Assembly: GCA_944321715.1 (NCBI GenBank)
Contig: CALUMJ010000025.1
Coordinates: forward strand, 1 to 40,698
Length of the DNA stretch: 40,698 bases
DNA from: an uncultured Muribaculaceae bacterium
GTDB lineage: Bacteria > Bacteroidota > Bacteroidia > Bacteroidales > Muribaculaceae
Direction of reading: 5' to 3'
The position numbers and the translations under genes are program-made. The notes beneath the pieces were generated by a model. It did no database searches. It was given only the letters and a program-made list of their open reading frames with translations, and was not told where the DNA came from. Position 1 is the stretch's first letter. The number at the start of each line of letters is the position of its first letter. Below, piece after piece: positions 1 through 40,698 of the stretch.

Positions 1-45
1 AAAGTCGGGGCTTTGTGGCATTTTTTTACAGATAGGTTATGATAA

Positions 46-109
46 GAGGGTGTACCTGAATTTTGATACACCCTCATACGAGGTGGGTCATGCCAATTTT
101 GATACACCC
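46..109. repeat. Intergenic inverted repeat, GGGTGTATCAAAA family
   Basis: GAGGGTGTA at 46-54 pairs with TACACCCTC at 67-75, giving a 9-bp stem and a 12-base loop. A further TTTTGATACACCC lies at 97-109. The 15-mer at 61-75 occurs as its exact reverse complement at 40546-40560, beyond the last gene of the window. This looks like a dispersed intergenic repeat of the genome. The rest of 1-195 shows no gene I can support. Confidence 0.55.
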
Positions 110-195
110 GCGTTACTGCCTAAATTACAACATATCACGGGTATACATGCAACGAATGGAAGTGACTTGTGTTTTGGTGGTGGGTGAATACAACA

Positions 196-235
196 AATGC
201 CAAGCTGTGGCACGTTAGTGCTTCGGCTTGGCATT
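196..235 (-). terminator. Hairpin just 3' of tRNA-Glu, possible terminator
   Basis: A 10-bp stem (196-205 with 226-235) encloses a second GCAC/GTGC stem (210-213 with 218-221). It lies 2 bases beyond the 3' end of the minus-strand tRNA-Glu. The following minus-strand bases are T-rich but not a clean U-tract. It may end the tRNA-rpsT-tRNA transcript or act in 3' processing. Confidence 0.45.
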
Positions 236-237
236 CG

Positions 238-309
238 TAGCCCATAGCGGAATCGAACCGCTCTTTCAAGAATGAAAATCTTGCGTCCTAACCGATAGAC
301 GAATGGGCC
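238..309 (-). tRNA. tRNA-Glu (anticodon TTC), copy 2
   Basis: Read on the minus strand this 72-base stretch folds as a cloverleaf. The acceptor stem is GGCCCAT with ATGGGCT, the anticodon loop TTTTCAT carries the anticodon TTC, and the T arm has stem AGCGG/CCGCT around loop TTCGATT. No CCA is encoded. It is identical over all 72 bases to the copy at 687-758 and lies downstream of rpsT on the same strand, so one transcript probably carries both tRNAs with rpsT between them. Confidence 0.95.
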
Positions 310-390
310 ATATCTCTTTTTCCATCCTGCCCTGAGCTTTAATAGCTGTTGGGGCGATATGTGCCTATTCTACACGGCTGCTACCTGCAT

Positions 391-657
391 TTATGCGGCA
401 GCGGCAGCAAGTTTGTTCACGTGGCGTTGCAATTTCGACTTCAAGTTGGCAGCTTTGTTCTTAGAGATAATCCTCTTGCGAGCGATGCGGTCGAGCAAAG
501 AAGAAACCTTGATGAAAGCTGCGGCTGCTTCATCCTTGTCGGTCATTGCACGCAGACGGCGAACGGCTGTGCGCGCAGTCTTGGCATAATAACGGTTACG
601 GAGATTTCTTGTAACAGTCTGACGGATTCTTTTAAGCGATGATTTATGATTTGCCAT
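391..657 (-). CDS. rpsT: 30S ribosomal protein S20
   Basis: This 88-residue, very basic protein begins [18 protein letters not shown], the hallmark of S20, and has the usual size. S20 binds 16S rRNA early in small-subunit assembly. It lies between two identical tRNA-Glu genes on the same strand. Its ATG is only 29 bases past the 3' end of the upstream tRNA, so cutting the tRNA out of the precursor would itself create the rpsT mRNA 5' end. No separate promoter is seen in those 29 bases. The only strong promoter is upstream of the first tRNA (786-816). The C-terminus is an Ala run, usual for S20 in this group. Confidence 0.97.
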
Positions 658-686
658 TTTTAATATTTGAATTTTCTTTGATTAAG

Positions 687-758
687 TAGCCCATAGCGGA
701 ATCGAACCGCTCTTTCAAGAATGAAAATCTTGCGTCCTAACCGATAGACGAATGGGCC
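687..758 (-). tRNA. tRNA-Glu (anticodon TTC), copy 1
   Basis: Same 72-base cloverleaf as at 238-309 with no differences: anticodon TTC, standard T arm, no encoded CCA. It is the first gene of the minus-strand unit and begins 28 bases downstream of a near-ideal Bacteroidetes promoter. Confidence 0.95.
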
Positions 759-785
759 ATCACTCTTGTGGCTCAAAAGCGAGTG

Positions 786-816
786 CAAATATAGGCACTT
801 TTATTGAATTGACAAA
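786..816 (-). promoter_or_regulatory. Promoter for tRNA-Glu/rpsT/tRNA-Glu
   Basis: On the minus strand a TTTG -33 element (813-816) is separated by 19 bases from a TATATTTG -7 box (786-793). This matches the Bacteroidetes primary sigma-factor consensus TTTG-N19-TAnnTTTG. The expected start is near base 781, about 23 bases before the first tRNA. Confidence 0.75.
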
Positions 817-915
817 ATTTTTGAGCGTCCAACAGCGATTTTTTATGTTTTTTCCTGTTTTTATGCATCCAAGTGTGTAATTTAGCACATAATTTGGTTC
901 TATTCCCTATATAAT

Positions 916-1641
916 ATGTATGAGAAGACTCGCGGCATAGTGTTGCACACGATAAAATATAACGAGCGTAATTCGATAGTACATCTTTACACCGACACGC
1001 ATGGTCGCATGTCGTTTCTGCTGCCGCAGGGTGCCACACGTGGGGCGCGGTTGCGCAATGCCATGTTCATGCCGCTGTCGATAGTGGAGTTTGAGGCTCG
1101 CATTTCGCCGGGGCGCGACATAGCCACGCTGAAGGATTGCCGATGCCCCGAGCCATTGGCAGCCTTGCGTGCCGACCCGGTGAAAGGCATGGTGGCTATG
1201 TTTGTGAGTGAGTTGCTCAGCCGCTCGGTGCAGGAAAGCGAGGGCAATGAACCGCTGTTCCGCTTCATAGCGACGTCGGTGCGGTTGCTCGACTCGATGC
1301 GGCTGGGTGTGGCAAATTTCCATATCTGCTTCCTTTTCCACTTGGGTGCATTCATCGGCATACAACCCGACACGGCAACTTACCGCCGCGGATATTGGTT
1401 CGACATGGAAAATGGCGTTTTCACGCCGTCGCATCCGTTGCATCAGCATGTGCTTGCCCCGCGCGAAGCCGAAGTAATCATGCTATTGTCGCGCATGACG
1501 TTTGCCAATTTGCACCGTTTCCGTTTCAGTCGTGTGCAGCGCAACGAGATTCTCGACATCGCACTTGCCTACTATCAGTTGCATAATTCCACCATCGGGG
1601 CAATGAAGTCGCCCGAAATCTTGAGGCAGGTGTTTGATTGA
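916..1641 (+). CDS. recO: DNA repair protein RecO
   Basis: This 241-residue protein starts MYEKTRGIVLHTIKYNERNS, typical of the RecO N-terminal OB fold. A helical C-terminal domain follows. RecO loads RecA onto SSB-coated single-stranded DNA together with RecR. Its length is normal for the family. The four-Cys zinc knuckle of some RecO proteins is not evident, which is common in Bacteroidetes. It is read divergently from the tRNA-Glu unit. Its stop (1639-1641) touches the tilS stop (1642-1644), so the two genes converge with no space for a terminator. Confidence 0.88.
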   Translation: MYEKTRGIVLHTIKYNERNSIVHLYTDTHGRMSFLLPQGATRGARLRNAMFMPLSIVEFEARISPGRDIATLKDCRCPEPLAALRADPVKGMVAMFVSELLSRSVQESEGNEPLFRFIATSVRLLDSMRLGVANFHICFLFHLGAFIGIQPDTATYRRGYWFDMENGVFTPSHPLHQHVLAPREAEVIMLLSRMTFANLHRFRFSRVQRNEILDIALAYYQLHNSTIGAMKSPEILRQVFD

Positions 1642-3027
1642 TTATAGTGCTGCCACAAATAGATAGGCCATTCCGTGGCCTGGTGTGATGCGGAAGGCTT
1701 CGGATGAGCGGTAACCGACTACCCACACCACTACGCCGTCGGCTTCGAGCAGCCATGCGCGGCGTTTTTCGGCATCCGATAGCTTGAGGTCGGTGAACAG
1801 GTCGCTCACCAAGCGGCTGCGCCCGTGCATCCCGAACGGCTTGAAGCGGTCGCCATCTTGCCAGTGGCGTAGTCGAAGGCTCTTGCATCGGGCTATTTCG
1901 GGGGCGAAGCACACCTTGCTACGGCCATCGCAGATGCTGGCAATATTGCAGTTTTCAAGGTCGATTTTTGTTATTTTCAAGCCGGCGGGGTTGCCGTTGT
2001 CGAGCGAGTTTATGTTGATAGGAATATATTGTTGCCCTACGGTGGCTGCAACTACGATTTTGTCGCGGTCGATGTCGGCGCGGTATGTGCCGGCATAGAA
2101 ATGTTTGCCCACGGCTCCGTCGCGGCTGTATGCTTCAATTATTTCGGTTGCTTGCGTGGAATTGAATCCAAATTGACGCATTGCGGCGAACATGAGTGCC
2201 GTTGCGCCGGGATTGCCAGCTATTGCCTTTATGTCGATAACGGTACAGTCGCCAACAGTTGTCACAACTTCGGCAAGTCGCTGTGACAATAGCGCATCGT
2301 ATAACTCGTTGCACGACAACAGGTTTTCGAGAGAACGAGCAAACCCTGTGTCGGCTGTCGGGAAATATTGCCGCATGGTGGGCAAGATGATGTTGCGCAA
2401 GCGGTTGCGCAGGGCATCGTTCTCGGCGTTGGTGCTATCGATGATGTAATTTTGACTTATTGCAGCGAGATATGCCAAGATTTCGCTGCGCGAAACGCAC
2501 AGCAACGGGCGCACGATGTGGCCGTTTACGGGCTTGATGCCGGCAGCTCCGGCTATTCCTGTGCCTCGTAGCAGGTTGAGCATGAGCGTTTCGATATTGT
2601 CATCGCGGTGGTGTGCCACGGCTATTGCCTCGCATTGCTCGGATGCTCGCAGTGTTTCAAACCATTCATAACGCAGGTCGCGGCAAGCCATTTCGAGCGA
2701 CGAGCCATCGGCGGCCATGCGTGTCGGCACATCGAAGTGGCGTACTTCGAGCTTCACATCGAGCTGCCGGCACAAGTCACGGACAAACCGCTCGTCGCGC
2801 ATAGATTCCTCGCCGCGCAGATGGAAGTTGCAATGAGCCGCCACGCATTCATAATTCAGATGAAGCAACACACGCAACAGAGCCACAGAGTCGGCACCGC
2901 CACTCAGTGCCACCAGCACCCTGCCGCCGTATGGTAGCATGTGGTGGCTTGCGATGTAGCTTTTCACACGTTCCAAGAACGGGGCTGTGTCATGATTCCG
3001 GCTCGGCATGGGAGGTGCTATCGGCAT
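1642..3027 (-). CDS. tilS: tRNA(Ile)-lysidine synthase
   Basis: TilS uses ATP and lysine to convert C34 of the minor tRNA-Ile (CAU) to lysidine so that it reads AUA and is charged with Ile. The PP-loop motif SGGADS is at residues 42-47 in VLVALSGGADSVALL, followed by the N-type ATP pyrophosphatase core and a C-terminal TilS domain with RLRHWQDGDRFKPFG (roughly residues 380-395). At 461 residues it is full length. The start overlaps the end of the upstream ROK kinase gene by 10 bases, showing translational coupling. A second ATG at residue 7 is possible. It is the last gene of a five-gene unit and an essential housekeeping enzyme. Confidence 0.92.
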   Translation of the reverse strand: MPIAPPMPSRNHDTAPFLERVKSYIASHHMLPYGGRVLVALSGGADSVALLRVLLHLNYECVAAHCNFHLRGEESMRDERFVRDLCRQLDVKLEVRHFDVPTRMAADGSSLEMACRDLRYEWFETLRASEQCEAIAVAHHRDDNIETLMLNLLRGTGIAGAAGIKPVNGHIVRPLLCVSRSEILAYLAAISQNYIIDSTNAENDALRNRLRNIILPTMRQYFPTADTGFARSLENLLSCNELYDALLSQRLAEVVTTVGDCTVIDIKAIAGNPGATALMFAAMRQFGFNSTQATEIIEAYSRDGAVGKHFYAGTYRADIDRDKIVVAATVGQQYIPININSLDNGNPAGLKITKIDLENCNIASICDGRSKVCFAPEIARCKSLRLRHWQDGDRFKPFGMHGRSRLVSDLFTDLKLSDAEKRRAWLLEADGVVVWVVGYRSSEAFRITPGHGMAYLFVAAL

Positions 3028-4121
3028 GGGATGTTGTTCAATGCGTAGGCGGCTGCGCCCAATTGTATGGCGCGGCTCGACCCGATGTGCGACAATGTTA
3101 TGCCTATGCGCTTGTGCGGGTCGTAATCGACCATGCGCGAGCTGCCATACACTTGCAGCCTTTGGGCGTTGCCATGGGCAAATTGGTTGAACTCTTGTTC
3201 GTCGTCGAGGTTATAGACCTGCGGCTGTATGCAGCCAAACATGTCGCCATTGTAGTTGAGCCTCGTAGAGCGCATCTGCGCCAGCAGTGCAGGCATGAAG
3301 AATTTGTGTCCGCGAGCCACGCCTCCGCCAAGCACCACTATGCCGTCGATGAGCGATGCCGCTGCGGCTATGGCATGTCCGGCTACTGTGCCGAATGTTT
3401 CAAATGCCTTCAGTGCGGCTTGACGGTCGCCCTCGCGCTTGCCGTCGGCGATGTCGTAGATTTCTTTGGTGTCGATTTCGGTGTCGTCGCCAGTCAATCG
3501 GGCATATTCGCGGCGTATTCCCCCAGCCGACACGGTAGCTTCGGCGATATTGGCAGGATTTACGCAATTATAGAAGCAGAACGTTTCGACACATGAGTTG
3601 TCGCCAATGTGCAGCCGTCCGCCCGAAACGATGCCCACTCCGAATCCTGTGCCGAATGTGTAGCCAATCAGATTATGATAACGCTTTGGACTGCCCAAGG
3701 CTTCGAGCCGGGAGTTGATTTCGGGGAGCCGTCCTGCAAATGCTTCGCCGTAGGCAAACAGGTCGCCGTCGTTGTTGATGAATACCGGAATGCCAAATTT
3801 GTCTTGCAAGAATGGCCCGAGGGCTACGCCCGAGCGGAATGCCGGGAAATTGGGCAAGTTGCCGCCTATGATGCCATTTGGATAGTCGGCCGGGCCGGGG
3901 AAAGCAAAGCTGATGGCAACAGGAGGTTGCGGCAGTTGCTGCTTGACAGCCTCGAAACCTTGCACCATCGATTGCAGGCAGCGGTCGAGGTCGTTGCCGC
4001 TCGATGGCAGCGTGATGGGATTGACTATTAATTGGCGGTCGCGCACGGCACTGAACACTAAGTTGGTGCCACCTGCGTCGAGTGTCATTACTATGCGGCT
4101 GTCGTTATTTGGTTTTTCCAT
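3018..4121 (-). CDS. ROK-family sugar kinase-like protein
   Basis: A 367-residue ASKHA-fold protein. The N-terminus TLDAGGTNLVFSAV is the ROK phosphate-1 loop, INNDGDLFAYGEAF (about residues 116-129) carries the catalytic Asp region, and GTGFGVGIV and VLGGGVARG are the later nucleotide-binding loops. ROK proteins phosphorylate glucose, N-acetylmannosamine or other hexoses, or act as repressors. No DNA-binding domain is present, so a kinase is more likely. The usual zinc motif CxCGxxGCxE is absent: the matching stretch has three Cys in a different pattern (CVETFCFYNC). The substrate cannot be named. It lies 25 bases after the HAD phosphatase and overlaps tilS. Confidence 0.8.
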   Translation of the reverse strand: MEKPNNDSRIVMTLDAGGTNLVFSAVRDRQLIVNPITLPSSGNDLDRCLQSMVQGFEAVKQQLPQPPVAISFAFPGPADYPNGIIGGNLPNFPAFRSGVALGPFLQDKFGIPVFINNDGDLFAYGEAFAGRLPEINSRLEALGSPKRYHNLIGYTFGTGFGVGIVSGGRLHIGDNSCVETFCFYNCVNPANIAEATVSAGGIRREYARLTGDDTEIDTKEIYDIADGKREGDRQAALKAFETFGTVAGHAIAAAASLIDGIVVLGGGVARGHKFFMPALLAQMRSTRLNYNGDMFGCIQPQVYNLDDEQEFNQFAHGNAQRLQVYGSSRMVDYDPHKRIGITLSHIGSSRAIQLGAAAYALNNIPCR

Positions 4122-4146
4122 TTATCGATAAAATATGGTTGAGAGT

Positions 4147-4809
4147 TTAACCTATGTATTGTTCGACTATTTTTTCTATTTCGAGGGGTGTGTTGACGAT
4201 TTGCCCGGCATGGTACTCCACAAGTTCTTTTTCGGGGCGGAATCCCCAAGTCACTCCTACCGAGTCGATGCATGCCCGACGGGCTGTTTCCATGTCCACT
4301 CCCGAGTCGCCCACGTATAGCGAGTCGGCTTTTTTCTCCTTGGCTTGAGCGAGAATTGAGAAAACAATCGAAGGGTCGGGCTTCACGGGGATACCCTCTT
4401 TCTGCCCTTCGACTGCGACAAAGTTGATTTTCGGGAAAAAGTGTTTAATCAACTTTTGTGTCGCTTGGTCATATTTGTTTGAGGCGACGGCGATTTTCAC
4501 ACCTTCCTCTTGCAGCCAGTCGAGCATGTCGCAAATTCCGGGGTAAGGCACGGTATAGTCGGTGTTATGGTCGTTGTAGTACACCTTGAAGTCGGCAAGC
4601 ATCTTGTCAATCACCGTTTCCTTGTTGATATCTTCGGGCAGCACACGCTCGATGAGTTTGCGCACGCCGTTGCCGACGAAGAAAGGGTATGAAGCCACGC
4701 TGTGCGTCGGGAATCCGTTGGCTTCGAGCGCATGGTTTGCTGCGCGGCCCAAGTCTTCAATCGTGTTGAGCAGCGTTCCGTCGAGGTCAAATATTACTAA
4801 ACGTTTCAT
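4147..4809 (-). CDS. HAD-superfamily phosphatase, phosphoglycolate phosphatase-like
   Basis: I start at 4809, giving 220 residues from MKRLVIFDLDGTLLNT. The longer frame to 4884 would add 25 unrelated residues running into the preceding gene. Motif I is DLDGT (nucleophile Asp8, Asp10), motif II is VASNK, and motif IV is YVGDSGVDMETA. The helical cap between residues 15 and 85 is the Gph/beta-phosphoglucomutase type. It probably dephosphorylates a small phosphorylated metabolite such as 2-phosphoglycolate, but specificity cannot be read from sequence. It sits 37 bases after the TamL-like gene and 25 bases before the ROK kinase, so a sugar-phosphate role is possible. Confidence 0.82.
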   Translation of the reverse strand: MKRLVIFDLDGTLLNTIEDLGRAANHALEANGFPTHSVASYPFFVGNGVRKLIERVLPEDINKETVIDKMLADFKVYYNDHNTDYTVPYPGICDMLDWLQEEGVKIAVASNKYDQATQKLIKHFFPKINFVAVEGQKEGIPVKPDPSIVFSILAQAKEKKADSLYVGDSGVDMETARRACIDSVGVTWGFRPEKELVEYHAGQIVNTPLEIEKIVEQYIG

Positions 4810-4846
4810 GATGTGATAGCATATATGTAAGTGTGTGTTAATAAAA

Positions 4847-7204
4847 TCAGAAAGGGTAGCCCACCGAGAAGTGCAGGGTGGCATCGCGCGACCAGTCGGG
4901 GTGAATGAGCGGCCACCGTTCTTGGTTTTGCGCAGGATTGTGGGCCTTCAAGCCCAAGTCGAACCGTAACAAGAAATATGTAAAGTCGAGCCTGAGGCCT
5001 ATTCCGTAGGCCAAGGCGATTTGTTTGTAAAACTCGTTGAACTTGAACACACCTCCCGGCTGGCTCTCATAGTCGCGTATAGTCCAGATGTTGCCGGCAT
5101 CGATGAATGCGCCTAATTCGAGTACCCAGAAGAGTTTTGCGCGGTATTCAAAGTTGATGTCTAACCTGATGTCGCCGCATTGGTATATGAAGCTGTTGAC
5201 CGAGTTTGTGGCATCGAAGCTGCCAGGGCCGAGTGTGCGAACGCCCCAACCGCGTACCGAGTTGGCTCCACCGGCGTAAAATCGCTTCTCGAATGGCAGC
5301 ACAGTGGCGTTGCCGTATGGCACGGCGGCACCGACACCCATGTGGAACGCAACAGAATGTCGTGGCGACATGGAGTGGGTGAACGAGAAATCGGCATCGA
5401 CCTTGGCATACTGCGAGTAACGTATGCCGAACACCTCGTAGGCTTCACCGTCTTGGCGGCTTTGTCCCAGCATGTTGGAGAATGCGTATAGCACGTTGCC
5501 AGCCGTTTCGGCTGCGGCACGTATGGTGTAAACGTTGCGTTGGAAATTCGATGACAGCGGCGATGCTTGCCGTTTGTTGGAGTGGTAGTATGAATATCCT
5601 ATGCGCATTATGAAGTGGTCTTCGTAGGAATATCGCAGCAGTGGGTTGGTAATGTCGTCGAGAAATCCACTTTGGCTGTGCGGCAAGTATATGTAGCTCA
5701 CGTCGAGTAGATTGAACGTGTGGCTAGTGCGTGTCTGGTTGTTTGTGTTCGACCAGTGGTATTTCCATCCGGCACCAGCTATGACACGTGTGTATTCGGG
5801 CCGTTGTTGGTAGTTGAATGATGTTAGGAACTCGGTTGTGGCGAGGACTTTCTGCTTGAATTGTTTTTTAAGGAATGGGAATTTAAACTTTGGGAAAGTT
5901 ATGCCCACTTCGCCCGAGTATTCCGAGTAGTTATCGTTGATGAGTCCCGACAAGTCGCCCGACAGGCTTTCGTATGAAGCGCGGAACTTTGTGTCGAGCA
6001 CTTCCGACCCTTTGGCTATGTTTCGGTGCGAATATGATGCCCCTACGCCAAAGCCCAAGTCGCCCTCGGAGTTGGTGCCTTCGAGCGAGAGCGAAACGGT
6101 CTGTGATTTACCTTTAGTAAGCAAGAAATAGGCATCGACCCATATTTTACCGTCGATGCGCCCCACAGGTACTACCTCGACGTTGACAAACTTCAGCACT
6201 CCCAATCGGCCCAATGCACGGTAGGTGCGGTCGATGTCCGACGAGTTGTATAACTTCCCGGGTATGACGAAATTACACTCCTCGACGACCGATGGGCGCA
6301 GGTAATGTTCGTCATACAGGATTGATATGTCGTTGTATCTAACCGTGTCGGGGGCAATGTAGTCGGCTGTGCCGTGCATTACCAGTGGGTCGTAATTGGT
6401 GACGTATGTAACTCGGCGCACAAAGAATGGCTCATGCTGCGTGTAGTAGTCCATGTTGGCATTAGAGTAGGGAGGCATGGTGTTGAGCGTGAGTATTACG
6501 TCTTTCTTCCCTTCGGCCGTATCGGCGGTGAATGTGATATACTCCTTGTTGAATGCAAAGTAGCCCTGCTGTCTGAGTCGGTTGGCAATGCCTTGCCGTT
6601 CAAGGTCGAGGCGGGTACGGTCGAATAGCTCGCCGGGCTTCAATATGAAACTTGCCGAGTCGGCGAGAATGAGCCGGCGCAACGTGTCGTTGGGTATGTT
6701 GTATATGATGCTGTCGATGTAGTGTGGCTGATTGAGCGTGATGTTGTATCGCACGTCGATGCGCCTTTTCTTGAGATTCATTGACGTGTCGCATTCCACC
6801 ACCGAGTTCATGAATCCGCGGTTGATAAGTGCGGTCTGCAACTGGTGTACCGAAGCATCGGTGAGTTCCTGGTCGTAGATTACTGGTGGGGTGCCCACAC
6901 GTTGTATCCAGCGATTGGCCCACTTGGTGCTGTCGTGCCCCGACAAGTTGTAGAACCACAATTGCAACTTCAGCCCACCGAGCACTTCATGGTTAGGCAT
7001 TTGACGCAAGTAGCTTTGCAAGTCGGTCTTGCTCACTTGGTGGTTCTTGTCGGTTATGTTTATATCGACGTTGTCGAGCAAGTATTTGCCTTGCGGAACA
7101 TGCTTGGTGGTGTTGCACGACGACACGAGAAGCAACATTGATGCCATGACGGCATAAAACATTGCCGCCATCGCACTTTTATGTTGCTTGCAGGTTACCG
7201 CCAT
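4847..7204 (-). CDS. TamL-like BamA/TamA-family outer-membrane lipoprotein
   Basis: A 785-residue protein from the chosen start MAVTCKQHKSAMAAM at 7204. The frame reaches 7447, but that part is inside the preceding gene and masks the signal peptide. The lipobox LVSSC gives a lipidated Cys30. POTRA-like repeats follow to about residue 400, then a 16-strand-type BamA/TamA barrel with the RFYAGGANSVRGW motif (the VRGW of the family's barrel core) and a C-terminal FSVGYPF ending in Phe, as outer-membrane proteins do. Lipidated TamA relatives in Bacteroidetes are called TamL and are thought to work with TamB in inserting outer-membrane proteins. No tamB is in this window. It lies 19 bases after the alcohol dehydrogenase. 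Confidence 0.85.
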   Translation of the reverse strand: MAVTCKQHKSAMAAMFYAVMASMLLLVSSCNTTKHVPQGKYLLDNVDINITDKNHQVSKTDLQSYLRQMPNHEVLGGLKLQLWFYNLSGHDSTKWANRWIQRVGTPPVIYDQELTDASVHQLQTALINRGFMNSVVECDTSMNLKKRRIDVRYNITLNQPHYIDSIIYNIPNDTLRRLILADSASFILKPGELFDRTRLDLERQGIANRLRQQGYFAFNKEYITFTADTAEGKKDVILTLNTMPPYSNANMDYYTQHEPFFVRRVTYVTNYDPLVMHGTADYIAPDTVRYNDISILYDEHYLRPSVVEECNFVIPGKLYNSSDIDRTYRALGRLGVLKFVNVEVVPVGRIDGKIWVDAYFLLTKGKSQTVSLSLEGTNSEGDLGFGVGASYSHRNIAKGSEVLDTKFRASYESLSGDLSGLINDNYSEYSGEVGITFPKFKFPFLKKQFKQKVLATTEFLTSFNYQQRPEYTRVIAGAGWKYHWSNTNNQTRTSHTFNLLDVSYIYLPHSQSGFLDDITNPLLRYSYEDHFIMRIGYSYYHSNKRQASPLSSNFQRNVYTIRAAAETAGNVLYAFSNMLGQSRQDGEAYEVFGIRYSQYAKVDADFSFTHSMSPRHSVAFHMGVGAAVPYGNATVLPFEKRFYAGGANSVRGWGVRTLGPGSFDATNSVNSFIYQCGDIRLDINFEYRAKLFWVLELGAFIDAGNIWTIRDYESQPGGVFKFNEFYKQIALAYGIGLRLDFTYFLLRFDLGLKAHNPAQNQERWPLIHPDWSRDATLHFSVGYPF

Positions 7205-7223
7205 GTGTCTGTGGGTGAGAGTG

Positions 7224-8378
7224 CTATTTTCGGTTATATGCCTCGATGTACAAACGACGGCAATCTTCGGCCGTGTAGGGTTTGGGCGCGTTGCCCGGGC
7301 TGCCGCTTGCGATGGCATCGGCCGCCATTTTGTCGATAAGTTGCGTGTAACGGTCTTCATCGATGCCATATTCGTGCATAGAAGGTACGCCGCACGAGGT
7401 GCATAACCGAGAAACTTCGGCAATAAACAACGAAGTTGCAGTGGCATCGGTGTCGGTTGCTGAGGCTAAGCCTGCGTTGCGTGCCAGTGCTGCGAAGCGG
7501 GGTGTGGCGGCACTGGCCATATCGGCAAGGCACGTGGGCAGCAGCATGGCATTGGACAGCCCGTGTGGCACGTGGAACAGCGCGCCTATCGGGCGGCTCA
7601 TGCCGTGAACGACGGTCACACTTGAATTGTTGATGCAAATGCCGGCATCTAATGCGGCTTGTGCCATTTCTTGCCGTGCCGTGTCGTTGCCGTCGAGCAG
7701 TACACGAGGCAGGTTGTGCATGATGCGGCCGACGGCATTTGAGGCAAGCTCGTCGGTTTGCGGCATGGCTTTGATGGAAATGTAAGCCTCGATGGCGTGG
7801 GTGAGCGCGTCAAGACCCGAGCCGACGATGACGCTGCGTGGCGCACCAGTGCCAAGCGTGTAATCGACGATTGCCAGCCGCGGCAGCAGTGTGTCGCCCT
7901 TGAGCAGCATCTTTATGCCACGCCGGGTATCGGTGATGATGGTGAAGCGTGTGGCTTCAGAGCCTGTTCCGGCTGTGGTGGGGCAAGCGACGACAGCAGG
8001 TGTGGCTATGTCGATTTCCTTGCCCATGTAATGGGATATTTCTTCGGAGCTGACGGTCATCAGCGCAATGGCCTTTGCTGCGTCGATGGGGCTTCCTCCG
8101 CCCAATCCTATGCAGAAGTCGCAACCGGCATTGCTGTAGGCCGCAACGCCTGCCTCAATCATTGTGTCGGTGGGTTCGCTGTTAATCCCGTCGAATATTT
8201 CATATTCCACGTTGTCACGACGGAGGACGGCGACGAGCCTGTGCATTGCATGCGAATGCCCTACGTGAGGCCCTGTCACGATTAAGGCCTTGCGTCCGTA
8301 GTGTGCCAGCAACCCGTTGTTGCTTTCCAATGCTTCGGCTCCACATATAATTTTTGATGGTACTTTCAATGTTCCCAT
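7224..8378 (-). CDS. Iron-containing (group III) alcohol dehydrogenase
   Basis: A 384-residue protein of the Fe-ADH family. The NAD-binding GLGGGSPIDAAKA is at residues 91-103. The four metal ligands appear at Asp190, His194, His258 and His272, with the spacing of FucO. GSEATRFTII is the conserved substrate/cofactor region. These enzymes reduce aldehydes such as lactaldehyde, succinic semialdehyde or butyraldehyde with NAD(P)H; the substrate here is unknown. It is first in the five-gene unit ending with tilS. A weak -7-like TAACTTCG lies at 8404-8411. Confidence 0.88.
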   Translation of the reverse strand: MGTLKVPSKIICGAEALESNNGLLAHYGRKALIVTGPHVGHSHAMHRLVAVLRRDNVEYEIFDGINSEPTDTMIEAGVAAYSNAGCDFCIGLGGGSPIDAAKAIALMTVSSEEISHYMGKEIDIATPAVVACPTTAGTGSEATRFTIITDTRRGIKMLLKGDTLLPRLAIVDYTLGTGAPRSVIVGSGLDALTHAIEAYISIKAMPQTDELASNAVGRIMHNLPRVLLDGNDTARQEMAQAALDAGICINNSSVTVVHGMSRPIGALFHVPHGLSNAMLLPTCLADMASAATPRFAALARNAGLASATDTDATATSLFIAEVSRLCTSCGVPSMHEYGIDEDRYTQLIDKMAADAIASGSPGNAPKPYTAEDCRRLYIEAYNRK

Positions 8379-8424
8379 TATTATACATAATATATTGAAT
8401 ATGCGAAGTTACAGCAAAAGAATT

Positions 8425-8471
8425 AAAAAATGCAGCGGAAGCCTGTTTATTTTTGTCAAACAGGCTTCCGC
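8425..8471 (-). terminator. Intrinsic terminator after transketolase
   Basis: A perfect 14-bp stem (8435-8448 with 8458-8471, GCGGAAGCCTGTTT and its complement) has a 9-base loop. On the minus strand it is followed by a six-T run (8425-8430). It lies 35 bases past the transketolase stop and separates that gene from the downstream alcohol dehydrogenase unit. Confidence 0.85.
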
Positions 8472-8505
8472 CGCTATTGTTTTAAGGTCTGTTGCAATGT
8501 GAGGT

Positions 8506-10518
8506 TTACAACATCTGTTTTACTTGGTCGTAAACGTTTTGTGCAGTGAAACCAAATTTTTCGTCAAGCACTTTGTAAGGTGCAGAGTAGCCGAAGTAGT
8601 CAAGACCCCATACCTTGCCGTTGAGGCCCACAAGGTCTTGCATCGAGAACGACAGCCCGGCAGTGAGTCCGAAGATTTTTCCGCCAGCAGGGATAACGCT
8701 GTCCTGGTATTCCTTGCTTTGGCTGCGGAACAGGCCTTCGGATGGCACCGAAACGATGCGCACCTTCACTCCGTCTTGGCGCAACAGGGCAGCACCTGCC
8801 ACCAATGTCGATACTTCCGAGCCGCTTGCCACCAATGTCACGTCGGGGTTTTCGTCCGAGCCAGCCACGATGTAGGCACCGCGTGCGGCTTGCTTGTAGT
8901 CGTTCCCCTCGGGCAGGTTATCGACATTCTGCCGCGAGAAAATGAGTCCGGTAGGTGTGGAAGTATTTTCCATAGCGAGTTTCCATGCTTGTGTGGCTTC
9001 TTCCACGTCGGCAGGACGCAGCACAAGCATCGAGTTGCGGCCGCTGTGGTTTTTCATTTTTTCGAGTAGTCGCACTTGTGTTTCTTGCTCCACAGGTTGG
9101 TGGGTAGGACCGTCTTCGCCCACGCGGAATGCGTCGTGCGACCAGATGAATTTCACTGGCAGTTCCATCAATGCCGCCATGCGCAGAGCGGGCTTCATGT
9201 AATCGGAAAATACGAAGAATGTGCCGCATGAGGCAATCACGCCGCCATGCAGAGCCATACCGATGCAGCAGCAAGCCATGGTGAGCTCGGCAACGCCAGC
9301 TTGCAAGAATGCACCTGTAAAGTCGTGGTAGGCAAATGCGTGGGTATGTTTCAAGAACCCGTCGGTCTTGTCGGAGTTGCACAAGTCGGCCGATGCGCAA
9401 ATCATGTTTTCGATATTGGCCGAAAGTGTGCTCAACACGGTCGATGAACCTGCACGAGTCGGCGAGCCGGCTTTCTGCTTGATGGCATCCCAGTCGATTG
9501 CCGGGATTTTTCCGCTGAAGAAGCGTTCGAGTTTCTCGGCAAGCAGTGGGTTGGCTTTTGCCCAAGCATCTTTCTTTGCACGCCGAGTGGCCATTATTTC
9601 TTTCAGTTCGGCACGTCGGCAGTCATATATGGCTTGCACTTCGGGGAAGATGACAAATGGGTTCTCGGGGTCGCCGCCAAGGTTCTTGATAGTGTTGATA
9701 TAGGCATCGCCACCGAGCGGTGCGCCATGTGTGCCGCAGTCGTGTTCATAGCTTGTTCCGTCGGCCCGCAGTGCGCCCTTGCCCATGACGGTGTGGCCAA
9801 TTATGATTGTCGGACGGTCTTTCTCGTCCTTGGCCTCGTGCAGTGCTCGGCGTATTTCGTCGGGGTCGTTGCCGTCAATGTCTATTACTTTCCAGTTCCA
9901 CGACTGGTATTTCATAGCCACATTTTCGTTTGTCACTTCTTCGCAAGTTGTCGAGAGCTGTATTTCGTTGGCATCATAGAACATCACCAAGTTGCTAAGT
10001 CCCAATGTGCCGGCTATGCGTCCTGCGCCTTGCGAGATTTCTTCTTGCATTCCGCCGTCCGAGATGTAGGCATAAATGGTTTGGTCCATTATCTCGTCGC
10101 CGAGCCTTGCGGCGAGGAATTTTGCAGCGATAGCAGCACCTACGGCGTAGCAGTGTCCTTGCCCGAGCGGGCCCGAGGTGTTTTCGATGCCGCGGGCCAC
10201 GTCAAGTTCGGGATGCCCCGGGCATGGCGACCCCCATTGACGGAACGACTTCAGGTCGTCGATGGAGTATTTTCCAGCCAGAGTAAGCACCGAGTATAGC
10301 ATCGGCGACATGTGCCCTGGGTCGAGGAAGAAGCGGTCGCGTCCTTCCCAATAAGGATTTTCGGGGTCATATATCATGAATTCGGAGTAGAGTACATTCA
10401 CAAAGTCGGCACCACCCATTGCGCCTCCTGGGTGTCCCGACTTGGCCTTCTCGACCATAGCAGCAGTCAATATGCGTATGTTGTCGGCTGCGCGCGTCAT
10501 AAGTTTGCTGTCGTTCAT
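8506..10518 (-). CDS. tkt: Transketolase
   Basis: A full-length 670-residue thiamine-diphosphate enzyme of the non-oxidative pentose phosphate pathway, moving two-carbon ketol units between sugar phosphates in the cytosol. Seen: KSGHPGGAMGGAD with the catalytic-site His29, the ThDP/Mg motif region YISDGGMQEEISQ (SDG in place of the common GDG) near residue 155, the pyrimidine-domain region FSDYMKPALRMAALM, the Tkt motif HDAFRVGEDGPTHQPVEQ, and a C-terminal domain. It is monocistronic: a consensus promoter lies 29 bases upstream of the ATG and a strong terminator lies downstream. Confidence 0.96.
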   Translation of the reverse strand: MNDSKLMTRAADNIRILTAAMVEKAKSGHPGGAMGGADFVNVLYSEFMIYDPENPYWEGRDRFFLDPGHMSPMLYSVLTLAGKYSIDDLKSFRQWGSPCPGHPELDVARGIENTSGPLGQGHCYAVGAAIAAKFLAARLGDEIMDQTIYAYISDGGMQEEISQGAGRIAGTLGLSNLVMFYDANEIQLSTTCEEVTNENVAMKYQSWNWKVIDIDGNDPDEIRRALHEAKDEKDRPTIIIGHTVMGKGALRADGTSYEHDCGTHGAPLGGDAYINTIKNLGGDPENPFVIFPEVQAIYDCRRAELKEIMATRRAKKDAWAKANPLLAEKLERFFSGKIPAIDWDAIKQKAGSPTRAGSSTVLSTLSANIENMICASADLCNSDKTDGFLKHTHAFAYHDFTGAFLQAGVAELTMACCCIGMALHGGVIASCGTFFVFSDYMKPALRMAALMELPVKFIWSHDAFRVGEDGPTHQPVEQETQVRLLEKMKNHSGRNSMLVLRPADVEEATQAWKLAMENTSTPTGLIFSRQNVDNLPEGNDYKQAARGAYIVAGSDENPDVTLVASGSEVSTLVAGAALLRQDGVKVRIVSVPSEGLFRSQSKEYQDSVIPAGGKIFGLTAGLSFSMQDLVGLNGKVWGLDYFGYSAPYKVLDEKFGFTAQNVYDQVKQML

Positions 10519-10546
10519 AGACTTTTAAGTTGATGATATTATGCTG

Positions 10547-10581
10547 CAAATTTAATAAATAAATTCTATTGACCTAAGCAA
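10547..10581 (-). promoter_or_regulatory. tkt: Promoter for transketolase
   Basis: The minus strand has TAAATTTG (10547-10554), an exact TAnnTTTG -7 box, with a TTG 24 bases upstream (10579-10581), slightly wide. The predicted leader is about 25 bases. Confidence 0.55.
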
Positions 10582-10693
10582 CGGTAATTATTTTACTTGT
10601 CCGATAGTATAATATTCAATAAATATGCGTTTCATTGCAGTTTTATGCTGTTTTGCTTTGCCGCATTTGCGCCGTGCCATTCAAATAAAAAAT

Positions 10694-10725
10694 TTTGGTA
10701 CGTTGCAACCTTTTGTGTATATTAG
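10694..10725 (+). promoter_or_regulatory. Promoter for the DUF2807 gene
   Basis: TTTG at 10694-10697 and a TATATTAG box at 10718-10725, 20 bases apart. One position of the -7 box departs from TAnnTTTG. The predicted leader is about 40 bases. Confidence 0.5.
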
Positions 10726-10768
10726 CACATCTAATACACAAAAATACAAACCTAAAAGTTAATACATT

Positions 10769-11746
10769 ATGTTTAAGACAGGTCAAACATTATTGGTAGT
10801 TGCGAGCTTGTTGATGATGGCTTGCTGCAATGTGCTTGCAAAGGAGAGAGTTTCTCCGAGTGGCAATGAAATTTCAAATGAAATGTCGCTTTCCAATTTC
10901 GACAAAATCATTGTCAATGGGTCGTTTGAGGTGACCTACGAGGTGGGTAGCACACCCGGGGCGGTCGTGACAGGTTCGGACAACCTTGTGCCGTTGGTCA
11001 AGGTCGAAGTCGAAGGCAGCACCTTGTCGATAGGCTTCAAGCGGAACGTTAATGTAAATCAGAATGATGTAGTGGTGCGTGTCGTGGCTCCGTCGGTCAC
11101 AAAATATGTGGTAAACGGTTCGGGCGGGCTGTATGTGGTTTCGGCACTGAAGATGCAGCGGGAAAGCATCAAAACGGAAGTCAACGGTTCGGGTGACATT
11201 AAATTGACCGAATATGTTGAGTGCCAGTCGTTCGACGGCACAGTCAACGGCTCGGGCGACATAGATTTGCCGTCAACTTTGAAAGCATCAAAGTGGATTG
11301 GCTTGACAGTCAATGGTTCGGGCGACATAGCTGCCGACGCTTTGAATTGTGCAGAGTTTGGTGCGGCAGTTAACGGTTCGGGCGATTTGGCTGTGGAAAC
11401 TGTAGATGCAAAATTGTGCAAGGTTTCGCTATCGGGTTCGGGTGACTTGGATTGCAGCGATATAGACGCAGCTTCGGTAGAGGCTAAACTATCGGGTTCG
11501 GGTGATATATATATCGATGGCAAGGCGGCAAGTGCTACGATAGAAGTGGCTACATCGGGCAGCGTCGATGCCAGCGACTTGATTGCCAATGAAGTGTATG
11601 CCACTGTCAGCGGTTCGGGCGACATTGAGTGCCATGCCGTAAAGACTTTGAATGCCACTGTTAACGGTTCGGGCGATATTACTTACGACGGTTCGCCGCG
11701 TGTGTCGAAATATGGTTACAACAGCCATAATGTGCATAAAAATTGA
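10769..11746 (+). CDS. DUF2807 (GIN-domain) exported beta-helix protein
   Basis: A 325-residue protein with an N-terminal Sec signal peptide; MMACCNVLA could also be a lipobox-like site. The head-GIN part begins FDKIIVNGSFEVTYEVG (residues 44-60), typical of DUF2807 (putative auto-transporter adhesin head domain). From residue 116 there are about ten turns marked by NGSGD or SGSGD at residues 116, 139, 160, 182, 202, 222, 242, 262 (degenerate), 281 and 299, spaced 19-23 residues. This is the pattern of a right-handed beta-solenoid. Its function is unknown; surface or periplasmic adhesion is only a family guess. It is monocistronic, with a bidirectional terminator downstream. Confidence 0.85.
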   Translation: MFKTGQTLLVVASLLMMACCNVLAKERVSPSGNEISNEMSLSNFDKIIVNGSFEVTYEVGSTPGAVVTGSDNLVPLVKVEVEGSTLSIGFKRNVNVNQNDVVVRVVAPSVTKYVVNGSGGLYVVSALKMQRESIKTEVNGSGDIKLTEYVECQSFDGTVNGSGDIDLPSTLKASKWIGLTVNGSGDIAADALNCAEFGAAVNGSGDLAVETVDAKLCKVSLSGSGDLDCSDIDAASVEAKLSGSGDIYIDGKAASATIEVATSGSVDASDLIANEVYATVSGSGDIECHAVKTLNATVNGSGDITYDGSPRVSKYGYNSHNVHKN

Positions 11747-11762
11747 AAAATATACTGTAAAT

Positions 11763-11806
11763 AAAAACCGCCCTCGCAAGTTTTTCACTTGTAAGGGCAG
11801 TTTTTG
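11763..11806. terminator. Bidirectional terminator
   Basis: A GC-rich stem (about 11768-11781 with 11787-11800, two mismatches) is flanked by an A-run on the left and a T-run on the right. It can therefore stop both the DUF2807 gene (plus) and the aldo/keto reductase (minus). Confidence 0.8.
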
Positions 11807-11833
11807 TAATATATATTAATGTTAATGATTGCG

Positions 11834-12676
11834 TTACTTGCCGAGGCTGGTAAGGAACCTGACAGTGTCGGGCGAGTAGTGCGAAAAGAACAGGCTTTCT
11901 CCCTTGTCTAACTTGCCGATGGCATCCATGTCGTTGGCCGTGAGAGAAAAGTCAAACACGTCTATGTTCTGCACCATTCGCTCCTTATGCGTTGATTTGG
12001 GGATTACTATTACGCCACGCTGAATGAGGAAGCGCAGGGCAACTTGTGCCACCGATTTGCCATATTTCTCGCCGATGGCTTTCAGTATGGGATTGGTGAA
12101 GAAGTTGTTGCGCCCTTCGGCAAATGGTCCCCACGACATGATTCGTGTGCCGTAATGCTGCATTATTTCCTGTGGCTGGCGCTGCTGGTTGAACACATGC
12201 GTTTCCACTTGGTTCACCATAGGCTTGATGTCGCAAAATTCGGCGATGTCGATGAACCGGTCGGGGTAGAAGTTCGACACGCCGATGGCGCGGAGCTTGC
12301 CGGCACGGTAGGCATCTTCCATGGCGCGGTAGGTGCCATAGTAGTCATTGAAAGGCTGGTGGATAAGCAGCAGGTCGATATAGTCGGTCTGGAGCTTGCG
12401 CAACGATTCGTCGATTGAGGCTTTGGCCTTTTCATACCCGGCATTTGAAATCCACACCTTTGTCACGATGAAAAGCTCGTTGCGAGGTATGCCGCTTTTC
12501 TTCACGGCGCGACCCACGCCCTCCTCGTTATAGTAGGCCTGCGCGGTATCGACCATGCGGTAGCCCACGCTCAGGGCGTCGGATACGCAGCGTTCACACT
12601 CTTCGGGAGTCACTTGATAGACCCCGTAGCCTAAAATCGGCATTTCCACGCCATTTGATAATTTTACAGTTTCCAT
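11834..12676 (-). CDS. Aldo/keto reductase
   Basis: A 280-residue (beta/alpha)8 NADPH-dependent oxidoreductase of the 2,5-diketo-D-gluconate reductase-like group. The catalytic tetrad is present: Asp43, Tyr48, Lys73 and His106. The family signatures VSNFYPDRF and the cofactor-binding [10 protein letters not shown] are also there. It reduces aldehydes and ketones; the physiological substrate is unknown. It lies 27 bases after the flavodoxin gene, so the two form one operon facing an AraC regulator. This arrangement suggests a regulated response to reactive carbonyl or redox stress (inference). Confidence 0.92.
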
Positions 12677-12703
12677 AATTTGTTGTTTTATTGGGTTAAA
12701 AAT

Positions 12704-13228
12704 TCAATTCGTGAATGTATTTTGCATCAACCATTCCTGTACAAGACTGTCGGATGAAGCAGCAGAGCTTCCACGTATGGCAAGACCGCCTTTCACGTAG
12801 GCACCGGGGCATGTGTGCCTGATGTCTTCCATGCTGTGGCCCAGCCCGCTACCCTCGTGGGTGCAGAATGGGAGTATTTTCTTGCCGGTGAAATCGTATG
12901 CCTCAAGGAATGTGAACACGCACATCGGCATCGTACCCCACCAGTTGGGATAGCCGAGGATAATCGTGTCATACTGTTCCATGTCACCGATTTGTCCTGC
13001 CAGCGCAGGGCGTTCCCTGCTTTGAAGTTCCTGCATGGCAATTTCGGTCATTTCGGTATATCCGGCCGGGTATGCCTTTACGGTTTCTATCCGGAAGCTG
13101 TCGGCACCGGTCAGTGCGGCAATCTTGTCAGCAACACACTCGGTGTTGCCCTGTTTCAGCTTCTTGACAACTCCGCCGACGTAGTTCTCGCCCCGGCGTG
13201 AATAGTAAGCGATAAGTATTTTGCCCAT
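12704..13228 (-). CDS. Flavodoxin-family protein
   Basis: A 174-residue flavodoxin-like fold. The N-terminal strand and phosphate loop read ILIAYYSRRGENYVGG, and the isoalloxazine loop LGYPNWWGTMPMCVFTF is typical of the flavodoxin_4 type found with reductases. It binds FMN and probably acts as a small electron carrier or quinone-reductase-like enzyme. It is first in an operon with the aldo/keto reductase and divergent from the AraC gene, with 134 bases shared between the two start codons. Confidence 0.88.
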   Translation of the reverse strand: MGKILIAYYSRRGENYVGGVVKKLKQGNTECVADKIAALTGADSFRIETVKAYPAGYTEMTEIAMQELQSRERPALAGQIGDMEQYDTIILGYPNWWGTMPMCVFTFLEAYDFTGKKILPFCTHEGSGLGHSMEDIRHTCPGAYVKGGLAIRGSSAASSDSLVQEWLMQNTFTN

Positions 13229-13253
13229 AGTCTGTTGCTCTTTGATTATGTTG

Positions 13254-13261
13254 CAAAGTTA
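13254..13261 (-). promoter_or_regulatory. -7 box for the flavodoxin/aldo-keto reductase operon
   Basis: TAACTTTG on the minus strand, an exact TAnnTTTG box and the same 8-mer as the -7 box of the divergent AraC gene. No TTG lies at the ideal spacing, which would suit a promoter needing an activator. The predicted leader is about 20 bases. Confidence 0.5.
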
Positions 13262-13327
13262 GCTTGCTTTTTCCATGCCATTGTTTCACAAAAGGCATCA
13301 AATGTTTTACTAAAAGCGCAAATCGTT

Positions 13328-13358
13328 TTTGTAGTTGCATGGCAATGTCATAACTTTG
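13328..13358 (+). promoter_or_regulatory. Promoter for the AraC-family gene, predicted leaderless
   Basis: TTTG (13328-13331), a 19-base spacer and TAACTTTG (13351-13358) form a perfect consensus promoter. The ATG of the regulator is at 13363, where transcription should begin. An in-frame TAA sits inside the -7 box, so there is no earlier start codon. Confidence 0.65.
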
Positions 13359-13362
13359 CGAT

Positions 13363-14193
13363 ATGGCGAAGGATAATGAAATTAAAATAGTGCATTCCAC
13401 CCTGTTCCAATTGATAGGGTCGGTGAAGCTGAAAGGGTGGTGCGTCCACTTGGTGTGCCTGCGAGGCGAGGGGTCGTTCACTTATGATGGCCGTCCATTC
13501 CACGTGAAGCAGTATGATGCCGTTGTCATCAATGCTCCGCAGCAAGTGGTTGTGACAGAGCAGAGCGAGGATATGGAAGTAGAGGTATTGGCGGCACCGC
13601 ATGATTTTCTTTCCAACCAGCTCCCGGCAAACAATTACGGCATAGGCGGGAGCATCAGCCTGTATGACAATCCTGTCATTCCATTGTCGGAAACAGGTGC
13701 CTTGAAATTAGTGCAGGATATTCACAATATCCGTGACCGCATTGCCGAAACCGACCACTTGTTTTACCGCGAACTGATAGGCGGGCTTGCGCTTCCGCTG
13801 ATTTACGACTTGTTTTATTTCCATGCCAAGAACCGCACTCCTATATATGCCACTGAAAGGAGCATGTATGTGGTGAAGGAGTTGATGGCACTGCTTGAAA
13901 GCGGCCGCAGCAAGAAGTACCGTGATGTGGCATATTATGCCAGCCAGCTCAATGTTACCACGAAATACCTTTCCGACACGGTGAGGCGCCAGACCGGGAA
14001 GAGCGTCACTTACTATATCGACCGCTATACAGTTCCCATGGTAAAGGAATATCTTAATAATCCCGACCTGTCGATAGTGCAAGTGGCCGAAGAAATGAAT
14101 TTTACATCGCTCTCATATTTCAGCCGTTATGTCACCAAGCACCTCGGTATGTCGCCAAAGGCCTATCGCGAGTCGTTGATGCCAAAGCGGTAA
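13363..14193 (+). CDS. AraC-family transcriptional regulator
   Basis: A 276-residue regulator. The N-terminal half is a cupin-like sensing domain (FTYDGRPFHVKQYDAVVINAP). Residues about 170-272 hold the two helix-turn-helix motifs of AraC/XylS proteins, with VAYYASQLNVTTKYLSDTVRRQTGKS as the first HTH region and IVQVAEEMNFTSLSYFSRYVTKHLGMSPKAYR as the conserved second half. It is divergent from the flavodoxin/aldo-keto reductase pair and most likely controls them; the ligand is unknown. No start exists upstream because of the in-frame stop at 13351, and no internal Met occurs early, so translation probably starts at the very 5' end of the mRNA. Confidence 0.92.
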   Translation: MAKDNEIKIVHSTLFQLIGSVKLKGWCVHLVCLRGEGSFTYDGRPFHVKQYDAVVINAPQQVVVTEQSEDMEVEVLAAPHDFLSNQLPANNYGIGGSISLYDNPVIPLSETGALKLVQDIHNIRDRIAETDHLFYRELIGGLALPLIYDLFYFHAKNRTPIYATERSMYVVKELMALLESGRSKKYRDVAYYASQLNVTTKYLSDTVRRQTGKSVTYYIDRYTVPMVKEYLNNPDLSIVQVAEEMNFTSLSYFSRYVTKHLGMSPKAYRESLMPKR

Positions 14194-14213
14194 GTGGGCT
14201 CTGAAAAAAATAG

Positions 14214-14244
14214 TTGGATATTTCCTTGGGATTGCGTACATTTG
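14214..14244 (+). promoter_or_regulatory. Promoter for the OmpA-family gene
   Basis: TTG at 14214-14216, a 20-base spacer and TACATTTG at 14237-14244, an exact -7 box. The predicted leader is about 40 bases. The same 8-mer TACATTTG occurs ahead of gldL. Confidence 0.65.
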
Positions 14245-14289
14245 TGGCACACATATGGATAGGAGTTTTATTTAAAGGAAAAAATTTGT

Positions 14290-15366
14290 ATGACTATGAA
14301 GAAAATGTTATTGGCGTGCTGTCTTTTGATGGCAGGCACAGCCTTTGCGCAAAACGAAAGTGTGCCGGTAGAAGCTGCCGGCGAAACGACGTTTTCTAAA
14401 AACCTCTACATCACTGGTGGTATTGGCGACAATGTGGCTTTGACAAAGGGTGTGGGGCTAAACGGCTTTTCCGGGAAAATAGGTATAGGCTCATGGTTTA
14501 ATGAACGGTCGGGGCTACGGGTTGTCTTCGGTGTCGGCAAGCGAGAATTTGACAACAATGCCAGGACTGGTTATTTCTCGTTGGGAGCTGACTATACTTT
14601 AAACCTGTTGAACATTTTCGACGCTTACCGCGAAGATGACCGTTTTACATTTGATTTAAATGTCGGCGCGGCATATTATCGTATGCGTAGTGGCGAGAAG
14701 CGCAACCGTCCAGAGGTACATGTGGGCTTAGGTGTGGGCTATAATTTCGCACCGCATTGGGCCGCATTTGCCGAAGTTGCAGCTTCGGGAATGGAGTCGC
14801 GCTACAGTGGCGACAGTAAAATCGGTATCGCTGCCGATTTCTCGATAGGCTTGCGTTACAGTTTCGGGCGGCATGACCGCCGCAGTGGCAATGGCGACGC
14901 ATGTACGTTGTATGACGGCATCAACGACCGGGTCAACAGCCTGAACAGCGAGGTGAAAAGGCTAAACGAAGAGGTTAACAGATTGCGTCTTGAAATAGAC
15001 AAGAAGAAAGATGAAGTACCCGACGGAAAGGTCATGATTGCCCCCGAACACGAAGAGGGTTCAATCGACATATTTTTTGAGCAATATAGTTCGTTCCTGG
15101 GTGAAGAGCAACGTGCAAAAATCGAGGCGATAGGCACATGGCTCAAGGATAACGGTTATAACATCAAGATTGTGGCTTTCAGTGACAATCTGAACGATGC
15201 TGAAATCGACGGGAAGCTGCGCGATGGACGCACCGGGGCTATAAGGTCGTTGCTCGAAACCGAATTTGGCATTGATGCTAATCGCATCACGGTGGTCAAT
15301 GCCGAAGAACTGGGCTACAAAAATGTCAGCGGTTGCAATGCCAAGATATTGTTTTCGCAACCGTGA
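14290..15366 (+). CDS. OmpA-family outer-membrane protein
   Basis: A 358-residue protein (a start two codons later at 14296, MKKMLLACC, is equally good). After a Sec signal peptide ending AFAQ there is an eight-strand-type beta-barrel (about residues 38-193, alternating pattern ending GLRYSFG), a heptad coiled coil (about 211-241) and a C-terminal OmpA-like domain (about 258-358). The peptidoglycan-contact residues appear kept as Asp299 (FSDN) and Arg314 (GRTGAI), but the domain is divergent. It would tie the outer membrane to the cell wall. It lies directly upstream of gldL/gldM, in the position where gldK/porP-type partners usually occur, but gldL has its own -7 box. Confidence 0.8.
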   Translation: MTMKKMLLACCLLMAGTAFAQNESVPVEAAGETTFSKNLYITGGIGDNVALTKGVGLNGFSGKIGIGSWFNERSGLRVVFGVGKREFDNNARTGYFSLGADYTLNLLNIFDAYREDDRFTFDLNVGAAYYRMRSGEKRNRPEVHVGLGVGYNFAPHWAAFAEVAASGMESRYSGDSKIGIAADFSIGLRYSFGRHDRRSGNGDACTLYDGINDRVNSLNSEVKRLNEEVNRLRLEIDKKKDEVPDGKVMIAPEHEEGSIDIFFEQYSSFLGEEQRAKIEAIGTWLKDNGYNIKIVAFSDNLNDAEIDGKLRDGRTGAIRSLLETEFGIDANRITVVNAEELGYKNVSGCNAKILFSQP

Positions 15367-15400
15367 CACTGGCACGCTCTTAAATAACTTTTTAATTATA

Positions 15401-15408
15401 TACATTTG
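15401..15408 (+). promoter_or_regulatory. -7 box ahead of gldL
   Basis: TACATTTG, an exact TAnnTTTG box, 81 bases before the gldL ATG. No clear TTG is found 19-21 bases upstream. It may give gldL/gldM expression independent of the OmpA-family gene. Confidence 0.4.
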
Positions 15409-15488
15409 TCTGTGCTTTGGAATGCCTTGGAAAAGGTGTTCCAAAGTAGCGGACAATAATGCACTTCATTATACTATATAAACAAAAC

Positions 15489-16019
15489 ATGGGGATTCAA
15501 CGATTTTTATCGAGCCGGGCAGGCAAGCGGTTTTATAATATTGCTTATTGTTGGGGAGCCTGCTTGGTGATTTTAGGCGCAGTGTTTAAAATTGTGCACA
15601 TGCCGTATGACAACGTATTTCTGATGATAGGTCTGTTTACCGAGGTATTCATATTTTTCATCTCGGGCTTTGATGTTCCTGCCTCGGATTACAAGTGGGA
15701 CAAGGTGTTTCCTCAGTTGAAAGAGGGCGACAAATCGTCGTATGGAGAAACGCAGCTTCCCGACCCGACGGGAGAATTGGCAGCCCGATATGCCGAGCAG
15801 ATGAAGCGGCTCGACGAAAACTTGTCGCGCTTGAACGAGGCATACGAGGAACAAATCAGGAAAGTGTCGGCTGGTGCCGCCGCAGTAAATCCCGAAACCT
15901 TTACCTCGATTGAAAAAGAAACTTCACATCTTGTGAGCCAAGTTCAGTTGCTTAACAGGCAGTATGCGCGTATGCTTGAGGCTCTCAATGTGACGGAATC
16001 AAAGGGTAGAAATAAATAA
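15489..16019 (+). CDS. gldL: GldL/PorL-like T9SS motor protein
   Basis: A 176-residue protein from MGIQRFLSSRAGKRFYNIAY. The reading frame could begin ten codons earlier, but canonical GldL starts just before this conserved stretch. There are two transmembrane helices (about 20-36 and 43-60). The residues known from the Flavobacterium GldL proton channel are all present with matching spacing in helix 1: Tyr20, Lys34 and His37, plus Glu52 in helix 2 (GLFTEVFIFFISGF). The C-terminal cytoplasmic part is coiled coil and carries the QYARMLEAL motif. GldL forms a pentamer around two GldM and turns proton flow into motion that drives T9SS export. It is shorter than GldL (about 215) or PorL (about 300). 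gldM follows after 8 bases. Confidence 0.88.
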   Translation: MGIQRFLSSRAGKRFYNIAYCWGACLVILGAVFKIVHMPYDNVFLMIGLFTEVFIFFISGFDVPASDYKWDKVFPQLKEGDKSSYGETQLPDPTGELAARYAEQMKRLDENLSRLNEAYEEQIRKVSAGAAAVNPETFTSIEKETSHLVSQVQLLNRQYARMLEALNVTESKGRNK

Positions 16020-16027
16020 CGCCGGCC

Positions 16028-17353
16028 ATGTCGAAATATGTAATGCCACCACGGCAGAAGATGATTAATCTGCTGTATGTGATACTTATAGCCATGCTCG
16101 CTATAAATATATCGTCGGATGTGCTTCAGGGATATGACTTGATGGACGAGGAATTGAAAGTGCGCATTGACGCTACCGAGCGGTATATCGACACTATGCG
16201 TATGCAAGTGGCAGCACGGAATGACAAGCAGTTGATTGCTGTCTCAAATCGTGCATACGCCCAGACGCAGACGATGAGGCAAATGCTTGACAGCCTGCGC
16301 GAGGCTATAGCCCGGTATGCCGATAAAGACGATTATCGCAAGGGCAAACTACATGCCCGCGAGGACCTGAATGCTGTGCCGGGTGTGATGTTGTCGGCGA
16401 CCAATGGCAAAGGGCGGGCTTTGCGGCTTGCCCTTGAAACGTATCGCGACAGCATGTTGCAACTTATAGCAGACAGCGCCAAGCGTGCCTACGCATCGTC
16501 GTCCCTGATGTTGCGAAGCGATGTAAGGGGAATGTCGTGGGAGAGGGAAACGTTTTCCTATTTGCCGGCCGTGGGTGGCGTGATGATGCTTAACTACCTT
16601 GAAGATGAGGTTGTGCAGATGCTGGCAGAGGTACACCATTCGATGCTCGAAGACGGATTGGAAGGCGTGAAGAATGATGCTGGGAGCTATGTGCTAATCA
16701 ATGAAAACCAACGCATCGTTGACGATAATGGAATGTTTGATGTCCCGGTAGTGCTTGTGTCGCCATCGGCAATCAATACGTTATATGCAGGATATGACAA
16801 TGCGCTAAACATATTTTGTGCCGGTGTGCCGTTTGACCAACTTGATTTTGCAGCATCGGGAGGCACTGTGGTGCATCGTGGCGGAATGTGCATAATCAAG
16901 CCTAACCGTGATGCTCGTGCACTGTCGTTGCGCATCGACTGTGTACGCGATGGCAAGCGCATACACTTGTGCGACTATGATTACAAGGTGAAACCCTTGC
17001 CCGACCCAGTGGCATACTTGACTTACCGTGGGAGCGACAATACCGTGCATAACTATTATGGCGGTGTGCCAATACGCCGTGAGGACCTTGGCAATGCCAT
17101 AGGTGTGGAAGCGCAAGTCAACGACGGCCCTCAGGTGAAGTTCATTGTCAAAAGTTTTGAAACAATGATGATAAAGAATGGCACAGGCGAGATTAGCTCG
17201 GTACGCTCGCAAGGCAACAGGCTGTCGGACGCCCAGTATGAGCAAATAGCGCAGTTGTCGCCCGGCGACAAGTTTTATGTGACATCGGTAGTGGTGGTTT
17301 CGCCCGACGGGTCGGTCAAGCAGATTTCGCCGATTAACATGATAATCATCTGA
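16028..17353 (+). CDS. gldM: GldM/PorM-like T9SS motor protein
   Basis: A 441-residue protein. The N-terminus MPPRQKMINLLYVILIAML is the single transmembrane helix of GldM, with Arg9 and Tyr17 at the positions important in Flavobacterium GldM. A long periplasmic part follows: helical D1 (about 40-215), then beta-rich domains including the stretch ASGGTVVHRGGMCIIKPNRD and a C-terminal domain ending PDGSVKQISPINMIII. GldM carries torque across the periplasm to the GldK/GldN ring. It is shorter than PorM (about 515), yet both ends look intact. gldN/porN is not downstream: the next gene is a glycosidase with its own promoter. Confidence 0.88.
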   Translation: MSKYVMPPRQKMINLLYVILIAMLAINISSDVLQGYDLMDEELKVRIDATERYIDTMRMQVAARNDKQLIAVSNRAYAQTQTMRQMLDSLREAIARYADKDDYRKGKLHAREDLNAVPGVMLSATNGKGRALRLALETYRDSMLQLIADSAKRAYASSSLMLRSDVRGMSWERETFSYLPAVGGVMMLNYLEDEVVQMLAEVHHSMLEDGLEGVKNDAGSYVLINENQRIVDDNGMFDVPVVLVSPSAINTLYAGYDNALNIFCAGVPFDQLDFAASGGTVVHRGGMCIIKPNRDARALSLRIDCVRDGKRIHLCDYDYKVKPLPDPVAYLTYRGSDNTVHNYYGGVPIRREDLGNAIGVEAQVNDGPQVKFIVKSFETMMIKNGTGEISSVRSQGNRLSDAQYEQIAQLSPGDKFYVTSVVVVSPDGSVKQISPINMIII

Positions 17354-17435
17354 TGCTCCCCGAGGCAGTCACACGACCGTTGTTGCACAGTTGTAACGGG
17401 GAATGTTATTAATTTGAAAAAAAAGTTGCATACTA

Positions 17436-17467
17436 TTGGCTCTTTTGCTCGGAATGTTGTAATTTTA
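17436..17467 (+). promoter_or_regulatory. Candidate promoter for the GH2 gene
   Basis: TTG at 17436-17438 and TAATTTTA at 17460-17467, 21 bases apart. The last base of the -7 box departs from consensus. It supports separate transcription of the glycosidase from gldM. Confidence 0.4.
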
Positions 17468-17492
17468 GCCATTCATTATTAACATTTATACT

Positions 17493-19994
17493 ATGAGAAA
17501 AATCACATTATTAGTCGCCTTGTTGGCTTTCGTGTCGTTGGGCATGGTGGCGCAGCAAGTGAGGACTAAGCAGACTTTTGAGAAAGGCTGGAAGTTCTCG
17601 CGCGACGACCAGTCGAGCTTCAGCAGTGTAGCGTTTGACGATACCAAGTGGCAGTCGGTAGTGGTGCCGCACGACTGGGCTATCTATGGCCCGTTTGACA
17701 TCAACAATGACCGCCAGAACATGGCTATTGCGCAAGATGGGCAAACCGAGGAGATGGAACACGCCGGGCGCACTGGCGGCCTGCCGTTTATCGGAGTAGG
17801 GTGGTACAGGCTCGAATTCGACGCTCCGTCGTTTGCCGAGGGAAAGACAGCAACACTGGTGTTTGATGGCGCAATGAGCCATGCTCGTGTGTGGCTCAAT
17901 GGCAAGGAAGTGGGTTATTGGCCATACGGCTACAACTCGTTTTTCATCGATGTCACTCCCTACTTGAAACCCGAGGGCAACACGCTTGCAGTGCGTCTTG
18001 AAAATGAAGTTGAATCGTCGCGTTGGTATCCGGGCGCAGGCCTTTATCGCAATGTGCATCTGATTGTCAACGAAGATGCGCATGTGCCGGTGTGGGGTAC
18101 TTACCTCACTACGCCTGTCGTGGACAAGGAATATGCCAAGGTGCATCTTATCACCAACCTTGACATGCCGCAGGGCAAGAAAATCACTGATTACCGCATC
18201 GTTACCGAGTTGCGCGATGCTGCCGGCCGTGTGGTGGCTTCGGCCGAGAAGCAAGGATCGCTCTACGATGGCGGCAAGGCCTTCGAGCAAGATTTTGTCA
18301 TCGACAAGCCATCGTTGTGGTCGCCCGACAGCCCCACGCTTTATTCGGCTGTGTCGAAAATCTATGAAGGCAATACGTTGAAAGATGAATACACTACTCC
18401 GTTTGGAGTACGCTCAATCGAAATCATTCCGGGCAAGGGCTTCTTCTTGAACGGCGAACACACCTATTTCCGAGGCGTGTGCAACCACCACGACCTCGGC
18501 CCGCTCGGAGGCATAGCCAACGATGCCGGCATACGCCGCCAGATACGCTTGTTGAAGAGCATGGGCTGCAACGCCATCCGCACATCGCACAATATGCCGG
18601 CTCCCGAGCTGATTAAGGCTTGCGACGAAATGGGTATGATGGTGATGGTAGAGTCGTTCGACGAATGGAAAACGCCCAAGATGGATAACGGCTACCACAA
18701 ATTCTTTGACGAGTGGGCCGAGAAAGACTTGGTGAACTTGCTGCACCAGTACCGCAGCAACCCGAGTGTGGTGATGTGGTGCGTGGGCAATGAAGTCCCC
18801 GACCAGTGGCCGGGCAGCACAGGCTCGAAGCTGGCGCGCTTCTTGCAAGACATTTGCCATCGCGAAGACCCCACACGTCCTGTGACTCAGGGCATGGATA
18901 ATCCCGATGCCGTGGTTAACAACAATATAGCTGCGACGATGGACGTTGCAGGATTCAACTATCGTCCGCACAAATATCAAGAAAACTACGAGAAATTGCC
19001 ACAGGAAATAATCCTCGGCAGTGAAACAGCATCTACATTAAGTTCGCGTGGCGTTTATAAGTTCCCGGTAGTGCGCCGTTCGATGCAGAAGTATGACGAC
19101 CACCAGGCTTCGTCTTACGACGTGGAGCATTGCGGCTGGTCGAACCTGCCAGAAGACGACTTCATACAGCACGACGACCTGCAATATTGCATAGGGGAAT
19201 TTGTGTGGACAGGATTTGACTACCTTGGCGAACCTACACCGTATTACAGTGATTGGCCAAGCCACTCGTCGCTGTTTGGCATCTTCGACCTTGCAGGCCT
19301 GCCTAAAGACCGTTACTATCTCTACCGCAGCCACTGGAACAAGGACGAGGAAACATTGCACGTGTTGCCGCACTGGAACTGGGAAGGCCGTGAAGGCGAG
19401 GTAACTCCAATCTTTGTCTATACCAATTATCCGACGGCCGAAGTGTTTATCAATGGCAAGAGCCAAGGCAAGCGCACCAAGGACACATCAATCAAGGTTT
19501 ACAACAGCGAGGACACCGTGGGTTCGACTCGCTTCTTGCGCCAGCAGCGTTACCGCCTGATGTGGATGGATACCAAGTATGAACCGGGAACGGTGAAAGT
19601 GGTGGCATACGACGAGAATGGCAATGCTGTGGCCGAAACCGAAATGCACACGGCTGGCAAGCCTCACCATATAGAGCTTGTTGCCGACCGCTCGCAAATC
19701 AGGGCCGACGGCAAAGACCTTTCGTTTGTCACTGTCAAGGTTGTCGATAAGGATGGCAATTTGTGTCCGACAGCCGACAATGAAATCACCTTCAAGGTCA
19801 AAGGCAAGGGGTATTATCGTGCAGGAGCCAATGGCGACCCCACATCGCTCGAATCGTTCCAAGAGCCACACATGCATGTGTTCAGCGGCATGATGACAGC
19901 AATAGTTTCTTCGACCGAGGAACCTGGCAAGATAACACTTGAAGCTACAGGCAAGGGCTTGAAGAAAGGCACAATAGAAATAGTCAGCGAATAA
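17493..19994 (+). CDS. Exported GH2 beta-galactosidase-type glycoside hydrolase
   Basis: An 833-residue protein with a Sec signal peptide ending GMVAQ. Domain order: GH2 jelly-roll sugar-binding domain (about 25-200), Ig-like domain (about 205-310), TIM barrel (about 315-620) opening with GKGFFLNGEHTYFRGVCNHH, then a DUF4982-type domain and a C-terminal GH2 Ig-like domain (about 725-833). The acid/base is Glu434 in CVGNEV and the nucleophile is Glu511 in LGSETAS. It acts on beta-linked galactosides or related sugars in the periplasm or at the outer membrane; beta-galactosidase is likeliest. It has no T9SS sorting tail and no polysaccharide-utilisation genes beside it. Confidence 0.92.
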   Translation: MRKITLLVALLAFVSLGMVAQQVRTKQTFEKGWKFSRDDQSSFSSVAFDDTKWQSVVVPHDWAIYGPFDINNDRQNMAIAQDGQTEEMEHAGRTGGLPFIGVGWYRLEFDAPSFAEGKTATLVFDGAMSHARVWLNGKEVGYWPYGYNSFFIDVTPYLKPEGNTLAVRLENEVESSRWYPGAGLYRNVHLIVNEDAHVPVWGTYLTTPVVDKEYAKVHLITNLDMPQGKKITDYRIVTELRDAAGRVVASAEKQGSLYDGGKAFEQDFVIDKPSLWSPDSPTLYSAVSKIYEGNTLKDEYTTPFGVRSIEIIPGKGFFLNGEHTYFRGVCNHHDLGPLGGIANDAGIRRQIRLLKSMGCNAIRTSHNMPAPELIKACDEMGMMVMVESFDEWKTPKMDNGYHKFFDEWAEKDLVNLLHQYRSNPSVVMWCVGNEVPDQWPGSTGSKLARFLQDICHREDPTRPVTQGMDNPDAVVNNNIAATMDVAGFNYRPHKYQENYEKLPQEIILGSETASTLSSRGVYKFPVVRRSMQKYDDHQASSYDVEHCGWSNLPEDDFIQHDDLQYCIGEFVWTGFDYLGEPTPYYSDWPSHSSLFGIFDLAGLPKDRYYLYRSHWNKDEETLHVLPHWNWEGREGEVTPIFVYTNYPTAEVFINGKSQGKRTKDTSIKVYNSEDTVGSTRFLRQQRYRLMWMDTKYEPGTVKVVAYDENGNAVAETEMHTAGKPHHIELVADRSQIRADGKDLSFVTVKVVDKDGNLCPTADNEITFKVKGKGYYRAGANGDPTSLESFQEPHMHVFSGMMTAIVSSTEEPGKITLEATGKGLKKGTIEIVSE

Positions 19995-20017
19995 TCACTT
20001 GTTGCCATAATAATAGA

Positions 20018-20063
20018 AAAATAATTGCACCGTGTGGAGAAATCCCATCGGTGCAATTATTTT
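20018..20063. terminator. Bidirectional terminator
   Basis: A perfect 15-bp stem (20018-20032 with 20049-20063) has a 16-base loop. The A-rich left arm and T-rich right arm let it serve both the GH2 gene and the convergent racemase-family gene. Confidence 0.8.
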
Positions 20064-20085
20064 GTTTTCTATGTGTGTGATGTGC

Positions 20086-20826
20086 TTACTTGCTGGTAGC
20101 GTAATCAATGGCAGCAACCGAGTGCAATTCGGTGGTGTCGAAAATGGGAATGTCAACGTCATTTTGCCCTATGAGCAATGGGATTTCGGTGCAGCCGAGG
20201 ATAACGCCTTCGCCACCTTCTTTCTCCAAGCGTTTGATAATATCTACATATCCCTTGCGTGATTCTTCTTTAACAACGTCGTTGCACAATTCGTCGAAAA
20301 TCACGTCGTTGATGTAGTTGCGTTCTTCGAGGTTAGGCACAAGCACTTCGAGCCCGAATTTCTTTTCAAGCGTAGGTTTGTAGAATGTGTTTTCCATCGT
20401 GTGCTTCGTTCCGAGCAATATTATTTTTTTCAATCCCGAAGCTATTATTTTCTCACCCACGATGTCGATGATGTTAAGTACCTTCACGCCAACTTTTTCT
20501 TCGATGACCGAAGCCAGCGAGTTGAGCGTGTTGGAAGCAATCACGATTACTTCGGCACCGCCGGCTTTGAGCCTCATGGCGGCATCGACCATTGTTGCTG
20601 TCATCATAGTCCAGTCGCCCTCGGCTGCAAGGCGTTCTTGAGCGGCGAAGCTGTGGAACGGGATGGAATACAGCAGCAAGTTGGCCGAGTAGAGCGAGCC
20701 GTATCGGTCGCGCATCACTTCGTTCATGCGGCGGTAATATGTGGCGGACGAGGCCCAGCTAACGCCCCCAATCACTCCGATTACTTTGCAAACACTGTCT
20801 TCCAAATATTTGTATTGTCCTTCCAT
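20086..20826 (-). CDS. Aspartate/glutamate racemase-family protein with altered active site
   Basis: A 246-residue protein of the Asp/Glu/hydantoin racemase family (VIGVIGGVSWASSATYYRRMN, the aspartate-racemase N-terminus). Cofactor-independent racemases use two Cys, one in a CNT motif and one in GCTE. Here the second is present (Cys212 in GCTEIPLL), but the first motif reads SNTLN with Ser98, and the usual following His is Asn102. Escherichia coli YgeA also lacks the first Cys (Thr there) yet acts on acidic amino acids with a bias in direction. This may therefore be a one-way racemase or a related lyase/isomerase. It is monocistronic. Confidence 0.85.
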   Translation of the reverse strand: MEGQYKYLEDSVCKVIGVIGGVSWASSATYYRRMNEVMRDRYGSLYSANLLLYSIPFHSFAAQERLAAEGDWTMMTATMVDAAMRLKAGGAEVIVIASNTLNSLASVIEEKVGVKVLNIIDIVGEKIIASGLKKIILLGTKHTMENTFYKPTLEKKFGLEVLVPNLEERNYINDVIFDELCNDVVKEESRKGYVDIIKRLEKEGGEGVILGCTEIPLLIGQNDVDIPIFDTTELHSVAAIDYATSK

Positions 20827-20849
20827 AAGTTGTCGGTAAAAAATTTATG

Positions 20850-20857
20850 CAAAGTTA
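20850..20857 (-). promoter_or_regulatory. -7 box for the racemase-family gene
   Basis: TAACTTTG on the minus strand, an exact TAnnTTTG, 24 bases before the ATG. No good -33 element was found. Confidence 0.45.
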
Positions 20858-20978
20858 GCAAAAATAACAAGAGCCGACAGGATTGCGCCCCGCAAATTTT
20901 TAGAGGCCAGTTGATAATAGTGTAAAACCATCGGAAATAATTAATGGGGGTGTGGGGCGGTGTTTCGGCAAAATTGGG

Positions 20979-20986
20979 TAAATTTG
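20979..20986 (+). promoter_or_regulatory. -7 box for the aminopeptidase/carbonic anhydrase operon
   Basis: TAAATTTG, exact TAnnTTTG, 38 bases before the aminopeptidase ATG. No clear TTG lies at the standard spacing. Confidence 0.45.
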
Positions 20987-21023
20987 TGGGTTGATTGAAT
21001 TTTTTTGATTAAAACATATAGAA

Positions 21024-22808
21024 ATGAGCAAAGAAACTCTGAAAAACCTTGAAGCGGTTCGCAGCGAGATGCGCCGCTTGGGTGTCGATGCGGTGATTAT
21101 ACCGGGTACCGACCCCCACCAGAGCGAGTATATAAGCGGACACTGGAAGTTACGTGACTGGGTGAGTGGTTTCACAGGCAGCAACGGAACGGCTGTGGTG
21201 ACACTTGACCAAGCTGGGTTGTGGACCGACTCGCGATATTTCCTGCAAGCTGCCGCACAGCTCGAAGACTCGGGATTTGACATGCACAAGGAAGATGTGC
21301 CGGGCGAAGCAACGGTGAATGAATGGATTGCCGCGAACCTGCATGATGGTGCAGTGCTTGCTGTCGATGGTTACTTGTTCTCGATAGCGCAAGCTGCCCA
21401 GCTCGAAGAGATGTGTGGTCGTAATGGGTTGCGGTTTGCGTCGGACTTCAACATCGCCGACCGTGTGTGGACCGAAGGGCGTCCGTCACGCCCCGAGGGC
21501 AAAATATTCATCCACGACGAGAAATATGCCGGTGAAAGTGCTTCGGACAAGATGGCGAGGGTGCTTGCCGAAGTTGAAAAGGCTGGTGCCGATTCAATCT
21601 TCATACCGTCGCTCGACGAAATAGCATGGACGCTCAACTTGCGGGGAAGCGATGTGGAGTTTACGCCGGTATTTATTTCTTACCTGTATCTGTCGGACGA
21701 TGCCAAGGTGCTGTTTATCGACGATGTGAAACTCGACCGAGAAGTTAAGGATTATCTGAAGTCGATAGGTGTGGCAGTCAAGCCATACGACGAGGTGCGC
21801 AATTACCTTGGTCGCGTAAGCACAGGCACGACTGTCATGCTCGACCCTGCCAAGGTGAGCGACACACTGGCACGTGCGCTCGATTGCATCAAGGTGTATT
21901 CGACTTCGCCCATAGCAATGCTCAAGGCGGTTAAGAACGATGTGCAACTTGCTGGCACTCGCCGTGCCATGGAGCGTGACGGTGCTGCATTGGTGCGCCT
22001 GTGGATGTGGCTCGAAGCGAATGCAGGAACAGGAAAATACAATGAAATAGATGTGTGGAAAAAAGGTATCGAGTATCGTAGCCAAAGTGACTTGTACCGT
22101 GGCGACAGTTTCGCCATGATAGCCGGTTACAAGGAGCATGGGGCAATAGTACACTATTCGGCCGACGAGGAGAGTGCATCGACAATCCATGCCGATGGGT
22201 TGCTGCTCATCGACAGTGGTGCTCAATATCTTGACGGAACCACCGACATTACGCGTACCATCTCGCTCGGTAATCCGACACCTGATGAGATTCATGACTA
22301 CACACTCGTACTTAAAGGACACCTTGCCATAGCTCGTGCGCAATATCCTGCAGGAACACGCGGAGCGCAACTCGATGCACTTGCCCGCATATACCTTTGG
22401 AATGAAGGAATGAGCTACTTGCATGGAACGGGGCATGGCGTTGGCCATTTCTTAGGAGTACATGAAGGCCCACAAAACATTCGCTTGAACGAGAATAACA
22501 CTCCATTGTTGCCGGGAATGATTACGAGCGACGAACCAGGTGTTTACAAGGCAGGACGTTATGGCATACGCACCGAAAATCTTGTGCTTACGGTCGAGGG
22601 AGAGCATTCCGACGAGTTTGGCGATTTTTATCGCTTTGAAGTGTTGACTTTGTTCCCATACGACAGTACACTCATCGACATGTCGATGCTGTCGGCACAG
22701 GAAATTGAGCAAATTAACAATTACCATAGGCAGGTATATGACCGTCTTTCGCCTTATCTAAACGATGGCGAGAAGCAGTGGCTTGCCGAAAAAACAAAAA
22801 AACTGTAA
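21024..22808 (+). CDS. pepP: Xaa-Pro aminopeptidase (M24B)
   Basis: A 594-residue cytosolic metallopeptidase that removes the N-terminal residue before proline. It has three parts: two creatinase-like N-terminal domains (GFTGSNGTAVVT, LWTDSRYFLQA; about 1-310), the pita-bread M24 catalytic domain (about 310-540) and a C-terminal extension (PYLNDGEKQWLAEKTKKL) typical of the long APP1 type. Metal ligands are Asp397, Asp408, His471 (HGTGHGVGH) and the two Glu of SDEPGVY and GIRTENL. No signal peptide is seen. The carbonic anhydrase gene starts 4 bases after its stop, so they are co-transcribed. Confidence 0.93.
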   Translation: MSKETLKNLEAVRSEMRRLGVDAVIIPGTDPHQSEYISGHWKLRDWVSGFTGSNGTAVVTLDQAGLWTDSRYFLQAAAQLEDSGFDMHKEDVPGEATVNEWIAANLHDGAVLAVDGYLFSIAQAAQLEEMCGRNGLRFASDFNIADRVWTEGRPSRPEGKIFIHDEKYAGESASDKMARVLAEVEKAGADSIFIPSLDEIAWTLNLRGSDVEFTPVFISYLYLSDDAKVLFIDDVKLDREVKDYLKSIGVAVKPYDEVRNYLGRVSTGTTVMLDPAKVSDTLARALDCIKVYSTSPIAMLKAVKNDVQLAGTRRAMERDGAALVRLWMWLEANAGTGKYNEIDVWKKGIEYRSQSDLYRGDSFAMIAGYKEHGAIVHYSADEESASTIHADGLLLIDSGAQYLDGTTDITRTISLGNPTPDEIHDYTLVLKGHLAIARAQYPAGTRGAQLDALARIYLWNEGMSYLHGTGHGVGHFLGVHEGPQNIRLNENNTPLLPGMITSDEPGVYKAGRYGIRTENLVLTVEGEHSDEFGDFYRFEVLTLFPYDSTLIDMSMLSAQEIEQINNYHRQVYDRLSPYLNDGEKQWLAEKTKKL

Positions 22809-22812
22809 TATT

Positions 22813-23343
22813 ATGGCACTGATAAAGAGCGTAAGGGGATTTACTCCGAAGTTTGGCAAGGATTGTTTTCTTGCCGACAATGCTACGGTTGTAGGAGATG
22901 TGACTATGGGTGACGGATGCAGCGTGTGGTTCAATGCCGTGTTGCGTGGCGACGTTAACACCATCACCATAGGCGACCGTGTCAATATCCAAGACGGAAG
23001 TGTGCTTCACACGCTGTATGAAAAATCGACGATAGAAATAGGCAATGATGTGTCGATAGGCCACAATGTTACGATTCATGGGGCGAAGGTGCATGATTTC
23101 GCGCTAATCGGCATGGGCAGTATTTTGCTCGACCATGCCGAGGTAGGCGAGGGTGCGATAGTGGCGGCTGGTAGCGTGGTTACAGGCAAGACCAAGATTG
23201 GACCAAACGAGCTGTGGGGCGGAGTTCCAGCCAAGTTCATAAAAATGGTTGACCCGGCACAAAATCGTGAAATCAATGTGAAAATTGCCCATAATTACCT
23301 GATGTACAGTAAGTGGTATGACGAAGATACTCAAGTAGAGTAA
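22813..23343 (+). CDS. Gamma-class carbonic anhydrase-like protein
   Basis: 176 residues from MALIKSVRGFTPKFG. An upstream in-frame Met lies inside the preceding gene and is unlikely. It is a left-handed beta-helix with hexapeptide repeats. The three zinc-ligand His of the gamma-CA family are at 66, 84 and 89 (VLHTL, SIGHNVTIHG). The C-terminal helix contains the family's GVPAKFIK. The reaction would be CO2 hydration, though many members (YrdA/PaaY/CaiE group) show weak or other activity. It is the second gene of the operon with pepP and ends at a strong terminator. Confidence 0.88.
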   Translation: MALIKSVRGFTPKFGKDCFLADNATVVGDVTMGDGCSVWFNAVLRGDVNTITIGDRVNIQDGSVLHTLYEKSTIEIGNDVSIGHNVTIHGAKVHDFALIGMGSILLDHAEVGEGAIVAAGSVVTGKTKIGPNELWGGVPAKFIKMVDPAQNREINVKIAHNYLMYSKWYDEDTQVE

Positions 23344-23364
23344 TACTTGGGCTGATATAAAGCG

Positions 23365-23404
23365 GCGGGCGATGAAACATTCATCGCCCGCTGTCGTTTT
23401 TTTA
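23365..23404 (+). terminator. Intrinsic terminator after the carbonic anhydrase gene
   Basis: A perfect 12-bp stem (GCGGGCGATGAA at 23365-23376 with 23380-23391) is followed within five bases by a T-run. It lies between convergent genes. Confidence 0.8.
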
Positions 23405-24715
23405 TCTGATTGATTGCAATAGGAATTTTTTGAAAGAATGGAAGCCCGAATTGATTTTGACGGTTTCCTTGGTCCCTTGCATGAATTTTTGCAGCCTTTC
23501 GGGGATGTCCACAGGTTTGCCTGTGATTCCCTCGACTGTTCCACGGAACTTGGCTGGGTGTGCCGTTTCGAGAGCCACGCCAATTTCGCCGGGTTGCAGC
23601 AGCTCGGTAAGTGCACGGTAGGCCACGGCTCCATGTGGGTCGAGGAGGTAACTGTCGGCATTGAACACATCTCTGATTGTGTCACTTATTTGCTCATCGT
23701 TATATGTGCAGCCGCTTATTTCGTCGCAAATGGCTTGGTGCGAATTGCCATATAAATTGGCAATGCGGGCAAAGTTGCTCGGGTCGCCTACGTCCATGGC
23801 GTTGGCAATGGTTGCGATTGACGGGCGAGGCTCGTATTTTCCTGTACGCAAATAGTCGAAGAATACGCAATTGCGGTTGTTGGCGGCAATAAATCGCTTG
23901 ATTGGCAGCCCCATGCGTTTCGCGATTAGTCCGGCGGCCAAATTGCCGAAATTGCCGCTGGGGACGGCCACTACTATGTTGCTCGTGTCTTGTTCACGCT
24001 GGGCCAATTGAGCATAGGCATAGAAGTAGTAGAACGACTGTGGCAAGAATCGGGCAACGTTGATGGAGTTTGCACTGGTGAGCATCATTGCGTCGTTCAA
24101 CTCTTTGTCGATGAATGCGCTTTTCACCAGTGCTTGGCAGTCGTCGAAAGTTCCGTTTACCTCAAGGGCAGTTATGTTTTGTCCTAAAGTGGTGAATTGC
24201 GCTTCTTGGATTTTGCTCACTTTGCCTTGCGGGTAAAGGACATAGACGTGTATCCCGGGAACGCCAAGAAATCCGTTGGCTACTGCGCTGCCAGTGTCGC
24301 CCGAGGTTGCAACGAGTACATTTACACGGCTGTTGCTTCCGTTTGCCTTGTTGAAGTAGCTGAGCATCCGAGCCATGAACCGTGCGCCCACGTCCTTGAA
24401 AGCCAGTGTCGGGCCATGGAACAATTCGAGGCAGTAACGGTCGTCGGCTATATGCCTCAGCGGGATGTCGAATTTCAGTGTGTCGTAAACGATGTCTTTA
24501 AGCACGTCGCTTTCGATGTCTTCTCCAAATAGTATGCTTGCCACGGCATACGAGATTTCTTGCAGCGACATTTGTGCGATATTGTTGAAAAATGCTTTGG
24601 GCAACGTGCCGATGCGTTGAGGCATATATAGTCCGCGGTCGGGGGCGAGTCCCCTGAGCACGGCTTCTTGCAACGATACCGGTTGCGATTGCCTGTTGGT
24701 GCTATAATATTCCAT
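23402..24715 (-). CDS. thrC: Threonine synthase
   Basis: A 437-residue PLP enzyme converting O-phosphohomoserine to threonine, the last step of the pathway. The N-terminus MEYYSTNRQSQPVSLQEAV is typical. The PLP-Schiff-base Lys107 lies in FHGPTLAFKDVG, ATSGDTGSAVANGF is the phosphate/substrate loop, and VPSGNFGNLAAG is the cofactor phosphate-binding loop. It is the third gene of the minus-strand threonine operon, 16 bases after the PGM-like gene. Confidence 0.95.
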   Translation of the reverse strand: MEYYSTNRQSQPVSLQEAVLRGLAPDRGLYMPQRIGTLPKAFFNNIAQMSLQEISYAVASILFGEDIESDVLKDIVYDTLKFDIPLRHIADDRYCLELFHGPTLAFKDVGARFMARMLSYFNKANGSNSRVNVLVATSGDTGSAVANGFLGVPGIHVYVLYPQGKVSKIQEAQFTTLGQNITALEVNGTFDDCQALVKSAFIDKELNDAMMLTSANSINVARFLPQSFYYFYAYAQLAQREQDTSNIVVAVPSGNFGNLAAGLIAKRMGLPIKRFIAANNRNCVFFDYLRTGKYEPRPSIATIANAMDVGDPSNFARIANLYGNSHQAICDEISGCTYNDEQISDTIRDVFNADSYLLDPHGAVAYRALTELLQPGEIGVALETAHPAKFRGTVEGITGKPVDIPERLQKFMQGTKETVKINSGFHSFKKFLLQSIR

Positions 24716-24731
24716 AATGTGGTTTAAGGGG

Positions 24732-25946
24732 TTAATCGTTAAACAAGGCTTTCATGAATTCGTCGCGCGACAAAGTGCCATACATGCCATATTGAGCCAC
24801 TTCTTCGTCGAAACGTGGCACACGGTCGGGGCGTTCCCCCGGGCGGAATATGGCAAAAGGAACGGCTGCCGACGAATGGGTGCGTATGCGGCACGGTGTT
24901 GGGTGGTCGGGCAGCAAGGCGATTGTCACAGGTTCGTCCATGCCGAGGGTGGCATCGATTATTGGTTGGCAAATGCGGTGGTCGAGATATTCTATTGTCT
25001 TGACTTTTAGCTCGAAATCGCCTTCATGGCCGGCTTCGTCGCTTGCCTCGACGTGCAAGAATACAAAGTCGTAATCGCCCTTTAGAGCGTCGATTGCTGC
25101 TTGCGCTTTCCCCTCATAGTTGGTGTCGTACAATCCAGTTGCACCTTCCACTTTGAGCGGTTCGAGGCCGGCATATACACCGATGCCCCGTATCAGGTCA
25201 ACTGCCGATATTACTGCGCCACGCTTGATGCCATACTTCTGTTGCAGCGTTTCCATGGCAGGGCGGTAACCCGGCGACCATGGCCAGATGCTGTTGGCTG
25301 GGTCTTTGCCTTGCTCGATGCGCCGCAAGTTGACTGGGTGCTGGGCGAGCAGTTCTTGCGATTTGATGATTAAGTCGTTGATGAGTTGTGCAGTAGCTTC
25401 GGCTTCGGGCGAAGTGGCTCGAACCATTACACTTCGGAACGGCGTTCCCGGCACATCATGTGGAGGCGTGCAATGTAGCAGTTTGTTGCCGCCGCGTATT
25501 TTGAGCAGGTGGCGGTAAGATACACCCGGATAGAAGTGTACAGTGTCGCTACCCAACTCCTCGTCGATGTATTTTATGAGTTCGCGAGCTTCGGCATCGG
25601 ATATATGTCCGGCCGAGTGGTTTTTGATTATGCCATCTGGAGTGATGCAGATGAGGTTGCACCGCATGGCCATCTCGCCATCTTCGATGGGTATGCCCAT
25701 GCTTGCGGCTTCGAGTGAGCCGCGTCCTTCAAACACCTTGTGCAGGTCATATCCGAGGAGCGACAAGTGTGCGACCTCGCTTCCTGGTTCATAGCCGGGC
25801 GGCACGGTATAGAGCTGCCCAGTGCGTCCAGCCCCTGCTATCCAGTCCATTGCAGGAGTGTCGGCGGCTTGTAATGGAGTGCGGTCGCCGAGAGCCGGTA
25901 TTGGTTCGTCGGCCATTCCGTCACCAAGTATGATGATTCGTTTCAT
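24732..25946 (-). CDS. Proposed homoserine kinase of the phosphoglycerate-mutase (ApgM) family
   Basis: 404 residues from MKRIIILGDGMADEP. A start 11 codons upstream lies inside thrA and is less likely. The fold is that of alkaline phosphatase/cofactor-independent phosphoglycerate mutase: metal-binding Asp9 in GDGMAD, a likely phospho-Ser56 in PGSEVAHLSLLGYD, and late metal motifs LHVEASDEAGHEG and LLPDHPTP. General annotation would call it phosphoglycerate mutase. However, it lies between thrA and thrC with 16-base gaps on both sides, and the operon otherwise lacks homoserine kinase. A subfamily with this context is catalogued as proposed homoserine kinase (TIGR02535). I infer that it phosphorylates homoserine. 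Confidence 0.85.
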   Translation of the reverse strand: MKRIIILGDGMADEPIPALGDRTPLQAADTPAMDWIAGAGRTGQLYTVPPGYEPGSEVAHLSLLGYDLHKVFEGRGSLEAASMGIPIEDGEMAMRCNLICITPDGIIKNHSAGHISDAEARELIKYIDEELGSDTVHFYPGVSYRHLLKIRGGNKLLHCTPPHDVPGTPFRSVMVRATSPEAEATAQLINDLIIKSQELLAQHPVNLRRIEQGKDPANSIWPWSPGYRPAMETLQQKYGIKRGAVISAVDLIRGIGVYAGLEPLKVEGATGLYDTNYEGKAQAAIDALKGDYDFVFLHVEASDEAGHEGDFELKVKTIEYLDHRICQPIIDATLGMDEPVTIALLPDHPTPCRIRTHSSAAVPFAIFRPGERPDRVPRFDEEVAQYGMYGTLSRDEFMKALFND

Positions 25947-25962
25947 AATTTCATGTTCTTGT

Positions 25963-28401
25963 TTATCGGATGTTTGCAATGCTTATAATGTCGGCAAACA
26001 CGCCAGCAGCCGTCACTTCGGCGCCGGCTCCATACCCCTTGATTTCCATCGGGTATTCTTTGTATCGTTCAGTTGTGATGAGGATGACATTGTTGCTACC
26101 TTCGAGCGAGTAGAACGGATGCCCTTCGCCGACTTCCTGCAATCCGGTGGATACATTGCCATTGTCCAACTTGGCTACGAAGCGTATGTGGCTGTGGTTT
26201 AGCTCGGCTTGCAGTCGCATTTGCTCGAATGCGGCATCGTAGCTTTTTACATTTTCTATGAATTGGTTGGCAGTGCCTTCAAAGCAGGCTTCGGGAATGA
26301 AGCTATTGACTTGCACGTCGCTTTGTTCTACTTTATATCCTGCTTCGCGTGCCAAGATTACGATTTTGCGTATTACATCTTGTCCGCTCATGTCGATGCG
26401 TGGGTCGGGTTCGCTGTATCCAGCTTCTTTTGCCATTTCTATGGCGCGGCTTAGCGGAATATCCTTGCTGACTGTGTTGAACACATAGTTGAGCGTACCC
26501 GAAAGTACAGCTTCGATGCGCAGAATTTTGTCGCCCGAGTTGATGAGGTTGTTAATTGTGCCAATGATTGGCAACCCTGCGCCGACATTGGTTTCAAAAA
26601 GGAATTTCACGTCGCGCTTGGCTGCGATGTGTTTCAGCTCGCTGTAAGTGGCATATTCCGACGAAGCAGCTATTTTGTTGGCAGCCACGACATTTACGTT
26701 ATGGCTAAGCAGCCGCTTGTATTGATGGGCAATCTCCTTGCTTGCCGTGCAATCCACGAATACTGAGTTGAATATGTTCATTTTCACTATCTCGTCGGCA
26801 ATTCGCTCCGGGCTGGCGTCGATTTCGGCATTTTTCAGTACCTCGTCGATATTGTCGATGTCGAATCCGCGGCGCGAGAAAGCGCATTTGCGGGAATTTG
26901 CGATACCTACCACACGAAGTTCGAGAGCCTTGTCTTTAATCAGGTTGGCGCATTGCTTGCTGATTTGCTGCAACAGGTTTCGACCAACATTACCGACACC
27001 CGTCACAAACAAGTTCAGGACTTGTGTGTCTGACAAGAAAAAACTGTCGTGAATCACATTCAGGGCTTTTCGCAAGCTGTCGAGCTTGATGACAAAAGAG
27101 ATGTTGGTCTCAGATGCCCCCTGTGCGCAAGCAATCACGTTGATACCGTTACGCCCAAGCGTGTTGAACAGTTTTCCTGCTATGCCCGGCGTGTGTTTCA
27201 TGTTTTCGCCCACGATGGCTACTGTTGCAAGGTCGTGTTCGGGCGTGATATCGCTGATTTCACCTGTGGTGAGCTCGGCAGCAAATTCTTCTTTCAGCAC
27301 GGCTACGGCAGTGTCGGCGTCGCTGTTGCGGACGGCAAACGACGTGTTGTGTTCCGACGATGCCTGCGACACGAGGAATACGCTCACCCCGTTGCGAGCC
27401 AACGCATTGAATATGCGCGAGTTCACGCCGATTACGCCCACCATGCCGAAGCCTGTCAGCGTTACGAGGCAAGTGTCGTTGATTGACGAAATGCCCTTTA
27501 TGGCTTTCGACTCGTTGGCAGGTATATGCTCGGTGATGAGCGTGCCTGGAGCCGACGGGTTGAATGTATTTTTTATTAATATAGGTATGTTGTTGTGGTA
27601 CACTGGATATATGGTCGGCGGATATACCACTTTTGCCCCGAAGTTACACAATTCCATTGCCTCGATGTAGGTGAGGTGGTCTATGACGTATGCCGATGAA
27701 ATTACCCTCGGGTCGGCGGTCATGAAGCCGTCCACGTCGGTCCATATTTCAAGCTGGCTGGCATTGAGCGCGGCAGCGATGATGGCGGCTGTGTAGTCGC
27801 TGCCACCGCGGCCCAGATTGGTAATGTCGCCAGTTTCGCGGTCGGTAGATATGAAACCAGGCACTACGGCCACTTGCGAAGCGAAGTTCTCGAAAGTCTG
27901 CTTTATGAGCGTTTCGGTGAGCTTCAGGTCGGCTATGTGTTTGTTGAATTGTGTTTCGGTCTTGATGAAGTTGCGGGCATCGTAGTGGCGAGCATGGTCG
28001 ATGACACGGCTTATGATTACCGACGACAGCCGTTCGCCATAGCTCACGATGATGTCGAGTGTTCGCGTCGAGAGGTCTTTAATCAACGCTACACCACGGT
28101 AAATGTTTCCCAACTCTTCGAGCAGTGGGGCTGTGATGGAAAGCACATCGAGCTTGCGGTATTCAGGCACGATACCGTCGATTACTTTGTTGTGGCGTTC
28201 CACGATTGCTGCATAATTTTGCAGGTATGCCACGTCGCCTTTGGCGGCTTGCTTGGCGGTGTTGATGAGCTGGTCGGTGATGCCGCCTAATGCCGACACC
28301 ACCACGATAACCTGCTCGTTGCAACTTTCCACGATTGCTTTCACGTTGCGCAGGCTTTCGACAGTTCCCACCGACGTTCCGCCGAATTTCAATACTTTCA
28401 T
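25963..28401 (-). CDS. thrA: Bifunctional aspartokinase/homoserine dehydrogenase
   Basis: An 812-residue fusion enzyme. The N-terminal aspartokinase (MKVLKFGGTSVG, residues 1-about 300) is followed by two ACT regulatory domains (about 310-455) and homoserine dehydrogenase (about 462-812) with the Rossmann motif VTGVGNVGRNLL and the substrate region EAVLSGTLNYVFN. It makes aspartyl phosphate and later homoserine, the first and third steps toward threonine. The ACT domains suggest feedback inhibition by threonine. It heads the thrA-PGM-like-thrC operon. No leader peptide rich in Thr/Ile codons is visible in the short 5' region. Confidence 0.95.
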   Translation of the reverse strand: MKVLKFGGTSVGTVESLRNVKAIVESCNEQVIVVVSALGGITDQLINTAKQAAKGDVAYLQNYAAIVERHNKVIDGIVPEYRKLDVLSITAPLLEELGNIYRGVALIKDLSTRTLDIIVSYGERLSSVIISRVIDHARHYDARNFIKTETQFNKHIADLKLTETLIKQTFENFASQVAVVPGFISTDRETGDITNLGRGGSDYTAAIIAAALNASQLEIWTDVDGFMTADPRVISSAYVIDHLTYIEAMELCNFGAKVVYPPTIYPVYHNNIPILIKNTFNPSAPGTLITEHIPANESKAIKGISSINDTCLVTLTGFGMVGVIGVNSRIFNALARNGVSVFLVSQASSEHNTSFAVRNSDADTAVAVLKEEFAAELTTGEISDITPEHDLATVAIVGENMKHTPGIAGKLFNTLGRNGINVIACAQGASETNISFVIKLDSLRKALNVIHDSFFLSDTQVLNLFVTGVGNVGRNLLQQISKQCANLIKDKALELRVVGIANSRKCAFSRRGFDIDNIDEVLKNAEIDASPERIADEIVKMNIFNSVFVDCTASKEIAHQYKRLLSHNVNVVAANKIAASSEYATYSELKHIAAKRDVKFLFETNVGAGLPIIGTINNLINSGDKILRIEAVLSGTLNYVFNTVSKDIPLSRAIEMAKEAGYSEPDPRIDMSGQDVIRKIVILAREAGYKVEQSDVQVNSFIPEACFEGTANQFIENVKSYDAAFEQMRLQAELNHSHIRFVAKLDNGNVSTGLQEVGEGHPFYSLEGSNNVILITTERYKEYPMEIKGYGAGAEVTAAGVFADIISIANIR

Positions 28402-28475
28402 TTTGTCAAATAAGAGAAAATATGAATAAAATATTACTTATCGTTGAATAAATATGTATTATTGCTTTTGGTTTT

Positions 28476-28483
28476 CAAAGGTA
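28476..28483 (-). promoter_or_regulatory. -7 box for the threonine operon
   Basis: TACCTTTG on the minus strand, exact TAnnTTTG, 75 bases before the thrA ATG. No TTG is found at the usual distance. The AT-rich leader of about 70 bases shows no obvious attenuator. Confidence 0.45.
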
Positions 28484-28576
28484 ACACTTTTTTCCTATCG
28501 GTAGAATAATAAACGACTTAATTATTATAATTTACAAATATTGAAGTGAAATGGTCGCGAAACGAAAAAAATTGTG

Positions 28577-28584
28577 TATGTTTG
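28577..28584 (+). promoter_or_regulatory. -7 box that decides the YqgE start
   Basis: TATGTTTG, exact TAnnTTTG. It lies inside the longest open frame (from 28551) but 18 bases before the ATG at 28602. It therefore argues for the shorter protein. No good -33 element was found. Confidence 0.45.
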
Positions 28585-28601
28585 TGTATAAGGAGTGTGT
28601 T

Positions 28602-29204
28602 ATGGACGATTTAATAGGCGACATATTCAGTGTGAAGCGTCATCAGCCCGACCCGATGGCTGGCGACTTGCTGGTTGCAGCTCCATTTATCGGTGGCGGT
28701 TGTTTCAACCATGCTTTGGTGTGCATCATCGAGCATTCGGCCGACAGCGGTACGATGGGGCTTGTTGTTAACAAGGAGTCGGGATATACGCTTGGCGAAC
28801 TTGTCGAGGGCATCGATGTGAACGAAGAAGTTCCGGTATTTGTCGGTGGGCCTGTGCATGACGACAGGCTTTACTACATGCACACGTTGGGAAGTGCAAT
28901 CCCCGACTCGGTGGAAGTGGCCGACGGGTTGTATGTGGGCGGCGATTTCGAGGCTGTGAAGTCATACGTTGCTGCCGGGTGTCCTGTTGCCGGGTGCATG
29001 CGCTTCTTTGTGGGATACAGCGGGTGGACAAGCGGCCAGCTGCGGCAGGAGCTTGACAACCGCGACTGGGTGGTAGCAAAAATGCTCGATGTGGGCGAGG
29101 TGCTTGTTGCCAACGGCGAAGTGGCGTGGCGCACACAAGTGTCGATGCTTGGCGAGGATTACCGTTTGTGGCTCAATTGCCCCGTAAATGTGCGATTGAA
29201 CTGA
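28602..29204 (+). CDS. YqgE/AlgH family protein
   Basis: 200 residues from MDDLIGDIFSVKRHQ. An earlier ATG at 28551 would add 17 residues but places the -7 box within the gene. Family hallmarks are GDLLVAAPFIGGGCFNHALVCIIEH, GTMGLVVNK and VGGPVHDDRLYYMHT, then FVGYSGWTSGQLRQEL. This widespread protein of about 190 residues has no settled biochemical role. The AlgH name comes from an alginate-regulation phenotype in Pseudomonas. It is cytosolic, with no signal peptide, and stands alone. Confidence 0.9.
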   Translation: MDDLIGDIFSVKRHQPDPMAGDLLVAAPFIGGGCFNHALVCIIEHSADSGTMGLVVNKESGYTLGELVEGIDVNEEVPVFVGGPVHDDRLYYMHTLGSAIPDSVEVADGLYVGGDFEAVKSYVAAGCPVAGCMRFFVGYSGWTSGQLRQELDNRDWVVAKMLDVGEVLVANGEVAWRTQVSMLGEDYRLWLNCPVNVRLN

Positions 29205-29260
29205 CTCAAGGCTTGGATTTGATTTTCAATAAGCGGTGACAGTTGGTCGTGGGGGCGATT

Positions 29261-29776
29261 TCATTTTGCGGCCGCGTAGATGTGGGCGTCGCCGTTGCGC
29301 AGCCAGTGGGGGAGTGTGCCGCAGCGGCTGTAGCCGGCCTTGGCGAGCATTGCTTGGCTGGCATGGTTGTCGGCGGCGACTATGGCTATAAGTTGCTTCA
29401 TCCCAAGGTATTGCAGCGCATAGTTTGTGGCAATCTGCAATGCCTGTACCCCATAGCCCTTGCCACGGTGCGCTGTGGAAGTGTACACACCTATGGTGGC
29501 ATGCATATTGGCAGGGTCGAAGTCGTATATGTCGATAGTGCCTATTGCATTCCCGTTTTCACGTAGGCATACAATGAAGCGAATGCTGCCTTGGGCATAT
29601 ATGTTGCCGTCGTAGTCGTTGGCGTAGTTCCAAAGTTGCTGCCGGCTATATGGTGCATGGGTGTTGGTCGTAGCCCATTGTGAGGTGTCGTTTTCCCAGC
29701 GGTATAGAGTATCTACGTCGCTCAGTTCGACGGCTCGCAATATCAGTGTGTCGTTTTGCAAAAATTCGTTTGGCAT
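29261..29776 (-). CDS. GNAT-family N-acetyltransferase (RimJ/SpeG-like)
   Basis: 171 residues. It begins LILRAVELSDVDTLYRWEND, typical of the acetyltransf_3 group that includes RimJ/RimL and SpeG. The acetyl-CoA pyrophosphate loop is HRGKGYG (about residues 113-119). The C-terminal NHASQAMLAKAGYSRCGTLPHWLRNG is the usual beta-bulge and helix. It transfers acetyl from acetyl-CoA to an amine of a protein, polyamine or antibiotic; which one cannot be told. It is monocistronic. Confidence 0.88.
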   Translation of the reverse strand: MPNEFLQNDTLILRAVELSDVDTLYRWENDTSQWATTNTHAPYSRQQLWNYANDYDGNIYAQGSIRFIVCLRENGNAIGTIDIYDFDPANMHATIGVYTSTAHRGKGYGVQALQIATNYALQYLGMKQLIAIVAADNHASQAMLAKAGYSRCGTLPHWLRNGDAHIYAAAK

Positions 29777-29805
29777 ATACTTTTTTAACTGTTGCGATTT
29801 TTCTG

Positions 29806-29838
29806 CAAATATTCAGGAGTGCCAAAAAATAGGCTCAA
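29806..29838 (-). promoter_or_regulatory. Candidate promoter for the GNAT gene
   Basis: On the minus strand, TTG (29836-29838), a 22-base spacer and AATATTTG (29806-29813), one mismatch to TAnnTTTG. The start would lie about 25 bases before the ATG. Confidence 0.35.
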
Positions 29839-29902
29839 TTCGCAGTGTAATAACGTGCTATCCCGATTTTTGCCCTCTGAGAATGCTGTATTTGCTCCCA
29901 AT

Positions 29903-29918
29903 CCCTACACTTGTAGGG
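29903..29918. other. Short hairpin downstream of the pseudouridine synthase
   Basis: CCCTAC and GTAGGG pair around a four-base loop, just past the stop of the RluA-family gene. On that gene's strand the T-run comes before, not after, the stem, so it is not a standard terminator. Confidence 0.35.
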
Positions 29919-29924
29919 AAAAAA

Positions 29925-30644
29925 TTACTCCTCGGCGGGTTGCGTTGTGGGTTGGTTGTTGCCGTTCTCCTCGGCGATTTTTTCCAAGGTTTGCCACAGT
30001 TTGTCGTCTGGCACAGGAGCTGTGAGGTCGATGTGTTGTTTCGATACTGGGTGGTCGAACTCGATGCGCCGGGCCAGCAGGCTTATGCTCCCATCGGGGT
30101 TGCTGCGTTCGGCACCATACTTCAAGTCGCCTTTCACCGGACAGCCGATTGCCGACAATTGTACCCTGATTTGGTGCTTGCGGCCAGTGAGCAGGTTTAT
30201 TTCAAGCAGGTTGTATCGGTCGCTGCGGGCTATGACCCTGTATTTCAGCACAGCTTTCACGGCACCTTCCTTTGGCGTAGCCGATGCGTATGATTTGTTG
30301 ATGCGCTCTCGGGTGGTTATGTAATGCGTCAGTGTGCCTTCCTGTTCGGGCGGCATATTCTTTGTGATGGCCCAGTAGGTCTTTTTTACATCACCGTTGC
30401 GGAACAGTTGGTTCATTCGTGCGAGCCCTTTCCCTGTTTTTGCAAACACCACCAATCCGCCGACAGGGCGGTCCAAGCGGTGAACTACCCCGCAAAACAC
30501 ATTTCCAGGTTTGGCATATTTCTCTTTCAGCCAGTCTTTTAACAATTCGCTCAGTGGACGGTCGCCAGTCTTGTCGCCCTGCACTATTTCGCCTGGACGC
30601 TTGTTCACCACTATTATATGGTTGTCTTCGTAAACTATTTCCAT
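29925..30644 (-). CDS. RluA-family pseudouridine synthase
   Basis: A 239-residue enzyme that isomerises uridine to pseudouridine in rRNA or tRNA. The motif GVVHRLDRPVGGLVVFAKT (from residue 52) contains the catalytic Asp58. LLTGRKHQIRVQLSAIGCPVKGD is the second conserved region. There is no N-terminal S4 domain, so it is nearer the short RluA/TruC type; the target base cannot be predicted. The C-terminal tail (NGNNQPTTQPAEE) is low complexity. It has a near-perfect promoter 26 bases upstream. Confidence 0.92.
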   Translation of the reverse strand: MEIVYEDNHIIVVNKRPGEIVQGDKTGDRPLSELLKDWLKEKYAKPGNVFCGVVHRLDRPVGGLVVFAKTGKGLARMNQLFRNGDVKKTYWAITKNMPPEQEGTLTHYITTRERINKSYASATPKEGAVKAVLKYRVIARSDRYNLLEINLLTGRKHQIRVQLSAIGCPVKGDLKYGAERSNPDGSISLLARRIEFDHPVSKQHIDLTAPVPDDKLWQTLEKIAEENGNNQPTTQPAEE

Positions 30645-30669
30645 TTGTTACACCTATATTATATATGTG

Positions 30670-30700
30670 CAAACATACGCAAAAAGGTGCGAATAACAAA
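30670..30700 (-). promoter_or_regulatory. Promoter for the pseudouridine synthase gene
   Basis: On the minus strand, TTTG (30697-30700), exactly 19 bases, then TATGTTTG (30670-30677). This is a full match to the Bacteroidetes consensus. The predicted leader is about 20 bases. Confidence 0.75.
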
Positions 30701-30964
30701 ATGTGCCTTACGCCCTTCTGCCGCAATGTGTAATGTCGTAAAATCGTAGTATATGCTAAAGATTAATGTTTTTAATCAAGTTGTGTTAATTTTTATTGTA
30801 AAACGGCTGTGTTTTGGGGTGATTTTTACATTTCTGCATAGGTGTACAAGGTGTCAAAAAGAGTATTTTTACCGAGTATCTGTCAAATTGCTACAAATTG
30901 GCTCGATATTGTTGCAAAAATTCTAACACTAATCGAGGGGTTGAACGATTTTTTTATAAAAAAC

Positions 30965-30995
30965 TTGGTTTTTATGAAAAATGTGTTTACTTTTG
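30965..30995 (+). promoter_or_regulatory. Promoter for the SusC/SusD operon
   Basis: TTG (30965-30967), a 20-base spacer and TACTTTTG (30988-30995), an exact TAnnTTTG. It implies an unusually long 5' untranslated leader of roughly 210 bases before the SusC ATG at 31212. Confidence 0.6.
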
Positions 30996-31211
30996 CGTCG
31001 TTGTTTGACACGAAAAGAATACTTTTTATTGCCAGAATGGTGAAAAAAGGACGATTTTCATCGCAAATTATTAGCAATCTGTCTTAACGATGTGTGCTTT
31101 TTCTGCTTGGAAAGAGCATGTGTTTTTCGGACGGTTGTTTTAGGTATAAAAAACTGAATTATCAGCAGTTACCGACTAATTAGAAATATAGATTTTTTAT
31201 TTAAAGTACTT

Positions 31212-34200
31212 ATGTGTCTTAAAAAGTTAGTTTTCTTATTTGCTATGGTACTGGTATCGTTGGCGGCGCGAGCCCAAGTGACGGTATCGGGTACTGTTAT
31301 TCAAGGAGACGACGGGCAACCGGCTATCGGTGCGACTGTTTCCGTGGAGGGAACTTCGACTGCAACGGCTACCGACTTGGATGGTAAGTTCACTATCAAG
31401 GCTCCGTCGGAAAATTCCACTATTATTATCAACTACATTGGTTACAACAGCGAATCGTTCCAAGCTTCGAAGCGCGATGTGAAGATTACGCTCCAAGTTT
31501 CGTCGCAAACACTTGACGAAGTGGTGGTAACAGGTATGTCCACGATGGACAAACGCTTGTTTACCGGTGCTACAACCAAGTTAGGCGGCGAAGAAACGAA
31601 GCTCGACGGTGTAGCCGACATCAGCCGCGCCCTTGAGGGTAAGGCTGCCGGCGTATCGGTGCAGAACGTTTCAGGTACTTTCGGTACTGCCCCGAAAATC
31701 CGTGTGCGTGGTGCTACTTCAATCTATGGCAACTCTACGCCTCTGTGGGTGGTTGACGGTGTGATTCTTGAAGATGCTGTGAACATTTCGGCCGACGAAC
31801 TCTCGTCGGGCGACGCTGTTACGCTGATTTCATCGGCTATCGCCGGTCTTAATGCCGACGACATCGAGAGTTTCCAAATCCTTAAAGACGGTTCGGCTAC
31901 ATCTATATATGGTGCAAAGGCTATGGCTGGTGTGATTGTCGTTACCACCAAGCAAGGCCGTGCCGGAACCACGTCTATAAACTATACGGGTGAGTTCACT
32001 TACCGCCTGAAACCCAGTTACAACGACTACAACATCATGAACTCGCAAGAGCAGATGGGTGTGTATCGCGAGATGGAAGCCAAGGGCTGGCTCGACTTTG
32101 CAACGCTGGCTTCGTCGTCAAGCTCGGGTGTTTATGGACAGATGTATCACCTGATTGACCAATATGAGAATGGCGAATTTGGCTTGCCAAATACTCAAGC
32201 TGCCAAGAATGCTTACTTGCGTACCGCAGAGTTCCGCAATACCGACTGGTTTGACTTGCTGTTTAACAGCAACATCGTCCAAAACCACGCTGTCAGCATC
32301 TCGGGTGGTACCGACAAGGGTAACTTCTATACTTCGTTCTCGTTCATGAACGACCCGGGGTGGAACCTTTCGAGCGACGTGCAACGTTACACGTTCAATG
32401 CCAACGCCACTTACAACCTGTCGAACACTGTGAAAGTGAAGTTCTTGACTTCAGACTCTTACCGTTCGCAGACTGCTCCCGGTACGTTGAGCCAAGAAAC
32501 CGACATCGTGAATGGTTCGGTTAACCGTAGCTTCGACATCAACCCGTTCAGCTATGCCATGAACGTGTCGCGTGCCCTTGACCCGACGGCTACTTCAACC
32601 CGTAACTATGCCGACTTCAACATTTTCCATGAATTGGAGAACAACTATATTGACTTGTCGATTGTCGATGTGAAGTTCCAAGGCGAGCTCGACTGGAAGC
32701 CCATCACTGGCTTGAATTTCCACTTGCTGGGTGCTTACCGCTTCCAACAGGCCGAGCAGAACCACTACATCATGGACGACTCGAACCAGGCAAACGCCTA
32801 CCGTGCAGGTATCGACCCCGAGGACGCTACAATCCGCGACTCCAACCCGTACCTGTATGTTGACCCGGACGACGAAACTTCGTTGCCGCAAACGGTGCTG
32901 CCAAAGGGCGGTATGTGGTTTCACACACTAAACAGCTTGTCGCAATACAACTTGCGTGCAACTGGCCAATATCAAAAGACATTTGACAACACGCATATAA
33001 CCAACTTCTTCGGCGGTGTCGAAATCAGCTCGGTTACGCGTCACGAAGAATACTTGCAAGCATGGGGCGTGGTTTATGAAAATGGCCGTTTGCCATATAT
33101 CGACCCGAACCTGTTCAAGCAGATGAACGAGGAGAATGGCGAATACTACCACGACACTTACACATACGACCGCGACGCTGCATTCTTTGCCAACGTAGCT
33201 TATTCTTATCAAGGCAAGTACACGTTGAACGGAACTGCACGTTACGAGGGTTCAAACCGCCTTGGCCGTACACGCCAAGCACGTTGGTTGCCTACGTGGA
33301 ACATCTCGGGCGCATGGGATATGACGAACGAGTCTTGGTTTGCCAACCCGGTATTGAGCCACGCTACGCTCAAGGCTTCATACTCGTTGACTGCCGATGC
33401 TGGTCCTATTGACTATGCAAGCGCATCACCTATATTTATTGCAGCGCGCCCGTGGCGTCCGTTGTCAAACGCCCAAGAAATGGGTATCGACTTAGACGAG
33501 CTTGCAAACAGCGACCTTACATACGAAAAGAAGCGCGAGCTTAACATTGGTGCCGACCTCGGTTTCCTTTACAACCGCATCAACCTTGCTGTTGACTGGT
33601 ACACCCGCGACAACTACGACCTGATTGGCCCGGTTTACACTTCGGGTGTTGGTGGCGAAACAATGAAATATGGCAACGTGGCTTCGATGAGCTCGGGTGG
33701 TGTGGAATTCACGCTTTCTACGTCGAATATCCAGACAAAGGATTTCTCGTGGGATACCGACTGGACTTTCTCATACGCCACAACCGAGATTACCGAACTT
33801 AACGCTCAGTCGCGCGTAATCGACCTGGTTGCTTCTACTGGTTTCACACGCGTGGGTTATCCGCAACGTGCGTTGTTCTCAATCCCATTCGTAGGGCTTA
33901 CCGACGAAGGTCTGCCGCAATTCATCAACGAGAATGGAGATGTGACGGTATCGGACATCAACTTCCAGGAATTTGAGAACCTTGACTACTTGAAATATGA
34001 AGGTCCGATTGACCCGACTATCACTGGTGGTTTCGGCAACATATTCAAATATAAAGATTTCACGCTCAACGTGTTCTTGACCTACGCATTTGGCAACGTG
34101 GTGCGCTTGGACCAGGTGTTCTCTTCGGCCTACAGCGACGAAACTGCCATGCCTAAGGAATTTGCCAACCGCTGGGTAATGCCGGGCGACGAGCAATACA

Positions 34201-34529
34201 CCGACATCCCGACCATTGCAAGCCGCCGCCAGGCCTACGAAGACACGCAGTTGGCTGTTGCCTACAACGCTTACAACTATTCGACCGCACGCGTGGCAAA
34301 GGGCGACTTCATACGCTTGAAGGAAATTTCGCTCACCTACAACCTGCCGAAGGTGGTTCTCGAAAAGTTGCGCTTGCGTTCGGCTTCGCTCAAGTTGCAA
34401 GCTACCAACTTGTGGCTGATTTATGCCGACAAGGCTCTTAACGGTCAAGACCCTGAATTCATGAATTCGGGCGGTGTGGCTATCCCGCAACCTCGCCAGT
34501 TCACATTCACTGTGCGCTTCGGTTTGTAA
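31212..34529 (+). CDS. SusC/RagA-like TonB-linked outer-membrane transporter
   Basis: A 1105-residue protein. The signal peptide ends near ARAQ (about residue 22). A carboxypeptidase-regulatory-like domain follows (about 24-105, VTVSGTVIQGDDGQPAIGATVSV). The linker LDEVVVTGMSTMDKR is the SusC signature before the plug (about 115-240, with IRVRGATSIYGNSTPLWVVDG). The rest is a 22-strand barrel ending FTFTVRFGL. It imports a ligand captured by the SusD lipoprotein, using TonB energy. No STN domain is present, so direct signalling to an anti-sigma factor is unlikely. It is first gene of a four-gene uptake set. No glycosidase, regulator or sulfatase is linked, so the ligand need not be a glycan. 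Confidence 0.95.
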   Translation: MCLKKLVFLFAMVLVSLAARAQVTVSGTVIQGDDGQPAIGATVSVEGTSTATATDLDGKFTIKAPSENSTIIINYIGYNSESFQASKRDVKITLQVSSQTLDEVVVTGMSTMDKRLFTGATTKLGGEETKLDGVADISRALEGKAAGVSVQNVSGTFGTAPKIRVRGATSIYGNSTPLWVVDGVILEDAVNISADELSSGDAVTLISSAIAGLNADDIESFQILKDGSATSIYGAKAMAGVIVVTTKQGRAGTTSINYTGEFTYRLKPSYNDYNIMNSQEQMGVYREMEAKGWLDFATLASSSSSGVYGQMYHLIDQYENGEFGLPNTQAAKNAYLRTAEFRNTDWFDLLFNSNIVQNHAVSISGGTDKGNFYTSFSFMNDPGWNLSSDVQRYTFNANATYNLSNTVKVKFLTSDSYRSQTAPGTLSQETDIVNGSVNRSFDINPFSYAMNVSRALDPTATSTRNYADFNIFHELENNYIDLSIVDVKFQGELDWKPITGLNFHLLGAYRFQQAEQNHYIMDDSNQANAYRAGIDPEDATIRDSNPYLYVDPDDETSLPQTVLPKGGMWFHTLNSLSQYNLRATGQYQKTFDNTHITNFFGGVEISSVTRHEEYLQAWGVVYENGRLPYIDPNLFKQMNEENGEYYHDTYTYDRDAAFFANVAYSYQGKYTLNGTARYEGSNRLGRTRQARWLPTWNISGAWDMTNESWFANPVLSHATLKASYSLTADAGPIDYASASPIFIAARPWRPLSNAQEMGIDLDELANSDLTYEKKRELNIGADLGFLYNRINLAVDWYTRDNYDLIGPVYTSGVGGETMKYGNVASMSSGGVEFTLSTSNIQTKDFSWDTDWTFSYATTEITELNAQSRVIDLVASTGFTRVGYPQRALFSIPFVGLTDEGLPQFINENGDVTVSDINFQEFENLDYLKYEGPIDPTITGGFGNIFKYKDFTLNVFLTYAFGNVVRLDQVFSSAYSDETAMPKEFANRWVMPGDEQYTDIPTIASRRQAYEDTQLAVAYNAYNYSTARVAKGDFIRLKEISLTYNLPKVVLEKLRLRSASLKLQATNLWLIYADKALNGQDPEFMNSGGVAIPQPRQFTFTVRFGL

Positions 34530-34564
34530 TAATCACATATATTGTATAAACACGTCATAAAGAT

Positions 34565-36250
34565 ATGAAATTAAAATATATAGCATTTTCCGCATTATTG
34601 GCGGTTGTCGCAGCAGGAACCACTTCGTGTGAGGACTTCCTGAGCAAGAACCCCGACAACCGTGTGGAATTGAACACCCCCGAACAGATGCAAATGTTGC
34701 TCGTCAACGGTTACACCCACGGCAACATTGCCTTGATGTGTGAATTGTCGAGCGACAACATTGTCGATAACAATGCGCCCAATTCGCTCGGGCAACGCTA
34801 CAACCTTCCCGAATATGGCCGTATCGACAATGAAATATTTGCTTGGGAGGCGGCCGAAAGCGATAACGCGCAAGACTCGCCCACAATGCTTTGGGAGGGT
34901 TGCTACCATGCCATCGCTTGCGCAAACCATGTGCTTGAACGCGTGGCCGAGTTTGAGGCCGAGGGGCGTGGCGACGAGGTGTCGGCCGTCAAGGGCGAAG
35001 CTCTGCTCATCAGGGCTTACCACCACTTCTTGCTGGCCAACTTGTTCTGCATGCCTTACCGCGGTCCCGAACTTAGCAAGTCGCTTCAGGGCATTCCTTA
35101 TGCTACCGAACCCGAAACGACGCTTAGTGTCATTTACGACCGTGGCAACCTTGCCGACGTTTACGACAAAATCGAGGCCGACCTGCTCGAAGGTCTTCCG
35201 TTGATTGACGATGCTTCATACGAGCAGCCTAAATATCACTTCAATTCGGCTGCGGCAAATGCTTTCGCAGCACGTTTCTACCTCTACAAGCGTGATTATG
35301 CCAAGGCCGAGGCGTATGCCAACGTGGCTCTCGGCGGCAGTGGCGCACCGGCCATTTCGCAGCTCACCGACTGGTGGTCGCAATCGTTCACCAGCTCTAC
35401 ACAATCAGTGCAATACTGGATTAGCGTCGAAAGGCAGAACAACCTGCTCATTATTCCCACGCAGTCGGTATTCTTGCGTCACATAAGCGGCGGCTCACGT
35501 TATGCCTACAACGGCGAGGGCGGCGATGCCACCTATATGAGCGCAGGTCCGTCGTGGACGGCTGCCGGCGGCTTCCACCCTTGCTGGCTTGGCAAGCTCT
35601 ATATCAATGGTGAGCAGGATTACGGCGCATTTGGAGGCAATCTTCTCGAAATGTTTGAATATACCGACCGCATTGCCGGTATCGGCTACCCACACATCGT
35701 GCGTGTGGAATTTACCAACGAGGAGGTGCTGTTCACCCGTGCCGAGGCTCGCATCTACCTTGGCAAGATTGACGAGGCCGTTGCCGACCTCAAGGTGTGG
35801 GACGACTCGCGCAAGAACGGGCTGGCTTCGTCCTACGATAGCGAGTTCACCGACCTCTCTCGCAGCAATATCATTTCGTTTTACGGGACAAATGACCCGG
35901 GTCATGGCATAGCCAAGGAGTTGCATATCGACGAGGTGTGTCCGTCGGACAAGTATAGCGTGACTGACGAGAACGAGCCGTTCTTGCAATGCGTACTGCA
36001 CTTCCGCCGTGTCCACAATGTGGGCGATGGAACTCGCTGGTTTGATATCAAGCGTTATGGCCTCGAATATAGCCACACAATAGGTGCTTCGCGCGTCGAA
36101 ACACTCACCATGCTCGACCCACGCAAGGCATTCCAGTTGCCGGCCGAGGTGCTTTCGGCTGGTATGGCTCCTACCGACCGCTCTACGCCTGTTGGCGAGT
36201 CTGACGCTATCTTTGTTCCTGTTCAAAGGAATGTAGCAACAGTGAAATGA
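34565..36250 (+). CDS. RagB/SusD-like nutrient-binding lipoprotein
   Basis: 561 residues with a lipobox at TTSC (lipidated Cys22, then EDFLSKNPDNR). The SusD helical TPR scaffold is clear (KGEALLIRAYHHFLLANLFCMPY; HFNSAAANAFAARFYLYKRDYAKAEAYANVAL). The C-terminal half ends ADRSTPVGESDAIF-like sequence usual for the family. It forms the lid over the SusC-like barrel and binds the nutrient at the cell surface. It starts 35 bases after the transporter gene. Confidence 0.95.
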   Translation: MKLKYIAFSALLAVVAAGTTSCEDFLSKNPDNRVELNTPEQMQMLLVNGYTHGNIALMCELSSDNIVDNNAPNSLGQRYNLPEYGRIDNEIFAWEAAESDNAQDSPTMLWEGCYHAIACANHVLERVAEFEAEGRGDEVSAVKGEALLIRAYHHFLLANLFCMPYRGPELSKSLQGIPYATEPETTLSVIYDRGNLADVYDKIEADLLEGLPLIDDASYEQPKYHFNSAAANAFAARFYLYKRDYAKAEAYANVALGGSGAPAISQLTDWWSQSFTSSTQSVQYWISVERQNNLLIIPTQSVFLRHISGGSRYAYNGEGGDATYMSAGPSWTAAGGFHPCWLGKLYINGEQDYGAFGGNLLEMFEYTDRIAGIGYPHIVRVEFTNEEVLFTRAEARIYLGKIDEAVADLKVWDDSRKNGLASSYDSEFTDLSRSNIISFYGTNDPGHGIAKELHIDEVCPSDKYSVTDENEPFLQCVLHFRRVHNVGDGTRWFDIKRYGLEYSHTIGASRVETLTMLDPRKAFQLPAEVLSAGMAPTDRSTPVGESDAIFVPVQRNVATVK

Positions 36251-36279
36251 TTGTTCCTCAGTTGTAAAAAAAGTAAGTT

Positions 36280-37305
36280 ATGAAATTACGCAATTTATTA
36301 TACATAGTTTTCGCCCTATTCTTGTCGATAGGCATTGTGTCGTGTAGCGACGACGAATTAGGGGAAACCATCTTCCCCGATGTCGATGAAACGATTGACC
36401 CGAACTCTTATTCGTTTCAGTTAGACAGCTTCCTCAAGCGTGAATATCTTGAGCCATACAACCTCGATTTCAAGTACAAGATGGAGGATGTAGGTACCGA
36501 TATGAACTATAACCTTGTCCCTGCTCGTTACGACGCGTCGGTTGACTTGGCTTCACTCACCAAGTATCTGTGGTTTGAGGTGTATGACACTATTGCAGGC
36601 ACCGAATTCCTCCGTGCATACGGGCCGCGCATTATCCACCTTATCGGTTCGCCGGCGTTCAACCCGGTGGCAGGTACCATGATTTTGGGTCTTGCCGAGG
36701 GCGGTATCAAGGTGTCGCTCTACCGTGTGAACTATATCGACCCCACCGACCCGGCACAGCTCAACGAGTATTACCTGCACACGATGCACCACGAGTTTGC
36801 TCACATTTTGCACCAGACAAAGGTTTATCCCACCGAGTTCCAGTTGCTCTCTAACTCGTTCTATGACCCGATGAACTGGCAGGACCGCGACGACCGCGTG
36901 TGCAACTCGTTTGGTTGCGTGACTGCATACGGCTCGTCGGAAGAACGTGAAGACTTCGCCGAAATTGTGGCTACCTATATCACTGCCACCGACGAAGAAT
37001 GGGCCGACATCATGTATTACGCCGGACGTAACTTCCAGGAGTCGGGCAAAGAGGACAACACGGGTAACCCCATCTATGAGGACCCCGAGGACATACAGGA
37101 TAACAATGGCGGCTTGCTCGATGGTGCCGACGGTGTGGCAATAATCAACCAAAAGGTGCAGATTGCCCGCACTTGGTTCCGCGACTCTTGGGGTGTGGAC
37201 TTGGACACGCTTCGCGCCGAGGTACAACGCCGCCAGTCGCACATCAACCTCGACTCGCTCCGCAATGTCGTTTATTCGATTGAAAAACCTGTTATAACCG
37301 AGTAA
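36280..37305 (+). CDS. SusCD-associated zinc metallohydrolase lipoprotein
   Basis: 341 residues with a lipobox giving Cys22 (GIVSCSDDE). The zinc motif HEFAH (His171, Glu172, His175) lies in the stretch LHTMHHEFAHILHQ, and a further conserved acidic stretch REDFAEIVATYI (about 222-233) may give the third ligand. This matches the family of putative zinc-binding metallopeptidases found with SusC/SusD (TIGR04549, Peptidase_Mx1). It probably sits at the cell surface and cleaves or processes the imported ligand; a peptide is the natural guess. It follows the SusD-like gene after 29 bases, with the leader AAAAAAAGTAAGTT before its ATG. Confidence 0.9.
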   Translation: MKLRNLLYIVFALFLSIGIVSCSDDELGETIFPDVDETIDPNSYSFQLDSFLKREYLEPYNLDFKYKMEDVGTDMNYNLVPARYDASVDLASLTKYLWFEVYDTIAGTEFLRAYGPRIIHLIGSPAFNPVAGTMILGLAEGGIKVSLYRVNYIDPTDPAQLNEYYLHTMHHEFAHILHQTKVYPTEFQLLSNSFYDPMNWQDRDDRVCNSFGCVTAYGSSEEREDFAEIVATYITATDEEWADIMYYAGRNFQESGKEDNTGNPIYEDPEDIQDNNGGLLDGADGVAIINQKVQIARTWFRDSWGVDLDTLRAEVQRRQSHINLDSLRNVVYSIEKPVITE

Positions 37306-37312
37306 GAAAAAA

Positions 37313-38695
37313 ATGTATATGAACAATGCTATAAAATATCTCTCGCTTGCTGCCGCAGCCGTTGCCGTTGCAGCCGTTGCCTCGTCGTGCAGCCGCGAGG
37401 AAGACGATATATGGAGCCAAAGTGCGGCCGAACGCCTTGAGGCTGCCAAGAGTGAATACCACAAGATATTGTGTTCGGCTCCTAACGGCTGGGAAATGTA
37501 TTACTTTGCCGACGGCGACGAGCGGGGCTACAACTTCCTCATGAAGTTTGCCAGCGACTCGGTGGTGATAGCCACCCGCAATAGCAACACAAGCAATGCC
37601 TACGCTCAAGAAAGCAGCGCATTTGAAGTGATTGCCGATGACGGCCCGGTGCTGACGTTCAACACCTACAACACGCTGTTCCACCGCTATGCCGACCCTC
37701 AACCCGACCAAGATGTTGAGAGCGACGGCGTGGGCAGCGGCGGCGACTATGAATTCAAGCTCATGGAAGTCACCGACACCATGATTTACATGCGTGGTAA
37801 AAAGACGGGGCGTGAAATATACATGTACCCGCTCGACAGCAATACCGACTGGGAGCAATATTTCACCGATATCTATGCTATGCGCGACAGCATGTTCAAC
37901 AGCTCGATACCCACGTTGTGGCTTGAGCTTGCCGACGGCGTGCGCTACTCAATCACCGATGCCGCTTCGCAAGTGATGCACTTAGTGCCTGAAGGCGGCG
38001 ATGCCATCACGCAGACTTCGACCTTGTCGTATGTGCTCACTCCGCGTGGTTTCCGCTGGATTACCGACTTCCCCGGCGACACTGTTACAACCACCCCCGC
38101 TCGTGAATTTGTGTGGAATGCCGAAGGCACTTACCTCGTAAGCACCGACTTTGGTGGCGAAGATTGCACCGCCGGTGCCACCATCAAAGCCCCAGCTCTT
38201 GCCGACCTCTTCATGGAAAGTGAGCCTGTGTGGAGCATCGATGTCAACAGTCTTGGGGGCAATATTGCCGTCCAATATCAAAACCTTGTTGATGGCTTTG
38301 CTGCAGCAACCAATGCTGGTCGCCCATTGAACTGGGTTGTGAGTGGTATGTCGCTTCTCTATGACGCAGCTAATAAATATGCAGCTTTGGGCATTTCGTT
38401 AAAAGGCTCTAAGTCGCAAGGGTACATACATTATGTGAGGGTTGCCGATGGTGATGCAGGTATGAAATTTGATTTCAACGACTCTTCGTTGGACGGCGTG
38501 ATATTCACTGGCTCGGCTTCCCAAAATGGTCGCACGTTTGTGCAACTGGTGCCTGAACTTACCGAGTTCTGCGACTACTTGTCTTCGATGGACTTTACCA
38601 TGTTGGCAGTCGGTGGTAATGAGGTAAATCCGCATCGCATCCGTTTTGAAAATTCGTCAAATTCTAATGATTATTTCTATGTTGAACTCCAGTAA
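37313..38695 (+). CDS. DUF4302 lipoprotein
   Basis: 460 residues. The signal sequence ends in ASSC (Cys26 from the first ATG; a start two codons later is possible). The early conserved block ERLEAAKSEYHKILCSAPNGWEMYYF (from about residue 38) is typical of DUF4302, a domain seen almost only in surface lipoproteins of SusC/SusD loci with the HExxH lipoprotein. Its function is unknown; an accessory ligand-binding surface protein is likely. It starts 7 bases after the metallohydrolase stop. From about base 38270 its codons become more A/T-ending than in the first part. Its stop codon lies in the loop of a perfect hairpin. Confidence 0.88.
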   Translation: MYMNNAIKYLSLAAAAVAVAAVASSCSREEDDIWSQSAAERLEAAKSEYHKILCSAPNGWEMYYFADGDERGYNFLMKFASDSVVIATRNSNTSNAYAQESSAFEVIADDGPVLTFNTYNTLFHRYADPQPDQDVESDGVGSGGDYEFKLMEVTDTMIYMRGKKTGREIYMYPLDSNTDWEQYFTDIYAMRDSMFNSSIPTLWLELADGVRYSITDAASQVMHLVPEGGDAITQTSTLSYVLTPRGFRWITDFPGDTVTTTPAREFVWNAEGTYLVSTDFGGEDCTAGATIKAPALADLFMESEPVWSIDVNSLGGNIAVQYQNLVDGFAAATNAGRPLNWVVSGMSLLYDAANKYAALGISLKGSKSQGYIHYVRVADGDAGMKFDFNDSSLDGVIFTGSASQNGRTFVQLVPELTEFCDYLSSMDFTMLAVGGNEVNPHRIRFENSSNSNDYFYVELQ

Positions 38696-38712
38696 CGGAG
38701 TTCAACATAGAA
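38675..38712 (+). promoter_or_regulatory. Perfect 16-bp hairpin around the DUF4302 stop codon
   Basis: TTCTATGTTGAACTCC (38675-38690) pairs fully with 38697-38712. The six-base loop holds the TAA stop at 38693-38695. No T-run follows, so it is not a standard intrinsic terminator. It may stop or slow the 3' exonuclease, separating the levels of the four-gene uptake message from the next gene. Confidence 0.7.
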
Positions 38713-38749
38713 CAAAATAAAATATGTTTAATCTCAAAAAAGTAAGATT

Positions 38750-40441
38750 ATGAAAAAAATGCTACTTTTAGCGATTGCTGCCTCTGCTTCGATGGCTGTT
38801 TCGGCCAACAATGCAGTGCAAACTCGTCAGTGCAGCAACTTCCTCGATGTGAAGGTCCCTGCAAAAGCAATGAAATTTAGCGGTACAGCAGTTGCTGCAA
38901 ATAAAGTTCAACGCACTGTACAGCAAGTAAGGACCTTGGCCGATGATGCTTCACTTAAAGCCTCATATGACCTGCCAAATATGTTCTATATGGGTGCTGG
39001 TGTCGACGGTGATTCTTGGTATCATTTTGTTGCTGCAGGTGCTGACATCGCTGTTGCTCATGGCCCAGCTTTCATCAACTTGCCATTCGTCAATACCTCT
39101 ACTGGTGCAACTCAGTACACATGGTCGTATCAAGACCCTACTACATATGAAAATGCGACATCCAACAACGAGGATTTGGAGCTGAACTATGGATACGTGC
39201 AAGTGAATGCACCAACACTAACTGCTTCGAATGGTACTGCATCGGATGAGTACTCTGCAGCAAGTCTGCTTATGTTTGGAGGTCAGTCAGCCTTGATGTT
39301 GGATGGCGAAATTCCTTTTTACGACAACCCATTAAATGTGGCTGAAGCCTCTGGTTATTTTTCATTGAATTTTGGTATTCGTGACGGTGTAGCTGGTATA
39401 GATAAATTTGGCATTGTTTATCCCCAGCCATACGCTCCTTATTGCTTGTCGCAAATTTATGTAGTAGCTGCGGTTGACTTCCCAATGGGAACTGAACTGA
39501 CAGCCGAATTATATACGTTAGATGAGAATCTTTCGATGTCGGATGAGCCATTGGCAACTGCTGTATTTACGGCAACGCAAGACTATACAAGCACTGCTGG
39601 TGAGGGTTACGTAACTACTGCATTGCTGCCGTTCAACGTGCAAGTGTTTGACGGAATCCTTTACCAAGATGGATATGTGACTGTAGATTCTCCGCTGGTA
39701 ATTTTATTTGATGGTAATGCCAATGTCAATACGTTTGACCCAATGGGTATAACATCTATACCTGAGGACCCAGATAATGTTGAGGCATATTATGCAGAAA
39801 TAGGTGACCAAGGTTTGGAATTCCCTATTTATGGTATTACTTCTGGCACAGGTGCCGAAGCTGTTACAAGCTTGTGTGTTTACACAGATGCAACCTTTGC
39901 TTGGTGCTTCCCAGCTGAGAATGCTCCTGTAACTAACAATGCTGTTGCAGTTCCTGCCAATGGTGGTAGCGTGACAATTCCATTGGAATCATTATGGGTT
40001 GCAGCTGCTTATACAGTTGACGAAGATACCAACTATGATGGTACGCTCTCTGACTGGGCATCTTATGCACTTGCTGATACAGAAAGCCAGACGGTATTGA
40101 CAATTACTGCCGATGCGCTTCCCGCTGATGTTGAAGGTCGCAGTTGTACTTGCACACTCAATGCTCCAGGTATCACGCCTTTGCAATTGACGGTTAACCA
40201 AGGTACAACTGGTATCACAGCCGTTGCTGCTGAATCGGCTGCAAAGGTATCGGTTGAGGGTGGCAACTTTGTTGTAACTGCTCCTGAAGCTATCAACGCT
40301 GCAACTGTTTACAACATTGCTGGCCAGGCAGTAGCTGCAAGCGAAATCGCTGGCACTACCACCATCGATGGCTCGTCGCTCGCCAAGGGTGTTTACATCG
40401 TTCGCTTCAACGACGGCAGCTCGGTTAAGGTTGTAAAATAA
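38750..40441 (+). CDS. Secreted protein with BACON-like domain and T9SS sorting tail
   Basis: 563 residues. Signal peptide MKKMLLLAIAASASMAVSA, then a beta-rich region of no recognised family (about 45-390). A BACON-like Ig domain follows (about 392-487, VPANGGSVTIPLESLW to TPLQLTVNQG). A C-terminal type A T9SS sorting domain (about 490-563) has the standard core TVYNIAGQ and end LAKGVYIVRFNDGSSVKVVK. It should be exported by Sec, then carried across the outer membrane by the T9SS and released or anchored. It lies 54 bases after the DUF4302 gene but beyond a strong hairpin. The body is A/T-richer at third positions than its neighbours, while the sorting tail returns to the local style. Its function is unknown. 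Confidence 0.85.
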   Translation: MKKMLLLAIAASASMAVSANNAVQTRQCSNFLDVKVPAKAMKFSGTAVAANKVQRTVQQVRTLADDASLKASYDLPNMFYMGAGVDGDSWYHFVAAGADIAVAHGPAFINLPFVNTSTGATQYTWSYQDPTTYENATSNNEDLELNYGYVQVNAPTLTASNGTASDEYSAASLLMFGGQSALMLDGEIPFYDNPLNVAEASGYFSLNFGIRDGVAGIDKFGIVYPQPYAPYCLSQIYVVAAVDFPMGTELTAELYTLDENLSMSDEPLATAVFTATQDYTSTAGEGYVTTALLPFNVQVFDGILYQDGYVTVDSPLVILFDGNANVNTFDPMGITSIPEDPDNVEAYYAEIGDQGLEFPIYGITSGTGAEAVTSLCVYTDATFAWCFPAENAPVTNNAVAVPANGGSVTIPLESLWVAAAYTVDEDTNYDGTLSDWASYALADTESQTVLTITADALPADVEGRSCTCTLNAPGITPLQLTVNQGTTGITAVAAESAAKVSVEGGNFVVTAPEAINAATVYNIAGQAVAASEIAGTTTIDGSSLAKGVYIVRFNDGSSVKVVK

Positions 40442-40495
40442 TCGCGTACCGACATTTTGAGCAGCTCCGTGAGGCTGCGCATAAATAATATTGCT

Positions 40496-40535
40496 ATAGT
40501 GTGCCACGCTCACCCGTGGCACACTATTTTTTTTA
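40496..40535 (+). terminator. Intrinsic terminator after the T9SS cargo gene
   Basis: A perfect 13-bp stem (40496-40508 with 40515-40527) with a six-base loop is followed by a T-run. It ends the plus-strand block from the SusC gene onward. Confidence 0.9.
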
Positions 40536-40545
40536 TATATTTGTT

Positions 40546-40560
40546 GAGGGTGTATCAAAA
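40546..40560 (+). repeat. GGGTGTATCAAAA-family repeat, second site
   Basis: This 15-mer (GAGGGTGTATCAAAA) is the exact reverse complement of bases 61-75. It lies directly past the terminator. Confidence 0.55.
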
Positions 40561-40583
40561 TGCAAATTTGTGCAATTTTGTAG

Positions 40584-40615
40584 GGACGCACGGCTCGTGC
40601 GTCCGCTGCGCAATT
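40584..40615. repeat. 32-bp palindromic repeat, copy 1
   Basis: GGACGCACG and CGTGCGTCC form a 9-bp stem around GCT, followed by CGCTGCGCAATT... as a fixed tail. It is identical over 32 bases to 40667-40698. It looks like a REP-type dispersed element. Outside the repeats and terminator, 40442-40698 holds no gene. Confidence 0.65.
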
Positions 40616-40666
40616 AGGCGCATATTCTATTAATTTACAGATGGTTAACTGAGCCTTGCTGCACTC

Positions 40667-40698
40667 GGACGCACGGCTCGTGCGTCCGCTGCGCAATT
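40667..40698. repeat. 32-bp palindromic repeat, copy 2 (at window edge)
   Basis: Identical over 32 bases to copy 1, in the same orientation, 83 bases further on. It reaches the last base of the window, so more may follow. Confidence 0.65.

Follow-up and report, generated by a model that had tools for sequence, protein, structure and literature searches.

Three adjacent genes of the window, a 40,698-nucleotide stretch from an uncultured Muribaculaceae bacterium, encode a predicted OmpA-type barrel protein (OmpA2) and short versions of the T9SS motor proteins GldL and GldM (GldL2 and GldM2). On balance, this trio appears to be a conserved unit in which a second motor, derived from the T9SS and driven by protons, comes with an outer-membrane partner of its own. 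GldLM has been described as a secretion and gliding motor acting via the GldK/GldN track. A second, shorter copy beside a dedicated outer-membrane protein suggests that, in some Bacteroidales, this motor is reused for another envelope job. No paper on a GldLM-OmpA unit was found in the literature searched, judged from titles and the first lines of abstracts.

The motor subunits and the OmpA-type partner

The three open reading frames, OmpA2 (14290..15366), gldL2 (15489..16019) and gldM2 (16028..17353), all on the forward strand, lie where the earlier note had placed an OmpA-type gene, gldL and gldM. Only the gldL2 start was refined: the mechanical open reading frame begins at 15459, and it was set at 15489 because of the start codons of the relatives, which gives a protein of 176 aa. 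Both motor proteins pass their NCBIfam equivalog cut-offs, GldL2 with 150.6 bits against TIGR03513 (cut-off 68.3) and GldM2 with 286.3 bits against TIGR03517 (cut-off 180). Compared by sequence, the best-matching solved structures are those of PorL (7sat) and PorM (7cmg), respectively.

The motor residues named in the earlier note are all present: Tyr20, Lys34, His37 and Glu52 of GldL2 (counted from start 15489), which we take to be ion-path residues, as well as the ion-path residues Arg9 and Tyr17 of GldM2. Both sets are kept in all eight trio copies. For the residue comparison and the tree, 44 canonical GldL rows were chosen by a motif in which several membrane residues are predefined; the eight GldL2 rows were selected by coordinates and not by motif.

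The two proteins are short, as had been claimed, also in comparison with the genome's own canonical versions. GldL2 is 141 residues shorter (176 vs. 317 aa): the membrane part is retained, and most of the cytoplasmic coiled coil is absent. GldM2 has 441 aa (414-441 aa across the trio copies) vs. 525 aa. The canonical length ranges are partly set by construction, since more than 460 aa was required for GldM and more than 250 aa for GldL; unfiltered frames of the listed canonical GldM matches are of similar length. The shortening of GldM2 involves the second of the four periplasmic domains that characterize GldM/PorM. The Pfam domain GldM_2nd is missing from the GldM2 of the window and from four further scanned copies, whereas it is found in the canonical GldM of the same genome; the remaining three of the eight copies belong to the same length class and, in the alignment, also lack domain 2. 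Domain 1 is present, and domains 3 and 4 are recognizable and match the PorM domains.

A lost GldN interface in domain 4 was searched for in the column conservation, with an unconvincing outcome. Near-invariant canonical columns are kept in at least four of the eight GldM2 copies at 14/24 positions in domain 4, 14/25 in domain 1 and 12/20 in domain 3, with domain bounds drawn by hand. Domain 4 is thus no more altered than domains 1 and 3, and there is no sharp sign of such a loss. The membrane part is better retained (20/23 columns; p = 0.02, or p = 0.12 with the search-motif positions excluded). The comparison included 57 chosen canonical GldM loci, representing 55 distinct sequences. Excluded were L094, L106, L109 and L116 of the other family, in which no open reading frame passed the motif-and-start filter, although all four hold an ordinary GldM.

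The start of OmpA2 resembles a signal peptide. The structure model, built like the others on only three alignment rows and of low confidence (mean pLDDT only 59.7), predicts an eight-stranded barrel (about residues 39-192), a 37-residue coiled-coil helix (204-240) and a divergent OmpA-like domain (256-356). The best solved structure in a Foldseek search with this low-confidence model is E. coli OmpA (E 2e-8), and the fold also matches the OmpA domains of OprF and of A. baumannii OmpA. The Pfam scores lie just under the gathering cut-offs: 24.6 vs. 27.2 for OmpA (PF00691) and 24.2 vs. 28.7 for OMP_b-brl. Among four other OmpA2 copies, that of G580 exceeds the PF00691 cut-off (32.9), and the rest stay below it (26.7, 23.9 and 19.1). 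The earlier note had recognized an OmpA-family barrel upstream of gldL.

The predicted architecture of barrel, coiled coil and OmpA domain is shared with other OmpA-type barrel proteins of Bacteroidota. However, OmpA2 differs from these in its C-terminal end, its linkage to motor genes and its peptidoglycan pocket. The contact residues Asp, Asn and Arg of this pocket were named after PorE, where the Asn is Asn584 (PMC7192894). The corresponding positions in the window are Asp299, Asp307 and Arg314. The Asp is kept in 7/8 and the Arg in 8/8 copies, but the third position is occupied by Asp, Glu or Gly in every copy, as opposed to Asn in 11/11 ordinary OmpA rows; hence, none of the OmpA2 copies has the full set. 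Wall binding may be weakened by this replacement and, as far as the residues tell, is doubtful for OmpA2. The ordinary OmpA rows, from which the C-terminal end also differs, derive from 22 listed loci, of which 12 passed the frame filter and 11 were used after one row of a single residue was dropped.

Distribution, descent and coexistence with the T9SS

OmpA2, gldL2 and gldM2 are adjacent in 8/8 genomes found with GldM2, and their reading frames are intact in all of them. The order is OmpA2-gldL2-gldM2 in four genomes of one genus and gldL2-gldM2-OmpA2 in four of another family; the earlier note had proposed to check whether the former order is conserved. Six different genomic surroundings are involved. 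The intergenic gaps measure 4-24 nt including the stop codon, except for the OmpA2/gldL2 gap in three trios (125-166 nt).

GldM2 occurs in 4/9 genomes of the genus of the window and in 4/301 genomes of the other family. OmpA2 profiles scored 588-642 bits in the four GldM2 genomes of the family of the window (n = 198; all others at most 84.7) and 486-553 bits in the four of the other family (n = 301; all others at most 134.6). As the positive genomes are themselves rows of these profiles, their own scores carry no information, unlike the lack of additional high scorers: among the 491 remaining genomes of both families that were searched, none scored with a comparable OmpA2-type partner, with scoring in many genomes limited to the 6-10 best first-look candidates. 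Six genomes of the family of the window with two GldM matches each (G057, G075, G085, G133, G144 and G189) were covered by this search. Wider searches covered samples of larger groups, at thresholds that would miss more distant versions. They yielded only the window's own genome among 395 genomes from the phylum (E <= 1e-38) and among 188 from the order (E <= 1e-50), and a three-row profile (E <= 1e-60) run on 393 genomes from the order retrieved only this genome and G580.

A mobile element was considered and rejected: no trio was present in viral contigs or plasmid records, and the GC content of the trio follows that of the surrounding DNA. Two loci matched in the viral contigs, each with 22% identity across residues 8-212 of GldM and with a 530-aa GldM frame of canonical size; the plasmid records gave one match (26% identity), annotated as gldM.

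GldM2 and GldL2 each form one clade (support 100/100 for both) apart from the canonical proteins, on long stems, and OmpA2 forms one clade separate from the 11 ordinary OmpA proteins (100/99). The trees contain several long branches, for which the program cautions that the joins may be false. A long-branch artefact behind the GldM2 clade was rejected: when the GldM2 of one family are omitted, those of the other still attach apart from the canonical GldM clade of the family they belong to, although in one of these two reduced trees the caution recurs for G580. The trio genes are under purifying selection, with dN/dS values of 0.08-0.16 in the two nearest pairs and up to 0.29 among the pairs with a value; in many pairs, dS is saturated or undefined. 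These values are higher than those of canonical GldM in the same pairs.

The genome of the window also carries an ordinary T9SS. The genome search suggested by the earlier note revealed a complete PorP-GldK-GldL-GldM-GldN cluster on contig C54, which holds the only GldN match of this genome and the full-length GldL and GldM, and SprA is present as well. The check for the canonical cluster covered this genome and six further loci, with G1087 excluded; PorP-K-L-M-N is whole in five of these six, and the last is ended by a contig edge. SprA was detected in 7/8 trio genomes, the exception being G125, which is 83% complete. No GldK or GldN homologue lies in the stretches fetched around the eight trios; hence, gldL2 and gldM2 depart from the T9SS core module, in which they would be encoded with gldK and gldN. 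The word detached in the earlier note is to be corrected: the pair exists in addition to the T9SS operon and has not been separated from it.

Compared with the T9SS/gliding motor PorLM (GldLM), the trio motor has a homologous GldL membrane part and GldM membrane helix, the same ion-path residues and GldM domains 1, 3 and 4. In contrast, GldM domain 2, the greater part of the cytoplasmic coiled coil of GldL and linked gldK/gldN are absent, OmpA2 is linked, and the proteins fall in separate clades.

Possible function and alternatives

By homology (6ys8, 7sat), five GldL2 and two GldM2 subunits would most likely assemble into a 5:2 inner-membrane motor. Proton flow along the kept Lys/His/Glu-Arg/Tyr path would rotate or swing the GldM2 shaft, which has one domain fewer than its T9SS counterpart. 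Its tip (domains 3 and 4) may contact the periplasmic part of OmpA2, i.e., the coiled coil and the OmpA-like domain, and not the GldK/GldN ring. Force would thereby be transmitted to the outer-membrane barrel, and the outer membrane might as a result be moved, loaded or mechanically coupled. The earlier note had proposed such a second motor with an OmpA-type partner. The copy is a second one, and the OmpA neighbor is conserved in 8/8 genomes; neither of the two outcomes named beforehand as speaking against it, a sole motor pair or an unconserved neighbor, was encountered. That the motor has split off from the T9SS as a distinct envelope machine of some Bacteroidales, with a shortened shaft and the barrel replacing the GldK/GldN ring, is close to an even prospect.

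Such a Tol-Pal-like or MotAB-like device from T9SS parts would be a work-alike only of these other 5:2 proton motors: an inner-membrane proton motor acts on, or is held by, an OmpA-like domain (Pal in Tol-Pal), but the motor subunits of the trio are GldL and GldM. If true, the existence of another motor lineage that is tied to a partner of its own would show GldLM to be modular and recouplable, like the ExbBD/TolQR/MotAB group, and would allow a natural comparison of the engine and output parts of GldM. The trio also offers a test of the purpose of domain 2 and of the long coiled coil of GldL, both being absent while the engine residues are kept.

As the trio genomes also carry T9SS parts, GldM2 might nevertheless act on the ordinary ring. 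It would then be an accessory motor driving the same GldK/GldN ring under a certain condition or for a certain cargo, with OmpA2 as a scaffold or anchor like PorE or PorG. The frequent SprA, the whole PorP-K-L-M-N clusters and the match of domains 3 and 4 to PorM are consistent with this. Among the known T9SS parts, PorE binds peptidoglycan with an OmpA-like domain, through which it is proposed to link the outer membrane and peptidoglycan (PMC7192894), and PorG is described as a barrel of the outer membrane that is attached to the track of GldK/PorK (PMC12635249). However, GldM is near universal in the family of the window (192/198 genomes), so co-occurrence with the T9SS is expected there anyway, and without domain 2, the shaft is shorter than that of a ring-serving motor. 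Furthermore, OmpA2 is not PorE: a predicted barrel and an OmpA-like domain are united in this single protein, which is encoded with the motor, and no TPR or propeller domain was found in it by the Pfam scan. This explanation is considered unlikely. It is rather improbable that OmpA2 is only a static tether that fixes the motor to the cell wall or to the outer membrane, comparable to the peptidoglycan domain of MotB, while another, unlinked protein is driven. MotB of the 5:2 motor MotAB anchors to peptidoglycan (PMC9389320), and the retained pocket Asp and Arg would suit such a role, but the replacement of the pocket Asn in every copy argues against it.

The remaining explanations concern the origin of the genes. 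A decaying duplicate that adjoins an OmpA gene by chance would account for the patchy spread and for dN/dS values above those of canonical GldM; it is highly improbable, given the open frames in all trios, the low dN/dS in the nearest pairs, by which decay is disfavored, and the same neighbor through six surroundings and two gene orders. The split operon, which the earlier note had offered as one reading, with gldL2 and gldM2 as the only motor genes of the genome, apart from gldK and gldN, has nothing in its favor beyond the local view of the window. It is hardly credible and is ruled out by the complete canonical cluster and SprA in the same genome, unless C54 is a contaminant; the C54 GldM groups in the tree with the canonical GldM of its genus.

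Minor features of the locus

The glycosidase noticed downstream, the 3' neighbor of gldM2, belongs to the GalB-type GH2 beta-galactosidases (905.5 bits against a cut-off of 900). A strong RNA hairpin (15416..15445, forward strand; z -5.1) in the gap between OmpA2 and gldL2 is probably a gene-end or processing element following OmpA2. Used as a control, the other strong hairpins of the window lie at gene 3' ends, so this one is ordinary for a gene end. The same gap contains strong hairpins in two relatives, with a partly similar sequence in G125 and a different one in G138. Upstream of OmpA2, positions 14214..14244 of the forward strand hold TTG-N20-TACATTTG, which we take to be a possible Bacteroidota-type promoter.

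The additional GldL-GldM pair and its OmpA-type neighbor

Three forward-strand ORFs make up the trio: OmpA2, coding for a 358-aa barrel protein (14290-15366), gldL2, for a short GldL of 176 aa (15489-16019), and gldM2, for a short GldM of 441 aa (16028-17353). An AraC-type regulator lies upstream and a GH2 beta-galactosidase downstream. Also upstream, on the same strand, a DUF2807 (head-GIN) protein is encoded at 10769-11746, with a similar ORF at the equivalent place in G125, a genome of the same genus. Both motor proteins pass the curated equivalog cut-offs for T9SS motor proteins, and a Pfam scan of GldM2 found domains 1, 3 and 4, domain 2 being absent. OmpA2 falls slightly below the Pfam cut-offs of both OmpA and OMP_b-brl; a profile built from five copies hits the domains of OprF and A. 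baumannii OmpA. Its predicted structure (three-row model, mean pLDDT 59.7) has eight strands, a helix at residues 204-240 and an OmpA-like domain; among solved structures, E. coli OmpA matches it best (E 2e-8).

The earlier note hesitated between a split T9SS operon and a second motor. The genome-wide check settles this: another contig of the same genome, C54, carries PorP-like, GldK, GldL (317 aa), GldM (525 aa) and GldN genes side by side, the first two identified by reading translations. This cluster holds the sole GldN match of the genome, in which SprA was also found. A split operon is ruled out by this complete full-size set; hence, the pair in the window is an extra motor.

The same note had proposed an OmpA partner, and its linkage to the pair stands. 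The trio genes are adjacent and co-directional in all eight genomes found with GldM2, though the order OmpA2-gldL2-gldM2 of the genus becomes gldL2-gldM2-OmpA2 in f59, another Bacteroidales family. The intergenic gaps are 4-24 nt, stop codon counted, except for an OmpA2-gldL2 gap of 125-166 nt in three genomes. Comparison by reading translations distinguished six surroundings: the window shares its own with G125, as G1068 does with G1153 (both f59), and G138, G023, G580 and G1087 each differ. We count OmpA2 as a member of the unit.

Distribution, history and selection

The unit is rare and patchy. Full-length matches to a GldM2 profile occur in 4 of 9 genomes of the genus (666-942 bits), where canonical GldM copies match in two pieces of about 100-114 bits, and in 4 of 301 genomes of f59 (300-658 bits), where the next best match reaches 158 bits and covers part of a 523-aa GldM. 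In samples of the order and phylum, no third family with GldM2 was found at the thresholds used. Searches with OmpA2 profiles returned the same eight genomes: four of the 198 in the window's family score 588-642 bits, followed by 84.7, and four of the 301 in f59 score 486-553 bits, followed by 134.6. As these profiles include rows from the positive genomes, the informative part is the absence of other high scorers: none of the other 491 genomes of both families gave a comparable score, scoring in many of them covering the best 6-10 candidates of a first look.

Six genomes of the window's family (G057, G075, G085, G133, G144 and G189) have two GldM matches each, which are either additional copies or genes broken where a contig ends; their OmpA2-like matches stay at or below 85 bits. 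A gldM annotated in Parabacteroides distasonis (NZ_OY725749.1, 142623-144155), on a 168,674-base record filed as a plasmid, is 26% identical to GldM2. Two IMG/VR contigs filed as viral, L139 and L140, each encode a 530-aa GldM and are perhaps host DNA classed as viral.

The earlier note also raised the phylogenetic placement of the copies, and GldL2 and GldM2 each fall into a separate clade. All eight GldM2 group as a single clade (100/100), its stem measuring 2.1 changes per column, in a tree built from 44 GldM sequences that carries the program's long-branch warning. The eight GldL2 group likewise against 44 canonical GldL (100/100, long-branch warnings too), and a 19-row tree of barrel proteins puts the eight OmpA2 in a clade of their own (100/99), distinct from 11 ordinary OmpA. 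As a long-branch check, the GldM tree was rebuilt with the genus half alone and with the f59 half alone. Either half is again one clade (100/100) and, instead of joining the canonical clade of its family, branches off near the base, between the two canonical groups, where support is weak in places (e.g., in the first tree, 68/0 for canonical GldM of f59). Two separate recent duplications are therefore disfavored. Unrooted trees of the eight rows recover the genus/f59 split in GldL2 (99/98), GldM2 (100/100) and OmpA2 (100/100), and all three contain the group G1087, G1068 and G1153; the branching within the genus disagrees among them and is weakly supported. The G+C content of the trio tracks its surroundings (0.45-0.63 vs. 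0.44-0.65). This history fits long descent as a unit, with losses or transfers.

The trio genes are constrained, but less than the canonical motor. Between the window and G125, dN/dS is 0.084 for GldL2, 0.086 for GldM2 and 0.101 for OmpA2 (dS above 1), and between G1068 and G1153, it is 0.122, 0.140 and 0.157 (dS 0.17-0.29), compared with 0.025 and 0.076 for canonical GldM in the same pairs. For more distant pairs, with dS saturated or undefined, dN/dS reaches up to 0.29.

Engine, shaft and barrel

GldL2 Tyr20, Lys34, His37 and Glu52, as well as GldM2 Arg9 and Tyr17, are present in all eight copies, as the earlier note had read them in the window; from the GldLM structure literature, we take them to be sites of proton passage. 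The earlier note's remark on short proteins also extends to the whole set: GldL2 measures 158-191 aa vs. 275-356 aa in 44 canonical copies (chosen with a 250-aa minimum), and GldM2 414-441 aa vs. 516-540 aa at 79 canonical loci (460-aa minimum; some repeats of one gene). The Gly after His-x-Pro, near-invariant in canonical GldL, is Tyr in 8/8 GldL2 and marks this clade. Canonical near-invariant columns are kept in at least four of the eight GldM2 at 20/23 positions of the membrane part, 14/25 of periplasmic domain D1, 12/20 of D3 and 14/24 of D4 (membrane part vs. the rest, p = 0.02; p = 0.12 without search-motif positions). Thus, the residues of the engine are intact and the shaft is shorter, D4 showing no special loss.

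The "cell-wall-bound" character that the earlier note gave the barrel is open to doubt. According to PMC7192894, PorE binds a peptidoglycan fragment via Asp576, Asn584 and Arg591, whose equivalents in the window's OmpA2 are Asp299, Asp307 and Arg314. The Asp is kept in 7/8 OmpA2 and the Arg in 8/8; the Asn is replaced throughout (Asp in five, Glu in two, Gly in one), whereas 11/11 ordinary OmpA rows retain it. Cell-wall binding is therefore uncertain: binding by the pocket may be weak, or the OmpA-like domain may now be a docking site.

We somewhat favor a proton motor formed by GldL2-GldM2, in which the GldM2 shaft would act on OmpA2. That the pair is an accessory motor serving the ordinary T9SS seems rather unlikely. 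In PMC12635249, PorN receives the PorM tip in an AF3 model whose confidence metrics are weak, on a surface that lacks substantial conservation; hence, sequence alone cannot decide between the ring and OmpA2. That OmpA2 is a static tether, the driven partner being some other protein, is quite improbable. The component families are known; what is new is their constant association, together with the missing domain and the distinct clades. No description of a GldLM-OmpA unit was found in the literature covered (titles and abstract beginnings, with subscription journals mostly outside the scope).

Elements in the OmpA2-gldL2 gap

The OmpA2-gldL2 gap of the window contains a strong hairpin (z -5.1), as does that of G125 (z -6.6, sequence partly similar) and that of G138, also of the genus (z -5.1 over the first 148 of its 163 bases). 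Among control gaps of the window, 3/10 have z below -4, all at gene 3' ends by our own gene calls; thus, the hairpin after OmpA2 is probably of the ordinary kind found at gene ends, and it could allow more OmpA2 than motor protein to be made. Just before it, at 15401-15408, lies a TACATTTG box that could serve as a promoter of gldL2's own; none occurs at the corresponding place in G125. Elsewhere in the window, two tRNA-Glu genes (237-309 and 686-758), 449 bases apart, have an identical anticodon and Rfam score.
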